Origin: Paenibacillus sp.
Lineage (GTDB): Bacteria; Bacillota; Bacilli; Paenibacillales; YIM-B00363
Direction of reading: 5' to 3'
DNA: 64,000 nucleotides
NCBI RefSeq assembly: GCF_031177825.1
Contig: NZ_JAPSKE010000002.1
Coordinates: 186,001-250,000 of the forward strand
The translations under genes were made by a program, and so were the position numbers. Numbering within the stretch: the first letter of the stretch is position 1; each line of letters begins with the position of its first letter. Below, in pieces: positions 1 through 64,000 of the stretch. The notes under the pieces were generated by a model that made no database searches, was not told where the DNA came from, and worked only from the letters and a program-made list of their open reading frames with translations.

Positions 1-919
1 GCCGCAGCTCCTCCTCCAGCTCGCGGATCGAGGCGGCGACCGCTTCGACCCCCTCCTCGCGAAGCTTGCGCAGCAGCGCGCCGGCCAGTCCGACGGCATC
101 CGCGCCGAGCGCGATCGATTTCGCCGCTTCCAAGCCCGTGCGGATGCCTCCGGAGCCGATCAATCGGCCGGCCGGCGCCGCTTCCTTCGCTTCGAGCAGC
201 GATTCCGCGGTCGTGTTGCCCCAGTCGTCGAACCACGGAAGCGGCCGTTCCCGGCGAGCGTTCTCGATTCGAGCGAAGTTCGTTCCGCCGGTTCCGCCGC
301 AGTCGACGGCCGCGACGCCGACCGACAGCAAGCGGGAAGCCGCGTCCATGGTCATGCCGAAGCCGACCTCCTTCGCGATGACCGGGACGTCCGCGCTCCG
401 CACGATTCGCTCGATGCGGCGCAGCGCCCCTTCGAAGGAGCGATCGCCCTCGGGCATGACCAGCTCCTGCACGACGTTCAGATGAATTTGGAGCGCATCC
501 GCCCGGATCATCTCGACGGCGCGCTTCGCTTGCTCCGGAGTCGCCTCGCTGCCCAAGTTCGCGAACAGCAGCCCTTCGGGATTGGCTCGTCGCGCGGCCG
601 CATAACTCGCTTCGAGCTCCGGATCGCGCAAAGCGGCCATCTGCGAGCCGACCGCCATCGCGACGCCCGTAAGCCTCGCCGCTTCCCCGAGGCCGTAATT
701 GATTTCTTCCGTCTCCGTCGCCCCGCCCGTCATCGCATTAATAAGAATCGGCGAGCTCATAGTGAGTTCGCCGATTCGGGTCGTAAGCGAGATATGGGAC
801 ACGGACGTGTCGGGGAGCGGGTTATGCACGAATCTCACGTCCGACAGGCCGTTCCGGCCGCTCTGGCCGGAAGCGAGCGCATGGCGAACATGATCCATCT
901 TGCGCGACATTCGCGTCAT
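1..919 (-). CDS. fni: Type 2 isopentenyl-diphosphate delta-isomerase, C-terminus cut by window edge
   Basis: FMN/NADPH-dependent enzyme interconverting IPP and DMAPP for isoprenoid synthesis; cytosolic. About 306 residues are visible and the frame is still open at base 1, so the last tens of residues lie outside (family usually 330-350). Visible signatures are the glycine-rich DCGGTGGTNFARIEN stretch in the middle, typical of the type 2 family, and a GIRTGLEAAKSIALGAD flavin/phosphate-binding barrel segment near the cut. The ATG at 919 has a GGAG 9 bases upstream; ATGs at 910 and 898 are alternatives. It follows the rpsA-like gene by 27 bases on the same strand, the same neighbour order as in B. 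subtilis (ypfD-fni). Confidence 0.93.
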   Translation of the reverse strand, partial: MTRMSRKMDHVRHALASGQSGRNGLSDVRFVHNPLPDTSVSHISLTTRIGELTMSSPILINAMTGGATETEEINYGLGEAARLTGVAMAVGSQMAALRDPELEASYAAARRANPEGLLFANLGSEATPEQAKRAVEMIRADALQIHLNVVQELVMPEGDRSFEGALRRIERIVRSADVPVIAKEVGFGMTMDAASRLLSVGVAAVDCGGTGGTNFARIENARRERPLPWFDDWGNTTAESLLEAKEAAPAGRLIGSGGIRTGLEAAKSIALGADAVGLAGALLRKLREEGVEAVAASIRELEEELR

Positions 920-946
920 TCGTTTCGACTCCCCGTCGCTCGTCGA

Positions 947-2170
947 TTACTTGAACTTGCTGAGCTTGTCGCCGAAGCGCTCGCCGAGCGTCAGGTTAAG
1001 CGATTGCGCGTCCGGAATGTCGACTTGCGGCTGTCGCGGCGCGCGGGCCGGACGATCTTGGCGTTGCGGCTGCTCCGGCGCTTCTTCCGTCTCCTTGATG
1101 CTGAGGGAGATGCGCTTCTCCGCTACGTTGATGTCGAGCACCTTCACGTTCACTTGCTGTCCTTCCTTCAGGACTTCATGCGGCGTGCCGATGCGGCGAT
1201 GAGCGATCTGGGAAACGTGAACCAAGCCCTCGACGCCAGGCGCCACTTCGACGAACGCGCCGAAGTCGACAAGACGTCGAACCGTGCCTTGAATGATGTC
1301 GCCGATCTGGAATTGGCCGCCCGCTTGCTCCCACGGACCCGGCTGTGCCGCCTTCACGCTGAGGGAGATGCGCTCGTTGGCCGGATCGAGCTTCAGGATT
1401 TTCACCTTCACCTTGTCGCCTTCCTTCACGACGTCGGAAGGCTTCTCGACGTGCTGATAGGAAAGCTCGGAGATGTGAACGAGGCCGTCCACGCCGCCGA
1501 CGTCTACGAACGCGCCGAATTGCGTCAGGCGCTGAACCGTGCCTTCGATGACGTCGCCTACGCTCAGACGCTCCATGACCTGTTGCTTTTGCGCTTGGTA
1601 TTGCTCTTCCAGAACGTCCTTCTGGGAGAGAATGAGCTTATTGTTCGGACGGTCGATTTCTTTGACCTTCAGCTTCAAGGTGCGCCCCTTGTAGTCGCTG
1701 AAGTCTTCGACGAAGTGACGCTCGACCATCGAAGCCGGAATGAAGCCGCGAACGCCCACGTCCACGACGAGTCCGCCCTTCACGACGTCGACGACTTTCG
1801 CTTCGATCGTCTCGTTGTTGTCGAGGTACTCCTGCATTTTGTCCCAAGCCTTCTCGCCTTCGACTTGCTTCTTCGAAAGCGTTAGCGTTTCTTTCGCGTC
1901 GTTGATGCCGACGACCTTGCAAGTAACTTCCTGTCCCAATTGAACGACGTCCGATATATTGTCAAGAGGGACGGAAGACAGCTCGCGGGCGGTGATGACG
2001 CCATCGTATTTGTAACCGATGTCCACGTACACCTGATTGTCCTCCACCTTCACGACGGTGCCTGTGACGATGTCGCCCTTCTTAACCGTCGACACCTCGT
2101 TCATGTCCACCGTGTCCGCGGATTCCGCCGCCGCTTGCTCGTTTGCTTGTACCTTCGTCTCTTCCGTCAT
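947..2170 (-). CDS. rpsA: 30S ribosomal protein S1-like, four S1 domains
   Basis: RNA-binding protein of the S1 family (B. subtilis YpfD type); binds mRNA and may associate with ribosomes, although in Firmicutes it is shorter than the six-domain E. coli S1. The 407 residues hold four S1 (OB-fold) repeats at about 31-103, 119-187, 204-273 and 289-359, followed by a basic, Pro/Gln-rich tail. Repeats 3 and 4 carry the classic FGAFV and GLVHIS/GLVHVS motifs; repeats 1 and 2 are divergent, as usual. The start is the ATG at 2170, behind a perfect AGGAGG; an in-frame extension to 2257 has no ribosome binding site. The upstream 117 bases contain a TATACT that could be a -10 box. Confidence 0.95.
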
Positions 2171-2287
2171 AACGATACCCTCCTCAGATTTCCAAAAACC
2201 CATTTGTGATGAATGTAGTATAATTCCAAAATACCATTTCCATACGTTAGAAATCAATGTACGTCTTCGGTATTCGGAAACTTGTAA

Positions 2288-2875
2288 TCAACGATGTCGA
2301 TCCAGCAAGTCCTGGATGGCGCTCATAATTCGGGCGGTGAGCGCGTCCGTCTGCTCCGCCGGAGGCAGATGCGCGACGGCTTCGGCGGCGTCGAACGGTT
2401 CCCCGTAGACGACCTTCAACCGCCGGAACGGCTTATACGATCCGATGATCGCGACCGGCAGGATGTTCGCTTTGCTGCGGAGCGCCATGCTGGCCGCCCC
2501 CTTCTTGCCTTCGCCGAGCTTCTCCGTCTTCTGTCTCGTGCCCTCCGGGAAGACGACGAGCATGCTGCCTTCCTTGAGTACCTTGATCGCGGTTTTCATC
2601 GTTTCCATGCTCATGCCGCCCCGTTGAACGGGGAAAGCGCCGCAGGACCGAATGAACCAGGACAGCACCGGAATGCGGAACAGTTCCGCCTTCGCCAGAA
2701 ACGTGACCTGCCTTCGCAAATAACATGCGATAATCGGCGGGTCTAGAAAGCTGCGATGATTGCCGCATACGACGACGGGGCCGGAAGCCGGTTCCCGGTC
2801 CGCCCCGACCGACTTCACAAGGAAGATGATCGAGAGCAATCTCCTGACGATCGCTCTAGCGACGACGTATACCAT
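2288..2875 (-). CDS. plsC: 1-acyl-sn-glycerol-3-phosphate acyltransferase
   Basis: Membrane-associated enzyme that acylates lysophosphatidic acid to phosphatidic acid in phospholipid synthesis. 195 residues. The acyltransferase HX4D motif is present as HRSFLD (H40-D45), and the second block FPEGTR is at 109-114; a hydrophobic N-terminal segment (about 3-21) anchors it. The ATG at 2875 follows GGAGGT and lies two bases after the cmk stop, so the genes are almost certainly co-translated. A longer in-frame reading back to 3085 runs through cmk and was discarded. Its placement right after cmk is common in Bacillales outside B. subtilis itself. Confidence 0.94.
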   Translation of the reverse strand: MVYVVARAIVRRLLSIIFLVKSVGADREPASGPVVVCGNHRSFLDPPIIACYLRRQVTFLAKAELFRIPVLSWFIRSCGAFPVQRGGMSMETMKTAIKVLKEGSMLVVFPEGTRQKTEKLGEGKKGAASMALRSKANILPVAIIGSYKPFRRLKVVYGEPFDAAEAVAHLPPAEQTDALTARIMSAIQDLLDRHR

Positions 2876-2877
2876 CG

Positions 2878-3567
2878 TTACACCTCCAACGCCCGGCGGC
2901 ATAAGCGGACGATGCGTTCCGCCGCTTCGTCCGCGGTCAGGTGCGACGTGTCGAGCAGCACCGCGTCGTCCGCTTGCTTCAGCGGCGAGGTCGCCCGTTC
3001 GGAGTCGCTCTTGTCGCGGGCGGCGATCGCTTCCATCAAGCCCTCGACCGTAACTTCCGGGTCCTTCTCCTTCAGCTCCAGCCAACGGCGCTCGGCGCGG
3101 ATGCGGACGCTGGCCGTCATGAACACCTTCACTTCCGCGTCGGGAAGCACGTTCGTGCCGATATCTCTGCCGTCCATGACGACGCCGCGCCGATCGGCGA
3201 TGTCTCGCTGCAATCGTACCAACACGTTGCGAATCGTCGGGACGGCCGCCACCTTCGATACGAACGAGGTCACTTCCTGCGTCCGGATCGGCTCCGTGAC
3301 GTCTTCGCCGTCCATGATCACCTTCTGCCCGCCCGGCTCGGGGACGAGCCGGATGTCGGTCCGCTCCGCCAGCCCCGCAAGCGCCTTCGCGTCGTCCAAA
3401 TCCGCGCCTTCGCGAAGCGCCTTCAACGTCACCGTCCGGTACATCGCGCCCGTATCGACATATATGTATCCCAATGTTTCGGCGACCTTCCGCGCCACCG
3501 TGCTCTTCCCCGCACCGGCCGGTCCGTCGATCGCGACATTAATCTTAGCAGTAGGAGGCCAATTCAA
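2878..3567 (-). CDS. cmk: (d)CMP kinase
   Basis: Phosphorylates CMP and dCMP with ATP in pyrimidine nucleotide recycling; cytosolic. 229 residues with the P-loop GPAGAGKST at about 15-23, then VDTGAMYR, an acceptor-site segment, and the GRDIGT motif, all typical of bacterial cytidylate kinases. I chose the TTG at 3567 because AAGGAAG lies about 10 bases upstream and no ATG/GTG exists before the P-loop; this is one of several TTG starts here. The gene heads a tight cmk-plsC pair. Confidence 0.95.
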   Translation of the reverse strand: MNWPPTAKINVAIDGPAGAGKSTVARKVAETLGYIYVDTGAMYRTVTLKALREGADLDDAKALAGLAERTDIRLVPEPGGQKVIMDGEDVTEPIRTQEVTSFVSKVAAVPTIRNVLVRLQRDIADRRGVVMDGRDIGTNVLPDAEVKVFMTASVRIRAERRWLELKEKDPEVTVEGLMEAIAARDKSDSERATSPLKQADDAVLLDTSHLTADEAAERIVRLCRRALEV

Positions 3568-3630
3568 ATCCGAGAACTTCCTTTCATCTAAAGCGAGTGG
3601 ACCGCTGCAGACGTCGCCGTCTCGCAGAGA

Positions 3631-3651
3631 AAAGCAGGCATGGCCTGCTTT
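3631..3651 (-). terminator. Hairpin between the ypfB-like gene and cmk
   Basis: A 9-bp perfect inverted repeat (AAAGCAGGC/GCCTGCTTT) with a 3-base loop lies just after the ypfB-like stop. On the minus strand it is followed only by a short TTTT, so it is a weak terminator or an RNA-stability hairpin. Confidence 0.5.
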
Positions 3652-3660
3652 CGCGCTCGT

Positions 3661-3897
3661 TTAGTATAGCACACGTTCGGGGGATGGTGCAAAACCGTAG
3701 GAACGCCCTTCCAGTCTGTCCACCTCTACGATTCGCTCCCGTACGGCGTCGATCGTCAGCAATGCTTGCAATAGCACCAGGATGAAAAATAAAAGGACGA
3801 TCCCTCGCAAGAGCCGCTTCTCCACCTTATCGGACAGCCGCAGAAACCGCTCGATATACGCTTCCGCGCTTTCTTCGCGCCGTTCGTTCGCCGCCAA
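3661..3897 (-). CDS. YpfB-like small membrane protein (DUF5359-type)
   Basis: 78-residue protein of unknown function with a charged N-terminus (about 1-27), one strongly hydrophobic segment (about 28-44) and a short C-terminal tail, presumably a single-pass membrane protein. The start is the TTG at 3897 with a perfect AAGGAGG 7 bases upstream; the longer open frame back to 4176 lacks a ribosome binding site and crosses a terminator. Position between the PilZ gene and cmk matches B. subtilis ypfB. Family assignment rests on context and topology, not on a clear sequence motif. Confidence 0.75.
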   Translation of the reverse strand: MAANERREESAEAYIERFLRLSDKVEKRLLRGIVLLFFILVLLQALLTIDAVRERIVEVDRLEGRSYGFAPSPERVLY

Positions 3898-3914
3898 TCG
3901 CGCTCCTCCTTCAT

Positions 3915-3947
3915 AAAAAAACCTATCGGGTCTCGCTCCCGATAGGT
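3915..3947 (-). terminator. Intrinsic terminator of the PilZ gene
   Basis: Ten-base perfect inverted repeat (ACCTATCGGG/CCCGATAGGT) with a 7-base loop, followed on the minus strand by seven Ts. The T-run ends only a few bases before the AAGGAGG of the next gene, so read-through and initiation signals are packed together. Confidence 0.9.
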
Positions 3948-3986
3948 TGCTACGCAATAGGAAAATTATGCATGGTGGACTCGGCG

Positions 3987-4631
3987 CTACTTTCGCATTT
4001 CGAACTGTCGTTCGAAACAATATCGGATGATCTTCTGCTGTTCGACGCCCGCGATGTCGAGAAAGCGCATCATCGCAAGCTGCTTGCCCGTCTCGAGCGG
4101 CTTGATGCGAATGACTTCGGATTTGAACGGCACATGCTCGATGGAACCGTTGCGGAAGTGGATGAGCAGCCAGCAATGCAGCGAATCGTTCGCTTTGATC
4201 GGGATGTGCCCGTCGCAGACGATCGAGATGCCTCCCCCGCTGACGTCTTCCGTCACCGCGAGAAATTGGAGGTGATCGCCGAGTCGGCAGGCGATCTCGA
4301 GCGTGGCCGGGACGCGAAGGAACGTGCGCCGCTGTACGCGGGTGATCGTCTCGGGGTCCGGCCGCCGCAAAATCACGAGTCGGACGACGTCCGTCTGATG
4401 GCCGACGACCTCGGTTTCGAAGAAGTTTTTCACGCCGTCGCCCGTGACGAAATGGGCGGATATTTGATCGCCCGCGTCGAGCCGTTTGAACCGTCCCGTC
4501 TTCTCGTCGATCGGCAGCTCGACGGCGATGTTCTCCTCGCTGACGTCGGCGATGCGCGTTTTATATTGTCGCTTGCTCTCCTCTTCGTCGAGCGACGCCA
4601 CTTGAAGAAATAACGTTTGATTGATTTTCAC
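3987..4631 (-). CDS. ypfA: PilZ-domain cyclic-di-GMP receptor (YpfA/YcgR family flagellar brake)
   Basis: Predicted c-di-GMP sensor that slows flagellar motility in Bacillus relatives (YpfA/DgrA/MotI). 214 residues: N-terminal YcgR-like domain (about 1-95) and C-terminal PilZ domain (about 97-210). The ligand motifs are both there: RxxxR as RRTFLR at 101-106 and DxSxxG as DVSGGG at 129-134. The start is the GTG at 4631, with GGGGAGGG 8 bases upstream, giving the usual family length; the in-frame ATG at 4691 has no ribosome binding site. A TATAAT at 4706-4711 (minus strand) may be the -10, though no convincing -35 sits 16-18 bases away. Confidence 0.93.
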   Translation of the reverse strand: MKINQTLFLQVASLDEEESKRQYKTRIADVSEENIAVELPIDEKTGRFKRLDAGDQISAHFVTGDGVKNFFETEVVGHQTDVVRLVILRRPDPETITRVQRRTFLRVPATLEIACRLGDHLQFLAVTEDVSGGGISIVCDGHIPIKANDSLHCWLLIHFRNGSIEHVPFKSEVIRIKPLETGKQLAMMRFLDIAGVEQQKIIRYCFERQFEMRK

Positions 4632-4790
4632 TCGCTCGGGCCCTCCCCTGCGGAACCGAACCTTGCGGATGACCTGGTTCGTTCGTCCCATGACCTAATA
4701 CTGGTATTATACCAACCGCGAGGGAGAAAAGGAATGACAAAAGCGCAAGACGGAGTTCCCGCCTTGCGCTCGCTCGTCCGATCGGTTCCG

Positions 4791-6143
4791 TTACGTCCCG
4801 GACGCCTCGGCGTCGGAATCGCGGATCCGCTCGATTTTTTCTTCGAAGCCGTTGTCGGCGTTGAAGTAAATCCGGTAATCGCCGCCGTTAATGCTCCCTA
4901 AGAACTCGTAACACAGCACTTCCTCGTCCAAGTCGTTCCGGATCACGGCGAGCGACGCGTCCCTCAACTTGAAGTTCGGATTCAGCAGCTTCCTCGCTTC
5001 GGCTTCGGTCATCGCCGGCTCGTCGATCTTCTCGGTCGAAGGATGGAACAGCAGCTCGCCGGCGGAGAGGCCCGTCACTTCCGCGTCGTCGAGCGCCACC
5101 TTCACCGTCACCTTCTCCGGGTAGATCGTTACGCCGTTGACGACGCGGGCGAACATGACGCTCGCAACGTTATTGTATTCGTCGTAGCTGACCGCTCGCA
5201 TGCCTTCATACCCGTGCTCCTGCAGGAAGTCCGTGCCGGCTTCCACCGCCCCGCGGATATCCACGATCTTGTTCTCGACCGCGCGTTCCGTCAAGAAGTA
5301 CACGAGCTTCCCGCCCGCTTTGGTGAATTCCAACTGGCGCGTCGACTGATCCTTCGCCGGCACCGAAACCGTATACGTCGTAAACTCGGTATCGGCGCCG
5401 TTTTCGACCGTCTTCATGCCCGACGTATCCTTCAATCCGAGGAAATCCGCAGCTTTGCGCTCGGCGTCCTCCGCCGTAATCGGCGCGCCTTCCACGCCCT
5501 GCATCGACATGCGCCGATTCATCGCCGTCATCGTCGGACCCCAGTCGATGTCGCCGTTCTCGGTGACCCGCTTGTTCATCAGCTTAAAGCCGTCGATGAT
5601 GTCGTTGTCGTAATTTTCTTCGCCGGAAGCGAGCAGCACCTCGACGTCCATCCACTGAAGGCGATTGTTGATGACCGATTCCTGCACCTTCCGAAGATCG
5701 GTCTTGATCTCCTTCGACTGCTCGTACAACGTTGTAAGGATCTTCATCTCGGCCGGCGTCAGCGGCTGTTTCTGCAAATCGCGCATCGCCGTCTTGTAGG
5801 AGAACTTGGAGATGTTCGCCAGCAGCTCTTCCGTCTCGTGGAACGGCATCAGCGTGAGCGGAAGCTGATTCACTTCCGATTGCGCCTGACTCGTCAGACG
5901 CCACATGTTGATAAGACCTTTGCGGTGGAAGTTCGACGCGCTGCTCACGGCCAGCGTGTTGCCGAGCTCCTCGTGCAGCTGGTCCATATGATAAGACAAG
6001 TCATGGAAAGCGCGTTGATATTGGTTTTCCGCCTTGACCAGGATTTGGTTTTTCTCTTGGTGCTCCTGATACCCCCACAGCCCGGCTCCCACGAGGAGAA
6101 TCGTGACGATCGGGAACAGGACGGCGCTTAAACGTTGGTACAC
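4791..6143 (-). CDS. ypeB: Spore germination protein YpeB
   Basis: Forespore-made protein that, in Bacillus, is needed to keep the cortex-lytic enzyme SleB stable and positioned. 450 residues: N-terminal membrane segment (about 7-24), a long helical region, then repeated PepSY-like modules toward the C-terminus, as in the family. GTG start at 6143 with AAGGGGGA 8 bases upstream. In B. subtilis sleB lies directly upstream; here that slot holds a 51-residue zinc-ribbon protein instead and sleB is not in this window. A strong hairpin ends exactly at the ribosome binding site. Confidence 0.92.
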   Translation of the reverse strand: MYQRLSAVLFPIVTILLVGAGLWGYQEHQEKNQILVKAENQYQRAFHDLSYHMDQLHEELGNTLAVSSASNFHRKGLINMWRLTSQAQSEVNQLPLTLMPFHETEELLANISKFSYKTAMRDLQKQPLTPAEMKILTTLYEQSKEIKTDLRKVQESVINNRLQWMDVEVLLASGEENYDNDIIDGFKLMNKRVTENGDIDWGPTMTAMNRRMSMQGVEGAPITAEDAERKAADFLGLKDTSGMKTVENGADTEFTTYTVSVPAKDQSTRQLEFTKAGGKLVYFLTERAVENKIVDIRGAVEAGTDFLQEHGYEGMRAVSYDEYNNVASVMFARVVNGVTIYPEKVTVKVALDDAEVTGLSAGELLFHPSTEKIDEPAMTEAEARKLLNPNFKLRDASLAVIRNDLDEEVLCYEFLGSINGGDYRIYFNADNGFEEKIERIRDSDAEASGT

Positions 6144-6156
6144 TCTAGACGTCCCC

Positions 6157-6191
6157 CTTCAACGAAAACTTATCGTTAGCTTTCGTTGAAG
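6157..6191 (-). promoter_or_regulatory. Hairpin abutting the ypeB ribosome binding site
   Basis: Perfect 11-bp inverted repeat (CTTCAACGAAA/TTTCGTTGAAG) with a 13-base loop. On the minus strand the distal arm ends in GAAG and runs directly into GGGGGA, the ypeB ribosome binding site. There is no T-run, so it is not a simple terminator; it may affect translation or mRNA stability. Confidence 0.55.
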
Positions 6192-6200
6192 GCGTCGACG

Positions 6201-6356
6201 TTATACACTTTCTTCATCGATTAGAAAATCGTGATCGTTATCGCACAGACAGCGCTTGAACCCCGTCTCGATGCGGCCCTTCTCCTTCTTGCCGCGCAAG
6301 ACGAAGCGTTCGCCGCACCGGTTGCAGCGAATCGATACTTTCACGCGAGAATTCAT
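6201..6356 (-). CDS. Small zinc-ribbon-like protein of unknown function
   Basis: 51 residues beginning MNSRVKVS. It contains a CNRCG pair near the N-terminus and a CLC pair about 24 residues later, a CxxC...CxC arrangement that suggests a single metal-binding ribbon; the middle is very basic (RGKKEKGR) and the tail acidic. ATG at 6356 with AAAGGA about 12 bases upstream, so the start is moderately supported; an in-frame ATG further up is possible. It sits between prsW and ypeB, where Bacillus carries sleB. I do not recognise the family. Confidence 0.6.
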   Translation of the reverse strand: MNSRVKVSIRCNRCGERFVLRGKKEKGRIETGFKRCLCDNDHDFLIDEESV

Positions 6357-6407
6357 CGTGTTCCCGTCCTTTACCATTGGATGCTTCACCCAGTTTGGAC
6401 GGACGCG

Positions 6408-7103
6408 TCACATTTTAAACTCTTCCTCGCGACGAATCATGCGAAGCGGCGAGTGATGGTTCGCGCGCTTCATTTTCCAAAGCCCTCTTGCCCAAAGATA
6501 CGCCATGAACGGCACCATGAGCCACATCCAGCTCGACTTCGCCGTCGTCAGCAGGAAGTCGAACATGCCGTGATAGAATACCGGGAACATGAACGCGAAG
6601 GCGAAAAACTTGCCGCGCTCCTCCTTCGCGAATTTCGCCTGTCCGAAGTAATAGCCCATGACGACGCCGAACAGCGCGTGACCGGACACGGGGAGCAAAG
6701 CGCGGACGAGCAAGGTGGATATGGAAAACGGTTCGAAAAACGCGTACAGCATATTTTCCATCGTGGCGAAACCGAGCGACGCGGCGGTCGCGTAGACGAT
6801 GCCGTCGTACGGCTCGTCGAATTCGGCGTGGCGGAACACGGCGATCGCGACGATGAGCCACTTCGCCGCTTCTTCGAGGCCGGCCGTCGTCACGAACGAG
6901 AACACGAACGGATCGTCCTTCCCGAGCCACAGCTCGAAGCCTCGCTGCAGCACCATGACCGGAAACACAGACATCATGCCGAACAGAAACAGCCTCGCGA
7001 CCATCGCGATCGGTTCCGCCTCGTATCGGTCCTTCAGGTAAATATAGGACAGCAGCGCGATCCCGGGAGCGGCGGCGGCCGCCGCGATCGAGAACAAAGC
7101 CAT
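6408..7103 (-). CDS. prsW: PrsW-type intramembrane metalloprotease
   Basis: Multi-pass membrane protease; in B. subtilis PrsW makes the site-1 cut in the anti-sigma factor RsiW under envelope stress. 231 residues, about seven to eight hydrophobic segments. Signature residues are the EEAAK motif (E77-K81), a conserved SGHALFG in the middle and YHGMFD toward the end, which supply the acidic and histidine ligands expected of the PrsW/CPBP superfamily. ATG at 7103 behind AAGGGGGG. No rsiW or sigW is in the window, so its substrate here is unknown. Neighbour order gudB-prsW matches B. subtilis. Confidence 0.93.
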   Translation of the reverse strand: MALFSIAAAAAAPGIALLSYIYLKDRYEAEPIAMVARLFLFGMMSVFPVMVLQRGFELWLGKDDPFVFSFVTTAGLEEAAKWLIVAIAVFRHAEFDEPYDGIVYATAASLGFATMENMLYAFFEPFSISTLLVRALLPVSGHALFGVVMGYYFGQAKFAKEERGKFFAFAFMFPVFYHGMFDFLLTTAKSSWMWLMVPFMAYLWARGLWKMKRANHHSPLRMIRREEEFKM

Positions 7104-7152
7104 GCGTCGCCCCCCTTTCCGTTTTAGAATAGGGCGCGCGTGCCGCCCCTCG

Positions 7153-8406
7153 TTACACCCAGCCTCTGTACCGCGCGGCCTCCGCCATCTTGCGAACGCC
7201 GACCATGTATGCGGCAAGCCGCATGTCGACGCCCCGCGTGGCATGGGTTTGATACACGTTGTCGAAGCCCTTGACCATCATCGCTTCGAGCTTCTCGTGT
7301 ACTTCTTCCTCGGTCCAGTAATAGCCTTGATTGTTCTGTACCCATTCGAAGTACGAAACGATGACGCCCCCCGCGCTGGCCAGCACGTCCGGCACGAGCA
7401 GGATGCCTCGGTCGGAGACGATCTTCGTCGCCTCGAGCGTCGTCGGCCCGTTCGCCGCTTCGACGATGATCGATGCTTTGATTTCGTGCGCGTTGCGGGC
7501 CGTGATCTGATTTTCGATCGCGGCCGGCACGAGAATGTCGCAGTCCTGCACGAGCAGTTGTTCGTTCGTGATCGCCGTCTTCTCGAACAGCTTCGTCACC
7601 GTGCCGAACGAGTCGCGCTTGTCGAGCAAATATTCGATATCGAGCCCTTCAGGGTCGTAGAGCGCGCCGTATACGTCCGAGATGCCGACGACCTTCGCGC
7701 CGGCCTCGTGCATGAATTTCGACAAGTAGCTTCCCGCGTTGCCGAACCCTTGCACGATGACTCTCGCGTCCCGGACGTCGATGCCGCGCTTCTTCAGCGC
7801 CTCGCGGATCATGATCGTGACGCCCTTGGCCGTCGCGGTTTCCCGGCCGTGGGAGCCGCCGAGCACGATCGGCTTGCCCGTAATGAAGCCGGGGGCGTCG
7901 AATTCGCGGATGCGGCTGTATTCGTCGAACATCCAAGCCATGATTTGCGAGTTCGTCATGACGTCGGGCGCCGGAATGTCCTTCGTCGGGCCTACGATTT
8001 GCGAGACGGCGCGGACGTACCCGCGGCTCAGCCGTTCCAGCTCTCGGAAGGACATCTGTCTCGGATCGCACACGACCCCGCCTTTGCCGCCTCCGTACGG
8101 AAGATCGACGATGCCGCACTTGAGACTCATCCAAATCGACAGCGCCTTCACCTCGTCCTCCGTGACGTCGGGGTGAAACCGAACGCCGCCCTTCGTCGGG
8201 CCGACGGCGTCGTTATGCTGAGCCCGATACCCGGTGAACACCTTGACCACGCCGTCGTCCATCCGCACCGGAATGCGGACCGTCAGCACCCGCATCGGCT
8301 CCTTCAGGAGCTCGTACATTTCTTCCGTGTAGCCCAGCCGCTTCAACGCTTGCCCGATGATCGTCTGCGTCGACGTCAGGACGTTGCCGTTATCCGTTGC
8401 GGTCAC
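7153..8406 (-). CDS. gudB: NAD-type glutamate dehydrogenase
   Basis: Catalyses oxidative deamination of glutamate to 2-oxoglutarate; probably a hexameric catabolic enzyme as in RocG/GudB. 417 residues: substrate-binding domain with GPTKGG and PYGGGKGG (about 102-110, catalytic lysine) and a Rossmann domain with VQGFGNAGS. The frame is intact and does not show the small direct duplication known from laboratory B. subtilis gudB. I prefer the GTG at 8406 because GAGGTG lies 6 bases upstream; GTG at 8415 is the longer alternative. Positional match to B. subtilis gudB between mecB/ypbH and prsW. Confidence 0.94.
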   Translation of the reverse strand: MTATDNGNVLTSTQTIIGQALKRLGYTEEMYELLKEPMRVLTVRIPVRMDDGVVKVFTGYRAQHNDAVGPTKGGVRFHPDVTEDEVKALSIWMSLKCGIVDLPYGGGKGGVVCDPRQMSFRELERLSRGYVRAVSQIVGPTKDIPAPDVMTNSQIMAWMFDEYSRIREFDAPGFITGKPIVLGGSHGRETATAKGVTIMIREALKKRGIDVRDARVIVQGFGNAGSYLSKFMHEAGAKVVGISDVYGALYDPEGLDIEYLLDKRDSFGTVTKLFEKTAITNEQLLVQDCDILVPAAIENQITARNAHEIKASIIVEAANGPTTLEATKIVSDRGILLVPDVLASAGGVIVSYFEWVQNNQGYYWTEEEVHEKLEAMMVKGFDNVYQTHATRGVDMRLAAYMVGVRKMAEAARYRGWV

Positions 8407-8488
8407 GTTCTCCACCTCGCATGCCGTAATCTCGAACGTTCTAAGTGCTATTGTTCGTTGGCGGAAGTCGGTTCATTCCGGTACGGAC

Positions 8489-8534
8489 AAAAAGCATCTT
8501 TCCGCCCCGCTCGGGGGCTGACAAAAGATGCTTT
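8489..8534 (-). terminator. Intrinsic terminator of mecA
   Basis: Outer stem AAAGCATCTTT/AAAGATGCTTT enclosing an inner GC-rich stem (CCCCGCTCGGGG), followed on the minus strand by five Ts. Confidence 0.9.
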
Positions 8535-8554
8535 CTTCGCCGATTCCTTACGAC

Positions 8555-9154
8555 CTATGCAAACTGGGCGCGGACGACTCCGATGGCGCCCTCCGCGATG
8601 ACGACCTTGCCGTATTCCATAAGTACGGCGTCCGTGTAGGAGTTCGCCTCGCCGTACTCCGACAAGACCGAGATCAGGTTGTCGAACCGGCGATCGTCCT
8701 CCGCTTCGTACTCCAGCTGGAGCACCCACTTGTTCTGGTAGGCGTATAGCGCGCCTGCATCCGTATATTGAGGTCCGATTCGTTTCGCCGCAGAGATGAC
8801 GTGCTCGAAATCGTTGAAGGTGTAAGAGATCAGGTCGCTCTCCTCGAGCGTCACTTCCATCTCGAACATGTCTTCATCGTCTTCGTCGGGATACGAACCG
8901 CGTTTCTCCGATTGTTTGCCTTTCGTGACGATGACGACCATGCCTTGCGCCGGCATCGCGAACACTTCGACGGCGAGCGGGCCGTTCGTCTCGAAGCCGA
9001 GCTCCGAATAGGCTTGGTCCATCAACTCGTTGAACAACTCGTGAACCTTCGGGATTTCGCGCCACATGTCGTATTTCTGGATGCCCCGCTCCGTCAAATC
9101 GTCGAATGTAAGGAAAATCCGAATCTTATCATGGCTTAGCCTCTCGATTTTCAT
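8555..9154 (-). CDS. mecA: Adaptor protein MecA/YpbH
   Basis: Adaptor that delivers substrates to ClpCP. 199 residues: conserved N-terminal substrate-binding domain starting MKIERLSHDKIRIF, an acidic linker (DEDDED, about residues 91-97) and a C-terminal Clp-binding domain. ATG at 9154 behind a perfect AAAGGAGG. By position (next to gudB) it corresponds to B. subtilis YpbH/MecB rather than MecA, but many Paenibacillaceae carry one copy, so it may do both jobs. It has its own promoter and terminator, so it is probably monocistronic. Confidence 0.93.
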   Translation of the reverse strand: MKIERLSHDKIRIFLTFDDLTERGIQKYDMWREIPKVHELFNELMDQAYSELGFETNGPLAVEVFAMPAQGMVVIVTKGKQSEKRGSYPDEDDEDMFEMEVTLEESDLISYTFNDFEHVISAAKRIGPQYTDAGALYAYQNKWVLQLEYEAEDDRRFDNLISVLSEYGEANSYTDAVLMEYGKVVIAEGAIGVVRAQFA

Positions 9155-9276
9155 CGCAGGATCCTCCTTTATTCGAAAAAAATCCGGTTACTCCAAGGTA
9201 TGTTCAAACCTCGGAATGGTGAACGAAAAAGTGAAGCGTCTTCGCTTCGCTTGTCTCGCCGTACTTCCATGTTATC

Positions 9277-9305
9277 ATTAAATTCCCTCGATTGCACTAT
9301 GTAAA
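9277..9305 (-). promoter_or_regulatory. Sigma-A-type promoter of mecA
   Basis: On the minus strand TTTACA (9305-9300), a 17-base spacer, and TTTAAT (9282-9277). It lies about 120 bases before the mecA start, leaving a long leader. Confidence 0.6.
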
Positions 9306-9326
9306 CGCCCCCTTTTTCCCCAACGC

Positions 9327-9360
9327 AAAAGAACCGCCGGAGCTTCTGCGCTCCGGCGGC
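9327..9360 (-). terminator. Intrinsic terminator after the Met/Gly-rich protein gene
   Basis: Ten-base stem CCGCCGGAGC/GCTCCGGCGG with a 6-base loop, then TTCTTTT on the minus strand. It ends the 9377-9775 transcript. Confidence 0.85.
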
Positions 9361-9376
9361 TTTCGGGCCGCTTCCC

Positions 9377-9775
9377 TTAACGAATCGTCGATGCGTCCCG
9401 GCTTTCGCTCAAGATGTCGTTCACTTGGCTTTTCAGCGCCGGGTCTTGCTTGACGATCGACTCGACGCGGTCGAGTCCGGTCGGCTGGGAAGACGTAGAA
9501 GCGTTCGTCGAACCCATGCCCGTCATACCGGTCATACCGCTCATGTCGGACGTCATCGCGCCTGTCGAGGTCGCGTTCGCGCCGCTCGCGTTGTCGCCGT
9601 AATACGACCGCTTGTCGGGCGACATCATCTTGCTGCGCGCCTTCTCGACCATGCTGTCCAACGCCTGCGTGGCAGAGCTGATGCCCGAGAAACTGAACGT
9701 CCGGTTGTTGCGGCTGAAATACATTGCGGCGGCCGCCCCAAGCAATCCGCCGACCACGATCCCGCTCATTCTCAA
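9377..9775 (-). CDS. Small membrane-anchored protein with Met/Gly-rich stretch, unknown function
   Basis: 132 residues. An N-terminal glycine/alanine-rich hydrophobic segment (about 4-18) is followed by a basic patch, a helical region, then a low-complexity Ser/Thr/Asn/Met region with repeated GMTGMTGMG, and a charged C-terminus ending DILSESRDASTIR. The TTG at 9775 sits 7 bases after GGAGGG; the ATG at 9769 is an alternative. Own terminator downstream. I do not recognise a family; the overall layout resembles YtxH-like cell-envelope proteins, but that is a guess. Confidence 0.7.
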   Translation of the reverse strand: MRMSGIVVGGLLGAAAAMYFSRNNRTFSFSGISSATQALDSMVEKARSKMMSPDKRSYYGDNASGANATSTGAMTSDMSGMTGMTGMGSTNASTSSQPTGLDRVESIVKQDPALKSQVNDILSESRDASTIR

Positions 9776-9931
9776 CGGAAATCCCTCCATTTCAAAAATA
9801 ACTACAGCCCTATTTTGTCTCGAGCCGCTCCGATTCATGCTGATGAAAATAAGGGAAACCGGCGGATACCGCATCGACGTCGGGCATGCTACAATGTGCG
9901 AAACGCGGGATGAACAGACTGCAGGAGTGTG

Positions 9932-10825
9932 ATGCTACGCATGAGAAACATCGGATGGATCGCGGCGGGGCTGCTGCTCGTCGCCGCCCTGGCGGGCTGC
10001 GGAAGCGCCGGCGAAGGCACGGACGCCTCCCCTCCGCCGGCCGAGTCGGCGGCCCCGGACTCCGTCGTCCCTTCCGAGGGCGACGCCGAGACGGAAGAGA
10101 CGGAGACGGCGCAGCCGCCGCAATCGGAACCGGAAGCGCAGCCGAAGCCCGAACCGGAGCCCGAGGCCGAGACGCCGACCGTCGAGAAAGATTATTATAT
10201 GGACGGAAGCTACATCCTTCGTCCGAAAGACGAATCCGATCCGAAGAAGGTCGTTCTGTTGACGTTCGACGACGGTCCGAAGGACGAAGAGACGTTGACG
10301 TCGATGCTCGATACGCTGGAGCGACACCGAGCGAAGGCGATTTTCTTCCTGAACGGGTATCGCGCCGAGAAGAAGCCCGAGCTCGTGAAGCTGATCCATG
10401 AGCGCGGCCAGACGATCGGCAACCACAGTTGGGATCATATCGACTTGAAAAAGGAGCCGCAGGAAAGCATGGAGAAGCAGATCGACGACGTTCAAGCGCT
10501 CGTGCGGGACATCGTCGGCCAGGCGCCGACGTTCTTCCGGCCGCCGTTCGGCTCCGGCGGCGACGCGGTGAAGAAGAAGGCGAAAGATGCGGGGATGTTA
10601 TACATGACTTGGTCGAACGGATCCCGCGACTGGGAGAAGGGGTACGACGAACCGCGCAAGGTTATCGACAGCGTGCTGGAGCAGCTCCATCCGGGCAGCA
10701 ACATTCTGATGCACGAGCTCGCTTGGACGGACGAAGCGCTCGACGAGCTGCTGACCGAGCTGGAAGAGCGCGAATACGGATTCTTGGATCCGGAGCGGAT
10801 CGATCCGGACTATTCCAAGAATTGA
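9932..10825 (+). CDS. Polysaccharide deacetylase lipoprotein (NodB domain)
   Basis: Predicted surface lipoprotein that removes acetyl groups from peptidoglycan or another polysaccharide. 298 residues: signal peptide with lipobox LAGC (cysteine 23), a Pro/Glu/Thr-rich linker (about 30-85), then a NodB domain. Catalytic motifs are visible: TFDDG at 111-115, the metal-binding HxxxH as NHSWDH at 164-169, and RPPFG at 203-207. ATG at 9932, with GCAGGAG just upstream; the ATG at 9941 is an alternative. It is one of the few plus-strand genes. Its last 16 bases overlap the end of the convergent gene at 10810. Confidence 0.9.
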   Translation: MLRMRNIGWIAAGLLLVAALAGCGSAGEGTDASPPPAESAAPDSVVPSEGDAETEETETAQPPQSEPEAQPKPEPEPEAETPTVEKDYYMDGSYILRPKDESDPKKVVLLTFDDGPKDEETLTSMLDTLERHRAKAIFFLNGYRAEKKPELVKLIHERGQTIGNHSWDHIDLKKEPQESMEKQIDDVQALVRDIVGQAPTFFRPPFGSGGDAVKKKAKDAGMLYMTWSNGSRDWEKGYDEPRKVIDSVLEQLHPGSNILMHELAWTDEALDELLTELEEREYGFLDPERIDPDYSKN

Positions 10826-10995
10826 ATGCCCCAGACGACGAGGCCGGCCGTCAACAACAAAAAGCATATCACTAGAAAATGGTAAAACAATCGAGTCATC
10901 TTCAATTTATTGGACGGATGGAGCTTGCTTCTCGGCGGAAGCGGTCCGTCCGTTTTTTTTTCGTCCTGTTCCGCGTCCGACACGTAGTTCGTCAC
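10810..10995 (-). CDS. Micro-membrane protein coupled to the CPBP protease
   Basis: 61 residues: hydrophilic N-terminal half (about 1-33) and one transmembrane segment (about 36-57) ending WGIQFLE. GTG at 10995 lies one base after the TGA of the CPBP gene and has GGAGGG 9 bases upstream, inside that gene's end, so translation is probably coupled. Converges with and overlaps the deacetylase gene by 16 bases. No family recognised; a partner or modulator of the protease is possible but only inferred from coupling. Confidence 0.65.
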   Translation of the reverse strand: MTNYVSDAEQDEKKTDGPLPPRSKLHPSNKLKMTRLFYHFLVICFLLLTAGLVVWGIQFLE

Positions 10996-10996
10996 G

Positions 10997-11599
10997 TCAT
11001 TCCGCCCTCCGATACCGAATAATGAGTCCCATCACGAGATCAATGATAAAATGCGCGGCGATCGGCGTCCATAACGTACCCGTCCGGACGGCGACGTAGC
11101 CGAGGCCGTAAGAGATGGAGAAGACGATGCCCGTCATCAGCCAATGCTTCAAATATCGAACGTGGACGACGGCGAACAGAATGCTCGTCCAATAAGGCCC
11201 CATCCAATGTTGAACGGCCCCTCGGAACAGCACCTCTTCGCACACCGACACGAGGAACGACAAGAGAATAATGTGCCACACCGGGCGCGTTCGGAACAGC
11301 ATGTCGTTGATCCCGCCGTCGTCCGTCACGTCCTCCGGCACGAATCGGGACAAGACGCCGTCGGCGACGAGCACGACGACGGCCAAGCCCGCGCCCCACA
11401 GCCAAGGCGTCCAGCCGGACGGCAAAGCCAAAACGCCCCAAACGGTTCGTCCCTGAATCCAGAGCAGCACGACCCCCAAAAGCAAGGTCAGCGCTTGCGT
11501 CAAATAGACGTTCAGAAGCAGCGTTCGATCGTCAAGGTTCGACATGTCGACTTTCTGAAATTTGACTTGCTTCCATTTTTTAAAATCGTATTTTTTCAT
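10997..11599 (-). CDS. CPBP family intramembrane metalloprotease (YpbD-like)
   Basis: CAAX-protease/bacteriocin-processing family membrane protein. 200 residues with several hydrophobic segments. The family motifs are present: EEVLFR (EExxxR) in the middle and HFIIDLVMG near the C-terminus; the usual FxxxH in between appears as FAVVH. ATG at 11599 with AAAGGGA upstream; two TTG codons just before it are alternatives. B. subtilis has the CPBP protein YpbD in the same neighbourhood of serA and gudB, so this is probably its positional counterpart. Substrate unknown. Confidence 0.85.
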   Translation of the reverse strand: MKKYDFKKWKQVKFQKVDMSNLDDRTLLLNVYLTQALTLLLGVVLLWIQGRTVWGVLALPSGWTPWLWGAGLAVVVLVADGVLSRFVPEDVTDDGGINDMLFRTRPVWHIILLSFLVSVCEEVLFRGAVQHWMGPYWTSILFAVVHVRYLKHWLMTGIVFSISYGLGYVAVRTGTLWTPIAAHFIIDLVMGLIIRYRRAE

Positions 11600-11673
11600 A
11601 GTCAACAATTCCCTTTTAGCCGCTTATCCCCTATACTGATACAGTAATCGCCACGGAAGGCAGAGGGGTTCTC

Positions 11674-12585
11674 ATGGATAAAAAATTGACAAAGTTCGAC
11701 ATCTTGATGGCGCTCGGATTCATCTTCGCGCTGGTCGTCGGCGTCGGCGCTTTCTTCTTCGGCCTACAGACCGGCAAGGAGCAAACCGACGCGAAATACC
11801 AAGCGATGATCGCGGAATTGACCGACGAGAAAAATCAGGACAACGTATCGTATCACCAACAACAGCTCGTTTCATTTTACCACACCGTGCTGCTTCCGTT
11901 TCGAGAGTTTCAAGACACGTGGTTCCGTCATTCGGAGACGATCGAAGCCGGCGGCGGCTCCACGGACGCCGACGCGCTGCTGAAGGAGCTCGGTCGGCTC
12001 GCGCGGGAAATCGCCGGCGAAATCAAGCCCACGACGATCCCCGAGGTGTCCCCGCTGCTTCGCGAGTCGCAAGCGAATTATCTGAAGAGTCTTACCTTAT
12101 TCGCGGAAGCGACCGATCGTCTGCAGGACGGACCGGACGGCGCGGCGCTCGCGGAGACGATGCGGCAGGATCCGTACGTCGCCGAAGCGGCCGGCTTCGC
12201 GTTAACCGCTCAAGCGCAATATTACGAATCGATTTGGAAGTGGAACGAGGCGAACGACCCGGGTCTGGTCGGCGCCGACGCGGTCGCGAAGGACAACCTG
12301 ACGTTCGAGGAATGGCGCAAGCTGCCTCTGAACGGCAAGAACTTGTTCCTCGCCCGCGCGCTGTCCGCCGCCGGCGCGTTCACGCCGTTTTACCCGCAAG
12401 ACGTCGCCGCCCGAATCGACGATCTCGACGCGGAAGGCCGAATCGGCCAATTGCAGCTCGGGAATCTGCGCTCCACCGTCGAGATGCTCCTTTCGACCGG
12501 CGCCGTGCGAAGCAACGACTTCTTCCGGTCGAAGGAGAAGCATTACGAAGGCGAGACGCTGCCGCAGCTTCCGTTCTTCTATTAA
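11674..12585 (+). CDS. Membrane-anchored extracytoplasmic protein of unknown function
   Basis: 303 residues. A short basic start is followed by one transmembrane segment (about 10-30) and a long helical, hydrophilic domain (about 35-303) ending LPQLPFFY. ATG at 11674 with AGAGGGG 5 bases upstream. It is transcribed divergently from the CPBP gene and ends convergently with the rhodanese gene, overlapping it by 4 bases. I do not recognise a catalytic motif or a named family. Predicted orientation is N-in, C-out. Confidence 0.8.
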   Translation: MDKKLTKFDILMALGFIFALVVGVGAFFFGLQTGKEQTDAKYQAMIAELTDEKNQDNVSYHQQQLVSFYHTVLLPFREFQDTWFRHSETIEAGGGSTDADALLKELGRLAREIAGEIKPTTIPEVSPLLRESQANYLKSLTLFAEATDRLQDGPDGAALAETMRQDPYVAEAAGFALTAQAQYYESIWKWNEANDPGLVGADAVAKDNLTFEEWRKLPLNGKNLFLARALSAAGAFTPFYPQDVAARIDDLDAEGRIGQLQLGNLRSTVEMLLSTGAVRSNDFFRSKEKHYEGETLPQLPFFY

Positions 12586-12908
12586 TCGTATGCGAAGCCG
12601 CGGGCGGCCGCCAGCGCGGCCATGCCGCCGATGACGTTGACGACGTCCTCGTACCCTTGCTCCGCGAGATAGCGGCACGCGTATTCGCTGCGCACGCCGT
12701 GGGCGCAGACGACGTAAATCCTTCGATCCGACGGCAATCTTCCGAGCGAAGCGGGAATCGTCTGCAACGGCATCAAGATCGTCTCGTCCAGATGATAATA
12801 ATCCCATTCGAACGGCTCTCGTACATCGATGACGAGGCCGTTTTTCAATTCGCCGCGTTCGTACAAACGAAGAAATTCGCCCGGCGAGATATGTTCGTAG
12901 TTCGACAT
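12582..12908 (-). CDS. Single-domain rhodanese-like sulfurtransferase
   Basis: 108-residue single rhodanese domain. The active-site loop CAHGVRS carries the catalytic cysteine, and VIDVREPFEW is the typical CH2A motif. Small stand-alone rhodaneses carry persulfide sulfur, but the partner here is unknown. ATG at 12908 behind AAGGAGG. A TATAAT (minus strand, 12958-12953) lies about 45 bases upstream as a likely -10. Overlaps the convergent upstream-listed gene by 4 bases. Confidence 0.92.
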   Translation of the reverse strand: MSNYEHISPGEFLRLYERGELKNGLVIDVREPFEWDYYHLDETILMPLQTIPASLGRLPSDRRIYVVCAHGVRSEYACRYLAEQGYEDVVNVIGGMAALAAARGFAYD

Positions 12909-12983
12909 GGGTCTTCCTCCTTAGACATGCTTCGCATGATTGCATTCAGATTATTATACCTTATCCTCGTCGCGCTTTTCATA

Positions 12984-13012
12984 TTGACACGACTACCACG
13001 TCATGTTACATT
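12984..13012 (+). promoter_or_regulatory. Sigma-A promoter of the serA T-box leader
   Basis: Perfect TTGACA (12984-12989), a 17-base spacer and TACATT (13007-13012). Transcription would begin near 13019, about 345 bases before serA, covering the whole T-box leader. Confidence 0.85.
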
Positions 13013-13035
13013 ATTTTGCAAGTGTTAACAGACGA

Positions 13036-13324
13036 ATAAAAGACGATGATGGAGAAGAGACATCGCGCGCGTTCCTCAGAGAGCCGATGGTCGGTGGAAA
13101 TCGGCGAACGCGATTTGTCTTCAGCGCTCTGGAGTTGCTGCTTGAACGTCCCTTCGATGCGGATCAGTAGACGCAGCCGGCGAATCGGAAGCCGTTACCT
13201 TTCCGGGTCTTATTTAAGACCGACCGAGGCCGCAGGTGCGAACAGGCGGCGAAGTAGGGTGGTACCACGAAACGATTCTCTCGTCCCTTCATACGGCATC
13301 CGTATGAGGGTCGGGAGTTTTTTG
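13036..13324 (+). promoter_or_regulatory. T-box riboswitch leader of serA, probably serine-specific
   Basis: tRNA-sensing leader. The diagnostic T-box core AGGGTGGTACCACG lies at about 13256-13269, followed by a terminator. Upstream is a long Stem I: a GAAGAGACATCGCG strand near 13071 pairs with CGCGATTTGTCTTC near 13110, with the usual AGAGAG and GGTGGAAA distal motifs between them. The conserved AGTAG and CCGTTA linker elements follow. An AGC serine triplet at 13123-13125 sits at the foot of the helix and is my best specifier candidate, not verified by folding. A serine T-box would switch serA on when uncharged tRNA-Ser accumulates. Confidence 0.88.
13278..13324 (+). terminator. Regulated terminator of the serA T-box
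   Basis: Long interrupted stem with perfect CATACGG/CCGTATG top and GGGAG base, followed by six Ts. It competes with the antiterminator formed by the T-box core. Confidence 0.9.
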
Positions 13325-13363
13325 TTTTCCATTTTTCCATATTCGGGAGGAGAAGAAGGGACC

Positions 13364-14953
13364 ATGCTTAAAGTTTTAGTTTCGGATCCGATCAGCGATT
13401 TGGGTCTGCAGCAGCTGACGGACGCAGCCGACATTGCCGTAGAGAAAAAGACCGGCCTGTCGGAGGACGAACTCGTCGCCATTATCGGCGAATACGACGC
13501 GCTGCTCGTGCGAAGCCAGACGCGCGTCACCGAGCGCATTCTCGCCGCGGGCACGCGCCTGAAGGTCGTCGGCCGCGCCGGCGTCGGCGTCGATAACATC
13601 GATCTGGACGCTGCCACCAAGCGGGGCGTCATCGTCATTAACGCGCCGGACGGCAACACGATCACGACGTGCGAGCACACCTTCGCCATGATGATGGCGC
13701 TCGCCCGCCACATCCCGCAAGCGTACCGCAAGACGGTCGAAGGCGTGTGGGATCGCAAGTCGTTCCTCGGCGTAGAGCTGCGGAACAAAGTGCTCGGCGT
13801 CCTCGGCATGGGCCGCATCGGCTCCGAAGTGGCGAAGCGCGCGAAGGCGTTCGGGATGGAAGTCATCGGCTACGACCCGTTCTTGTCCGAAGACCGCGCC
13901 GAGAAGATGGGCGTGCGACTCGGCTCTGTAGAAGACATCATTCGGGAAGCCGACTTCATGACGGTGCATACGCCGCTCACGAACGAGACGCATCACATGA
14001 TCGCGAAGCCGCAATTCGATCGGATGAAGCGCGGCATGCGCATCATTAACTGCGCGCGCGGCGGCATCATCGACGAGATGGCGCTGAAGGAAGCGATCGA
14101 CGAAGGCATCGTCGCCGGCGCCGCGTTCGACGTCTTCGAGGAGGAGCCGCCGAAGCCGGATCATCCGTTCCTGACGCATCCGAAGATTATCGTAACGCCG
14201 CACCTCGGCGCTTCTACGATCGAAGCGCAAGAGAACGTCGCGATCGACGTCTCCGAACAGGTGCTTCATATTTTGCGCGGCGAAGCGTTCCAGAACGCGG
14301 TCAACATGCCGCCGATCCCGCCAGCCGTGCGGGCGAAGCTCGAGCCGTACTTCGAGCTCGGCACGAAGCTCGGCTCGTTCCTGGCGCAGCTCGCGGAGGG
14401 CGCGATCAACGAAGTGCAGGTCAGCTACTCCGGCGATTTGTCGGACGTCGACACAATGCCGCTGACGCGCTACATCCTGACCGGCATTCTATCGCATCAC
14501 CTCGACAAGGAGCAGGTCAACATCGTCAGCTCCTTCCACCTCGCGAAGACGCGCGGCGTCGAAGTGATCACGCAGAAGTCGACGGCGGCCAAAGGCTTCA
14601 CGAACTTGATCACCGTAACGATTCGCACCCGCGAAGGGAAGCATTCCGCCGCGGGCACGCTGCTCAACGGCTACGGCGCAAGAATCGTGCAGATCGATCC
14701 GTACCCGGTCGACATTCCGCCGGAAGGACATCTGCTGCTCATCTCGCACACGGACAAGCCCGGCATCATCGGCCGCGTCGGCACGCTGCTCGGGGTCAAC
14801 GACGTCAATATCGCGACGATGCAGGTCGGCCGGAAGGTCGTCGGCGGCTCCGCGATCATGGTGCTCACGATCGACAAGCCGGCGCCGAAGGCCGTCATCG
14901 ACGAGCTGAAGAAGCTGCCGGACTTGACGGACGCGATCGAAATTACGCTATAA
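13364..14953 (+). CDS. serA: D-3-phosphoglycerate dehydrogenase
   Basis: First step of serine synthesis: 3-phosphoglycerate to 3-phosphohydroxypyruvate with NAD. 529 residues, the long type with catalytic and NAD domains (1-about 310), an intervening ASB domain, and a C-terminal ACT domain (about 453-529) for serine feedback. The NAD motif GMGRIG covers about 148-153; the catalytic residues are R232 (ARGG), E261 (EEEPP) and H280 (TPHLGAS). ATG at 13364, with GGGAGGAG and AAGGG upstream; the frame stays open through the T-box but that part is leader. Controlled by T-box attenuation. Confidence 0.97.
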   Translation: MLKVLVSDPISDLGLQQLTDAADIAVEKKTGLSEDELVAIIGEYDALLVRSQTRVTERILAAGTRLKVVGRAGVGVDNIDLDAATKRGVIVINAPDGNTITTCEHTFAMMMALARHIPQAYRKTVEGVWDRKSFLGVELRNKVLGVLGMGRIGSEVAKRAKAFGMEVIGYDPFLSEDRAEKMGVRLGSVEDIIREADFMTVHTPLTNETHHMIAKPQFDRMKRGMRIINCARGGIIDEMALKEAIDEGIVAGAAFDVFEEEPPKPDHPFLTHPKIIVTPHLGASTIEAQENVAIDVSEQVLHILRGEAFQNAVNMPPIPPAVRAKLEPYFELGTKLGSFLAQLAEGAINEVQVSYSGDLSDVDTMPLTRYILTGILSHHLDKEQVNIVSSFHLAKTRGVEVITQKSTAAKGFTNLITVTIRTREGKHSAAGTLLNGYGARIVQIDPYPVDIPPEGHLLLISHTDKPGIIGRVGTLLGVNDVNIATMQVGRKVVGGSAIMVLTIDKPAPKAVIDELKKLPDLTDAIEITL

Positions 14954-14985
14954 AGACGCTGCCGCGTATAACGGTTTCGCGTAAT

Positions 14986-15031
14986 AACAAAGACAACGGC
15001 CGGGAGAGGTATCCCGGCCGTTGTCTTTGTT
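14986..15031. terminator. Bidirectional hairpin between serA and the glycosidase-like gene
   Basis: Perfect 20-base inverted repeat (begins AACAAAGACAACGG) with a 6-base loop between two convergent genes. T-rich on both flanks but without a long T-run, so it probably ends both transcripts. Confidence 0.75.
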
Positions 15032-15061
15032 TACCCCATTATTGCTGCGTACGACTTCCGA

Positions 15062-17419
15062 TCACTCCGCCGCGCGCACGATGTCAGGCTCGCCTCGGGT
15101 GAAAAACGTTACCTCGACGGTAGGCTTCGGCTCCCCAGAAAATCTGCAGCTGAACGAGATCGTCTGTCCGCCGCTCCTCCATGTCGGCGGCTCCGTTGCG
15201 GCCGCGACGGATCGCAGCAGGTTCCAGTTGCGATCGTATACTTTGCCGATTCCGTCGCCGTCGCAGACGAGGTACTCGCCGACGGCGATCTCCGTTTCGA
15301 AGGCGAGATACTGGCCGTGCAACTGGAACGAGGGGCGGCGAATGCAGGCGTCCGCGGCGCCGGAAGCGGACGAAACCTTCAGCGAGAAGCGCAGCGCCTG
15401 CGCGCCGAACCGGTTGTAGAACGCCCAATCGGCTCCCCCGGGCTGCCCCGGCTGCAGCTCTTCCGGGCTGCAGACGAACCCGCCGGCGACGTCGACCTCA
15501 TACAAGCTCCATCGATTCGGATCGATCGGCTCGAGATGCCAGTCGCTCTTAGGATCCTGCATGCGCGCTTGCTGCTCCGTCGTGAACGCCTTCATGCGCC
15601 TGGCGCGCTCCCATTCGCGAACCGCGGAGAGCAGCGCTTCGACGTTGCCGTTGCGGCGCAGCACCGCCAAGTCTGCGACCAACGCGAAGCCCGCGTCGAA
15701 GCCGGCCGCCTTGGACAACACCCATTCGATCTCGTCCATCGTCGTCGCCTCGAATGCATTCGAGGCGGATCGGACGAGGAACCAACCCAGCATCCGAGGG
15801 ATGAAGTTGCGCGCAAAATAACGCTGGTTATGCAGACGCCACTGGAGCTGCCCTTCCCGGGTTGCCGCCCCCCACGGCTCTCCCCAGTTAAAGCGCGTAT
15901 GCACATGCCACAAGAAATTCGGCACCACGATGCTGGCGTCGTTGATGACTTCGCGGTCCCATCCGTCGAAGCATCGCTTTACGAACCGGCTGGCCGCGTA
16001 ATCCTCGTGCCCGGTCGCATATACCCCCTCAAGGCCGTCGAAGGAAATTTGGCGCAAGCCTGTATTTCGGAAGAGCTCCGCCAAGCGGTCGCCATACTCG
16101 TCCTGAAGGGCGAGGTCCGGGAAGAAAACGTCGTACGGATGGTCCCACAGTCGGCCTACGTCCATGCCGGCGGCGTGAGCGGCGGCCGTCGTGCCGTTCG
16201 CCCCCCGCTTACACCCGAGCAGCGTCCAAGGAGGAGAATCGGATACCGCTTCGTATTCGATCAACTCCCCGCCGACGACGACCGTACGCCGATACAAGCT
16301 CAATCGGAACGGAACCGGATCATCCACCGTGATCTCGGCGTCTTCCGCGCCGACCGGCGCCGTTAGGCGAGCCGAACCCGCCCGTTGCAACCGAGGGTCG
16401 GGAACCGGAGTGACGAACGGATCGTTCAACGAGGTGAAATTCGTCAACGTATGGACGCCGAGATAGACGCCTTCCCGCTCCGCCAGCTCCACGCATGACC
16501 TCATGCCTTGATCCCCGTTCGGGAACGACGAAGGGTTCAGCTCGAAGTGGCCCCAATTGTTGAACGGTTCGGGATGGTACACATAGCGCAGCCCGGCTTG
16601 CTTCGCATAACCGACCGCTTCGCCGATCGTCGATTCCGAGAAATCCGAAATGAGGTATGACTGATTCGCCGCCGGCGACGTCTTCGCCCACGCCCCATCG
16701 ATCGTGGGATGCGGCAACCCCTCTCCCAGCTCGATCGTCTCGAGCGTATCGAGCACGCGGTCGACCGGACAACCGAACAACGCGATCCGGGAGCCTTCGA
16801 GCTCGGCGTCGAACCCGGATAGCGGTGCAACGAAAATATCGGACTGCCCCCACACCGCGCGCCGCTCGGCGCGGGTTCGGTTCCGAACGTAGGCCTGAAG
16901 CAGGCTGCCGCCTTCCGCCGTCGGCCAAGCCGCGCTAACGGAGTAATCCATCTTCGCGTCGGCATACGCCGCGACCGGTCCCGCTGGGACGTCGACCGGA
17001 TGACCGCCGATCGTCTTCTCGTTTAACGTCTGGATGCCGATCGCGTATTCGCCGTCATGGACGATGCCCACGGATTCGCCGATGGAGGCCGAGAGCGTCG
17101 TCGCATAAGGTCCCCATAGCAAAACGGAGGGCGCGGGCCCGGTAATGCGCTTGACCTCGAACGTGAGGTAGAGGGGATGCTCTTCCACGCTCACCTCAAT
17201 CTGTAGGCCGCTCTCCTTGAATTCGAGCGCGATCATGCCGGCGCCTGTCCGGCGGAAGCCGGACGGCGCTTCCGTCGCGCCGTTCGTCCGAACGCGGACG
17301 ATGGGCGACTTCAGACGGCCGGATGCGAATTCCCGGCCCGTCTTCGAGCAACGGAGGCCGATAAGGTTACCGATGCGGTCGAACTCCACTTCGAAGTGCT
17401 CCGTACGCAGTCGATGCAT
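15062..17419 (-). CDS. Putative glycoside hydrolase-like protein, undescribed family
   Basis: 785 residues, no signal peptide, so cytosolic. Three parts are visible: an N-terminal beta-sandwich-like domain (about 1-220), a probable TIM barrel (about 235-610), and a C-terminal beta domain (about 630-785). The barrel is interrupted at about 350-425 by a module with LIEYEAVSD and CKRGANGTTAAAHAAG, a pattern I associate with phage tail-fibre repeats. Candidate catalytic acids are D461/E464 in ISFDGLEG and E514 in WGEPWG. It is last in an operon with a solute-binding protein and two sugar-type permeases, so it probably cleaves the imported saccharide. I cannot assign a CAZy family. Confidence 0.75.
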   Translation of the reverse strand: MHRLRTEHFEVEFDRIGNLIGLRCSKTGREFASGRLKSPIVRVRTNGATEAPSGFRRTGAGMIALEFKESGLQIEVSVEEHPLYLTFEVKRITGPAPSVLLWGPYATTLSASIGESVGIVHDGEYAIGIQTLNEKTIGGHPVDVPAGPVAAYADAKMDYSVSAAWPTAEGGSLLQAYVRNRTRAERRAVWGQSDIFVAPLSGFDAELEGSRIALFGCPVDRVLDTLETIELGEGLPHPTIDGAWAKTSPAANQSYLISDFSESTIGEAVGYAKQAGLRYVYHPEPFNNWGHFELNPSSFPNGDQGMRSCVELAEREGVYLGVHTLTNFTSLNDPFVTPVPDPRLQRAGSARLTAPVGAEDAEITVDDPVPFRLSLYRRTVVVGGELIEYEAVSDSPPWTLLGCKRGANGTTAAAHAAGMDVGRLWDHPYDVFFPDLALQDEYGDRLAELFRNTGLRQISFDGLEGVYATGHEDYAASRFVKRCFDGWDREVINDASIVVPNFLWHVHTRFNWGEPWGAATREGQLQWRLHNQRYFARNFIPRMLGWFLVRSASNAFEATTMDEIEWVLSKAAGFDAGFALVADLAVLRRNGNVEALLSAVREWERARRMKAFTTEQQARMQDPKSDWHLEPIDPNRWSLYEVDVAGGFVCSPEELQPGQPGGADWAFYNRFGAQALRFSLKVSSASGAADACIRRPSFQLHGQYLAFETEIAVGEYLVCDGDGIGKVYDRNWNLLRSVAAATEPPTWRSGGQTISFSCRFSGEPKPTVEVTFFTRGEPDIVRAAE

Positions 17420-17450
17420 GTTTATTTAGCTCCCAAAAGTTAGTTTCTGT

Positions 17451-19082
17451 CTATTCGCGGCTTTCTTCGTAAATACGCTGCGCCTCTTCCATAACAAGGT
17501 CTCCGCCCATCTTCTTCCATTCGTCGACGAATCGGTCGAAGTCGTCGAGCGACTTGCGCCCCGTGATGAAGTCGATAAAGGTTTGCAGTGTAAACTGCTC
17601 CAATTTATCTTGGTACTCGTTGTAGACGGGTTTGTTATACGGCGCCAAAATATCGATCACCCTCGTGCCTTTCGCCCGCGTCTCCTTCGCCAATTCGCGC
17701 AAGTCGGTGTCCGACGTATAGGAGGTTTGGAAGTCGTAATCGTTGAAGGAGCCCGCCATCGAGTATCCGCCGATTCCTTCGCGTTTGCGCACTTGCTCGT
17801 CGTCGTAAGGAGCGATGAACTCAACGATGCCCTTCTCGTTCAACTTCCACATTTTATCCTTCTCGCCGAAGTTCAGCTTTTCGTAAATTTCCGGGTCGAA
17901 TTGGGACGCCTCGAAAACTTGTAAATACTTGACAAGCTTCTCTTGGTCTTGCTCCAGCTGCTTGCCGAACATGACGCCGGAGGCGAAGCTCGGGTGGTAT
18001 TGCGAGATACCATACGCCCCTTCCGGTCCTTTGACGCCGCCGACAGTTTCCCAAGCGAACTCGGGATTCGCCGCTTTCAATTTATCGTACCATTGCTCGC
18101 CGCCAAGGAACGCGCTGCCGGGCAGGAACGACCACCAGTAATATTCGACCGCTCCCGCTTTCGCCGTCAGCACCTTATCTTCTACGTTATTTCCCTTGTT
18201 GACGACGAATTCGGGGTCGATCAATTCAAGATCATGCCAACGCTTCAATACTTCGAGCGCTTGTTTCGCGCCGGGTTCGATCTCCCCGCGGACAATCTTG
18301 CCGTCCTTCTCCCGGAAGATGTTCGGATAAGCGTCGAATGCGCCGAACACGGAGCTGAACAACGATTCGATATTACTTGCGGAGCCTGTCATGCCGTACG
18401 TATCCTTCTGCCCGTTCCCGTCCGGATCGTCGTTCCGGAAAGCGGTAAGCGCCGCTTCCATCTCTTCCAACGTTTCCGGCGCCTTCTCGATGCCTACATT
18501 CTTCAGCCAGTCGCCGCGGAAGCCAAGCTGCAGACCGTCGATGCCGATGTCCCATAGTACGGGGAGTGCGTAAATTTTGCCGTCTCTTCTTACGTACTGA
18601 TAAGGATCGTCGCCGAGGAACCGCTTCAGCCATTCCACGTACTTCGGCATATGTTGTTCGATGAGCTCCTGCGGAATTTCCGCCGCTACGCCCTGCTGTA
18701 AAAACTTGTCGTAATCCGGGAAGGACGGCTCCTTCCACCAATCCGGAATTTCGCCGGAAGCGATCTGAAGATTGAGCGTCTCCGTGAACGTATCCCTGGC
18801 GGCGGCGACGAACTCCGTTTCGATGCCGAACTTCTCTTCGATCGCCCGAACCCCGTACGAATCCGTGTTCGTCAATCCGTCTAAATTCCAAAATTTCAGC
18901 ACGGGCTTTTCCGCCGATTTTGCGGCTTCTTGCTTCGCAGACGGATCGACGCCTTGGTCGGTCGTCTCCGTTCCTTCCGGCTCGTTCGAGCCGTTCCCTC
19001 CGCCAGAGCTGCAAGCGGCTAATAAGACGATCAATGCAAGAGAACTTATCGCCGTCCGCCAAAGCATCCTTTTCTTTTTCAA
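17451..19082 (-). CDS. Extracellular solute-binding lipoprotein (YtcQ/LplA type)
   Basis: Substrate-binding component of a carbohydrate ABC importer. About 543 residues: a basic start, signal peptide and lipobox LAAC, a Gly/Ser/Asn-Glu linker, then a large family 1 binding domain (starting KPVLKFWNLDG) of the long Paenibacillus type. The start is uncertain: TTG at 19082 has AGAGGA 9 bases upstream; ATG at 19091 and TTG at 19100 are in frame but poorly spaced. It follows the permease gene and precedes the glycosidase-like gene. Ligand unknown; LplA/YtcQ relatives bind oligosaccharides such as rhamnogalacturonan or mannan fragments. Confidence 0.92.
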   Translation of the reverse strand: MKKKRMLWRTAISSLALIVLLAACSSGGGNGSNEPEGTETTDQGVDPSAKQEAAKSAEKPVLKFWNLDGLTNTDSYGVRAIEEKFGIETEFVAAARDTFTETLNLQIASGEIPDWWKEPSFPDYDKFLQQGVAAEIPQELIEQHMPKYVEWLKRFLGDDPYQYVRRDGKIYALPVLWDIGIDGLQLGFRGDWLKNVGIEKAPETLEEMEAALTAFRNDDPDGNGQKDTYGMTGSASNIESLFSSVFGAFDAYPNIFREKDGKIVRGEIEPGAKQALEVLKRWHDLELIDPEFVVNKGNNVEDKVLTAKAGAVEYYWWSFLPGSAFLGGEQWYDKLKAANPEFAWETVGGVKGPEGAYGISQYHPSFASGVMFGKQLEQDQEKLVKYLQVFEASQFDPEIYEKLNFGEKDKMWKLNEKGIVEFIAPYDDEQVRKREGIGGYSMAGSFNDYDFQTSYTSDTDLRELAKETRAKGTRVIDILAPYNKPVYNEYQDKLEQFTLQTFIDFITGRKSLDDFDRFVDEWKKMGGDLVMEEAQRIYEESRE

Positions 19083-19124
19083 CCCTCTCATTCCTCTCAA
19101 GTCTTTTTTTCTATTAAAAGGGGG

Positions 19125-20021
19125 TTACCCCTTAATAGCGCCGATCATAACGCCCTTCACGAAATACTTCTGAATGAACGGGTAAACGAGAAGCATCGGT
19201 ATGATCGAAAACATGATGACGGTCGCTTGCAGTTGGCGTCCCGAAAACACCGTCTTCGTCCCCAAGTTTTGGATCACGGAATTGATGTCGGTCATATTGT
19301 TCTGAATAATAATTTTACGCAACACGACTTGAAGCACTTGCTTGTTCGGATCCGTAATATAGATCATGCTGTCGAACCATGCGTTCCAATGGCCGACGCC
19401 GACCCACAACGCTATCGTCGCGAGCACCGGCTTCGATAACGGCAAGGCGATTCGCGTAAAAATTCGAGCATACCCCGCCCCGTCCACCCGGGCGGATTCC
19501 TCCAGTTCCTCCGGCAGCGCGCGGAAGAAATTGCGCATAATCAACACGTTAAAGGCGCTGATCATGCCCGGCAGGACGAGGGCCCACACCGAATTGAACA
19601 AGCCTAGTTCTCGAATCAACAAGTAACTCGGAATCGTACCGCCGCTGAAGAGCATCGTGAACAGAATGACCGCCGTGAAGCCGCGGTTGAACGGCAAATC
19701 CGCCTTCGCGAGCGGGTACGCGGTCAGCGCGGTGAATACAAGCGATAAGACGACGCCGATGCCGGTGCGAAGAAGCGTATTCGCGTATCCCGACCACAGC
19801 GCATCGAAGCGCAGCGCGAGTCTATAGCTTTCGAAAGTCAGTTCGGCGGGAAATAAGATGAATCCCGATTCGTAAGCCGAGCTGTTCACCCCCGCGCCGT
19901 CCAGCGAGATGACGACCTGCGTCCAGAACGGATAGAGAGTCGTAAGCGCCACGATCGCGAGTACGAAATACAGAACGGCGTCGATCGCCTTATCCCCCGG
20001 CGACTTCTTGATGTTGATCAT
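19125..20021 (-). CDS. Carbohydrate ABC transporter permease (YtcP/AraQ type)
   Basis: One of two membrane subunits of the importer. 298 residues, about six transmembrane segments, with the EAA loop that contacts the ATPase visible as EESARVDGAGYARIF followed by ALPLSKP. ATG at 20021 with AGGAG 8 bases upstream; the ATG two codons earlier overlaps the ribosome binding site. No ATPase gene is in the cassette; such importers usually borrow a shared MsmX-type ATPase. Confidence 0.94.
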   Translation of the reverse strand: MINIKKSPGDKAIDAVLYFVLAIVALTTLYPFWTQVVISLDGAGVNSSAYESGFILFPAELTFESYRLALRFDALWSGYANTLLRTGIGVVLSLVFTALTAYPLAKADLPFNRGFTAVILFTMLFSGGTIPSYLLIRELGLFNSVWALVLPGMISAFNVLIMRNFFRALPEELEESARVDGAGYARIFTRIALPLSKPVLATIALWVGVGHWNAWFDSMIYITDPNKQVLQVVLRKIIIQNNMTDINSVIQNLGTKTVFSGRQLQATVIMFSIIPMLLVYPFIQKYFVKGVMIGAIKG

Positions 20022-20066
20022 GACCATCTCTCCTCATGCTGTGATTCCCTGCGTTGCGATCCGGGC

Positions 20067-21023
20067 CTACCACAAGGCGTGATCCTTCCCGCCGATGACC
20101 TTCACGATGCGATTGACGACGAGGATTAACAACAGCGCGACAGCCGATTTAAACAAACCGACGGCGGTAGCGTAGCTATAATCCATCTCGACGAGGCCCC
20201 TTCGATACACATACGTATCGATGATGTCCGACACGTTCATCACCCTAGGGTTATACATGTTGAAAATTTGGTCGAAGCCGGCGTCCAATATTCCGGACAT
20301 CGAAAGAATCAACATGATCGCGATGACGGGCGCGAGCATCGGGATGGAGATGAAGAACATACGCTTGAATCGTCCGGCTCCGTCGATGACGGCGGCTTCG
20401 TACAGCTGAGGGTCGATGTTCGAGATCGCCGCGAAGTAAATGATGGACCCCCACCCGAAACCTTGGAAGATGCTCGTGACCACCAAGATCGAACGGAAAT
20501 ATCGATCGTCCGCGAGGAACAGCATCGGGTCCGCGCCGAACCATTGCAACATTGCATTGATCGGGCCGTCCATCGAGAAGATCGTGAAGAAGATTCCCGC
20601 CATAATGACCCACGAAATGAAATGCGGGAGGTACGACACGGTCTGAACCGCCTTCTTGAATTTCGCGCTCGATACCTCGCTTAGCAAGAGCGCGAATAAA
20701 ATCGGTACCGGGAAACCGAAAACGAGCTTGTAGAAACTAATAACGAGCGTGTTCTTAAGGACCGTGTAAAAATACGGATCCGAGAACACCTTTTCAAACC
20801 AATGGAACCCGATCCATGGACTGTTCAAAATACCTTGCGTAATTTTGAAATCCTTGAACGCCAGTACGACCCCGTACATTGGGAGATAGTGAAAAACACC
20901 GTAGTACATCATCCCCGGCACGAGCATGAGCAACAAAACGCGATACTTTTTCCAACGCCTCCACCGATCCGCCCCGAATCGAAGGCGTCCGCTCGAACGG
21001 ACCGGCGCGGCCGCTCGGTTCAT
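20067..21023 (-). CDS. lplB: Carbohydrate ABC transporter permease (LplB type)
   Basis: Second membrane subunit of the importer. 318 residues: basic N-terminal tail (1-27), then about six membrane segments. The EAA loop reads EAAVIDGAGRFKRMF followed by ISIPML. The family's GIFHYLPMYG-type first loop appears as GVFHYLPMYG. ATG at 21023 with AGGGGG 8 bases upstream. First gene of the transport operon; a 122-base gap separates it from yesM, with a TATAGT that could be a -10. Confidence 0.94.
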   Translation of the reverse strand: MNRAAAPVRSSGRLRFGADRWRRWKKYRVLLLMLVPGMMYYGVFHYLPMYGVVLAFKDFKITQGILNSPWIGFHWFEKVFSDPYFYTVLKNTLVISFYKLVFGFPVPILFALLLSEVSSAKFKKAVQTVSYLPHFISWVIMAGIFFTIFSMDGPINAMLQWFGADPMLFLADDRYFRSILVVTSIFQGFGWGSIIYFAAISNIDPQLYEAAVIDGAGRFKRMFFISIPMLAPVIAIMLILSMSGILDAGFDQIFNMYNPRVMNVSDIIDTYVYRRGLVEMDYSYATAVGLFKSAVALLLILVVNRIVKVIGGKDHALW

Positions 21024-21145
21024 GACTCCCGCCCCCTATCCATGTATTCGCTTTCATTTCTTGAATTAACTATACCAAGCTCCGAGGGTAATGAAATTAT
21101 CAAACATTTTCGAAATGATTCGATTTCTTACGTAGTTTGCCCCGC

Positions 21146-22858
21146 TTACTTATCGGGACGGCCGTTGGCAGGTACGGCGATCCTCATTCTCGTTCCTCTC
21201 CCCGGCTCGCTTTCGATTCGCAACGCGTACTTCGTCCCGAAATACAACTTCAGCCGCTTGTTCACATTCTTCAACCCGTATCCGACCGATTGTTCCGAGA
21301 GTAGACTCTCGACCGTTTCTTCGTCCATTCCGGGACCGTTGTCTTCGACGATGAACTCGATGGCCGGTCCGACCGTCGCCGCCGCCACGCGCAGCTTCCC
21401 TCTTCCGCCTTCCTTCTTCTGGATCCCGTGCATGACGGCGTTCTCGACGATCGGCTGGAGCGTCATATTCAGCATCGTGCCGGAGTACACGCTTTCATCG
21501 ATCTCGTAGTCCACATCGAAGCCGTCGTCGTTCATGATCAACAGAATTTCCAGATACGACTTTACCGTTTCAAGTTCGTCCTTCGCGGGAATGAGATGAT
21601 CGCCTTTATTCAAGGTTGTCCGATAAAACTTCGACATGGCTGTCACGACGTGACTAATTAGCGTCTGCCCGCTTTTCACGGCCTCCCAATTGATGAAAGA
21701 CAACGTATTATACAGGAAATGCGGTTTTATTTGGGACTGGAGCGCCTTCAGCTCCGCTTCTTGTTGAATGATCTTGCTGGCGTAAGACTCTCGAATCAAC
21801 TCGTTTAACCGAAACACCATGTTGTCGAATCGGTTAATCAGCTCTCCGATTTCGTCTTTGGACGCGCTCTGTACGCGAAGCTGCAGGTCCCCGTTTTCCA
21901 CTCGCTTCATAAAGCTGTTCAGTTGGTGGATACGGCGAATCATCGTACGGGAAAAGACGGAAATGATGAACAGCAGGAAGATGATGCAAGACGCGATAAC
22001 GATCAATGTCGCATTCAGGATCGAGCCGGCATTCGGCGTTACGCGCTCCGCCGGCACGAAGCAATGCAGCGTCCAGCCGGTTTCTGAAATCGTCTTCTTA
22101 ACGACGAAATACTTGATATCTTCTACCGTCACGGTACTGTCCGTCGGATTGACCCGCTTCGTTACTTCGGTCGCGATTTCCCGCAAGTCGTTCCGATTCG
22201 CATACAGCAGCTTGTTCGAATCGTCCGTGATCGCCACGCCGTAACCGTCCATTAAGTCGGTAACGCCGAAGAACAGACCGCGATGATGAATCCGGATTAC
22301 CGCCGCGTTGATGTAAGGGTCGGAGAAGAAGCGGGGAAAGGTGCGGACGAACAGCAATTCCTCCCCATCGAAAACCCAATGCTCCCCTTCCCCCGCGATC
22401 GCCTCTTCGTACCACGGCTCGCCCTTCGCCCGCTCGGCGGACACGACGGCTTCTCCATATTCCGGAACGTCGCTCTGCGTGTAAAACTTGATATCCCGGA
22501 TATTCGAGTCGACCGTCCTCATCATGGTAAAGTACGGCGCCAGGTATTCGTTCAAATCCCGCGACAAGTTCACCAAGTCGAGGTAATCGTTCGCGACGAT
22601 CCGTTGGAAGGTTCGATTGTATACGATCGATTGAAGGGCCCGGTTATACTGCTCGATCGAACCCCCGATGCTCTGCGCCAGCGTCGTCGCATCGCGTTCC
22701 ACGCTTTGTTCCGCTTGGTAATCCAACAGCTCCCTCGATTGCCCGTAGGCGTACATGCCCAGCACGAAGATCGGTACGATAATTACGGTCAGATAGGACA
22801 GGAACAGCTTCTGGTTCAACCGCAGCCGGTTGAATAGGAGATCGATCGAACGCTTCAT
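21146..22858 (-). CDS. Sensor histidine kinase, YesM family
   Basis: Membrane sensor of a two-component pair controlling sugar uptake genes. 570 residues: TM1 (about 17-38), a large extracellular sensing domain (about 40-280), TM2 (about 282-304), HAMP (about 302-354), and a His_kinase domain with the phospho-acceptor H380 in SQIKPHFLYN, then an HATPase domain with ENAVMHG and EDNGPGMD. GTG/ATG start overlaps the response regulator stop by 4 bases (22855-22858), so the two are co-translated. The signal is probably the solute handled by the adjacent importer, by analogy with YesMN, LytST-like and YtrAB-type neighbours; this is inference. Confidence 0.94.
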   Translation of the reverse strand: MKRSIDLLFNRLRLNQKLFLSYLTVIIVPIFVLGMYAYGQSRELLDYQAEQSVERDATTLAQSIGGSIEQYNRALQSIVYNRTFQRIVANDYLDLVNLSRDLNEYLAPYFTMMRTVDSNIRDIKFYTQSDVPEYGEAVVSAERAKGEPWYEEAIAGEGEHWVFDGEELLFVRTFPRFFSDPYINAAVIRIHHRGLFFGVTDLMDGYGVAITDDSNKLLYANRNDLREIATEVTKRVNPTDSTVTVEDIKYFVVKKTISETGWTLHCFVPAERVTPNAGSILNATLIVIASCIIFLLFIISVFSRTMIRRIHQLNSFMKRVENGDLQLRVQSASKDEIGELINRFDNMVFRLNELIRESYASKIIQQEAELKALQSQIKPHFLYNTLSFINWEAVKSGQTLISHVVTAMSKFYRTTLNKGDHLIPAKDELETVKSYLEILLIMNDDGFDVDYEIDESVYSGTMLNMTLQPIVENAVMHGIQKKEGGRGKLRVAAATVGPAIEFIVEDNGPGMDEETVESLLSEQSVGYGLKNVNKRLKLYFGTKYALRIESEPGRGTRMRIAVPANGRPDK

Positions 22859-24396
22859 CTGCCCATCTCCTCCCGGTACTGCGAGGGGGATACCCCATAA
22901 TGCGTCTTGAATAGCGAGCTGAAATACGGGAAGTTCGGGTAACCGACGGATTGACCGATGGAAACGATCTTCTGATTCGTCGTCGTCAATAGCTGACGCG
23001 CCCGCTCCATGCGGAACATCGTAATATATTTGTTGATGCTGATGCCCGTTTGTTTTTTGAACAGATAACTCAAGTAGCTTGGGCTTAGGTACACTCTCTC
23101 GGCCAGGAGCTCTAACGACAAATCGGATCCGTATTCGTTCGCGATGATATCGATGACGTCCTCGATCGCCTTACGCTTCGAATCCGCCGACTGCTCCCGA
23201 AGCTCTCCGCCTTGGTCGAACAAGGAAAGCATATATTGTTTCAGCGCTTCCAAGGTCTCCGCTCTGTAGATGGCCTCCAGACTCTTTTCGAAACTATAAA
23301 TCTCCTTCTTGATCGCCGCGCCGTACATGGCCTTCGCGATCTCCATGCATAGGTGCTTTACGTAAACGACGGAGTAGGTTCCTCCCGCCTGAAGAAGATC
23401 CATCACCTGCTCGAACTGCACCTTCGCAACCTCGTATTGCTTCTTCTGAAGCTGCAGCGCGATGCCGGACAACGCCTCTTCGGCCGAAACGCGTCTCTCC
23501 TCGTTTTCCCGCCGCGGCGGCCGGGCGAGGAGGACCGTACCTTCCCGGAAAAAAAACTTCCGCTCCAACACCGCCTCCAACTCGAAGAAGGCATGCGGGA
23601 ACTGCGATCCGTCGCTTACCTCTCCGCCGACGACGATCGTCATCTCCCGATCGTACACTTCCTTGAACCACCGAACGAGCCTTTCGCCGAAGGCTAACGT
23701 CTCCTCCTCCCCGACGGAGGCATTCATCAACAGTAAGCTTTGCAGGGGATGCAGGTGCACGAGCTCGAAGGTTCCCGGCGCCAACTCCGACAGCTCCTCC
23801 TCCACTTTACGGTCGAACAGATCGAAGAAGCGGCTGCCCGTATCCAGCAAGACGAGCCGCACGCTGCGCCCGCCGTAGTGCGTTATCGCCGGCAGGTACG
23901 GCGTCCCGGCCGCATCCGGGCTTTCGCCGTGCAGCATCCGGGCGACGATCGTTTGCTTTTCGAAATGGACGCCCCTCCAATACGCCTCCTCGAGCTTCTT
24001 GTACTGATCTTTCGCTTGCCGTTCTTCCTCGCACAACTGGATGACCTGCGACATCACCTTTAAAAACTCGTTCACCTCGACAGGCTTCAGGATGTACCGA
24101 ATCGCTCTCAGGTCGATAGCCCGCTGCGCGTATTCGAACTCTCCGTAAGCGCTCATCATAATGACCTTCATCGATGGATCGTACGCTTTCGCGCGTTGAG
24201 CCAGCTCCAGGCCGTCCATGCCGTGCATGCGGATATCCGTGAGCAGAATATCCACTCCGCCTTCCTCGATTCTCGCGATCGCCTTCTCCCCGCTGTCCGC
24301 TTCCCCCGCTTCGAGCGGCAGATCGTATTTCGCAATGAGAAATTTGACGCCTTCGCGTTCGAAACTGTCGTCATCGACGACGAGAATGTTTAACAT
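22855..24396 (-). CDS. Response regulator, YesN family with AraC-type DNA-binding domain
   Basis: 513 residues: receiver domain (1-about 120) with phospho-acceptor D54 in LLTDIRM and K104 in YILKPV, a long middle region (about 130-400), and a C-terminal AraC HTH domain (about 410-510) with the typical LSYLFKKQTGISINKYI segment. It very likely activates the lplB-permease-binding protein-hydrolase operon beside it. Start ATG at 24396 has only a weak ribosome binding site (GCGGG). The upstream region carries the resE terminator and an IS-end-like scar. Confidence 0.94.
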   Translation of the reverse strand: MLNILVVDDDSFEREGVKFLIAKYDLPLEAGEADSGEKAIARIEEGGVDILLTDIRMHGMDGLELAQRAKAYDPSMKVIMMSAYGEFEYAQRAIDLRAIRYILKPVEVNEFLKVMSQVIQLCEEERQAKDQYKKLEEAYWRGVHFEKQTIVARMLHGESPDAAGTPYLPAITHYGGRSVRLVLLDTGSRFFDLFDRKVEEELSELAPGTFELVHLHPLQSLLLMNASVGEEETLAFGERLVRWFKEVYDREMTIVVGGEVSDGSQFPHAFFELEAVLERKFFFREGTVLLARPPRRENEERRVSAEEALSGIALQLQKKQYEVAKVQFEQVMDLLQAGGTYSVVYVKHLCMEIAKAMYGAAIKKEIYSFEKSLEAIYRAETLEALKQYMLSLFDQGGELREQSADSKRKAIEDVIDIIANEYGSDLSLELLAERVYLSPSYLSYLFKKQTGISINKYITMFRMERARQLLTTTNQKIVSIGQSVGYPNFPYFSSLFKTHYGVSPSQYREEMGR

Positions 24397-24438
24397 CCCG
24401 CTTCACCACCATTAGAAAATTAGGATTCGTTCATGTGG

Positions 24439-24473
24439 AAAATAAGCATCCCCGGAAATCGAGGATGCTTATT
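24439..24473 (-). terminator. Intrinsic terminator after resE
   Basis: Perfect 11-base stem AATAAGCATCC/GGATGCTTATT, 11-base loop, followed on the minus strand by TTTT. It separates the res transcript from the sugar-locus regulators. Confidence 0.8.
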
Positions 24474-24490
24474 ATGTGTATGTTATAAGA

Positions 24491-24533
24491 AAGAGCCGCC
24501 CCTAGTCCAATAAGACTTTTGGGACAGCCCTTT
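24491..24533. mobile_element. Possible insertion-sequence end remnant / degenerate MITE
   Basis: The segment reads as an imperfect inverted repeat: AAGAGCCGCCCCTAGTC (24491-24507) against GACTTTTGGGACAGCCCTTT (24514-24533), with 6 bases between. GGGCTGTCCCAAAAGTC resembles terminal inverted repeats of IS elements I have seen in Bacillales. No transposase is present. It lies exactly between resE and the sugar-locus regulators. Confidence 0.4.
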
Positions 24534-24565
24534 ACCTTCGACAAGTGTTCCACGAACAACAAGAA

Positions 24566-26038
24566 TTATCTTCTTTTTTCAACAGCAACCGATTTCGGCG
24601 CGACGGGAAGCGTGACGGTGAATGTCGTTCCGTGTCCGATTCGGCTTCGGGCGTGAATCGCGCCTTCGTGGGCGTCGACCAAGTTTTTGACGATCGCAAG
24701 TCCTAAGCCCGTGCCGGACGTCCGCTTGCGCGACTTGTCGGCTTTATAAAACCGCTCGAAGATGTAGGGCAAGTCTTCCGCCGGAATGCCGTCGCCTTGG
24801 TCCTCCACCTCGATTCGCAGCGAAGGTCCGTTGTCGGCTTCGATCCGCGACGCGCGGAGGAAGATGCGCTTTCCTTCGGGCGTATGTCGAATCGCGTTGT
24901 CGAGCAAATTCGTGAACACCTGCTCGAGCCGATCCTCGTCGGCTCGCGCCAGCACGAGCGCCCCTTCGCCGCCGGGGGTCTCGAGCTCTACCGCGATGCC
25001 CCGATCCCTGGCGAGCGCCGCGAACTTGCGGTGCACCCGCTGCAGCAGCGGCGCCAGATCGGTCTCGACGCCGTGCAGCTCGAGCACGCCCGTCTCCAGC
25101 CGCGCCAGGTCGAGCAAGTCCTGCACGAGACGGCCCATGCGGAGCGACTCGTCATGGATGACCTGGGCCAGCTCCCGGCGTTCCTCCGGCGTCGAGACGA
25201 TGTCGTCGAGCAGCGCTTCGCTGTACCCTTGCAGCATCGACAGCGGCGTCCGCAACTCATGGGATACGTTCGCGACGAAATCTTTGCGCAGCTTCTCGAG
25301 CCGCACCTCCTCCGTCACGTTCCGCAGCACGGCGACGGCGCCCCGCAGCGTCCCTGACGTATATAGGGGCGCCATGACGACGGACCAGACGCCGCCCCCG
25401 ACATGCAGCTTCGTCGTCACTTCCTTCTCCTCGGCGACGACCGCCTCGAACACTTCCTCGAGCGGCTGCGGGATTCGCTTCCGCCCGCCGTTTCCGGGCG
25501 GGAACGCCGCCCCCCCCTCCGCGGCGTTCTCCATCAGGTCCCTCCATAGCGCGAGGAACGTCTCGCCGTGCGGGTTCGAGGAGATGATTTTGCCGCTCGC
25601 GTCGAACGTCACGACGGCGTCCGTCATGGAGCCGAGAATGCTGGCGAGGTGCTCCTTTTCGTAATTCAGGTCCCGGATCGTGCCTTCCAGCTTCTCGCCC
25701 ATATGATTGAACGCCACGGCCAGCTGTCCGATTTCGTCGCTCGAACGAATTCCGACCTTCGTATCGTAATGCCCCATCGTAATCATGTCCGCGGCGCGCT
25801 TTAACTGCAGCAACGGCTGCGTAATTTTCGAGGAGAGGAAGAACGCGAAGAACGTCGTCAGCGAAAACCCGATGATACAGATGATGACGAACAGCCGCTT
25901 GATCTCATAAGAGTTAGACGTAAACTCCATATCGATATATGGCAGCAGGAAGACGCCGAGCAGGGATAACACGAACGCGACGAGCAGGATGATGGTGCCC
26001 CACAACTTAATGACGATATTCCGCCAAAGCTGTTTCAT
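24566..26038 (-). CDS. resE: Sensor histidine kinase ResE
   Basis: Kinase of the ResDE pair that responds to oxygen limitation, nitric oxide and respiratory redox state. 490 residues: TM1 (about 12-33), a very short external segment, TM2 (about 48-69), HAMP (about 70-122), PAS domain (about 128-240), HisKA with H260 in VSHELRTPLS, and HATPase with RHTPEG and EDQGDGIP. The short extracytoplasmic part is reduced relative to B. subtilis ResE, which may change what it senses. ATG at 26038 lies one base after the resD stop. Confidence 0.94.
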   Translation of the reverse strand: MKQLWRNIVIKLWGTIILLVAFVLSLLGVFLLPYIDMEFTSNSYEIKRLFVIICIIGFSLTTFFAFFLSSKITQPLLQLKRAADMITMGHYDTKVGIRSSDEIGQLAVAFNHMGEKLEGTIRDLNYEKEHLASILGSMTDAVVTFDASGKIISSNPHGETFLALWRDLMENAAEGGAAFPPGNGGRKRIPQPLEEVFEAVVAEEKEVTTKLHVGGGVWSVVMAPLYTSGTLRGAVAVLRNVTEEVRLEKLRKDFVANVSHELRTPLSMLQGYSEALLDDIVSTPEERRELAQVIHDESLRMGRLVQDLLDLARLETGVLELHGVETDLAPLLQRVHRKFAALARDRGIAVELETPGGEGALVLARADEDRLEQVFTNLLDNAIRHTPEGKRIFLRASRIEADNGPSLRIEVEDQGDGIPAEDLPYIFERFYKADKSRKRTSGTGLGLAIVKNLVDAHEGAIHARSRIGHGTTFTVTLPVAPKSVAVEKRR

Positions 26039-26039
26039 C

Positions 26040-26756
26040 TTACCGAGGCACCTCGAGCTTATAACCGACGCCCCAGACGGTCGTAATCATCGCGGCGGCG
26101 TCCGGCGACACTTTGTTCAGCTTCTCTCGCAGCCGCTTCACATGCGTATCCACCGTGCGAAGATCGCCGAAGAACTCGTAATTCCAGACGTCCTTCAACA
26201 GCTGCTCCCGGGAAAACACCTTATCCGGCGACACCGCCAAATAATGCAGCAGCTCGTATTCCTTCGGCGTCAAGCTCACTTCTTGCCCGTCCGCGGTGAC
26301 GCGATGCGCGTCGTGTTCGATCATGACATGCGGGAACACGATCGTGCTGCTGGACGGCGCTTCCTTCGTCAGGAACGCCGTCGTCGACGACCGGCGCAAG
26401 ATCGCCTTCACCCGGAAGATGACCTCGCGAGGGCTGAACGGCTTCACGACGTAATCGTCGACGCCGACCTCGAACCCTTGCACCCGGTTCGCCTCTTCGC
26501 CCTTCGCGGTCAGCATGATGACCGGCGTCGCTTTCTGTACGCGCAGCCGGGAACATACCTCGACGCCGTCGATGCCCGGCAGCATAACGTCCAGCAGAAT
26601 TAAGTCGTATTCCTTCTCGAGCGCCATGTGCAGCGCCGTCTCGCCGTCCTCCGCTTCTTCGATGAGGAAATGTTCTTTCTCGAGATACATCCGCAGCAGT
26701 CTGCGGATGCGCTCTTCGTCGTCCACGACGAGAATCGTATGTTGTCTATCGCTCAT
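26040..26756 (-). CDS. resD: Response regulator ResD (OmpR family)
   Basis: 238 residues: receiver (1-about 120) with D56 in LILLDVMLPG and K106-region VVKPFSP, and a C-terminal winged helix (about 140-235) with the ELLHYLAVSPDKVFSREQL and VDTHVKRLREK motifs. Regulates cytochrome, ctaA/resABC and anaerobic genes in Bacillus. Directly upstream of resE and 48 bases after the ccsB gene, so probably part of one res operon as in B. subtilis. ATG at 26756. Confidence 0.95.
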   Translation of the reverse strand: MSDRQHTILVVDDEERIRRLLRMYLEKEHFLIEEAEDGETALHMALEKEYDLILLDVMLPGIDGVEVCSRLRVQKATPVIMLTAKGEEANRVQGFEVGVDDYVVKPFSPREVIFRVKAILRRSSTTAFLTKEAPSSSTIVFPHVMIEHDAHRVTADGQEVSLTPKEYELLHYLAVSPDKVFSREQLLKDVWNYEFFGDLRTVDTHVKRLREKLNKVSPDAAAMITTVWGVGYKLEVPR

Positions 26757-26804
26757 GGAGCCACAACTCCTTACCCCTTAGAGGGAAAATGTGGTCGACG
26801 CGCC

Positions 26805-28052
26805 TTACACGCCGGCGTAGGAATGCAGACCGGCGATAATCAGGTTGACGCCGATCAACGTAAACATCACAACGATAAATCCGATGACGGCGAGCCAAGC
26901 CGACCGGTTCCCCTGCCAGCCGCGTCCGAGCCGCAGATGCAGGTATACGCTGTAGAACAGCCAAGTGACAAGGGCCCATACTTCTTTCGGATCCCAACCC
27001 CAGAACCGGTTCCAAGCGATATGCGCCCAGATCATCGCGAAGATGAGCGCTCCGAGCGTGAAGATCGGGAAGCCGATCGCGACGGCTCGATACGTAATTT
27101 CGTCGAGATCGTCCGGATCGATCTCCGCCAGCTTCGGATGAATGACGCGGCCGAGCGGCTTCCGGAACGCGAGTCGGAGAACGGCGTATAACGCGATGCC
27201 GAACAGGACGGACCAAACCGCGGTGTTCAGCTTGCGCCCCGCGTTCACGCCCTTCATCCATTCGGGAGCGGTCATGAGCGGCTGCTCGGAGCCGAGGAAC
27301 GAATCCATGGCGACCAATTCGTAGCCGTGAGGCGCATAGATCGGCGGCATCGTATACTCCACCGTCACCTCGGACGTCTGACCCTCGACCGTCTGCTGGC
27401 CGACGAAAGAAGCTTCGTAGCCGATGCCGCGGAACGCGAAGGCGGCCAGGATGAAGCCGACGACGATCAGCACCGAGAACAGCGTGAATTCGATGCCGGC
27501 CTTCTGGAGCGTCGCCCGCCGCCCCTTCGCGTCGTAATCGACGACGCGAAGCAAGTACATGAGTCCGCCGGCGAACGCGACCGCGAAGAACGCTTCGCCC
27601 GCCGCGGCCGTCGTCACGTGAATGTACAGCCAATAGCTGTTCAACGACGGAATAAGCGGCTGCGCTTCCCAAGGGAACACCATTGCGTACGCGAGAATGA
27701 TAAAAGCCACGGGCGTCGCGAACGCGCCGAGCAAAGGCCTGCGGTAGATGCGGTAGATGATCGCGAACGCGACGACGATCATCATCGCGAGGAACGTCAT
27801 GAATTCGAATAAATTGCTGACCGGAATATGCCGGTTGGCGATCCATCGCAATATGAAAAAGATCAAGTGCAAGCCGAGTCCGACCATGGCTACCGCGAAC
27901 GCGCGGCGCCCTCTGGCGGCGGACCGGGTCGCCCCGGTCTCCGCGCCTCCGAAGCTGCGCCCCGTGATGCTGACGGTGAACATGACGAACGAGGCGATAT
28001 ACGTAAACAAGGCGATCACTAACGCCGTATTGCTGATATCGTACAAACTCAA
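26805..28052 (-). CDS. resC: Cytochrome c biogenesis protein CcsA/ResC (heme handling)
   Basis: Integral membrane component of the System II cytochrome c assembly machinery; works with ResB to move and attach heme outside the cell membrane. 415 residues, about eight or more transmembrane segments. The conserved tryptophan-rich heme motif is seen as WNRFWGWDPKEVWALVTW, and flanking histidines are present. The TTG at 28052 overlaps the resB stop as TTGA, so translation is coupled. There is an insertion between membrane segments (about 215-265, MPPIYAPHGYELVAMD) that looks extracytoplasmic. Confidence 0.93.
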   Translation of the reverse strand: MSLYDISNTALVIALFTYIASFVMFTVSITGRSFGGAETGATRSAARGRRAFAVAMVGLGLHLIFFILRWIANRHIPVSNLFEFMTFLAMMIVVAFAIIYRIYRRPLLGAFATPVAFIILAYAMVFPWEAQPLIPSLNSYWLYIHVTTAAAGEAFFAVAFAGGLMYLLRVVDYDAKGRRATLQKAGIEFTLFSVLIVVGFILAAFAFRGIGYEASFVGQQTVEGQTSEVTVEYTMPPIYAPHGYELVAMDSFLGSEQPLMTAPEWMKGVNAGRKLNTAVWSVLFGIALYAVLRLAFRKPLGRVIHPKLAEIDPDDLDEITYRAVAIGFPIFTLGALIFAMIWAHIAWNRFWGWDPKEVWALVTWLFYSVYLHLRLGRGWQGNRSAWLAVIGFIVVMFTLIGVNLIIAGLHSYAGV

Positions 28053-29659
28053 GAAGGGTCCCCCGCTTTCGATTTACCGGAAAGCGCGGCCGAAGCGTCG
28101 AGACCGAGCGCCGCCAACAGCTTCGCCGTCTCCTGTTTCATGCCGTGCCAATTTTTGTTCGTGTGCGCGCCGAGCGTGAGTCGATTTCCGTCGATCCGCA
28201 CCCAGATGCGGCGATGCTGCCAATAAAATCCCATGACAAGCCCAAGCATGCAGATCGCGCCGCCTAGCAGCAAGTACGGCACCGTCAAGTCTTTGCGCGC
28301 CGTCAACGTGCTCGTATACGTCGATATTTCGACGTCTTCCATCCCGCCGGCCCGAATGTCGAACCGTTCGCCCGTGCCGACCGCGGCGTTGATATCGTCC
28401 TGCCGGAAGCGCTCCTTGTCGATCTCCCTCGGGAAATACAAATACGAGGCCCCCGCTTCCGGCAACCCCGGACCGGTAATCATAAAGATGTAGGCCGGCG
28501 CGTTCGGCGTCTCCGCCGACACCGTCGTCGGTTCGCCGTTCGCGTCGAGCGAAAATTCGGGATAATAATTGTGAAGGCGGAGCTTGTACGGCCCAGCTTC
28601 GTACGCGAGATCGGGATTTACCGTCTTCAGCGTGAACGTGCCGAACGCTTCGCCGGTCTTCTTGTCGATCAGGGAGACGGCGACGCTCCGAATTTGCGGC
28701 GTGGCTTCGTAGCCGAACTGATAGATCGACAAGCCGCGATATTCGAGCGGATGATTGACGAGGATGTCGCCCCGCGTCGCTTCTACCAGTACCGGATCGG
28801 ACGTGCCGCATCGGTCCGTGCATTCGTAGAGCACCGCTTCGGTCTTGAACAGCTTCGGAACGACGCGCTCTTCCTCTTGGAATTGCCCGCGAAGCTCCTC
28901 GTTTTCATAAAACTCCACCGTAAACCGTTCGTTCTTCACGTAAAAATTCGTCCCCGCGATTCGCACGGTGTCGCCCTCGAGCACGTCGACGTATTCCTCG
29001 AGCGTAAATCCGGGCAAGGTGCGGACGAGCACGATGAGAAGGAAGATAATTAAACCGAGGTGATTGACGTAAGGCCCCCAGCGGGACCACCGGTACTTCT
29101 CGCCGAGCACCGCGTTGCCGACCCGGCTCGTCCGAAAGCGCAGCTTCTTCAGCGCCTTCTCCGCTTCGTCCGCGAGGCGCGACGCTTCGGCCGACTGCGC
29201 GTCGGCGGCCGTCGGGAACGCTAGATCCGTCTCGTAAGACACCTGTTGACGCCGTAGGAAATCCACCGTGCGGTCGGGCTTTTGTTTCTTTAACGCCTTA
29301 TACAGCGGAATCGCGCGATCGAGCGATGCGATGACGATCGACGCGCCGAGCATAATGACGATGACTTGGAACCACCAAGACGTATAGGTGTGGCTCAGTC
29401 CAAGCAGGTAATACCACTTGCCGGTCCATCCGTATCGTTCCGTATAATAATCTACCCCCGGCGGCGTTAAGAACGCCTCCTCTTGCGGGTAGACGGATCC
29501 GATCGCCGCGCCGAGCAGCGTCAATACGATCAGCCACATCCCGACCCTCACCGACGAGAAGAAGCTCCACACATGGTCGAGCCAGTCCTTGTCGGCTTTC
29601 TGCGAACGTCTGGGCGCGCCGTCGTAGCGCATGTCGAACGGCTTCGGCGTCTCGTTCAC
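28049..29659 (-). CDS. resB: Cytochrome c biogenesis protein ResB
   Basis: System II partner of ResC. About 536 residues: cytosolic N-terminus, three transmembrane segments in the N-terminal third (GMWLIVLTLLGAAIGSVYP first), a large extracytoplasmic domain (about 220-470) with a CTDRCG cysteine pair, and a final transmembrane segment near the C-terminus. GTG at 29659 has GGGGGTGA 5 bases upstream; GTG at 29668 is an alternative. Gap to resA is 43 bases. Order resA-resB-resC-resD-resE is as in B. subtilis. Confidence 0.94.
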   Translation of the reverse strand: MNETPKPFDMRYDGAPRRSQKADKDWLDHVWSFFSSVRVGMWLIVLTLLGAAIGSVYPQEEAFLTPPGVDYYTERYGWTGKWYYLLGLSHTYTSWWFQVIVIMLGASIVIASLDRAIPLYKALKKQKPDRTVDFLRRQQVSYETDLAFPTAADAQSAEASRLADEAEKALKKLRFRTSRVGNAVLGEKYRWSRWGPYVNHLGLIIFLLIVLVRTLPGFTLEEYVDVLEGDTVRIAGTNFYVKNERFTVEFYENEELRGQFQEEERVVPKLFKTEAVLYECTDRCGTSDPVLVEATRGDILVNHPLEYRGLSIYQFGYEATPQIRSVAVSLIDKKTGEAFGTFTLKTVNPDLAYEAGPYKLRLHNYYPEFSLDANGEPTTVSAETPNAPAYIFMITGPGLPEAGASYLYFPREIDKERFRQDDINAAVGTGERFDIRAGGMEDVEISTYTSTLTARKDLTVPYLLLGGAICMLGLVMGFYWQHRRIWVRIDGNRLTLGAHTNKNWHGMKQETAKLLAALGLDASAALSGKSKAGDPS

Positions 29660-29702
29660 GCGCGTCACCCCCGCTTGCGGAGCGCCCGGTCGGCGCCCCG
29701 CA

Positions 29703-30233
29703 TCATTGTTGTAGCAGCCGTTGTATACCGGCCTCGATGTAGCCTTCGGTCATGCCGCCTACCTTCACCTCGCGAACGACGCCCGACGCATCGACGAAGA
29801 ACGTCGTCGGATACGATCGGACGCCGTAGCGGTCGCGCACGTCCAGATCGGGATCGAGGAGCACCGGATAGGTGACGCCGAACCGATCGACGAACTGCTC
29901 GATGCGCACGGCGGGCTTCTCGCCGAGATTGACGCCGAGAATGACGACGCCTTGATCCTCGTACTTTTCGTACATCCGCTGCAGCGCCGGCGTCTCTTCG
30001 ACGCAAGGCGGACAGAACGTCCCCCAGAAATTCACGACCATCGGCCGTCCTTCGTACGTCTCGGTGCCGACCAACCCTCCGCCGAGCGCTTCCAATTCGA
30101 ACGGCGCGACCGGATCGCCGGCCTCGGGAGGCCGCTCTTCGCTTTTGAACAAGCTGCCCGCGACCGTATAGCCGACGATAAGCAGCACGAAAGCGAAGAT
30201 AGAAATTTGGATCCATCTTCTATGTTTTCCCAT
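29703..30233 (-). CDS. resA: Thiol-disulfide oxidoreductase ResA
   Basis: Membrane-anchored thioredoxin-like protein that reduces the cysteines of apocytochrome c before heme attachment. 176 residues: N-terminal anchor (about 8-27) and a thioredoxin-fold domain with CPPC (C74-C77), E80 nearby as in characterised ResA, and the cis-proline in SYPTTF (P142). The active site is CPPC rather than B. subtilis CEPC. ATG at 30233 behind GGGTGA; a TATAAT (minus strand, 30259-30254) lies just upstream and may start the res transcript, though it sits close to the start codon. Confidence 0.95.
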   Translation of the reverse strand: MGKHRRWIQISIFAFVLLIVGYTVAGSLFKSEERPPEAGDPVAPFELEALGGGLVGTETYEGRPMVVNFWGTFCPPCVEETPALQRMYEKYEDQGVVILGVNLGEKPAVRIEQFVDRFGVTYPVLLDPDLDVRDRYGVRSYPTTFFVDASGVVREVKVGGMTEGYIEAGIQRLLQQ

Positions 30234-30261
30234 GGCTATTCACCCTACACTCCATTATAAC

Positions 30262-30291
30262 GAAAGGAAGGGGACCTCGTTCAGTCCCCTT
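30262..30291 (-). terminator. Intrinsic terminator overlapping the end of rluB
   Basis: AAGGGGAC/GTCCCCTT stem with an 8-base loop that contains the rluB stop codon; followed on the minus strand by a T-rich CCTTTCGTT. Confidence 0.65.
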
Positions 30292-31033
30292 TTTGAACTT
30301 TATGTGTCGACTGCTGTTCCGCGAGCTCTCGGAGCTCGGCGAGCTCTGCCTTCGTCAAGTGTCTGTACTTCCCTCGTTGCAACCCGCCGAGAAAGACGGA
30401 ACCGAACCGAATCCGCTTCAATCGTACGACGGGCGTGCGAATCGCTTCGAACATGCGCCGCACCTGCCGGTTCCGGCCTTCCGTGATCGTGATCTGCACG
30501 ATCGCCTCCTTGCCGTCCGGGTCGGCGTCCGCGTATTCGACCTCCGCCGGCGCGGTCATGCCGTCATCGAGCTCGATGCCGGTTCGAAGCTTGTCCAACA
30601 GAGCGCCGTGCGGCACCCCTTTCGTGTGCACCATATACGTCTTGGGCACGTGAAACTTCGGGTGCATGAGCAGATTGGCGAACTCGCCGTCGTTCGTCAG
30701 CAAAATCAGGCCCTCGGTCTCGTAATCCAGACGGCCGACCGGGTATACCCGTTCCTTAATGCCGTGCATGTAATCCATCACCGTCTGGCGCCCCTCCGGG
30801 TCTTTGGCGCTGGAAATCACGCCCTTCGGCTTATGGAAAGCCAAATATATTTTTTGCTGCGATGCGATTTTCTTGCCGTCCACGACGATTTCGTCGCTGG
30901 TCGGATCGACCTTCGCGCCGAGCTCCGTCACGGGCTTGCCGTTCACGGTCACCCGGCCCTGCGTGATAATCTCTTCGCACTTGCGGCGCGAAGCGATTCC
31001 CGCGGCGGCCAACACTTTCTGCAATCGTTCCAT
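30281..31033 (-). CDS. rluB: 23S rRNA pseudouridine synthase RluB
   Basis: Converts a uridine near 2605 of 23S rRNA (E. coli numbering) to pseudouridine. 250 residues: S4 RNA-binding domain (1-about 60) and catalytic domain with D103 in GRLDYETEGL; later motifs EGRNRQVRRMF and LKRIRFG fit the RsuA/RluB family. ATG at 31033. Sits between the spm genes and resA, as in B. subtilis. Confidence 0.95.
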   Translation of the reverse strand: MERLQKVLAAAGIASRRKCEEIITQGRVTVNGKPVTELGAKVDPTSDEIVVDGKKIASQQKIYLAFHKPKGVISSAKDPEGRQTVMDYMHGIKERVYPVGRLDYETEGLILLTNDGEFANLLMHPKFHVPKTYMVHTKGVPHGALLDKLRTGIELDDGMTAPAEVEYADADPDGKEAIVQITITEGRNRQVRRMFEAIRTPVVRLKRIRFGSVFLGGLQRGKYRHLTKAELAELRELAEQQSTHKVQKGD

Positions 31034-31053
31034 TGATGGGTTTCACCTCAAAG

Positions 31054-31395
31054 CTAATGATACCCATCCGATATGGAAAGCACAAGTTTCCGCCACGGGA
31101 ACCGGGCGCCGGGGCATCCGTCCCGGTGCGGAGAGATGGCGTCCGGGGGCACGCCGAACGCTTCGGAGAGCCGGGCGATCAGCCGGGCGGCGACGAATAG
31201 CTGCTCCTCCGTTTCGGGATCGAGCGAGCCGTCGTTCGTCGCGAAGTCGCCTTCCAGGCAAATATGGACGCGGCCGGGTTCGGTCGTCTCGGCGCCGGGA
31301 ATGACGATGCCCGACCGCGCGACGAAGAAATCGAACCCCTTGCCGTTAATCGACGTACAGCGGGATTGATGAATGACGAAGCCTGTAACCCTCAT
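31054..31395 (-). CDS. Mini N-acetylmuramoyl-L-alanine amidase-like protein
   Basis: 113 residues, much shorter than usual amidase_2/PGRP domains (about 140-160). Visible metal-ligand candidates are H9 (IHQSRC), H44 (GRVHICLEGDF) and H90/C94 in SPHRDGCPG; the last motif matches the amidase C-terminal signature with the spacing between His and Cys shortened. No signal peptide, so it would act in the cytosol or mother cell unless exported otherwise. ATG at 31395 just upstream of rluB by 20 bases. Its neighbours are spore cortex genes, so a role in muropeptide handling is plausible but inferred. Confidence 0.75.
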   Translation of the reverse strand: MRVTGFVIHQSRCTSINGKGFDFFVARSGIVIPGAETTEPGRVHICLEGDFATNDGSLDPETEEQLFVAARLIARLSEAFGVPPDAISPHRDGCPGARFPWRKLVLSISDGYH

Positions 31396-31463
31396 CCGTC
31401 GGTCACTCCTTCCGGGATCGATGGTTACAAGGTATGCGGGGGAGAGCTCGGGGGTTCGAACGC

Positions 31464-31997
31464 TTACGCGAAGACGAGGTAGCAGACGGCGACCGCCGCG
31501 AAGAAGCCGATCAGGTCCGACACGAGGCCGACCTTAAGGGCGTACCCCGCCTTGCGGATCCCGACGGCGCCGAAGTAGACGGTCAAAACGTATAGCGTCG
31601 TGTCAGTGCTGCCTTGAACGGTAGCCGCGATTTGCGACACGAAGGAATCCGGCCCGAACGTCTTCATCAGGTCGGTCGTATACGCGAGCGAGCCGGCGCC
31701 GGTAATGGGCCGGAGCAGCGCGAGCGGCAACACGTCCGCGGGCACGCCGAGCCTCGCGAACAACGGCGCGACGGCGCCGACCAGCATGTCCATCGCGCCG
31801 GAGGCGCGGAAGATCGAGATCGCCGCCATCATGCCGACGAGATGCGGAATGATGCGGATCGCAGTGTCGAAGCCTTCCTTGGCACCCTCCGTGAACGATT
31901 CGTACACGGGCACCTTGCGGTAGGCGGCGTAGAGCGGAATGAGCACGACCATGACGGGGATCGCCCAGGCGGACACGGCGGTAAGGACGGATGACAT
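31464..31997 (-). CDS. spmB: Spore maturation protein SpmB
   Basis: Membrane protein needed for full spore-core dehydration in Bacillus. 177 residues with four to five hydrophobic segments and the Gate-domain pattern PITGAGSLAYTTD plus QGSTDTTLYVL, typical of SpmB. Follows spmA with 22 bases between. Usually expressed in the mother cell together with dacB. Confidence 0.95.
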   Translation of the reverse strand: MSSVLTAVSAWAIPVMVVLIPLYAAYRKVPVYESFTEGAKEGFDTAIRIIPHLVGMMAAISIFRASGAMDMLVGAVAPLFARLGVPADVLPLALLRPITGAGSLAYTTDLMKTFGPDSFVSQIAATVQGSTDTTLYVLTVYFGAVGIRKAGYALKVGLVSDLIGFFAAVAVCYLVFA

Positions 31998-32019
31998 TCG
32001 GAATCGATCCCCTTTCTAC

Positions 32020-32631
32020 TTAAGTATCGGCGGAAGGCGGCTGGGAGGGCGGCGGCGGCGTACGGCGCTGATACCACTTGTCGAGCAAGATCGCGGCGAC
32101 GAGCGCGATCGCCGTCGCCGCGAGCGTCGGCCCGACGATGTCGGTCGGCGTCTTCGAGCCGAAATTCATCTTGATCGCGATCATCGTCGTCGGGATCAGC
32201 GTGATGCTAGCCGTGTTGATCGCGAGCAGCGTGCTCATGGCCGCGCTGGCCGACTGCTTGTCGGGATTGAGCTTCTGGAGTTCTTGCATCGCCTTGATGC
32301 CGGCGGGCGTCGCCGCGTTGCCGAGGCCGAGAATGTTCGCGCTCATGTTAGACAAGATGTACCCTAACGCCGGATGGTCGCGCGGGACGCTCGGGAACAG
32401 AAATCGCACGAACGGGCTGAGCAGCTTCGACATCTTCTTCAGCAGCCCCGCGTCTTCGGCGATACGCATCAGACCGAGCCAAAACACCAGCACGCTAATG
32501 AGTCCGAAGCACACCGTCACGCCCGTCTTGGCTCCTTCGAACGCCGCCTCGGTGACGGCGTCGATGCGGCCGTTGATCGCCGCGACGACGAAGCCGGCGA
32601 CGATGAAGAACAACCAAATCCAATTGACCAT
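32020..32631 (-). CDS. spmA: Spore maturation protein SpmA
   Basis: Membrane partner of SpmB. About 203 residues; hydrophobic segments alternate with the conserved LSNMSANILGLGNAATPAG and NTASITLIPTT motifs. C-terminus is proline-rich. ATG at 32631 with GAAGGAAGG upstream; TTG at 32640 overlaps the dacB stop (TTGA) and is an alternative start. Confidence 0.95.
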   Translation of the reverse strand: MVNWIWLFFIVAGFVVAAINGRIDAVTEAAFEGAKTGVTVCFGLISVLVFWLGLMRIAEDAGLLKKMSKLLSPFVRFLFPSVPRDHPALGYILSNMSANILGLGNAATPAGIKAMQELQKLNPDKQSASAAMSTLLAINTASITLIPTTMIAIKMNFGSKTPTDIVGPTLAATAIALVAAILLDKWYQRRTPPPPSQPPSADT

Positions 32632-32636
32632 TCGCG

Positions 32637-33830
32637 TCAACCTTCCTTCGTTTCGCCCGTGAACACCGCTCTCAGCAACGTCCGGAAGATGTCGGCGAAG
32701 TTCGCGTGTCGCTGCTCCTGCTCGAATTTCGCAAACTGAAACGTTGCCTGCTCCTGCGCTTTATAACGAGAGCTGCCGTCTTCGAACAACGGAAGCGAAG
32801 CGATGCGTTCGCCCTTCAAATACAATTCCAGCTTGCCGCGCATTCCGAGCCTATAATCGGTCGTCGTCTGGTCCTCCAAGACGATCTTCTTCCGAAGCTC
32901 CCCGATCTCCCCTTCGGCGAGCGGGTAATCGAACGACCGGGCGACGACGAGATTCGGGCTCTGCACCCGTTCGCCGCTCTTCACGATCGACGTCGACGGA
33001 TAGTGCTTGAAGGCGTAGTCCAGCAGCCGCTTATGGTCGTTCCAGTCGTCGCCGTCGTTCAGCGTCACAACCGCGAATTGCTGGCCGCCCCGCGTAGCGG
33101 ACGAAATCAGCGTCCGGCGCGCGAGCGTCGTATACCCCGTTTTCACGCCGTCCGCGCCTTCGTACATGTTCAGCATCTTGTTTTTGTTGATCCAGCGGTA
33201 ATCCCAATCCTCGTTCGGATTCGGAGCCGACTTCACCTTCGTCTTGACGATTTCCTGGAACGTCTTGTTCTTCAGCGCGTACGCGGTTAGCACCGCCATG
33301 TCGTTCGCCGACGAATAATGTCCCTCGTCGTCCAAGCCGTGCGGATTTTTGAAGCTCGAATGTTTCATCCCGAGCGACCGGGCCTTCTCGTTCATCAAAT
33401 AGACGAAGCCCTCGACCGAACCGCCGACGTGCTCGGCGATCGCCGTGGCCGCGTCGTTGCCCGAACGAAGCATGAGCCCGTACAGCATGTTGTGAAGCGT
33501 CATCTCCTCGCCGAGATGAAGATAGATCGAAGAGCCTTCTTTCCCGTAGGCCGCGGGACCGACCTTCACCGTGTCGGTCAATGTCCCGTGCTCGATGGCG
33601 ACGATCGCGGTCATGACCTTCGTCAGCGAGGCGATGCGAAGCTGTTCGTCCCCGCGCTCTTGAAAGACGATGCGGCCGGACGCGACGTCGATGACCGACG
33701 AGGCGACCGCATGAGACGAGATCGGCGGCGGTTCCGCCTTGGCGATCTGCGGTTGTCCCGCGGAAGCGAGCAAGGCGGCCGCGGTTACGATGGCAGCGAG
33801 AACGGCGCGAAAGCGGAATGCAGGTTTCAT
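32637..33830 (-). CDS. dacB: Spore cortex D-alanyl-D-alanine carboxypeptidase (DacB, PBP5* type)
   Basis: Penicillin-binding protein that trims stem peptides and limits cross-linking in the spore cortex. 397 residues: signal peptide (1-about 32), peptidase S11 domain with SLTK (S68-K71), SGN (123-125) and KTG (230-232), and a C-terminal beta domain. ATG at 33830 behind GGGAGGT; the frame is open to 33899 without a ribosome binding site. Operon dacB-spmA-spmB is the B. subtilis order, and a sigma-E-like promoter lies upstream. Confidence 0.94.
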   Translation of the reverse strand: MKPAFRFRAVLAAIVTAAALLASAGQPQIAKAEPPPISSHAVASSVIDVASGRIVFQERGDEQLRIASLTKVMTAIVAIEHGTLTDTVKVGPAAYGKEGSSIYLHLGEEMTLHNMLYGLMLRSGNDAATAIAEHVGGSVEGFVYLMNEKARSLGMKHSSFKNPHGLDDEGHYSSANDMAVLTAYALKNKTFQEIVKTKVKSAPNPNEDWDYRWINKNKMLNMYEGADGVKTGYTTLARRTLISSATRGGQQFAVVTLNDGDDWNDHKRLLDYAFKHYPSTSIVKSGERVQSPNLVVARSFDYPLAEGEIGELRKKIVLEDQTTTDYRLGMRGKLELYLKGERIASLPLFEDGSSRYKAQEQATFQFAKFEQEQRHANFADIFRTLLRAVFTGETKEG

Positions 33831-33883
33831 CGTGACCTCCCGAGAAAAAGCGGATATGTTTGTCCGTACGACACGTAGTACAT

Positions 33884-33910
33884 GTATATGCTTTTCCATC
33901 TCGGATATTC
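33884..33910 (-). promoter_or_regulatory. Candidate sigma-E promoter of dacB-spmAB
   Basis: On the minus strand GAATATC (33910-33904), a 13-base spacer, and CATATAC (33890-33884). These resemble sigma-E -35 (ATATT core) and -10 (CATACA) elements, one base short on spacing. Confidence 0.4.
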
Positions 33911-33977
33911 GAACAACAAAAAACGGGCCCCCGCCTTCGTCCGGCCGTACGCCGTCCGCGGGAAACCCGTCGTTTCG

Positions 33978-35393
33978 TTACTTCGTCAAGAAGTTTTGCG
34001 TGTAGTATGGTGCGTCGTCTTCGGAAAATCGTACGCCGACGCCGAGCCGTTCGAAGGCGCCGAGCAAGTTTTTCCTATGGCCTTCCGAGTTCATCCATCC
34101 TTCATGGGCGAAGATCGCGTTCGTCTGGCCATAGGCGATGTTTTCCCCGGCGGAGCGGAACGGGACGCCGCCGTTCGTCAACCGCTCACCCAGCCCTTCC
34201 CCCTTCAGGTTCGTATGGTCGAAGAAGTCGTTCGCCGCCATATCCTCGCTGTGTCCTTCGGCGACATTCGCCGCGCCGTCGTCCCACTCGAGCGCGGGCA
34301 GTCCGCGCTTCGCCCGGGCGCTGTTCGCGAGCTCCAGCGACAGCCGCTCGAAGCTTCCGGCCAGCGCCTCGGACGGCTTGCCGTAGAAGCCGACGAGCGC
34401 TTGCTCCGTCTTCTTCTCGATCGCTTGCACGGCGCTCACCGCTCGGTTCTCGTGTACGTCGTAGAAGACTGTCACATAAGCGGTTCCGGCGTCGAATACG
34501 TCGTATTCGCCGTCCGAGTCGATCAGAAATCTCGTATTGCCTTTCAATAGAAAGGAGAGCGGGTCGCCGAGCGACGATTTCAGGCTCATATTCGCGCCGT
34601 TCGCATAGAGCGCCTTCACGCTGCCGTCCTTCACGCCGAACATCGAAAACCGTTTATAATCGCCGTTGTAGACATACCAGGTAAACCCGTACTCGCTGGC
34701 TTCCTTCCGCGCGGGTTCGCCGAATGCCGCAAGCAGCGTTTCGACGGAATCTCCGACGGCGATACCGCTCACGCTGACGGGCGCATCGCTCGTCTTCGCG
34801 GCAGAAGACGGCGCCTTGTCGGCCTTGCCGATCGGAAGCCCCGAGGACGTCGCGTTCCGAACGAATTGCACCGCTTCCGCTCGCGTCAGCGTCGCCGTCT
34901 CGCCGAAGTCGATTCGGCCGTTCTCCGCCAGTCGTCCCGATGCCAATCCGCGATCCAACAGGAAGTCGACCGCATCCTCGACGCTCAGCTGCGTTCCGAA
35001 CGCGGCGGCGACGATTTGCGCGACCTGCCCTCTGCGGAGCGGCACGGCGGCGTTCGCTTCGTCGACCGGCCATAGCCACGATTCCGCTACATCGTAATAC
35101 GCCGTATACCAATAAGGCTTCTTCTCCGCCGGAGCGGATTCCGGGAACGCCCGGAACAGCATCGCCGTGAATTGGGCTTCCGTGACGGCGCCGTTCGGGA
35201 GGAACGTCCCGTCCGGGAATCCGTTCGCGATCCCCGTCTCGGCTCCCCATTGAATCGTCTCCTCCGCCCAATGTCCCTCCGTATCTTTGAATGCCGCCGC
35301 TTCCGCGGGACGGTCCGGTCCGAACCCCGACGCCGTCAGCGCCGCGACGACGCCGACGACCAGCGCTTTCCCGATAGTCTTGCGCATGAACAT
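33978..35393 (-). CDS. SLH-domain surface protein with CAP (SCP/PR-1) domain
   Basis: 471 residues: signal peptide (1-about 32), one clear SLH repeat (about 35-80: FKDTEGHWAEETI...NGFPDGTF), a second degenerate SLH region (about 95-185), a CAP-associated domain (about 205-335), and a C-terminal CAP domain (about 350-471) with H381, E417 (GENIAYG) and H439 (SEGHRKNLL), the residues of the CAP cavity. SLH repeats bind pyruvylated cell-wall polymer, so it is probably an S-layer-like surface protein; the role of YkwD-type CAP domains is not settled. ATG at 35393 behind GGAGGG. Monocistronic by context. Confidence 0.93.
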   Translation of the reverse strand: MFMRKTIGKALVVGVVAALTASGFGPDRPAEAAAFKDTEGHWAEETIQWGAETGIANGFPDGTFLPNGAVTEAQFTAMLFRAFPESAPAEKKPYWYTAYYDVAESWLWPVDEANAAVPLRRGQVAQIVAAAFGTQLSVEDAVDFLLDRGLASGRLAENGRIDFGETATLTRAEAVQFVRNATSSGLPIGKADKAPSSAAKTSDAPVSVSGIAVGDSVETLLAAFGEPARKEASEYGFTWYVYNGDYKRFSMFGVKDGSVKALYANGANMSLKSSLGDPLSFLLKGNTRFLIDSDGEYDVFDAGTAYVTVFYDVHENRAVSAVQAIEKKTEQALVGFYGKPSEALAGSFERLSLELANSARAKRGLPALEWDDGAANVAEGHSEDMAANDFFDHTNLKGEGLGERLTNGGVPFRSAGENIAYGQTNAIFAHEGWMNSEGHRKNLLGAFERLGVGVRFSEDDAPYYTQNFLTK

Positions 35394-35520
35394 AAATGAA
35401 TCCCTCCGCTTGCTTGTCCTATAATTTATTACTTTACAGTATAAAGGACCTCTGCCGTTTGGGGAACCCGCCTTGCGGGACATGCCAATAGTTTCAGTTT
35501 CTTCCTTTCTTTCTTCAAAC

Positions 35521-35574
35521 GCAAAGAAAGCGGCCGGCGAGGTTGTATTCCCCTCGGCCAGCCGCTTTCTTTGC
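35521..35574 (-). terminator. Terminator of the ytfJ transcript
   Basis: Perfect 14-base outer stem (GCAAAGAAAGCGGC/GCCGCTTTCTTTGC) around a GAGG/CCTC inner stem. The tail is only moderately T-rich (GTTT). Confidence 0.7.
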
Positions 35575-35591
35575 GACGCCTGAACCCGAAA

Positions 35592-36104
35592 TTACGAAAT
35601 CGTGCTGTTCGGAATCGGCTCCATCGGTTTCGCGACCGTTACGTCGTTGAATTCCGTGAGCGACACGTTCGTCGTTTTGTCTCCGCCGAACATGCTCGTG
35701 ATTTTATCGAACAGCTGCGGCGCGGAGTCGAAAATCCGCTCCATCATGCGGGTCGAATTGTCGAGCGGCACGACCTTGACGCCGTGCGTGCCGACGACGA
35801 GGAACGCGATCGGCGTAATCGAAACGCCGCCGCCGCTGCCGCCGCCGAACGGAAACCCGACCGCCGCCGTCGATTTCGATTCGAACGGCGTAACCTGCCG
35901 CTCGACGTCGTGATGCTCTTCTTCGCTATCCACCGTAAACTCGCTGCCGCCGGCCGCGAAGCCGAAGCCTACCTTGCTGATCGGCAGGATCAAGGTACCG
36001 TCCGGCGTCGTCACCGGATCGCCTACGATCGTATTTACGTCGACCATTTGCTTGAGGTTTTCCATGGCCGTACGCATTAGACCTTGAATCGGATGTTCGC
36101 TCAT
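35592..36104 (-). CDS. ytfJ: Sporulation protein YtfJ (GerW family)
   Basis: 170 residues. Forespore/spore protein needed for normal germination in Bacillus relatives. The N-terminus starts SEHPIQGLM, followed by the Gly-rich block GFPFGGGSGGGVSITPIAFLVV typical of GerW proteins (shown here as two parts: GFPFGGGSGGG and VSITPIAFLV). ATG at 36104 behind AAGGAGG. Paired with the DUF2953 gene, as ytfI-ytfJ in B. subtilis. Confidence 0.94.
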   Translation of the reverse strand: MSEHPIQGLMRTAMENLKQMVDVNTIVGDPVTTPDGTLILPISKVGFGFAAGGSEFTVDSEEEHHDVERQVTPFESKSTAAVGFPFGGGSGGGVSITPIAFLVVGTHGVKVVPLDNSTRMMERIFDSAPQLFDKITSMFGGDKTTNVSLTEFNDVTVAKPMEPIPNSTIS

Positions 36105-36207
36105 GGGTCGTTGTCCTCCTTGGATGCTGTTTCTGTTCTCATGAACCCTGAATGGACCTCATGCTTACGCTAATTTCCCCGTCCCTCGACAAAAATATGC
36201 GATGCTT

Positions 36208-36894
36208 TTACGCAGCCGACTCCTTCGGCGAGCGGCCGAGCAGGACGCGCAGCCAGACGATCCACCCGCCGCGCCGCTTCAAGACGCGATATACTAGCAT
36301 CGCGCCGATGGCGATGATTCGAAACACCTTCATCTGCGTCCGGATCATGATCTCGGTTCGGAACGTCGGTCGATTGAACACCGGCGTCACGGTGACGGAC
36401 GGAATCCGCTCGAACGTCATCCAACGGGAAGCGATCCCGAGCACGGCGCTCTTCAAACCCCAGACGGCTCCGCCGGTCATGCCGGTTTCCGCCGCGTCGG
36501 GCAATCCGAAGCGAGTATCCCAGCGCAGCTCGACGACATGAACATGCTTCAGGGTGTCCGCGAAAAATCGCTTATAGTTTTTCATATGCACGATCAGCTT
36601 GCGCACGCGTTCGACGAAGCGACGGATTTCCTCCCGCGCGAAGTCGAACTCCGGCAGCACCCCGCTCGTCTCTTCAGGCGCCACCTTCAGTCGAATGCCC
36701 CGCAGCCACGGCTTCAGCTCCACGGTCGGAACTTTATACCGCAGCCGGACGAGCCCGAACAACGCGGAGAGCGATGCGTCGATCTCGTCGTTTTCGCCTT
36801 CGCGGTAATATTTCAAACGCACGCGCACGCTAGAGAGCAGCACGACGACGAACAGGACGGCGAGCGCCGCCGCGGATACGATCCACCACCACAT
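36208..36894 (-). CDS. ytfI: DUF2953 membrane protein (YtfI-like)
   Basis: 228 residues: an N-terminal membrane segment (MWWWIVSAAALAVLFV), a hydrophilic middle, and a C-terminal basic region with another hydrophobic stretch (about 195-215). DUF2953 proteins accompany ytfJ in spore formers; function unknown. The start at ATG 36894 is set by GGAGG 7 bases upstream, where the spacer is a pure run of seven Ts belonging to a terminator-like hairpin. Confidence 0.9.
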   Translation of the reverse strand: MWWWIVSAAALAVLFVVVLLSSVRVRLKYYREGENDEIDASLSALFGLVRLRYKVPTVELKPWLRGIRLKVAPEETSGVLPEFDFAREEIRRFVERVRKLIVHMKNYKRFFADTLKHVHVVELRWDTRFGLPDAAETGMTGGAVWGLKSAVLGIASRWMTFERIPSVTVTPVFNRPTFRTEIMIRTQMKVFRIIAIGAMLVYRVLKRRGGWIVWLRVLLGRSPKESAA

Positions 36895-36943
36895 AAAAAA
36901 ACCTCCGTTCCCAATACAGTGCATCTTAGTATCGGGTCGGAGG
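36895..36943 (-). terminator. Terminator hairpin whose 3' arm is the ytfI ribosome binding site
   Basis: On the minus strand CCTCCG, CCC, GATAC pair with GTATT, GGG, CGGAGG around an 11-base loop, followed by seven Ts and then the ytfI ATG. The distal arm contains the GGAGG used by ytfI. It may end the scpB transcript and at the same time control ytfI-ytfJ. Confidence 0.75.
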
Positions 36944-36951
36944 CCGTATTT

Positions 36952-37596
36952 TCATGCGTCGTTCTCGGGATTGGATGATTCCGGCAAATCGTCGATCGTA
37001 ATCTGCTTTTCTTTCTCCTCCAACTTCTCGAACAACATGCGGGTTTCCGCTTCGAGATCGATCTCGCCGACCATCTTTTCGGCATCGGGCAAGTCCCTTA
37101 GCGCGGACAAGCCGAAATAGTGGAGGAACTGCTTCGTCGTCTCGTACAAAATCGGCCGTCCGATCGCATCCGCGCGTCCCGCTTCGTGAATAAGCTCCTT
37201 AGCGACGAGCGTATGCAAAGCCCGGTCCGACTTCACGCCTCTAATTTCGTCGATCTCCACGCGCGTGATCGGCTGCCGGTAGGCGACGATCGCCAACGTC
37301 TCGAGCGCCGCTTGCGACAAGGAGCCTCGCGTCGGCGCCTGCGCCAACTTCGCGAAGTACGGCGCATGCTCGGGGTTCGTCGTCAGTTGATACGACCCCG
37401 CCACCTTCGCGATTCGGAAGCCGCGCTTCTCCTTCACGTACGTATCCTTCATATCGTCGATCAGCTCTTCGGCGACGCGCCAGTCGAGCTCGAGCACGTC
37501 AGCGATTTCTCGAACGTCGAGACCTTCGTCGCCGGCCGCGAACAAGAGGCCTTCAATGATCGACTTCCACTCGTTCCAGTTCTTCTTCTTCGTCAT
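36952..37596 (-). CDS. scpB: Segregation and condensation protein B
   Basis: Winged-helix partner of the SMC-ScpA chromosome condensation complex. 214 residues: two winged-helix domains (about 10-90 and 95-180) with the conserved LSQAALETLAIVAYRQPITR segment and IRGV. ATG at 37596 with GGAGCGGAG upstream, inside scpA. Overlaps scpA by 44 bases, so the two are co-translated. Confidence 0.96.
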   Translation of the reverse strand: MTKKKNWNEWKSIIEGLLFAAGDEGLDVREIADVLELDWRVAEELIDDMKDTYVKEKRGFRIAKVAGSYQLTTNPEHAPYFAKLAQAPTRGSLSQAALETLAIVAYRQPITRVEIDEIRGVKSDRALHTLVAKELIHEAGRADAIGRPILYETTKQFLHYFGLSALRDLPDAEKMVGEIDLEAETRMLFEKLEEKEKQITIDDLPESSNPENDA

Positions 37597-38344
37597 CGAG
37601 CTCCGCTCCTTCCTTCGCCTGGATGACGATATCGTCGAACCGGCCGTGCTGGAAACAAGAAATTTTCTTCATCTTCATCAGCTCGAGCAGCGCCAGGAAC
37701 GACACCACCAGCTCGTCTCGCGTCGTCGTCTCGTCGAACAGACGGGAAAACAAGACGCGCCCGCCCTGCTGCCGCACCAGTCGAAGCACGTCGCGCATCC
37801 GATCCTTGACGGACACTTCGTCGCGGCGAATCTTCGCCACCGAATTCCGGTTCGCGGCGCGTCGCAGCGCCTTCTGAAACGCAAGCAGCAGGTCGAACGT
37901 CTCGAGTCCTTCGACCGGGTTTCTCTTCTCCTCGACCGCATACGGGGACAAGTCGACCGGTTCCCTCGAATAGACGAGGCTCTGCTCCAGCTCCTTGTCT
38001 CGAAGATGCTCCGCAATCGACTTGTACTTCCGATATTCGATCAGTTTCTGGACGAGTTCCTCGAGCGAATCCTCAGGCTCTTCCTCGTATTCGTAGTCCA
38101 GCTCGATCGGAGGCGGCTTCGGGAGCAGCATCTTGCTTTTGATCGACAAGAGCGTCGCGGCCATAACGAGAAATTCGCTGGCGACCTCGAGCTCCAGCTC
38201 CTCCATCAGCGAGACGTATTCCATGTATTGGTCCGTGATTTCGCTGATCGGAATATTCGTGATGTCCACTTCCGCCTTGTCGATCAAGTGAAGCAGCAAA
38301 TCCAACGGCCCTTCGAAAGAGGACAGCTTGTAGGTTACGCTCAT
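37553..38344 (-). CDS. scpA: Segregation and condensation protein A
   Basis: Kleisin subunit that bridges SMC heads. 263 residues: the N-terminal SMC-neck-binding segment starts YKLSSFEGPLDLLLHLI, a helical middle with acidic linker (DYEYEEEPEDS), and a C-terminal winged helix that binds the SMC cap. C-terminus is strongly acidic (DDEEEELERVEVDH). ATG at 38344; the ribosome binding site is weak (GCCGGA), which may limit expression. Confidence 0.96.
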   Translation of the reverse strand: MSVTYKLSSFEGPLDLLLHLIDKAEVDITNIPISEITDQYMEYVSLMEELELEVASEFLVMAATLLSIKSKMLLPKPPPIELDYEYEEEPEDSLEELVQKLIEYRKYKSIAEHLRDKELEQSLVYSREPVDLSPYAVEEKRNPVEGLETFDLLLAFQKALRRAANRNSVAKIRRDEVSVKDRMRDVLRLVRQQGGRVLFSRLFDETTTRDELVVSFLALLELMKMKKISCFQHGRFDDIVIQAKEGAELDDEEEELERVEVDH

Positions 38345-38418
38345 TCCGGCTTCATTCCGTTTGCATTAAGTTTATAGATCCGTCCGTCCCGCGTATCCGG
38401 CGAGATTCGTTCTAGAAT

Positions 38419-38889
38419 TTACTTCTGAAACTGAGAGACGAGATTGACCATCTCGATCGCGGTCGCAGCGGCTTCCCAGCCCTTGTTGCCCGCCTTCGTG
38501 CCGGCCCGCTCCACCGCTTGTTCGATCGAATCGGTCGTCAGTACGCCGAAGATCGTCGGAACGCCGGTCTTGAGCGATATGGCCGCCACGCCCTTAGACA
38601 CTTCGCTGCACACGTAATCGAAGTGCGGCGTGGAGCCGCGGATGACCGCTCCGAGCGTAATGACCGCGTCGAAGCGGCCGCTCTCGGCCATCTTCTGGGC
38701 GATGAGCGGAATTTCGAACGCGCCGGGCACCCACGCGACGCTCACTTCGTCGTCGGCGGCGCCGTGGCGCTTCAGCGCGTCGAGCGCGCCGCCGAGCAGC
38801 TTCGAGGAGATGAATTCGTTAAATCGGCCGACGACGATGCCGTACGTCTTGCCTTGCGAAATTAAGTTACCTTCGTATAAATGTACCAT
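38419..38889 (-). CDS. ribH: 6,7-dimethyl-8-ribityllumazine synthase
   Basis: Condenses the ribityl-uracil and the butanone phosphate to the lumazine in riboflavin synthesis; forms icosahedral shells. 156 residues, the usual size, with [32 protein letters not shown] and GNKGWEAA motifs. ATG at 38889 behind AAGGAGG; the upstream in-frame open reading is the tandem-repeat region. Last gene of the rib operon. Confidence 0.97.
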
Positions 38890-38906
38890 GGGGAAAATCC
38901 TCCTTG

Positions 38907-39004
38907 TTGTTGGTCGGTTGTTGGTCGGTTGTTGGTCGGTTGTTGGTCGGTTATTGATCAATTGTTAGTCGGTTGTAGTCGGTTGCTGATCAGTTGCCGG
39001 TCGG
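38907..39004. repeat. 11-bp tandem repeat between ribBA and ribH
   Basis: Four perfect tandem copies of TTGTTGGTCGG (38907-38950), followed by about five degenerate 10-11-bp copies (to 39004) that run into the last codons of ribBA. On the minus strand the unit reads CCGACCAACAA. It fills nearly the whole 100-base gap between ribBA and ribH. Confidence 0.9.
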
Positions 39005-40234
39005 TTCCGGTTCGCCTTGCTCTTCGAATTGCAGCATATGTCCCAGCTTCTCTTGCTTCGTATGCAAGTACCGGCTGTTATCTTTGTTCTCCTTCATCTG
39101 GAGCGGCACCCGCTCCGCGATGGACAAGCCGTAGCCTTCCAGCCCGGCGATCTTCCGCGGGTTGTTCGTCAGGAGGCGAATCGTTCGTACCCCCAAGTCC
39201 TTCAAGATTTGCGCCCCGATGCCGTAATCGCGCAGATCGGGCGCGAACCCCAATTTAATATTCGCGTCGACGGTGTCGAATCCCTGCTCTTGCAGCTCGT
39301 AGGCTTTTAATTTATTTATCAGACCGATGCCGCGTCCTTCTTGGCGCATATAGAGCAATACGCCCGAGCCGTTCGCGTCGATCGCCTGAAGCGCCGCGGC
39401 CAGCTGCGGTCCGCAATCGCAGCGATGGGAGTGGAACACGTCGCCGGTCAAGCATTCGGAGTGCACCCGAACCAGTACCGGACGCTCCGAATCGATCTTG
39501 CCCTTCACGAACGCGACGTGCTCCTTGCCGTCGATCTCGTTTGTGTACGCCACCGCCCGGAACGTGCCGAAGTCGGTCGGCATGTTGACTTCCACTTCGC
39601 GGCGGACGAGCTTCTCCTTCTCGTTGCGGTATTGAATCAAATCTTTGATCGTAATCAGTTTCAAGCCGAACTGATCCGCGATGACGCGAAGATCCGGCAC
39701 CCGCGCCATCTCGCCGTCTTCCTTAATGATTTCGCAGATGACCGCGGCCGGAACCCTGCCGCACATCCGGGCGAGGTCGACCGCCGCCTCCGTATGCCCC
39801 GCGCGGCGCAGCACGCCGCCCTTCTTCGCGACGAGCGGGAACATGTGGCCCGGCCTGCGGAAGTCGCCCGCCTTCGTCCGCGGGTCGATCAACGCCTTCA
39901 CCGTCATCGCCCGCTCCGCCGCGGAGATGCCCGTCGTCGTCGACACATGGTCGACGGACACGGTGAACGCGGTGCCGTGATAATCGGTATTGCGCTGCAC
40001 CATCTGCGGCAGCTCCAGCTCGGCCGCCCGCTCTTCCGTGATCGGCACGCAGACGAGGCCGCGTCCTTCCTTGATCATGAAGTTAATGACTTCGGGGGTC
40101 GCCATGTCGGCCAGCGCGATGAAATCTCCTTCGTTTTCGCGGTTCTCGTCGTCGACGACGATGATCGCTTTCCCCAAGATCAGATCGTAGATCGCGTCTT
40201 CGATGCAATCGAACTTGACATTCGCTTTCTCCAT
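38990..40234 (-). CDS. ribBA: Bifunctional 3,4-dihydroxy-2-butanone-4-phosphate synthase / GTP cyclohydrolase II
   Basis: Makes both precursors of the lumazine. 414 residues: DHBP synthase domain (about 1-205) with [10 protein letters not shown] and HTEAAVDLA; cyclohydrolase II domain (about 208-400) with the zinc site [10 protein letters not shown]...HRCDCG and RQEGRGIG. The last codons fall in the degenerate end of the tandem repeat, so the tail EPEPTGN may be variable between strains. Confidence 0.97.
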
Positions 40235-40261
40235 CGGTTTCTCCTCCGTTTCCTTATCTCT

Positions 40262-40939
40262 TTACATATAGCCGTGTTCTTTGAAAAAGGACTCCGACAA
40301 TCCGCCGCCGCGCCTTGCGGCGCCGCGTCCCGGCGCGCCGTTCCCGCCCGTCCACGAGAGCAGATGCTCGACGTACTTGCCGACGATGTCCGTCTCGAGA
40401 TTGACGTCGTCTCCCGGCGCCTTATGCTGCAGCACCGTCTCCGCCAGCGTGTGCGGGATGATCGATACGCGGAACGTCCGCTCGGCGCTGTCCACGACCG
40501 TGAGCGATATGCCGTCGATCGCGATGGAGCCCTTGGCGATGATGTAACGGAACAAAGAAGGATCATGGGGCTCGATCGTGAAATATACCGCGTTGTCGAC
40601 CGAACCCCGCTCCCGGATCACTCCCGTCCCGTCGACGTGGCCTTGGACGATATGGCCGTCGAAGCGGGCCGTGGCGAGCATCGCCCGCTCCAAATTGACG
40701 CGATCGCCGGGAACGAGCCGGCTGAGCGTCGTCTTGCGGAACGTCTCCGGCATGACGTCCATGGCGACGGTCGACGCGTCGTAACGGATCGCCGTGAGGC
40801 ATACGCCGTTCACCGATATGCTGTCGCCGATGCGGACGCCCTCGAGCACTTTGTTCGCCCGAATCGTCAGCACGAGCGCTTCGCCTTGTCTGCTTATATG
40901 TTGCAACGTTCCAACCTCTTCAATAAGTCCGGTAAACAT
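40262..40939 (-). CDS. ribE: Riboflavin synthase, alpha subunit
   Basis: Dismutates two lumazines to riboflavin and the uracil precursor. 225 residues: two lumazine-binding domains, starting MFTGLIEEVG (N-terminal half) and FDGHIVQGHVDG (second half). ATG at 40939 with GAGGTGA about 10 bases upstream. C-terminal tail (GGNGAPGRGAARRGGG) is an unusual low-complexity, basic Gly/Arg extension. Confidence 0.96.
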   Translation of the reverse strand: MFTGLIEEVGTLQHISRQGEALVLTIRANKVLEGVRIGDSISVNGVCLTAIRYDASTVAMDVMPETFRKTTLSRLVPGDRVNLERAMLATARFDGHIVQGHVDGTGVIRERGSVDNAVYFTIEPHDPSLFRYIIAKGSIAIDGISLTVVDSAERTFRVSIIPHTLAETVLQHKAPGDDVNLETDIVGKYVEHLLSWTGGNGAPGRGAARRGGGLSESFFKEHGYM

Positions 40940-40949
40940 GTGGCAGCGG

Positions 40950-42062
40950 TCACCTCGTTTCCTTCGAATAGACGGGATAGCCTTCGAACAGGACGTCGCC
41001 GTCGAACGTCCGCACCTCGAGACGGTCGAGCCGGATCGCATCCGCCATCCGGTCGACGCTCGGGAACTCGAAGCCGGACGGCCCTCCGGCGCCGACGATC
41101 TTCGGCGCGACGAAAGCGTACGTCTTGTCGACGAGCCCGCCGGCGAGCAGCGCGCCGGTCACGGCGCCGCCGCCCTCGACGAGCACGGCGCCGATGCCGA
41201 GCCGGTACAACTCGCGTAAGGCCAGCTCGAGGTCGACGCGCGGGCCCGGCCCGCAGTCGACGACGACGGCGCCGCGCGCTTCGAGCGCGCTTCTCGCGGC
41301 GGCGTCCGCGGCGGACGTCGTCAGCACGATCGCGGGCGGCTCGCCGTCGGCCCGGGGCGACAGCGCCGCCGCATGGAGCGGCGTGCGCAGGCGCGAATCG
41401 ACGATCACGCGCACCGGATCCCGCTTCGGCGCCGCGTCGCCGCGCGCCGTCAGCGACGGGTCGTCGGCCAGCACCGTGCCGACGCCGACCAGAATCGCCG
41501 GATACCGGTGGCGAAGCTCATGTACGAACGCGCGCGACGAGGCGTTCGTAATCCACTTGCTGTCGCCCGTCTTCGCGGCGATGCGCCCGTCCAGCGTCAT
41601 CGCCGTCTTCGCGGCGACGAACGGCCGGCCGCGGCGGATCCCGTAGAAGAACGCCTCGTGCAGCGACGCGGCTTCCGCGCCCAGCACGCCGACCGTAACC
41701 TCGATCCCGTGCTCCCGAAGCCGAGCGATGCCGCGACCCGCCACCTGCGGGTTCGGGTCCTGCACCGCCACGACGACGCGCTTCACGCCTTCCCGCACGA
41801 GCCGGTCGGCGCAGGGCGGCGTCCGGCCGTGGTGGCTGCAAGGCTCCAGCGTCACGTATACCGTGCTGCCGGCCGCCTCCGCGCCGGCCATATGGAGGGC
41901 ATGCACCTCGGCATGCGCCTCGCCTTGCTTCAGGTGCGCCCCCATGCCGACGATCCGACCGCGCTTCGCGACGACGCAGCCCACGGAAGGGTTCGTCCCG
42001 GTTTGCCCGAGCGCGGCCTTGCCGAGCGTCAACGCCAATCGCATATAATCTTCGTCTTCCAT
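40950..42062 (-). CDS. ribD: Bifunctional riboflavin deaminase/reductase RibD
   Basis: Deaminates the pyrimidine intermediate and reduces its ribosyl chain. 370 residues: N-terminal deaminase with the zinc site H50-A-E, C75 and C84 (PCSHHGRTPPC) and a C-terminal NADPH reductase domain (about 150-365). ATG at 42062 with GGGAGTGG 8 bases upstream; an ATG 18 bases earlier is possible. First gene of the operon, downstream of the FMN riboswitch. Confidence 0.96.
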   Translation of the reverse strand: MEDEDYMRLALTLGKAALGQTGTNPSVGCVVAKRGRIVGMGAHLKQGEAHAEVHALHMAGAEAAGSTVYVTLEPCSHHGRTPPCADRLVREGVKRVVVAVQDPNPQVAGRGIARLREHGIEVTVGVLGAEAASLHEAFFYGIRRGRPFVAAKTAMTLDGRIAAKTGDSKWITNASSRAFVHELRHRYPAILVGVGTVLADDPSLTARGDAAPKRDPVRVIVDSRLRTPLHAAALSPRADGEPPAIVLTTSAADAAARSALEARGAVVVDCGPGPRVDLELALRELYRLGIGAVLVEGGGAVTGALLAGGLVDKTYAFVAPKIVGAGGPSGFEFPSVDRMADAIRLDRLEVRTFDGDVLFEGYPVYSKETR

Positions 42063-42096
42063 GTACGCATCCACTCCCATCCTATAGGGGGCGACG

Positions 42097-42127
42097 AAAA
42101 AAAGACGCCCCTCACATCGGGGGCGTC
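42097..42127 (-). terminator. Expression-platform terminator of the FMN riboswitch
   Basis: GACGCCCC/GGGGCGTC stem with an 8-base loop, followed on the minus strand by seven Ts. It lies between the FMN aptamer and ribD, so ligand binding probably favours termination. Confidence 0.88.
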
Positions 42128-42202
42128 CGGTTTTGGTCAACGCAAAGGAACGGTCGGTCCATGTGAAAAATTGCACATGAGATCTCCGTAAAAAAATCTT
42201 GC

Positions 42203-42369
42203 GTCTCCTTCTCCCATCCAGACTGTCACTGTCGGTCTCGGAGTTTCACCGAGTCCACCGCCGCGTCGGCTTTGGCGTCGCCGCCTTCCGTCGCGTCGGG
42301 TCACGGACTGAGCGCGAGTTCACGCGCATCACCGCCGGTCGGGAATTTCACCCGGCCCCGAAGGATATA
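42203..42369 (-). promoter_or_regulatory. FMN (RFN) riboswitch of the rib operon
   Basis: On the minus strand, from about 42369 to 42203, the RFN landmarks appear in order: TTCGGGGC...GGGTGAAATTCCC, GGCGGTGAT, GAGTCCGTGACCC, GGTGGACTCGGTGAAACTCC and AGTCTGGATGGGAGAAGGA. It controls ribD-ribE-ribBA-ribH by FMN feedback. Confidence 0.97.
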
Positions 42370-42380
42370 TGTTTGTCGTG

Positions 42381-42409
42381 ATAATATCACCTAATATCTC
42401 ATTTTGCAA
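42381..42409 (-). promoter_or_regulatory. Sigma-A-type promoter of the rib leader
   Basis: Minus strand TTGCAA (42409-42404), 17-base spacer, TATTAT (42386-42381), a few bases upstream of the RFN element. Confidence 0.7.
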
Positions 42410-42433
42410 GGAAACCCGCTATTGACGGAAACG

Positions 42434-42468
42434 AAAAAATCGGCTCTTCGCATGCGAAGAGCCGATTT
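42434..42468 (-). terminator. Intrinsic terminator of ppiB
   Basis: Perfect 32-base palindrome (AAATCGGCTCTTCGCA and its complement), followed on the minus strand by six Ts. Confidence 0.92.
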
Positions 42469-42479
42469 CGGTCAATAAT

Positions 42480-42914
42480 TTACGCTTCCGTCACGCGGAT
42501 CGATTCCATCTTGTCCTGCCCGCGGAACGTATCGACATGCTCCATGCCTTCGACGACCTTGCCGAACACCGTATGAACGCCGTCGAGGTGCGGCTGAGGC
42601 TTGTACACGATGAAAAATTGGCTGCCGCCCGTATTCGGACCGGCATGCGCCATCGACAACGCGCCGCGCTCGTGCTTGTTCGGGTTGATTTCGCAATTGA
42701 TCGTGTAGCCCGGACCGCCGGTGCCGTTGCCCTTCGGGCAGCCGCCTTGCGCGACGAAGCCCGGAATGACGCGATGGAACGACAATCCGTCGTAGAACCC
42801 TTCGTTCGCCAGCTTCTCGAAATTCGCGACCGTGTTCGGCGCGTCCTTATCGAACAACTCGATTTTCACTTCATGGCCGTCGGCCATCTTGATCAACGCT
42901 TGCTTCGTCATCAT
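42480..42914 (-). CDS. ppiB: Cyclophilin-type peptidyl-prolyl cis-trans isomerase
   Basis: Cytosolic cyclophilin that speeds proline isomerisation in protein folding. 144 residues, single domain, with [15 protein letters not shown], the GSQFFI stretch and LDGVHTVFG characteristic of the family; no signal peptide. ATG at 42914 behind AGGAGAG. Monocistronic with its own terminator; lysA lies 90 bases upstream. Confidence 0.96.
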
Positions 42915-43004
42915 TATCCCACTCTCCTGCTTCGGTTCGGTTTCTACAGTATTGTACCCGAACAGAGAGCTCGGGACAAATCCCCGCTTTTCCGGAAGCG
43001 CCGC

Positions 43005-44342
43005 TTACCGCCCGTTCACGGCCGGAAGCTTGCGCAGCCGCTCGGGCACGACGTCGTTCGCCACCAAGTCTTCGTACGTCTCTCGACGCACGACGAGCTC
43101 CGCGACGCCGTCCTTCACGAACGCGACCGCCGGGCGGCGAAGCCGGTTGTAGTTGCTCGCCATCGAATAATTGTACGCGCCCGTGCAGAACACCGCGAGC
43201 GTATCGCCGGCGTTCACCTTCGGCAGCTCGAGATCCCAGATGAGCATATCCCCGCTCTCGCAGCACTTGCCCGCGATCGAAACCGTCTCTTCGGGCGCGT
43301 CGTTCGCCCGGTTCGCGAGCACCGCCTCGTAGACGGCGTCGTAAAGCGCGGGGCGCGGGTTGTCGGTCATGCCGCCGTTCACCGCGACGTACTTGCGCAC
43401 GCCCGGGATGTCCTTCACCGAGCCGACCGTATATAACGTCGTGCCGGCATCGCCGACGATGCTGCGACCCGGCTCCACCCAGATGCTCGGGAGCGGAAGG
43501 CCGTGCGCGCCGAAGCGTTCTTTCACCGCGTCGGTGATCGCCTTCACGTACTCGGCCACCGGCAGCGGGCGATCGCCTTCGACGTAGCGGATGCCGAAGC
43601 CGCCGCCAAGATTGACGACCGGGAACGAGACGCCCAGCTTCGACTTCGCTTCGACGGCGAAGTCGGCGACCTTCTCGGCGGCCAGACGGAAACCTTCCAC
43701 TTCGAAAATTTGCGAACCGATATGCGAATGAACGCCGAGCAGCTCCAGATGCGGAGCGGCGACGGTCGCCTTCACCGCTTCGAACGCGGCGCCGCCCGCG
43801 AGATTAAACCCGAATTTGGAATCCTCTTGTCCCGTCGAGATGAACTCGTGCGTATGCGCCTCGACTCCGGGCGTAATGCGCAGCAGCGCCTTCGCGCGAA
43901 GGCCCCGCTCGCCGGCCATCGCGTTCAGCAGCGCGATCTCCGTGAAGTTGTCCACGACGAAGCAGCCGATGCCCGCGTCGAGCCCCATAGCGATCTCCTC
44001 GGGCGTCTTGTTGTTGCCGTGGAAGTGAATCTTCTTCGCGGGGAACCCGGCTTCCAGCGCCGTGTACAGCTCTCCGTCCGACACGACGTCGAGCGACAGT
44101 CCTTCCTCCTCGACGACGCGGACGATCGCTTTCACGCAGAACGCCTTGCTCGCATACGACACTTCGAACGGCACCCCGGACGCGCGGAACGCGTCCATGA
44201 ACTGCCGGCAGCGCTCGCGTACGAGCGCTTCGTCCACTACATATAAAGGCGTCCCGAACCGTTCGGCTAGCTCGGCGGTGTCGACGCCGCCGATTTCCAA
44301 ACGTCCGTGACGGTTGATCTTCGTCGTTCCGTGCAAATACAT
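43005..44342 (-). CDS. lysA: Diaminopimelate decarboxylase
   Basis: Last step of lysine synthesis: meso-diaminopimelate to lysine, PLP-dependent. 445 residues: TIM barrel with the PLP lysine K66 in VSYASKAF, and C-terminal beta domain with GKCCESGDML and the GAYNYSMASNYN active-site tail. ATG at 44342 behind AAGGGGA. Position downstream of spoVAF matches B. subtilis. No lysine riboswitch is visible upstream. Confidence 0.96.
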   Translation of the reverse strand: MYLHGTTKINRHGRLEIGGVDTAELAERFGTPLYVVDEALVRERCRQFMDAFRASGVPFEVSYASKAFCVKAIVRVVEEEGLSLDVVSDGELYTALEAGFPAKKIHFHGNNKTPEEIAMGLDAGIGCFVVDNFTEIALLNAMAGERGLRAKALLRITPGVEAHTHEFISTGQEDSKFGFNLAGGAAFEAVKATVAAPHLELLGVHSHIGSQIFEVEGFRLAAEKVADFAVEAKSKLGVSFPVVNLGGGFGIRYVEGDRPLPVAEYVKAITDAVKERFGAHGLPLPSIWVEPGRSIVGDAGTTLYTVGSVKDIPGVRKYVAVNGGMTDNPRPALYDAVYEAVLANRANDAPEETVSIAGKCCESGDMLIWDLELPKVNAGDTLAVFCTGAYNYSMASNYNRLRRPAVAFVKDGVAELVVRRETYEDLVANDVVPERLRKLPAVNGR

Positions 44343-44418
44343 CGTCCTATCCCCTTCATTATTCTGTCGAATCAGTGCTCTCTGACTGACATTATCACAA
44401 AACCAAGGGGAAAAACAG

Positions 44419-46110
44419 TCATTTCTTCTTCAACCCGATCTTCGCCGCCATCCGCGTCCGGTCTTGCGGCTTCGTCAACGTCATGCGGAATTTTTGCGTC
44501 GGGAACGGTCTTCGCAGAACGATGTCGAGCAAGGCCTTGCCGTCGAACGGAATGAACGGCCACATGTAAGGCGTATGGTGGGACCGCTGCGAAATAAGCA
44601 TCAGCATGATGAGCACCGTGCCGACGGCGAAGCCCGGTACGCCGAACAGCGCGACGGCCACGAGCAACGCGATCCGGACGAGCCGATTCGCCAGCGCGAG
44701 CTCGTAGCTCGGCGTCGCGAACATGCCGATCGCGGCGACGGCCATGTACAAGATGACCTCGTTAACGAACAGTCCGGCCTTGATGGCGATGTCCCCGATC
44801 AAGATGGCGGCGATGAGGCCCATCGCGGAGGCGAGCGGCGTCGGCGTATGAATGGCGGCGAGCCGCATCATGTCGACGCCGATCTCGACGATCAAGAACT
44901 GCGCCAGGATCGGAATCCTTCCCGTTTCCTGCGGTCCGATGAACGTAAACACCATCGGGCGCAGTTCGGGCTTGAGGACGAACAAGAACCAAAGCGGCAG
45001 CAGGAAGATCGACGCGAAGACGCCGAAGTAACGCACCCACCGCAAATACGTGCCGACGAACGGCGTCTGCCGATATTCTTCGGCGTGCTGCACGTGGTGG
45101 AAAAAGGTCGACGGCAAAATGATGACGCTCGGACTCGTGTCGACGAACAAGCACACATGTCCTTCCAGCAGATGATAGGCGGCCACGTCGGGACGTTCGG
45201 TATAGCGCACGACCGGGAACGGGTTCCATCCCCGATCGATGATCAGCTCCTGCAGCTCTTTGTCCGCCATCGCGAGTCCGTCGATGTCCAGCGCCTCGAT
45301 CTTCTTCTTGATCGCTTTCACCAGACTGACGTCCGCGATATCTTGAATGTACGCGACGCACACGTCCGTGCGCGTGCGGCGGCCGACCTGCATCGTCTCG
45401 AGCTTCAGCCGCGGATCCTTCAGCCGACGCCGGAGCAGCGTCACGTTCGTGAGCAGCGTCTCGATGAACCCGTCTCTCGAGCCGCGCACGACTTTCTCGA
45501 CCGACGGCTCGTCGGTGCCCCGCTGCGGCAGGCTCTTGACGTCCATGACGATGGCGGACCGTTCCCCTTCGATGAACAAGGCGCTGCCTCCGCCGAGCAC
45601 CTTGCCGATGATTTCGGTCATCGTATCGAGCTTGTCCACCTGAATATGCGGAATGTATTGCTCGAACAGCTTCCGCACGGCTTCCGTATTGAGCGTGTTC
45701 CCCGGCAGCAACGACAAGCGCGACATGATCATCGTCAGCACTTCGTCCTTGACGAAGCCGTTCAAATAATACAACGACGTCGGCTTGCCGCCGTACGTCA
45801 TATCGCGCGCGATCGCGTCGAAGCTGGCGTTGAAGCCCGCCCGCTCCTCCATCACCCGCTTGACGTCTTCGAGCTTCTCCGGAACGTCGTCGGTGAACAG
45901 AAACTTCTCTTCCTGCTCCGTATATCGGTATAAGTCCGATTCCGGCGGCTTCTTCGCCGGCGGAATCCCTTCCCGGATGCGCTCCTCCAGGTCGGGCTTC
46001 GCGTCGTCGACCAGCCCGTCATCGGGCTCGAAGGTCGCGTCGAAATCCCCTTCGGGAATGAAGACGATGGTTTGGTCGTGGTTCGGCTCGCGTTCGTCCG
46101 TCCTGCTCAT
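44419..46110 (-). CDS. spoVAF: Stage V sporulation protein AF (GerA-like)
   Basis: Inner spore membrane protein related to germinant-receptor A subunits; works with the SpoVA dipicolinate channel in germination. 563 residues, longer than the roughly 490 of B. subtilis because of an extended hydrophilic N-terminus (about 1-75). Soluble domain to about 345, then five to six transmembrane segments and a basic C-terminal tail. The neighbour lysA and upstream spoVAB support AF rather than a gerA receptor gene. Confidence 0.93.
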   Translation of the reverse strand: MSRTDEREPNHDQTIVFIPEGDFDATFEPDDGLVDDAKPDLEERIREGIPPAKKPPESDLYRYTEQEEKFLFTDDVPEKLEDVKRVMEERAGFNASFDAIARDMTYGGKPTSLYYLNGFVKDEVLTMIMSRLSLLPGNTLNTEAVRKLFEQYIPHIQVDKLDTMTEIIGKVLGGGSALFIEGERSAIVMDVKSLPQRGTDEPSVEKVVRGSRDGFIETLLTNVTLLRRRLKDPRLKLETMQVGRRTRTDVCVAYIQDIADVSLVKAIKKKIEALDIDGLAMADKELQELIIDRGWNPFPVVRYTERPDVAAYHLLEGHVCLFVDTSPSVIILPSTFFHHVQHAEEYRQTPFVGTYLRWVRYFGVFASIFLLPLWFLFVLKPELRPMVFTFIGPQETGRIPILAQFLIVEIGVDMMRLAAIHTPTPLASAMGLIAAILIGDIAIKAGLFVNEVILYMAVAAIGMFATPSYELALANRLVRIALLVAVALFGVPGFAVGTVLIMLMLISQRSHHTPYMWPFIPFDGKALLDIVLRRPFPTQKFRMTLTKPQDRTRMAAKIGLKKK

Positions 46111-46157
46111 GGCATTCCTACACTCCTCGCTCTTTCCTCAGTTGTACGACGTTCCCT

Positions 46158-46598
46158 TTACTGTACCCGGAACGCCAGCCATTCAAACAACGAACCGAGC
46201 ACCTTGCCGAGCACCATGGCGGCCAGCAGCCATCGCAGATGGGATTCCAGGCGGAGCCTTCGCGCCAGAATCGGAAAGACGTTCAATACCTCGGTGAGCG
46301 CCGCCGCCACCGTGCCGACGAAGCCGCCCGTGAGCAGCCCGACGCCGATCAGAACCGCCTCCGGACAGGAAAGCGACCATCCGAAGAAGTCCGCGCACGT
46401 CCAGAACACTGCCCCGAACACGACCGCGAGTTCCAAATCCGCGCCGCGCGACGTCGTCCCCGTAATTTGCGCGAGCCGCGGAATGACGTCGAGCACGACG
46501 AGGAACGCGACGAGCCCGCTCCCGACCGCGAGTCCGCTGGCCAGGCCGAGGAACGCCTGCGCCGCTCCCGCGACCGCCCCGCTCATCGTCGCCGTCAT
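46158..46598 (-). CDS. spoVAB: Stage V sporulation protein AB
   Basis: 146-residue membrane protein with four hydrophobic segments, matching SpoVAB in size and in the pattern GGFVGTVAAALTEVLNVFPI. ATG at 46598 overlaps the spoVAA stop as ATGA. Part of the spoVA operon needed for dipicolinate uptake; the AC, AD and AE genes are missing between this gene and spoVAF. Confidence 0.9.
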   Translation of the reverse strand: MTATMSGAVAGAAQAFLGLASGLAVGSGLVAFLVVLDVIPRLAQITGTTSRGADLELAVVFGAVFWTCADFFGWSLSCPEAVLIGVGLLTGGFVGTVAAALTEVLNVFPILARRLRLESHLRWLLAAMVLGKVLGSLFEWLAFRVQ

Positions 46599-47224
46599 CG
46601 CTTCCGCTCTTCGCGACGCCGCCCGTCCAGCTTCCGGTACTCCTCCGTTACGACGTACTGATGCACGCTTTCCTCGTATTTGAACATCTCCACCTCGAGC
46701 GGGCTCGGTTCCTCGTTGATCTTCTTCTTGAACACATGATTGAAAAAGATGACCATCCCGAGTCCGATCCCGAACGAATACGGGATTTGTAGGAAGAAAG
46801 GGTGATCGATCGTCTGCCCGGTCAGCAAAAAGGCGATGCGCTGATGCACCGCTGGCATCGAGACGTCTTCGTGGAAGTTCATGATCGCAAGACCCGACCC
46901 GAAAAACAACAACAGCCATACGAGCGCGAAGGCGATGCGGTTCGCGGGTCGGCGTTTCGCGTAGAGCTCGACCAGCGCGTGCGGTTCCCCGAACGATTCG
47001 ATCGCGGCGTCCGGCGCCGCTTCCCGGATGACCGAGACGACGCGAAGGATGTCGACCAACACCAGATTGCCATCGCCGGATACGGGCCGATGGACGACGA
47101 GATCGTACAGCTTCTCCTCCAGCTCCGGTTCCGACAACAGCTGCGCGACGTCCCGCAGCCGGATCGCGCGACCCTTCGGCAGCCGCGCGCGCTTGCGCAG
47201 CCGCAAATACACGATTGGCTTCAT
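46595..47224 (-). CDS. spoVAA: Stage V sporulation protein AA
   Basis: 209 residues: N-terminal cytosolic domain beginning KPIVYLRLRKRARL (about 1-95) and two membrane segments (about 98-116 and 145-165), then a charged C-terminus. First gene of the spoVA operon. ATG at 47224 behind AGGGGGGG; a sigma-G-like promoter lies just upstream. Confidence 0.92.
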   Translation of the reverse strand: MKPIVYLRLRKRARLPKGRAIRLRDVAQLLSEPELEEKLYDLVVHRPVSGDGNLVLVDILRVVSVIREAAPDAAIESFGEPHALVELYAKRRPANRIAFALVWLLLFFGSGLAIMNFHEDVSMPAVHQRIAFLLTGQTIDHPFFLQIPYSFGIGLGMVIFFNHVFKKKINEEPSPLEVEMFKYEESVHQYVVTEEYRKLDGRRREERKR

Positions 47225-47250
47225 CGCTGTCCCCCCCTGCTATGTTCCCA

Positions 47251-47279
47251 TAGTATAGGTGGGACGCTCGCCGAACATG
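47251..47279 (-). promoter_or_regulatory. Candidate sigma-G promoter of spoVAA-AB-AF
   Basis: Minus strand CATGTT (47279-47274), 16-base spacer, TATACTA (47257-47251). The -10 is one base from the forespore consensus CATACTA. It lies about 27 bases before the spoVAA start. Confidence 0.45.
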
Positions 47280-47285
47280 CGCGAC

Positions 47286-48680
47286 TTAGATCCAATGAAC
47301 TCCGGAAGCTTCGGCCCGCTCCTTCGGCGTCGTGCGAAGCAGCCGCCGGGCTTCCGCGGCGACGAGCTCGACGCCGCGGCGAATAGCGGCTTCGTCGGCG
47401 CGAATGACGCTGATGCGCAGAAGGGGCGTCGCCCCCGGGAAGCCCGGCAAGAAAAATCGTTCTCCGGGCACCGTCGGAACGCCGGCCGCTTCGAGCGCGC
47501 GGGCGAATTCCGCCTCGGGCAGCGTCTTCGGCAGAAACAGAGAGGCGAAGATGCCTCCCGTCGGCGCGTCCAGCGTCACCTGGGGCGGCAGCGTCTCCCG
47601 GCTAACGCGGATCAGCTCCGTCATGCGGTCGCGGTACGTCGCTCGGACTTTCTTCCGGTGGACGTCGAACAAGCCGTTGCGAAGGTACAGCTCCAGCGCG
47701 TTCTGCGACAGCGACGACGTCCCGAAGTCGGCGCAAAGCTTATGCTCGCGGAACGTTCCTTCGAGCGGCTGCGGCAATACGGCCAGCCCGAGCCGCATGC
47801 CGGGCAGCAACGTCTTCGAGAAGCTCTTCACGTAGACGACTCGGTCGCAGCCGTCGTTCGCGGCGATCGGTTCGTTCCGGGAATCGAGCTCCAGATCGGC
47901 CAAATAGTCGTCCTCTACGACGTACACGTCGTATTTTCGAGCGAGTCTCGCGATGCTTTCCCGCTGCGCCTTCGCATACGACCAGCCCGTCGGATTATGG
48001 AACCGGCTCGCGGTATAGAAAAATTTAATGGGATTGCTTTGGAAATGCCGCTCCAATCGCTCCAAATCGATGCCCTTCTCGGTCCGCTCCAGCCCGATCG
48101 CCGGCACGTTCGCGGTTCGCAAGGCGCGAAGCATGCCGTGATACGCCGGCTGTTCGACGAGAACATGCGTCTTCCCGTTCGGGAACGGCATCGAGACGAG
48201 CAGCTGGAGCGCTTGCTGCGATCCCGAGACGACGAAGATCCGCCGCGCGTCGACGAACAAGCCGACGTCCTGCAGATGCTTCGCGAGCGTTTGCCTGAGC
48301 GACGGCAGCCCCTGCGGATCGCCGTAGTCGAACAAGGCGCCTCTGCGTTGGAAGACCGCCTTGGTCATGTATTCGAAAAATTCTTTATACGGCATCGCCG
48401 ACTCGTCCGGCGAAGCCGCATCGAACGGGATCGCGGCGGTCGCCCGAGGCGAAGGCCGATCCGGATCGGCCGCCACGAAAAACCCCGCCTTCGGCTTCGC
48501 GTAAACATATCCTTCGCTTTGAAGCGCTTCGTAAGCTCGCAGCACCGTATTCACGCTGCACCCGTTCCGCTCCGCCATCGCTCGGACGGACGGCAGCTTC
48601 GCCCCCGCCTTCCATGCGCCGTCGCCGATCCGCTCGAGCGCATATCGAACGATATTTCCGTACTTGCTTCCTTCTTGCAT
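47286..48680 (-). CDS. MocR-family regulator (GntR winged helix fused to PLP aminotransferase domain)
   Basis: 464 residues: GntR-type winged helix (about 1-70, with LPSVRAMAERNGCSVNTV), then a fold-type I aminotransferase-like domain (about 95-460) with NPTG (229-232), D257 region VVEDDYL and the PLP lysine K289 in SFSKTLLPGMRLG. All PLP-contact motifs are intact, so it probably binds PLP as an effector. The ATG at 48680 is behind GGGAGGG. Divergent from the GNAT gene, with TGTACCC repeats in the shared region; MocR regulators typically act on such divergent neighbours. Could also respond to an amino compound; target unknown. Confidence 0.93.
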   Translation of the reverse strand: MQEGSKYGNIVRYALERIGDGAWKAGAKLPSVRAMAERNGCSVNTVLRAYEALQSEGYVYAKPKAGFFVAADPDRPSPRATAAIPFDAASPDESAMPYKEFFEYMTKAVFQRRGALFDYGDPQGLPSLRQTLAKHLQDVGLFVDARRIFVVSGSQQALQLLVSMPFPNGKTHVLVEQPAYHGMLRALRTANVPAIGLERTEKGIDLERLERHFQSNPIKFFYTASRFHNPTGWSYAKAQRESIARLARKYDVYVVEDDYLADLELDSRNEPIAANDGCDRVVYVKSFSKTLLPGMRLGLAVLPQPLEGTFREHKLCADFGTSSLSQNALELYLRNGLFDVHRKKVRATYRDRMTELIRVSRETLPPQVTLDAPTGGIFASLFLPKTLPEAEFARALEAAGVPTVPGERFFLPGFPGATPLLRISVIRADEAAIRRGVELVAAEARRLLRTTPKERAEASGVHWI

Positions 48681-48702
48681 CGTCCCCGCCCTCCCAGAAA
48701 TT

Positions 48703-48805
48703 TGTACCCGTACACTAGCAGGAATCGATTCTTTCCTACCGTCCTTCATTTCCATAATAATGATTCTGTACCCTCCGAACCACCGATTTTTCGACATCTG
48801 TACCC
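48703..48805. promoter_or_regulatory. TGTACCC direct repeats, candidate MocR operators
   Basis: Three same-direction TGTACCC copies at 48703, 48767 and 48799, i.e. spaced 64 and 32 bases (multiples of about three helical turns). They lie in the divergent intergenic region between the MocR-type gene and the GNAT gene. MocR proteins typically bind direct repeats, so these are the natural candidates. Confidence 0.6.
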
Positions 48806-48860
48806 TTACAAAACCGGTCGGTCATCGAAGGAACGATACTAGAGAAGGAGAGAATATCGA

Positions 48861-49295
48861 ATGGAATGGACATGGGGAGACTTGCGGATTACGGACGAGA
48901 CGGAGCTCGTCGATCTTGACAAGGTATGCGAGATGCTGGCGGTTTCTTATTGGGCGGCGGACCGGGACAGGAGAACCGTCGAGGCGAGCGTGCGGGGATC
49001 GCTCTGTTTGTCGGCGTTCGTCGGAGAACTTCAGGTCGGTTTCCTGCGGGCGGTGACGGATCGAGCGACGTTCGCCTGGATTTGCGACGTCGTCGTAGAC
49101 GAAGCGCACCGGAGAGGCGGCATCGGCAAGCGGTTGATGGAGACGGCCCTCTCGCACCCGGCCATCCGGGATACGAATATGGGGCTTGCCACCCGCGACG
49201 CTCACGGACTGTACGAGCGCTACGGCTTCGTACGCCGGGAGGCGATGGCGAGAACGAAAAACCAGACCGCCCCTATTGGGCGATCTGGTCTTTGA
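48861..49295 (+). CDS. GNAT-family N-acetyltransferase
   Basis: 144 residues, single GNAT domain: acetyl-CoA site RRGGIGKRLM and a C-terminal HGLYERYGF motif typical of small-molecule or peptide acetyltransferases. ATG at 48861 behind AAGGAGA. Only the MocR-type gene shares its control region. The last 23 bases overlap the end of sigF on the other strand. Substrate unknown. Confidence 0.9.
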   Translation: MEWTWGDLRITDETELVDLDKVCEMLAVSYWAADRDRRTVEASVRGSLCLSAFVGELQVGFLRAVTDRATFAWICDVVVDEAHRRGGIGKRLMETALSHPAIRDTNMGLATRDAHGLYERYGFVRREAMARTKNQTAPIGRSGL

Positions 49296-50028
49296 TGCTC
49301 TGCAATATTTTCTTCTCGAGCCTCGACACCTGTACCTGCGAGATGCCGAGGCGCGAGGCGACTTCGGATTGCGTCTGGTCCCGGTAATAGCGTAGATAGA
49401 CGATCAACCGCTCGCGTTCGGACAGCGCGTTGATCGCTTCCCCGAGCGCCAGCTTGTCGAACCAACGCTCCTGCGAATCGTCGGCGATCTGGTCCATCAA
49501 CGTGATCGGGTCGCCGTCGTTCTCGAACACGGTTTCGTGAATGGAGGACGGCGGCTTGTTGGCTTCCTGCGCGAAAACGATTTCCTCCGGCGTGACGCCG
49601 AGCTCTTCCGCGACTTCGCTGATCGTCGGCAGACGCCCGTACCGCTTCGACAACTCGTCCTTCGTCTTCCGCACCTTGTTCGCCATCTCCTTGAGCGAGC
49701 GGCTCACCTTCACGGTGCCGTCGTCCCGGAGAAATCGTTGAATTTCGCCGATGATCATCGGGACGGCATAGGTGGAAAATTTGACGTCGTAGGACAAGTC
49801 GAACTTGTCGATCGATTTGAGCAATCCGATGCACCCGATTTGGAATAAGTCTTCCGGCTCGTAGCCGCGGTTCAAGAACCGCTGCACGACCGACCAAACG
49901 AGACGAATGTTGCAATTGACGAGCGTGTCCCTTGCGGTCGTCTCGCCGGCTTGGCTGAGCGCGATCAGGCGCTTGACTTCAGCGTCGTCGAGATAGCTGT
50001 GGGAGGCGTTTTTTACATCGACATCCAT
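49273..50028 (-). CDS. sigF: RNA polymerase sigma-F factor
   Basis: First forespore-specific sigma factor. 251 residues: region 2 (FSTYAVPMIIGEIQRFLRD), region 3 and region 4 with LGISQVQVSRLEKK helix-turn-helix. Held inactive by SpoIIAB. ATG at 50028 behind AGGAG. Third gene of spoIIAA-AB-sigF. Its 3' end overlaps the convergent GNAT gene. Confidence 0.97.
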   Translation of the reverse strand: MDVDVKNASHSYLDDAEVKRLIALSQAGETTARDTLVNCNIRLVWSVVQRFLNRGYEPEDLFQIGCIGLLKSIDKFDLSYDVKFSTYAVPMIIGEIQRFLRDDGTVKVSRSLKEMANKVRKTKDELSKRYGRLPTISEVAEELGVTPEEIVFAQEANKPPSSIHETVFENDGDPITLMDQIADDSQERWFDKLALGEAINALSERERLIVYLRYYRDQTQSEVASRLGISQVQVSRLEKKILQSIKDQIAQ

Positions 50029-50038
50029 AGCCCAACTC

Positions 50039-50485
50039 CTAGTTATACATCACTTTTTTTGACTCGATGCGCTTCACCATCTCGACTTTCGTGCCTTTGC
50101 CCGGCTCGGAGACGACGTCCAATCGGTCCATGAAGTTTTCCATGATCGTAAAGCCCATGCCGGAACGCTCGAGCTCCGGCTTCGACGTGTACAGCGGCGT
50201 GCGCGCCAGGTCGAGGTCGTCGATGCCCCCGCCTTGGTCCTCGACGGTCAAATACACGGTATCCCCTTCGATGCGCCCCCGGATCGCGACGACGCCGTTC
50301 GGATCCTCGTTGTACCCGTGGATGATCGCGTTCGTCACCGCTTCGGAGACGACCGTCTTAATGTCGGTCAGCTCGTCGAGCGTAGGATCCAGCTGGCTCA
50401 CGAAGGCGGCGACCGCGACGCGGGCGAACGCTTCGTTCACGGAGCGGCTCGAGAATTCTAGCTTCATGAAATTCGTCTCGCTCAT
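50039..50485 (-). CDS. spoIIAB: Anti-sigma-F factor SpoIIAB
   Basis: Kinase and anti-sigma factor: binds sigma-F and phosphorylates SpoIIAA. 148 residues with GHKL ATP-site boxes [21 protein letters not shown] and [12 protein letters not shown] at 50485 overlaps the spoIIAA stop by 4 bases (ATGA), so stoichiometry is set by coupling. Confidence 0.97.
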
Positions 50486-50835
50486 GATACGACCCCCAGA
50501 CTCGTAAGCGCTTGTTTCTCGCTCGGCTCGATCGCGACGATCTTGAACAGTCCCGACATTTCGAACAATCGATAGACGGCCGGCGACGCGTCGCAGACGA
50601 CCATCTTGCCGCCTCGGCTCGTAATCAGCTTATAGCGTCCAAGGATGACTCCGATGCCGGAGCTGTCCATGAAGGATAACTCTTTTAAACTTAAAATGAG
50701 GTGCGTGACGTTCCCCCGAATGATAGCATCCTCCATTTGGGTGCGTACCGAATCGGCGGCATGGTGATCCAACTCGCCTTCGAGCCGGACGATCAACGCC
50801 TGCCGGTGCTGCTCCATATGAATGCCGAAGCTCAT
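50482..50835 (-). CDS. spoIIAA: Anti-sigma-F factor antagonist SpoIIAA
   Basis: STAS-domain protein that frees sigma-F when unphosphorylated. 117 residues, identical in length to the B. subtilis protein, with the phosphorylated serine in [10 protein letters not shown] (S58). ATG at 50835 with AAGGAG about 10 bases upstream. Has its own sigma-H promoter and candidate Spo0A boxes, separate from dacF. Confidence 0.97.
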
Positions 50836-50870
50836 GCTGTTCCATCTCCTTCCTGGTCTTGTTCGTTCCA

Positions 50871-50898
50871 ATTCTACGGAAGGCTCTTCCTTTCCTGC
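50871..50898 (-). promoter_or_regulatory. Sigma-H promoter of the spoIIA operon
   Basis: Minus strand GCAGGAAAG (50898-50890), 12-base spacer, GTAGAAT (50877-50871), an almost full match to the sigma-H consensus (RnAGGAwwW and RnnGAAT). About 35 bases upstream of the spoIIAA start. Confidence 0.75.
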
Positions 50899-50900
50899 CT

Positions 50901-50930
50901 GACGACAAAACTAGAAGAATAGCGACATTT
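50901..50930 (-). promoter_or_regulatory. Candidate Spo0A boxes upstream of the spoIIA promoter
   Basis: Minus strand TTTTGTCGTCA and AAATGTCGCT contain TGTCG cores at 50907-50903 and 50927-50923, 20 bases apart (two helical turns), directly upstream of the sigma-H -35. Spo0A-P activates spoIIA in Bacillus from such sites. Confidence 0.5.
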
Positions 50931-50981
50931 TCCTCTCTATTTCGCGGTCGGCCTTCAGGCGGGAGGTTGATAGAACGATGG

Positions 50982-51030
50982 AAAAAGAACCTCCGCCCCC
51001 GCCTCGGAAGGCGGGGACGGGGGGCGGTTC
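50982..51030 (-). terminator. Intrinsic terminator of dacF
   Basis: Very GC-rich hairpin (CCCCGCCT/AGGCGGGG core with extended arms) followed on the minus strand by TTCTTTTT. Separates dacF from spoIIAA. Confidence 0.85.
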
Positions 51031-51049
51031 GGGACGCCGGGACGCTCGG

Positions 51050-52261
51050 TTACTTGATCAGAAACAGCTTGGAAGCGGTGCGCTTCAGCATCGTCCACCA
51101 GCTCGCTTCCGGGACGTCGACCGGCGACTCGAGGTCGTACTCCTTAAGCACCGCGTCGCCCTTGTACACGACGATCTTGCCGATCGGCTGGCCGATGGCG
51201 ATCGGCGCTTTCAGGTTTTCGTCGTATTTGAGCTCGTAACGAATCTCGTCGGTGTTGTCGCCCTTCTTCAGCAGAACGCTGTATTGATGGTCGGCTTTCA
51301 ACTCGATCCGTTCCTGCTGACCCTTCTCGACTTTAATGCTGCCGATCTGATCGCCGTCTTTAATCAGCGTATGGTTCTGGTACTGCGCGAACGCGTAGTC
51401 GAACATGGACGTCACCTCGGCGTTGCGCGTCTTCGTGTTCGGCTCCCCGAGCACGACCGCGATGACGCGGAAGTCGTTGCGCTTCGCCGTCGCCGTAAGG
51501 CAAAACTTCGCTTCGCTCGTATATCCGGTCTTGAGCCCGTCCGCGCCGGAGTAAAACCGCACGAGCTTGTTCGTGTTCACGAGCCAGAACGGCTTCTCCG
51601 ATTCCTTCCGGAGATAGTCTTGATATACGCTCGTATATTTCGTAACTTCTTCGTGCTTCATGAGCTCGCGGGACATGATGGCGATGTCTTCGGCCGTCGT
51701 ATAGTGATTTTCCGCAGGCAATCCGTTGACGTTCACGAAGTTCGTATTGTTCATCCCGAGCTCCTTGGCGCGCTCGTTCATCATTTGAACGAATTGCTGC
51801 TCGCTGCCCGCGATTTTCTCCGCCATCGCGACGGACGCATCGTTGCCGGACGCCATCGCGATGCCCTTCAGCATCTCGTCGACGGTCATCTCTTCGCCGA
51901 CCTCCAGGAAGATCTGAGAGCCGCCCATCGATGCCGCGTATTCGCTCGTCGACACCTTATCGTCGAGCTTGATCTTGCCCGCGTCGAGCGCCTCCATGAT
52001 CAGCAGCATCGTCATCACCTTCGTGATGGATGCCGGCGGCAGCTTTTCCGATACGTTCTTTTGGAAAATGACGGTGCCCGTGTCGGCGTCCATCAAGATC
52101 GCCGAGCGCGCGTTCGGCGCCAGATCGACGACCGGCGCTTCGGCCGACTCGGCTTCGTCCGCGCCGATCGAGGCGGCCGCCGAGCCCGCGCCCAGCGTCA
52201 GAGCGACCAGCATGGCGAGGATGGCGACGGCGAATCTCTTGCTCATCTTGTTTGTGATCAA
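51050..52261 (-). CDS. dacF: D-alanyl-D-alanine carboxypeptidase DacF
   Basis: Forespore penicillin-binding protein that trims cortex stem peptides. 403 residues: signal peptide (1-about 31), S11 peptidase domain with SITK (S78-K81), SGN (138-140) and KTG (244-246), and C-terminal beta domain ending in an amphipathic helix (TMLKRTASKLFLIK) for membrane association. The TTG at 52261 has AGGAGGGG upstream. In B. subtilis dacF and spoIIA can be co-transcribed; here a strong terminator intervenes. Confidence 0.95.
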   Translation of the reverse strand: MITNKMSKRFAVAILAMLVALTLGAGSAAASIGADEAESAEAPVVDLAPNARSAILMDADTGTVIFQKNVSEKLPPASITKVMTMLLIMEALDAGKIKLDDKVSTSEYAASMGGSQIFLEVGEEMTVDEMLKGIAMASGNDASVAMAEKIAGSEQQFVQMMNERAKELGMNNTNFVNVNGLPAENHYTTAEDIAIMSRELMKHEEVTKYTSVYQDYLRKESEKPFWLVNTNKLVRFYSGADGLKTGYTSEAKFCLTATAKRNDFRVIAVVLGEPNTKTRNAEVTSMFDYAFAQYQNHTLIKDGDQIGSIKVEKGQQERIELKADHQYSVLLKKGDNTDEIRYELKYDENLKAPIAIGQPIGKIVVYKGDAVLKEYDLESPVDVPEASWWTMLKRTASKLFLIK

Positions 52262-52602
52262 CTTCTACCCCTCCTAAGAAATGACGAACCTATTTTTCGA
52301 GACTGGCAAAATGCGGTTTTTGCGCTCTTACCATTGTTGACGGGGGAGAATCGTTTTATACCGGGTCGCGGCGCGCCTTCTCGGCGTATTCGACCGAAAC
52401 TAGACAAGGAGGCGTCGTACCGCGACCGAGAAGAAACCCGGGGTACTGTCGAACGAGGAAAAAATCGTAGAACGCAAAGATCCGTCCGAGGAGCCATTGG
52501 AAGACAAAAAGGGCGGGGAAATCCATATGAGCCTAGAGTCGAACCATGACAAATGCCCCGAGCGGCTTTCCCGCTCGGGGCTTTCGTCTCCTCGGCCGGG
52601 TC
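52262..52602. other. 341-base gap without a supported gene
   Basis: Between dacF and the nuclease-fold gene. On the plus strand there is TTGACG with TATACC 14 bases later near 52340, an AAGGAGG near 52407 followed by a 50-codon hydrophilic open stretch that has no usable start, and a GC-rich hairpin (CCCCGAGCGG/CCGCTCGGGG, about 52556-52580) that could end the minus-strand gene. It may hold a decayed gene or a small RNA; I do not call either. Confidence 0.5.
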
Positions 52603-53259
52603 TCACCCGACCATATACAGCAGCAGCTGCGGCTCCAGCGCGGGCTCGTACGCGCGAATGCGCCGGGAACCGGCCCCCGCCGGCCGGAGCAGCCGCTTGT
52701 CGACGAGCGACTTCAGCAGCGAGCGAGCCGTCTTGTCGGACACCTGCAGCGCATGCATGACGTCCGACGGCCTCGTCGGACGGACGGAGCGGGCGGCAAG
52801 ACGGAGGATCTCCTTCTCCCCGGGAGACAGACGATTCGGATCCGTCGTTCGGTCCCGGAACATTCGGCCGAACGCCTCGATCAACGTTCGCTGACAACGG
52901 AGCGGATCCTGCAGGACGTCCTCGAGAGTGAACCGAAGGACGACCCAAAAATCCGCGCTCAATCGCTCTGCGCGGGGTTCGCTCTCCGAGACGCGAGAAC
53001 CCTCGTCCACCGCGATGCAGATGCGGAACGGAGGCCGCAGGAAGGCGAAGTCGAGGCGGATCGCCCGTCCTTCGAAATTCCGAACCTCGTATTGCGGGTG
53101 CAGATGTTCGAACGAGCCGAACGCCGGCCACCAGACGTTACGCAGAAACTGCCGCTCGCCGTGTCCGTGTCCCCGTTCGAGCGCCTCCCGCGCCTTCCGC
53201 GTCTTCCCGCGCAGCGCCGCGTCGAACCATGCTTCATGTTCCGAGTCGAACGTCTTCAT
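52603..53259 (-). CDS. PD-(D/E)XK-like (DUF559-type) fold fused to winged helix
   Basis: 218 residues. The N-terminal part (about 35-125) has the DUF559-like pattern IRLDFAF (D70), CIAVDEG (D85) and LRFTLEDVL; the C-terminal part (about 140-200) is a helix-turn-helix (RPSDVMHALQVSDKTARSLLKSL). In the nuclease family the second motif is IExDG; here the catalytic glutamate position is alanine (A83), so it is probably catalytically weak or dead and may serve as a DNA-binding regulator. The ATG at 53259 is only weakly supported by a ribosome binding site (GGGGCGGGAACGAG). Confidence 0.75.
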   Translation of the reverse strand: MKTFDSEHEAWFDAALRGKTRKAREALERGHGHGERQFLRNVWWPAFGSFEHLHPQYEVRNFEGRAIRLDFAFLRPPFRICIAVDEGSRVSESEPRAERLSADFWVVLRFTLEDVLQDPLRCQRTLIEAFGRMFRDRTTDPNRLSPGEKEILRLAARSVRPTRPSDVMHALQVSDKTARSLLKSLVDKRLLRPAGAGSRRIRAYEPALEPQLLLYMVG

Positions 53260-53299
53260 ACACTCGTTCCCGCCCCTTCGTCGTTCGCGCGTAAACAAC

Positions 53300-53339
53300 A
53301 AAAAGCGCCGCTCTTCTCGTTCCCGAGAAGAAGCGGCGC
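53300..53339 (-). terminator. Intrinsic terminator of the TetR gene
   Basis: Strong stem GCGCCGCT...CTTCTCG with matching arm, followed on the minus strand by five Ts. Confidence 0.9.
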
Positions 53340-53372
53340 GTGCTTCGCGACCGAAATTCGATATCGCTTCGA

Positions 53373-53966
53373 TTATACCTGATCCGGCGATACGATGCCA
53401 TAGTACAGAATCGACAACAGCTGCTCGCCGACCGTATGCAAATCGAGCGGGCCGCCCATCGCATCGGACCGGGCGACGAAGTCCTTGAGCCCCATCATGA
53501 AGAGGAGCACGACATGAGGCGATAAATCCTTCCGCAGCTGACCCCGCTGCTGTCCCTCGAAGATGAGACGCTCCATCATCGGCGTGACGATGCGTTGCTG
53601 CATCGCGATGATGCGCTTCGCTTTGTCCGGATAAAGCCGCATCAAATCCCGCACGAAGATGCCGTTCATATGATCCATCCCCCGGTATTGCGCGAGCGCC
53701 TTCAGCGCGTCCAACGGCGACGGCGAGCGCTCCAGCATCTCGGCGAAATCCGCCTCGCCCTTCTCGAGCAGCGCGTCGAGCACGTGATCGAGAAGCTGCT
53801 CCTTGCTGCCGACGTATTTGTATAACGTCATCTTCGCGACGGGCACCGCTTCTGCGATGTCGTCCATGCTCGTCTCCGCGATGCCGCGTTCGCAGAACAG
53901 CCGCTCCGCGGCCCCCGCGATCGCCGACAGCTTCTGGCGTTCTCTCTTGGTCCTTGTGTCGCTCAC
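53373..53966 (-). CDS. TetR/AcrR-family regulator
   Basis: 197 residues: N-terminal HTH (about 12-58, with ETSMDDIAEAVPVAKMTLYKYVGSK as two parts: ETSMDDIAEA and VAKMTLYKYVG) and a C-terminal ligand/dimer domain. Third gene after the ABC exporter, so it probably represses it. GTG at 53966 with GGGAG upstream. A candidate operator, the ATACCGGTAT palindrome, lies in front of the ABC genes. Confidence 0.9.
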   Translation of the reverse strand: MSDTRTKRERQKLSAIAGAAERLFCERGIAETSMDDIAEAVPVAKMTLYKYVGSKEQLLDHVLDALLEKGEADFAEMLERSPSPLDALKALAQYRGMDHMNGIFVRDLMRLYPDKAKRIIAMQQRIVTPMMERLIFEGQQRGQLRKDLSPHVVLLFMMGLKDFVARSDAMGGPLDLHTVGEQLLSILYYGIVSPDQV

Positions 53967-54005
53967 TACCGTCCCGGCTCCCCCGCGTGCCCGGCGCCGT
54001 CCGTC

Positions 54006-54803
54006 TCAGACGTCCTGCCTTCGCAGCATCGCCCATCCGGCGGCGAGTCCGGCGAAATATATCCCTAATGTAGTCGCCAAGCCCGAAGGTGTCAAGACGG
54101 CGTCCCGTCGGATGGAGGCGGCGTCGAACGCTTGGAACAGGCTGAAATTCGAGAGCCAGCTGACGCTGTCGTCGAGTCCGTTCAGCATCTGAAGCAGGAA
54201 CGACACGACGACGATGCCGGACGCCGCGGAAATCGCGGCGCGTTCGGACCGAAATGCGGCGGTAAGCGCGTACCCGATGCCGGCGAAGGCGAGGGCGATG
54301 CAATACCCTGCCGTCAGCAGCAAGACGACGGCGCCCGGGGCGTTCACGTCGGTCGTGCCGTAGCCGAAACCGAGCGTCACGGCGACGCTTAACGCATAAA
54401 CGGCCGTCACCTCGAGCCAATGCGTCAACGCCTTCGAGAAAAAGATTTCCCCGCGTCCGTACGGAAGCGAAAACAGCCACTCCGCCGTCTGACGGTCGCG
54501 CTCCTTCGCGATCGAAGCGGACGCCCAGATCGCGGCGAATACGCCGAGCATCAGCGTAAAGAACGTGTACGGCTGCGTGGACATCCACCCTTCGAACGTC
54601 GTGAGCGCGTCCGGCTCGATGCCGACCGCCGCGAGCATCGCCGGCGGATACGATTCGATGAGCCTCGACAGCTCGTCGTTGCTAATATAAATTTCGGCGA
54701 GGCCGGCGAACATCGCTTGAAACGAGAGGACGACGACGGCGGCGACGATCCACCCGCGGCGGCCGAGCTTCCATTCGAGACGCATCAGGTTGCGTTTGAT
54801 CAT
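54006..54803 (-). CDS. ABC-2 type transporter permease
   Basis: 265 residues, about six transmembrane segments with a large loop after the first; layout of an ABC-2 permease. ATG at 54803 overlaps the ATPase stop by 4 bases. Together with the ATPase gene it forms an export system; substrate not predictable from sequence, though such TetR-controlled pairs often move drugs, lantibiotics or lipids. Confidence 0.9.
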   Translation of the reverse strand: MIKRNLMRLEWKLGRRGWIVAAVVVLSFQAMFAGLAEIYISNDELSRLIESYPPAMLAAVGIEPDALTTFEGWMSTQPYTFFTLMLGVFAAIWASASIAKERDRQTAEWLFSLPYGRGEIFFSKALTHWLEVTAVYALSVAVTLGFGYGTTDVNAPGAVVLLLTAGYCIALAFAGIGYALTAAFRSERAAISAASGIVVVSFLLQMLNGLDDSVSWLSNFSLFQAFDAASIRRDAVLTPSGLATTLGIYFAGLAAGWAMLRRQDV

Positions 54804-55702
54804 ATCCGCTCCCCCTCTTGCTCGTAATATTGCATAAAGAGCTCTTCAAGCGTCGGCTTCCGAATGGCGATATCCCGAATCGGATAGCGGGCGAGCAGCT
54901 GCAGCGTTTCGTGAATGTCCCGGTTCGCGGCGAAGCGATGTTCCCCGTCCCGATATTCGACGTTCGGATCGATCTCTCTTAGCCCGTACGCCTCGATTCG
55001 GTCGCCCTCCTCCGAGTACGTCACCGAGATGCGCAGCCGGCTCCGTCCCGGAATGTCGCTCATCGCGGACACGTGCCGGATTTCGCCGTCCTTGATGAAC
55101 GCGACGCGGTCGCACAGCCTCTCGACCTCGGTCAGCACATGCGTCGAGAAAAACACGGTGTTCCCCGCCGCTTTCCGCTCTTGAAGAATTTGGAAAAATT
55201 GCTGCTGCATCAGCGGATCGAGACCGGACGTCGGCTCGTCGAGCACGAGCAGCTTCGGCTCGTGCAGCAGGGCGGCGATAATGCCGAGCTTCTTGCGGTT
55301 GCCGAGCGAATACGACTTCACGCTGCGCGACGAATCGAATTGGAGCCGCTCGGCATACGCTCTCGCACGGGTGCGCTCCAGCTCCAGCCCGTATGCGCGA
55401 GCCGTCGCGCGGAGCACCTGATCGCCCGTCAGCTCCTTCGGAAAGCTGACCTCGGACGGCAAGTAGCCGACGGCGCGACGCAGCTCCGGCGCGTCCGCGC
55501 GGACGGGCCGGCCGAACAGACGAATTTCCCCCGCATCCGGACGGGACAGCCCTAAGAGCATTCGAATCGTCGTCGATTTGCCGGCGCCGTTCGGCCCGAT
55601 AAAACCGAACGCCTCGCCTTCCGCCACGGCGAATTCGATGCTTTGCACGCCTCTGGCCGAGCCGTATCGTTTCGTAACGCCATTCGCTTCAAGGACCAAC
55701 AT
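54800..55702 (-). CDS. ABC transporter ATP-binding protein
   Basis: 300 residues: Walker A GPNGAGKST (about 36-44), signature YSLGNRKKLG (a variant of LSGGQ), Walker B LLVLDEPTSGLDP, and a C-terminal extension typical of ABC-2 exporters. ATG at 55702 with AGAGGTG upstream. Drives export with the adjacent permease. Confidence 0.93.
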   Translation of the reverse strand: MLVLEANGVTKRYGSARGVQSIEFAVAEGEAFGFIGPNGAGKSTTIRMLLGLSRPDAGEIRLFGRPVRADAPELRRAVGYLPSEVSFPKELTGDQVLRATARAYGLELERTRARAYAERLQFDSSRSVKSYSLGNRKKLGIIAALLHEPKLLVLDEPTSGLDPLMQQQFFQILQERKAAGNTVFFSTHVLTEVERLCDRVAFIKDGEIRHVSAMSDIPGRSRLRISVTYSEEGDRIEAYGLREIDPNVEYRDGEHRFAANRDIHETLQLLARYPIRDIAIRKPTLEELFMQYYEQEGERI

Positions 55703-55746
55703 CGTTGGACACCTCTGTTATACTCGATTTTAATTACAAGTATATT

Positions 55747-55791
55747 TTTATAACTGGAAATTAGGTTTGTCAATCATTTTTATACCGGTAT
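55747..55791 (-). promoter_or_regulatory. Promoter of the ABC exporter with candidate TetR operator
   Basis: Minus strand TTGACA (55773-55768) and TATAAA (55752-55747) with a 15-base spacer, in a strikingly AT-rich stretch of the GC-rich window. A perfect ATACCGGTAT palindrome (55791-55782) sits 8 bases upstream of the -35. Confidence 0.5.
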
Positions 55792-55928
55792 TATTTATAT
55801 ATGTATACCCTCTGCGTATAATTTTGTCGTATCGTCCCTACGACGCCTTGGTCTGGGCCGACAAAAAAATAGACGCGCGCGTCGCGCCGATCGCAGTCGC
55901 TCTCCCCCTCTGTTACATCCGCGTTTCG

Positions 55929-55963
55929 AAAAAAAGAGACCCTCCGCATTCGGAGGATCTCTT
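55929..55963 (-). terminator. Intrinsic terminator of the nucleoside salvage operon
   Basis: AAGAGACCCTCCG/CGGAGGATCTCTT stem with a 4-base loop and seven Ts on the minus strand, just after pdp. Confidence 0.92.
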
Positions 55964-55977
55964 GGAAAGTCGAGCGA

Positions 55978-57321
55978 TCAAGCCAGCCGTTCCACGCCGC
56001 TCTGCGTCACGACCGCGTAGATGAGCGGCGGCTTCGCGGGCGGCGCATCTTGCAGCGCGTAGGCGTCGCTCGCCTTCTGGACGACCTCCGCCAAGGCGGC
56101 TTCGCCCGTCGCTTCGCCGACGTGCAGCTCCGCGAGCGGCTCGCCCGCATCGACCCGATCGCCGATCCGCTTCAGCATGCGGATCCCGACCGCAAGGTCG
56201 ATGGTCGCGTCCTTCGTCGCGCGCCCCGCGCCGAGCCACATCGCGGCCGTGCCGAGGTCCTCCGCGCGGATCGCGCCGACGTACCCGGCGCGGGGCGCCG
56301 GCACGGGCACGACGCGCGCGGCGGCCGGCAAGCGGCCCGGCTCGTCGGCGACGGCGGAGTCCCCGCCCTGCGCGGAGACGAACGCCGCGAACTTCCGCAG
56401 CGCCTCGCCGGAAGCGAGCTTCTCGCGAAGCGCGGCCCGGGCCGCGTCGTACGACTCGGCGCCGCCGCCGAGCACGAGCATGTGCGCGCCGAGCGCGAGG
56501 CACACCTCGATCAAGTCCGGCGATACGCCCGGCTCGCCGCGAAGCACGCTGAGCGCCTCGCGCACTTCGAGGGCGTTGCCGATCGAATTGCCGAGCGGCT
56601 GGTCCATGCCGCTGATGACCGCGACGGTGCGGCGGCCGACCTCGGTGCCGATCGCCACCATCGCTCTAGCTAAGGCGATCGAGTCGTCGATCGTCTTCAT
56701 GAACGCGCCGCCGCCCGTCTTGACGTCGAGCACGATCGCATCGGCGCCGGCCGCGATCTTCTTGCTCATGATGGAGCTCGCGATCAGCGGGATCGATTCG
56801 ACCGTCGCCGTTACGTCGCGCAGCCCATAGAGCAGCTTATCGGCCGGCGTGATATTGCCGGACTGGGAGATTACCGCGACGCCGAGCGCGTTCACCTGCG
56901 CGGTGAACGCGTCCTGCGTCAGCTCGACCCGAAAGCCCGGAATCGCCTCCAGCTTGTCGATCGTCCCGCCGGTGTGGCCAAGGCCGCGACCGGACATCTT
57001 GGCGACCGGCACGCCGGCGCTCGCGACGAGCGGCGCCAGCACGAGCGTCGTCGTATCGCCGACCCCGCCGGTCGAATGCTTGTCGACCTTGACGCCGCGC
57101 ACGGCCGATAAGTCGACCGTGTCGCCCGACTCGGCCATGGCGAGCGTCAGCGCGGCCGTCTCCGCGGCGGTCATGCCGCGGAAATAGACCGCCATCGCCC
57201 AAGCGGACATCTGGTAATCCGGAATCGCGCCGGAGACGTAGCCGTCGACCAGGAAGCGAATTTCCGCTTCCGACAGCTCCGCCCCGTCCCGCTTCGCCTG
57301 AATGAGATCGACCGCGCGCAT
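55978..57321 (-). CDS. pdp: Pyrimidine-nucleoside phosphorylase
   Basis: Phosphorolysis of uridine, thymidine and deoxyuridine to base and pentose-1-phosphate. 447 residues with the family motif VDKHSTGGVGD in the phosphate site, GRGLGHTGGT, and the C-terminal biotinyl-like/alpha-beta domain (about 340-440). GTG/ATG start at 57321 right after the PNP genes; last gene of pdp-PNP-PNP-deoB. Feeds deoB with pentose-1-phosphate. Confidence 0.95.
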   Translation of the reverse strand: MRAVDLIQAKRDGAELSEAEIRFLVDGYVSGAIPDYQMSAWAMAVYFRGMTAAETAALTLAMAESGDTVDLSAVRGVKVDKHSTGGVGDTTTLVLAPLVASAGVPVAKMSGRGLGHTGGTIDKLEAIPGFRVELTQDAFTAQVNALGVAVISQSGNITPADKLLYGLRDVTATVESIPLIASSIMSKKIAAGADAIVLDVKTGGGAFMKTIDDSIALARAMVAIGTEVGRRTVAVISGMDQPLGNSIGNALEVREALSVLRGEPGVSPDLIEVCLALGAHMLVLGGGAESYDAARAALREKLASGEALRKFAAFVSAQGGDSAVADEPGRLPAAARVVPVPAPRAGYVGAIRAEDLGTAAMWLGAGRATKDATIDLAVGIRMLKRIGDRVDAGEPLAELHVGEATGEAALAEVVQKASDAYALQDAPPAKPPLIYAVVTQSGVERLA

Positions 57322-57325
57322 CGTT

Positions 57326-58174
57326 CTACACCTCTACTTCGCGAACGAAAGCGCGAATCAGCGTCTTGAACTTCGGCTTCGTGCGGTTCGCCACCGCCAC
57401 GACCTGCTCGTGCGTCAGCGGCTCCAGCTCCTCGCCGATCGCCATGTCGGTAATGCAGGAGATGCCGAGCACGCGCAGCCCCGCATGACGCGCGGCGATC
57501 GTCTCGCCGACCGTCGACATGCCGACCGCGTCGCCGCCGGCGCGCGCGAGCAAAATCAGCTCGGCCGGCGTCATGTACGTCGGGCCGCTGACGCCGCAAT
57601 AGACGCCTTCCACGAGCCGCATCGGCTCGCCGTCTTCGCCCCGCACGTCCGCGGCCAAACGCCGCGCCGTCGCGCGGTACTCCGCGTCGTACGCCGTCGA
57701 CATGTCCGGGAATCGCACGCCGAGACGCGGATCGTTCGCGCCGATCAACGGGTTGTCGCCCGTGAAATTAATATGGTCCGTAATGAGCATCAGGTCCCCT
57801 GCCGCGAACGACTTGTTCATGCCGCCGGCCGCGTTCGTCACGACGAGCGTCGAGACGCCGAGCAGCTTCATGACGTACACGGGGAACACGACCTTCCGCA
57901 TCGAGTACCCTTCGTAGTAATGGAACCGCCCTTGCATGACGATGACCGGCTTGCCTTCGAGCTCGCCGATCACGAATTGTCCGGCATGCCCTTCCACCGT
58001 CGACACGGGGAAGTGGGGCAGCTCGTCGTAAGGCACTTTCACCGCGTTCGCGACGTCGTCGCCGAGGTCGCCGAGACCCGAGCCGAGAATGAGACCGATC
58101 TTCGGCTCGCGGCCGCCCAGCTTCAGGCGGAGCGCGTCCGCCGCTTCTTGCGCTTGTTCGTAGTATGTAGCCAT
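57326..58174 (-). CDS. Purine nucleoside phosphorylase paralog 1, altered base-recognition residues
   Basis: Trimeric low-molecular-mass PNP family, 282 residues: GSGLG phosphate loop (about 31-35), GRFHYYEGY, NAAGG and MSTVGETIAARH. Of the two residues that bind the purine 6-oxo group in trimeric PNPs, the glutamate is methionine here (M201, TYMTPAE) and the asparagine is aspartate (D243, ITDMAIG). In the neighbouring paralog both are standard. This favours 6-aminopurine nucleosides such as adenosine over guanosine/inosine. ATG at 58174; tandem with paralog 2 (18-base gap). Confidence 0.94.
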   Translation of the reverse strand: MATYYEQAQEAADALRLKLGGREPKIGLILGSGLGDLGDDVANAVKVPYDELPHFPVSTVEGHAGQFVIGELEGKPVIVMQGRFHYYEGYSMRKVVFPVYVMKLLGVSTLVVTNAAGGMNKSFAAGDLMLITDHINFTGDNPLIGANDPRLGVRFPDMSTAYDAEYRATARRLAADVRGEDGEPMRLVEGVYCGVSGPTYMTPAELILLARAGGDAVGMSTVGETIAARHAGLRVLGISCITDMAIGEELEPLTHEQVVAVANRTKPKFKTLIRAFVREVEV

Positions 58175-58192
58175 CCTTGTGTATCCTCCCGT

Positions 58193-59047
58193 TTAGTCGC
58201 TAGAGCCAGGAAGCTCGGCGACGATGCCCGTCACGACGCGAATGAACGTCTCCCGCACCTTTTCGGCCGTCTCCATGACCTCTTGATGCGAGAGCGGCTG
58301 ATCCAGCATCCCCGCCGCCATATTGCTGATGCAGGAAATCCCGAGCACCTCGATGCCGGAATGGCGCGCGGCGATCGTCTCCGGCACCGTCGACATGCCG
58401 ACGGCGTCGGCGCCGAGCGTGCGCAGCATCCGAATTTCCGCCGGCGTCTCGTACGTCGGGCCGAGCAGTCCCGCGTAGACGCCTTCTTGGAACGTCACGC
58501 CGACCGACTCGCCGACGCGGCGAGCGAGCGCGCGAAGCCGCTTGCTATACGCCTCGGACATGTCCGGGAACCGTACGCCGACCTCCGGATCGTTGGGACC
58601 GATCAGCGGATTTCGGAACATCCAGTTGATGTGATCCGAAATCAACATCAGGTCCCCCGGCTGGAACGACGCGTTGATGCCGCCCGCCGCGTTCGTGACG
58701 AGCAGCGTCTTCACGCCGAGCGCCTTCATGACGCGCACCGGGAACGATACCGTCTCTGCCCCGTACCCTTCGTACATATGGAACCGGCCCTTCATGAGCA
58801 GCACCGGCTTGCCCGCCAGCGTGCCGATCAAGAGCTCGCCCGCATGCCCTTCCACCGTCGATACCGGAAAATGCGGAATGTCCGCGTAATCGACCGTCAC
58901 CGCGTCCTGAATCGAGTCGGCCAACACGCCGAGCCCCGATCCGAGCACGAGCGCGATCTCCGGCCGAACGCTCGTCCGGCTCTCCAGATAAGCAGCCGCC
59001 TCCCGAATCGAAGCCATCATGCCGTTCCCGCCTGCCGCTTGCGCCAT
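58193..59047 (-). CDS. punA: Purine nucleoside phosphorylase paralog 2, standard 6-oxopurine type
   Basis: 284 residues, same fold and motifs as paralog 1 but with E200 (TYETPAE) and N242 (ISNMAAG) intact, so inosine/guanosine phosphorylase, the usual PunA/DeoD-PupG role in Bacillus. ATG at 59047, one base after the deoB stop; GGAG lies about 10 bases upstream. Tandem duplication and divergence with the preceding entry. Confidence 0.94.
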   Translation of the reverse strand: MAQAAGGNGMMASIREAAAYLESRTSVRPEIALVLGSGLGVLADSIQDAVTVDYADIPHFPVSTVEGHAGELLIGTLAGKPVLLMKGRFHMYEGYGAETVSFPVRVMKALGVKTLLVTNAAGGINASFQPGDLMLISDHINWMFRNPLIGPNDPEVGVRFPDMSEAYSKRLRALARRVGESVGVTFQEGVYAGLLGPTYETPAEIRMLRTLGADAVGMSTVPETIAARHSGIEVLGISCISNMAAGMLDQPLSHQEVMETAEKVRETFIRVVTGIVAELPGSSD

Positions 59048-59048
59048 C

Positions 59049-60224
59049 TTACTTCAGCTCCTTGATAAATGAAGTGCCGTGCTCCATCGGCTGCACGCCG
59101 AAATTGTCCAATATGCTCGCGCCCGCGTCCGCGAACGTGCCGCGCACGCCGATCGACGCGCCGCCCGCCAAAGCCGGGCTCCACAGCAATATCGGGACGT
59201 ACTCCCGCGTATGGTCCGTGCCCGCGTGCACCGGATCGTTGCCGTGGTCGGCCGTAATAAGTAAGAGATCCCGCTCCGTGAACGTCTCCATGATCGCCGG
59301 GAGCGCTCGATCGAACGCCTCGAGCGCCTGCGCGTACCCTTGCGGATCGCGCCGGTGGCCGTACAGCGAGTCGAAATCGACGAGGTTGGTGAAACAGAAG
59401 CCGCGGAACGGCTTCTTCATCGCTAGAATCGTCTTGTCCACGCCGTCCGCGTTGCTCTTCGTCGGCAGCGACTCGGTGACCCCTTCCATCGAGAAGATGT
59501 CCCCGATTTTCCCGACCGCGATGACGTCGAGTCCCGCGTCCTTGAGCGCGTTCATGACGGTCGGCGCCGGCGGCTTCACCGCGTAGTCGTGTCGGTTGCT
59601 CGTCCGCCGGAAGGCGCCTGGCGCGCCGACGTACGGACGCGCGATGACGCGGCCGACGGCGAATTCGCCCTGCGTCAGGCGGCGCGCGATGCGGCAAGCG
59701 TCGTATAGCTCTTCGAGCGGGATGACGTCCTCGTGCGCGGCGATTTGAAACACGCTGTCCGCCGACGTGTAGACGATCCAGGCGCCCGTCTTCATTTGTT
59801 CTTCCCCGAGCTCGTCCAAGATGTCGGTGCCCGACGCCGGCTTGTTGCCGATGACGCGGCGGCCGGTCTCCTTTTCGAATGCGTCGATCAGCTTGTCCGG
59901 AAACCCGTTCGGGAACGTCTGGAACGGAATCGTCACGTTCAGGCCCATCAGCTCCCAATGGCCGGTCATCGTGTCCTTGCCGACGGACGTCTCGGCCATC
60001 TTGCCGTAGCAGCCTTTCGGCGACTCGACCGGCGGGATGCCCGGCATGTCCGAGATGTTGCCGAGTCCGAGTTCCCGAAGATGGGGCAGCGAGAGCGTCG
60101 GCACGCGTTCCGAGATGTGGCCGAGCGTATGCGCCCCGGCGTCCCCGAAGCGGGCCGCGTCCGGCAGTTCGCCGATGCCGACGCTGTCGAGGACGATCAT
60201 GCAAATTTTATCGAATGTGCGCAA
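59049..60224 (-). CDS. deoB: Phosphopentomutase
   Basis: Converts ribose/deoxyribose-1-phosphate to the 5-phosphate, linking the phosphorylases to central metabolism. 391 residues: alkaline-phosphatase fold with DSVGIGE and ADHGND metal sites. The TTG at 60224 has AAAGGGGGA about 9 bases upstream; the open frame to 60530 overlaps xerD and was rejected. First gene of the salvage operon as in B. subtilis (drm). Confidence 0.95.
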
Positions 60225-60298
60225 GAGTGCACTTCCCCCTTTGAAATTGGTGGCATCCTCCATTATCTCACTCCCCGGGCGGGGAATGCAAAAAGGCG

Positions 60299-61195
60299 TC
60301 ATTTCTTCGCGCGCGGATGCGTCCGATCGTATACCTCTTTCAGGCGCGACTTGGCGACGTGGGTATAAATTTGCGTCGTCGAGATGTCCGCATGGCCGAG
60401 CATCTCCTGCACCGCGCGCAAATCCGCCCCGCCCTCGAGCAGATGCGTGGCGAACGAGTGGCGCAGCGTATGCGGCGACAGCTCCGCGCGGATGCCCGCT
60501 TCGAGAGCGTACTTTTTGATGATTTTCCAAAAACCCTGCCGCGTCATACGCCCGCCGAGATGGTTCAGGAACAGGGCGTCTTCCGCCTTCTTCCCCTTGT
60601 GCAGCTTCCCTCTCGCGCCGTTCAAATAATCGTTCAAGCAGGCTATGGCCATCCGGCCGATCGGAATGATGCGCTCCTTCGAGCCCTTGCCGACGGCTTT
60701 CACGAAGCCCATCCCGGTATGCACGCTGCTAAGGTCAAGGTCGAGCAGCTCGGAGACGCGCATGCCGGTCGCGTACAGCAGCTCGAGCATCGCCCGATCC
60801 CGCACGCCGTGCGGGGTGGAGACGGACGGCGCGGCGAGCAGCCGTTCGACCTCCGCGGTCGTCAGCGTCGTCGGCAGCTTCTTGCCGGGCGTCGGCGTTC
60901 CCATCGTCGACGTCGGGTCCGCCGCGATCACCCGTTCTTCCGTTAGGAACTTATAAAACGCCCGCACCGCCACCTGCCGCCGAAAGACGGTCGCGGACGC
61001 CTTGCCGCTCCGCTTGCCCGCCGCCATGAAGCCGAGCACGTGCGTCGAGGTCGTCTCGGCGACGTCGGCGACGCCCGATTGTTCTAGATAATCCAGATAT
61101 AACGTCAAGTCGCGCTCGTACGCCTCGAGCGTATTGCGGGCGAGCCCGCGTTCCACCGACAAGTAATCGATAAATAACCGAAGATGCTGTTTCAA
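60299..61195 (-). CDS. xerD: Tyrosine recombinase XerD
   Basis: Site-specific recombinase resolving chromosome dimers at dif. 298 residues: N-terminal core-binding domain (1-about 90) and catalytic domain with R146 (TGMRVSEL), K170/K173, H242xxR245 (HTLRHSF), H268 and nucleophile Y277 (IYTHV). ATG at 61195. B. subtilis RipX lies in the same place, between yqzK and drm. Confidence 0.97.
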
Positions 61196-61363
61196 CGTCG
61201 CGCGCCCCTTGTTTGTCGGCGGAAAGAACTTCCTCCGAGCTTGTCTTGCCGACTCATTTCGCCGCCGGCGCCGCGATTTCCTGCTCGAGCCGATTCCTTC
61301 AAGCGCAGCGAGGGCACCGGCGGTCGCTCCGCCGATGCCCTCGGTCTAGCCTTCTCGCCGCGG

Positions 61364-61597
61364 TCACTCGCCGATCCAATAAAACTCGCGCAGCCGCTCC
61401 CACGCGGAGTCGTACTCCATCCGGGACGGTTGTTCCTGCCGGAACGCCTTCACCGCCCGGCCGCCGGGTTCCCGGTATTTATCCGGTTCGATCCATGCGG
61501 CGACGGCGTCGAAAAGATGATACGCCGCGTAGGTGAGCGCAAGAAACAGTAAGATGAATTTCAGGCGATGGATCCAACGCCTTAGCGGAACGATCAT
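61364..61597 (-). CDS. DUF4227 family protein (YqzK-like)
   Basis: 77 residues, basic N-terminus, one hydrophobic segment (about 12-32) and a charged tail. ATG at 61597 with GGGAGGTG 9 bases upstream. In B. subtilis yqzK sits between fur and ripX; here ald and an SDR gene lie between it and fur. Function unknown. A hairpin without a T-run (GAGGGC...GCCCTC, about 61309-61343) follows it. Confidence 0.8.
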   Translation of the reverse strand: MIVPLRRWIHRLKFILLFLALTYAAYHLFDAVAAWIEPDKYREPGGRAVKAFRQEQPSRMEYDSAWERLREFYWIGE

Positions 61598-61674
61598 ACG
61601 TTCGGGCACCTCCCGCGAACAAGCCGTTCGGACAATCTCGCGATCTCGTACAACATATGAACTTGTCCCCGGCT

Positions 61675-62799
61675 TTATGTCTGTGACAAGATGTCCTGCA
61701 CCGGTACGTACGGCTTGCCGATCGCGTCCGCGACGGCGCGGTGCACGACGCGCCCGTCGTACGTGTTGACGCCGTACAGCAGCGAGACGTCGCTGAGCGC
61801 GGCCTGGCGAAGCCCCTTGTTCGCGAGCTGCATCGCGTACGGCAGCGTCGCGTTCGTGAGCGCGAGCGTCGACGTGCGCGGCACCGCCCCCGGCATGTTC
61901 GCGACCGCGTAATGGATGACGCCGTGCTTCACGTACGTCGGATCGCTATGCGTCGTCACCCGGTCGATCGTCTCGATCGAGCCGCCCTGATCGACGGCCA
62001 CGTCGACGATGACGGCCCCCTTCTTCATGCGCGTCACCATCTCTTCCGTGACGAGCTTCGGCGCCCGTGCGCCCGGGATGAGCACGGCGCCGATCAACAG
62101 ATCGGCCTTCTGAACCGCGCTCGCGATATTGTACGGGTTCGACATCAGCGTGGACACCCTGCCGGCGAACAGCTCGTCGATGTACCGCATGCGATCGGCG
62201 CTGCGTTCGATGATGACGACCTGCGCGCCGAGGCCGAGCGCCATGCGGGCCGCGTTCAGGCCGACGATGCCTCCGCCGATAACGATGACCTCGGCGGGCG
62301 GCACGCCGGGCACGCCGCCGAGTAGAATGCCGCGGCCGCCGTTGTACGCCTCGAGATAGCGCGCGCCGATCTGCACCGACATGCGTCCGGCGACCTCGCT
62401 CATCGGCGTGAGCAGCGGCAGCGAGCCGTTGGGCGCCTGGATCGTCTCGTACGCGATCGCCGACACCTTGCTCGCGAGCAGCGCGTCGGCGAGGTCGCCC
62501 GCCGCCGCAAGATGCAAGTACGTAAACAACATCTGCTTCTCCCGGAAGCGCCCGTACTCCTCCGGCAGCGGCTCCTTCACCTTCAGGATCAGTTCGGCCG
62601 CCGACCAGACGTCGTCGGCGTCGCGAGCGATGCGGGCGCCCTCGCGCTCGTAATCTTCGTCGTCGAAGCCGCTGCCCGCGCCGGCGCCCGCTTCGACGAC
62701 GACCTCGTGCCCGGCCGCCATGAGCATGCCGGCGCCCGCCGGCGTCAAGGCGACCCGAAATTCATTGTTCTTGATTTCCTTCGGTACCCCCACGATCAT
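61675..62799 (-). CDS. ald: Alanine dehydrogenase
   Basis: NAD-dependent oxidation of alanine to pyruvate and ammonium, important in sporulating cells. 374 residues with the catalytic histidine H96 (FTYLHLA), K75 (LKVKEP) and the nucleotide loop GGGIVG (about 175-180). ATG at 62799 behind GAGGAGG. Confidence 0.96.
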
Positions 62800-62820
62800 G
62801 CGTCCGTTCCTCCTCTACCG

Positions 62821-63666
62821 TTACAGCAACGACTCGGCGCCGTCGATGTATACCTCTGTACCCGTAATGTGACTCGACTCGTCGCACGCGAGAAACAACA
62901 CCAGGTCGGCGACCTGCTCCGGCCTTCCGGCCCGATGCGCGAGCGGTTGGCTGCCTTTGGGATATTTTATGGGAATTTCGATCGATTGGACCTCGTCGGT
63001 TTGCTGCGTATTTTCGCCGATGTTCGTCTGGATCGCGCCCGGGCAGATCGCGTTGACGCGAATCCGGTACTGCGCCAGCTCGAGCGCCGCCATCTTCGCG
63101 AAGGCGACTTGAGCCGCCTTCGACGCGCTGTACGCCGCGCCGCCGAAATTTTTGAACTTCCGGTTGCCGTTGATCGAGCTCGTAACGATGATGCTCCCGC
63201 CGTCTTCCTTCAGATGCGGGATCGCATACTTGACGATGTAGAACGTCCCGTTCAGATTCGTCGAGAGCGTATGCGACCATTGCTCCGGCGTCAACGTCTC
63301 GATCGGCGCCATCGTCCCGTTGATGCCCGCGTTGGCGAAGACGACGTCCAGCCGCCCGAACGCGTCGACCGCCGCGAGAATCGCCGCTTCGACCCGGGCC
63401 GGGTCGGAGACGTCCGTATCGGTGACGATCGCTTCGCCGCCTGCCGCCGTAATGATGTCCTCCACCGCTTCGGCGTTCCGTTCCTTCAGATCGACGAGGC
63501 ATACCTTCGCGCCTTCCTCCGCCATCCGGATCGCCGCGGCCCGCCCGATGCCCGAGCCCGCGCCGGTGACGACCGCCGCCTTCCCTTCGAGTCTGCGGCG
63601 CCGGGGCGCCCCGTTCGCGCCGGTCGACGGCTCCGCCTTCTTGTCGTCCTTCGTAAATAAAGACAT
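62821..63666 (-). CDS. Short-chain dehydrogenase/reductase
   Basis: 281 residues: TGAGSGIG nucleotide loop (34-41), NAG (112-114), and the catalytic S164...Y179xxxK183. It has an unusual 25-residue hydrophilic N-terminal tail (KDDKKAEPSTGANGAPRRRR region). ATG at 63666 with AAAGG upstream. Substrate unknown; it lies between ald and fur. Confidence 0.92.
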   Translation of the reverse strand: MSLFTKDDKKAEPSTGANGAPRRRRLEGKAAVVTGAGSGIGRAAAIRMAEEGAKVCLVDLKERNAEAVEDIITAAGGEAIVTDTDVSDPARVEAAILAAVDAFGRLDVVFANAGINGTMAPIETLTPEQWSHTLSTNLNGTFYIVKYAIPHLKEDGGSIIVTSSINGNRKFKNFGGAAYSASKAAQVAFAKMAALELAQYRIRVNAICPGAIQTNIGENTQQTDEVQSIEIPIKYPKGSQPLAHRAGRPEQVADLVLFLACDESSHITGTEVYIDGAESLL

Positions 63667-63777
63667 GACCATGACCTTTTCAACCTTCCTTCCCTTCGTC
63701 GCTTCGCGGTCATTCCTAATGCGCTTGCGCTGATAGAGATAGGTTGCTTCTCTCATGGGAAAATATGTAGGCGCGAC

Positions 63778-63810
63778 AAAAAACACTCCGAGCCGTTCCC
63801 GTCGGAGTGT
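63778..63810 (-). terminator. Terminator of the fur-family gene
   Basis: ACACTCCGA/TCGGAGTGT stem followed by six Ts on the minus strand. Confidence 0.9.
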
Positions 63811-63831
63811 CAAAACATGTCTATTCGGTTG

Positions 63832-64000
63832 TTACCCTCGCTTGGGCACGGTCACGCCCTTATCCCGGCAGCGGTGGCAGATGCCTTGGAAGTCGAGGCG
63901 GTGGTCCAACACGGCGAACCGGAACTCCTTCTCCAGCCGTTCCTCCAGCTCGCCCAGCCAGTCCTCCATAATCTCGTCGACCGCGCCGCACTGCACGCAA
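63832..64000 (-). CDS. fur: Fur-family metal-dependent repressor, N-terminus cut by window edge
   Basis: Only the last 56 codons are in the window. They contain CVQCG and GICHRC, the two CxxC pairs of the structural zinc site in the Fur dimer domain, and a final basic tail (KGVTVPKRG). Neighbour order near yqzK and xerD fits Fur rather than PerR or Zur, but paralogs cannot be told apart from this end alone. Confidence 0.85.
   Translation of the reverse strand, partial: CVQCGAVDEIMEDWLGELEERLEKEFRFAVLDHRLDFQGICHRCRDKGVTVPKRG

Follow-up and report, generated by a model that had tools for sequence, protein, structure and literature searches.

In Bacillus subtilis, the YesNM and LplB-YtcP-YtcQ systems for oligosaccharide import combine a two-component system with two permeases and a solute-binding protein (SBP), and have no ATPase of their own. 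PMC5730181 provides a precedent for MsmX serving such importers. The cassette described here, which lies within a stretch of 64,000 nucleotides of Paenibacillus sp. (the window), shares this composition, but differs from the B. subtilis systems in its terminal enzyme, a protein of 785 amino acids (aa), which comes from an unnamed family, rather than from a known GH or PL family.

Organization of the Cassette

A sequence-only reading of the window had proposed that six open reading frames, co-directional on the minus strand between positions 15,062 and 24,396, form a sense-import-degrade cassette without its own ATPase. All six were found in this place and orientation (Table 1), their role in sensing and import agrees with the domains, the synteny, and the promoter footprint, and no ATPase of the cassette appears in either the list of open reading frames or the Pfam scan. 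In order from 24,396 to 15,062, the intergenic gaps are −4, 122, 39, 24, and 31 bp, with ResE/ResD-like genes flanking the cassette upstream, and a convergent serA gene downstream. Of the 80 loci fetched, 25 are from Paenibacillaceae; at least 17 of these retain the order kinase-LplB-YtcP-SBP-enzyme, and three others have it with a single glycosidase gene inserted. Recurrence on this scale puts the layout far beyond chance.

Table 1. Features of the cassette and its borders, by position in the window.
Feature	Position	Strand	Evidence
Perfect hairpin separating the 785-aa gene from convergent serA	14987..15030	.	Visible in the sequence itself
785-aa protein with a predicted GH36-like barrel, unclassified and lacking a signal peptide	15062..17419	-	AlphaFold2 model
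E514 codon, NWGEPW motif, proposed acid/base	15878..15880	-	Invariant
E464 codon, acid next to the proposed nucleophile	16028..16030	-	Invariant
D461 codon, proposed nucleophile	16037..16039	-	Invariant; ends barrel strand 457-461 (DSSP on the model)
Solute-binding lipoprotein, 549 aa, lipobox LLAAC	17451..19100	-	Pfam SBP_bac_8 7.1e-07
YtcP-type ABC permease	19125..20027	-	Pfam BPD_transp_1 8.5e-11
LplB-type ABC permease	20067..21023	-	Pfam BPD_transp_1 2e-10
cre-like site ATGAAAGCGAATACA, putative catabolite control	21043..21057	-	Same-place cre-like matches in L022, L023, L030, L033, L035
Putative -10 box TATAGT	21069..21074	-	Position conserved among aligned loci
Conserved footprint upstream of lplB	21093..21132	-	Present in most aligned loci
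YesM-type sensor kinase (dCache-like, HAMP, His_kinase, HATPase)	21146..22858	-	Pfam His_kinase 7.4e-22, HATPase_c 1.1e-12
YesN-type response regulator, C-terminal AraC HTH	22855..24396	-	Pfam Response_reg 4.7e-25, HTH_18 6e-22

The region upstream of lplB contains a conserved footprint, which reads CGTAA.AAA.YGAA.YATTTC...ATTTGATAATT in the aligned loci. Its core pattern matches the window at this position alone, with zero mismatches (zero matches expected by chance), and has no other perfect match anywhere in the window's genome. The footprint is likely to be the target of the cassette's own YesN-type response regulator, and provides a ready test case for regulation of this type. A TATAGT-like -10 box recurs upstream of lplB in the aligned loci, often together with a cre-like site, whose sequence in the window fits the cre consensus. 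The hairpin downstream of the cassette would likely act as a bidirectional terminator. Pattern scans for sigma-70 promoters and terminators returned matches no more common than expected by chance.

Four ATPases of the UgpC/MsmX type score above the NCBIfam cut-off in the window's genome, all of them outside the cassette; three adjoin permease genes, and the fourth is an orphan, located beside hprK (G000:C39:4357-5463, L204). Given the presence of this orphan, an MsmX-type ATPase could serve the cassette, and it is possible that the importer is powered by a shared ATPase of this type encoded elsewhere.

A Widespread Family Unnamed in Pfam, NCBIfam, and the PDB

The 785-aa protein has no match in Pfam, NCBIfam, or the PDB sequences, and it is within these collections that its earlier description as unclassified holds. 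The PDB searches with the single protein and with its profile recovered only weak Vipp1 and ribosomal matches, which were rejected as noise, and no description of the family was found in the open literature.

A scan of genome contigs confirmed 289 loci that encode relatives of the protein, 80 of which were fetched. By the record titles of these 80 loci, homologues with 37–80% identity are found in at least eight phyla, with representatives in the Bacillota, Bacteroidota, Verrucomicrobiota, Planctomycetota, Armatimonadota, Poribacteria, Zixibacteria, Hydrogenedentota, and Omnitrophota. The family is widespread, often resides in sugar-degrading loci, and is nameless in the three collections. Only about 20 of the 344 sampled Paenibacillaceae genomes have a full-length family gene, a rarity which makes it an accessory function in this group. 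Signal peptides or lipoboxes, read by eye, are present on Gram-negative members and absent from the Paenibacillaceae members, which fits import of the substrate before its attack. Remoter secreted relatives, with approximately 28–34% identity, also occur in Paenibacillaceae and Embleya.

In a Bacillota-wide search of evenly drawn genomes, the sole full-length match was the window's own gene, and weak matches to an insert domain were also recovered. This beta insert (residues 345-425, window ~16145-16387) matches weakly within Bacillota proteins of ~360-1340 aa that are otherwise unrelated (L103-L108, L171, L172), as if it were a mobile domain.

Predicted Fold and Catalytic Residues

The whole protein was modeled with AlphaFold2 from an alignment of 52 sequences (pLDDT 93.6, pTM 0.90), which predicts a mutarotase-like sandwich (residues 1-235), a barrel (~240-620), within which the beta insert lies, and a C-terminal sandwich (625-785). 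Foldseek placed the GH36 enzyme FpGalNase (1.5e-15), GH101 (2.5e-15), and GH129 (5e-13) at the top for the whole model, followed by other GH36 structures. The barrel was also modeled alone (pLDDT 93.0), and its Foldseek E-values alone are not discriminating, because pyruvate kinase and other unrelated TIM barrels match it too. In the VIA comparison of the barrel, GH36 occupies the first 24 rows, with Z of 22.0-19.2, rmsd near 3.6 Å, and ~295 residues aligned (best, 1zy9: Z 22.0, rmsd 3.6 Å, 301 residues), followed by GH27 (18.7), GH31 (18.2), and GH13 (17.8), an ordering that sets GH36 modestly apart from the other barrels.

Profiles give no such assignment. The protein has no match to the Pfam Melibiase model (PF02065) of GH36 at E up to 1, nor to PF12905 (GH101) or PF11308 (GH129) in the Pfam scan, and the hhalign probabilities are 0.8% or less for GH36, 22% at best for GH101, and ~1% for GH129. 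Filing the protein under any of these families by profile was therefore ruled out, as the similarity is non-significant. In one alignment with a GH36 profile, below the threshold, strands 2-4 stay in register, and the alignment ends with D461 facing the Asp of the KWD motif. The DDGW, KxD nucleophile, and CxGGGxR motifs, which are present in the sampled members of the GH36 set built in this analysis, are absent from the family, whose strands 2, 4, and 5 carry YHP.PF, SFD, and NDAS, respectively.

The sequence-only reading had named D461, E464, and E514 as acids of a TIM-barrel-like center, and had matched the protein to no known CAZy family. The three acids are present and invariant in every correctly aligned homologue, and the predicted structure, together with this invariance, supports the barrel with catalytic acids; the fold search takes the protein from no clan to a predicted barrel that is GH36-like and resembles clan GH-D. 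D461, E464, and W512-G513-E514 are invariant across both near and remote members. In the model, D461 stands at the end of the fourth barrel strand (457-461), and E514, 53 residues further on, lies in a loop ahead of the helix at 525. From this position and spacing, and although DSSP assigns no strand at E514 and pLDDT falls to ~76 in part of residues 510-530, we infer that D461 may be the nucleophile, and E514 the acid/base. The equivalent pair of FpGalNase, D463 and D532, is 69 residues apart (PMC11762096), and the spacing in the GH36 set built here, measured from motif positions, is 70 residues. D494 was ruled out as the acid/base, being Gly in 12 of the 106 family members.

Neighboring Genes and the Likely Substrate

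Genes next to the family gene in other genomes offer clues to its substrate. A GH101-like gene with intact D/E motifs lies directly downstream in four loci (L030, L032, L046, L100), and a GH101 domain starts 1.2–1.4 kb past the family gene in five further genomes (G569, G576, G582, G595, G612). GH36-related proteins are also among the neighbors, as are GH29, GH95, GH20, GH123, GH38, GH2, GH31, GH116, DUF2961, and sulfatases. The window itself contains no glycosidase of these neighbor types, and its genome has no GH101 match. While the set of glycosidases is mixed, the neighbors lean toward galacto-type sugars. The nearest PDB sequences to the SBP are 5gx8/5gub (E 2.3e-21) and the alginate binders AlgQ1/AlgQ2, and the latter kinship would suggest acidic sugars.

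A number of individual loci provide further observations. At L021:6727-8935, all that is left of the family gene is a C-terminal piece of 167 aa, which adjoins a GH4 alpha-galactosidase gene, and a related genome (L017/L036) retains the intact cassette, so that operon loss is likely in L021. In Arenibacter (L096:5790-15752, with L083 similar), the family gene is found beside a GH36-related 690-aa protein without a Pfam match, with an IlvD/EDD-type dehydratase, an SDR, and a sodium symporter nearby, which suggests an oxidative sugar pathway. At L026:10421-12673 and L043:10421-12673, a 751-aa protein, whose similarity to GH127/GH88 is sub-threshold at most, overlaps the stop of the family gene, and is possibly another unclassified glycosidase.

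Proposed Function and Alternatives

We consider it reasonably probable that the cassette senses, imports, and trims an oligosaccharide. YesM/YesN would sense the oligosaccharide, the lipoprotein and LplB/YtcP would import it with an ATPase encoded elsewhere, and the 785-aa protein, as a retaining exo-alpha-glycosidase of an unnamed, GH-D-like family, would trim it in the cytosol, with D461, which ends barrel strand 4, as the nucleophile, and E514 as the acid/base. The sugar removed would most likely be galacto-configured (Gal, GalNAc, Fuc, or a relative), in a -1 subsite that presumably differs from the canonical galactose one.

One alternative concerns the identity of the sugar. The DDGW and KxD motifs hold galactose in GH36, and the family has neither. 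The same fold and mechanism might serve a non-galacto sugar—uronic, deoxy, or gluco, from a plant, algal, or bacterial exopolysaccharide—with the neighboring galactosidases as coincidental company. The AlgQ1/AlgQ2 relatives of the SBP and the mixed neighbors, including GH31, GH2, GH116, DUF2961, and sulfatase, agree with this, but the nearest folds are GH36 galactosidases and galactosaminidases, GH101 and GH129 also rank high for the whole model, and GH101-like, GH4 alpha-galactosidase, and GH36-like genes recur next to the family gene, which leaves a non-galacto sugar unlikely. A departure from hydrolysis itself, in which a transglycosidase, a dehydratase/lyase, or a carbohydrate-modifying enzyme has been built on a glycosidase-like barrel, might explain why the family has a further invariant acid, E464, and a pocket that differs from that of GH36, and has a precedent in GH154, reported as a dehydratase rather than a hydrolase (PMC12269599). 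Two invariant carboxylates, a GH36-like barrel, and a mutarotase-like sandwich are nonetheless the usual arrangement of a glycosidase, and the neighboring enzymes are chiefly hydrolases; a non-hydrolase is thus improbable, and hydrolysis by the 785-aa protein is likely.

The remaining alternative concerns novelty rather than biology, which would be as in the galacto-configured exo-glycosidase account. Pfam models are often missing for recent GH families, and the protein may already belong to a CAZy family that is absent so far from Pfam, NCBIfam, and the PDB. The lack of matches in these three collections, and of any description in the open papers, speaks against this, and we regard it as rather unlikely. 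That the protein founds a new GH family, represented in at least eight bacterial phyla, with a GH36-like barrel, a rebuilt -1 subsite, a Glu acid/base, and an alpha-glycoside beyond those of the known galactosidases, has in our view slightly better than an even prospect. The activity is directly testable, given the invariant acids, the confident model, and the self-contained importer, and the family may be of use as a tool for linkages of the alpha-galactoside or alpha-GalNAc type.

Comparison with Known Glycosidases

The solved GH101 enzymes are much longer than the 785-aa protein, whose family shares with GH101 and GH129 an Asp/Glu carboxylate pair and a GVH motif at strand 3. The arrangement of an N-terminal sandwich, a barrel, and a C-terminal beta domain is that of the GH36 enzymes TmGalA (1zy9/6gwf) and FpGalNase (8x1b, 9ayu), against which the barrel gives VIA Z of 22.0-21.0. 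The protein differs from GH36 in its extra beta insert, and in the proposed acid/base of its family, which would be Glu, rather than Asp.
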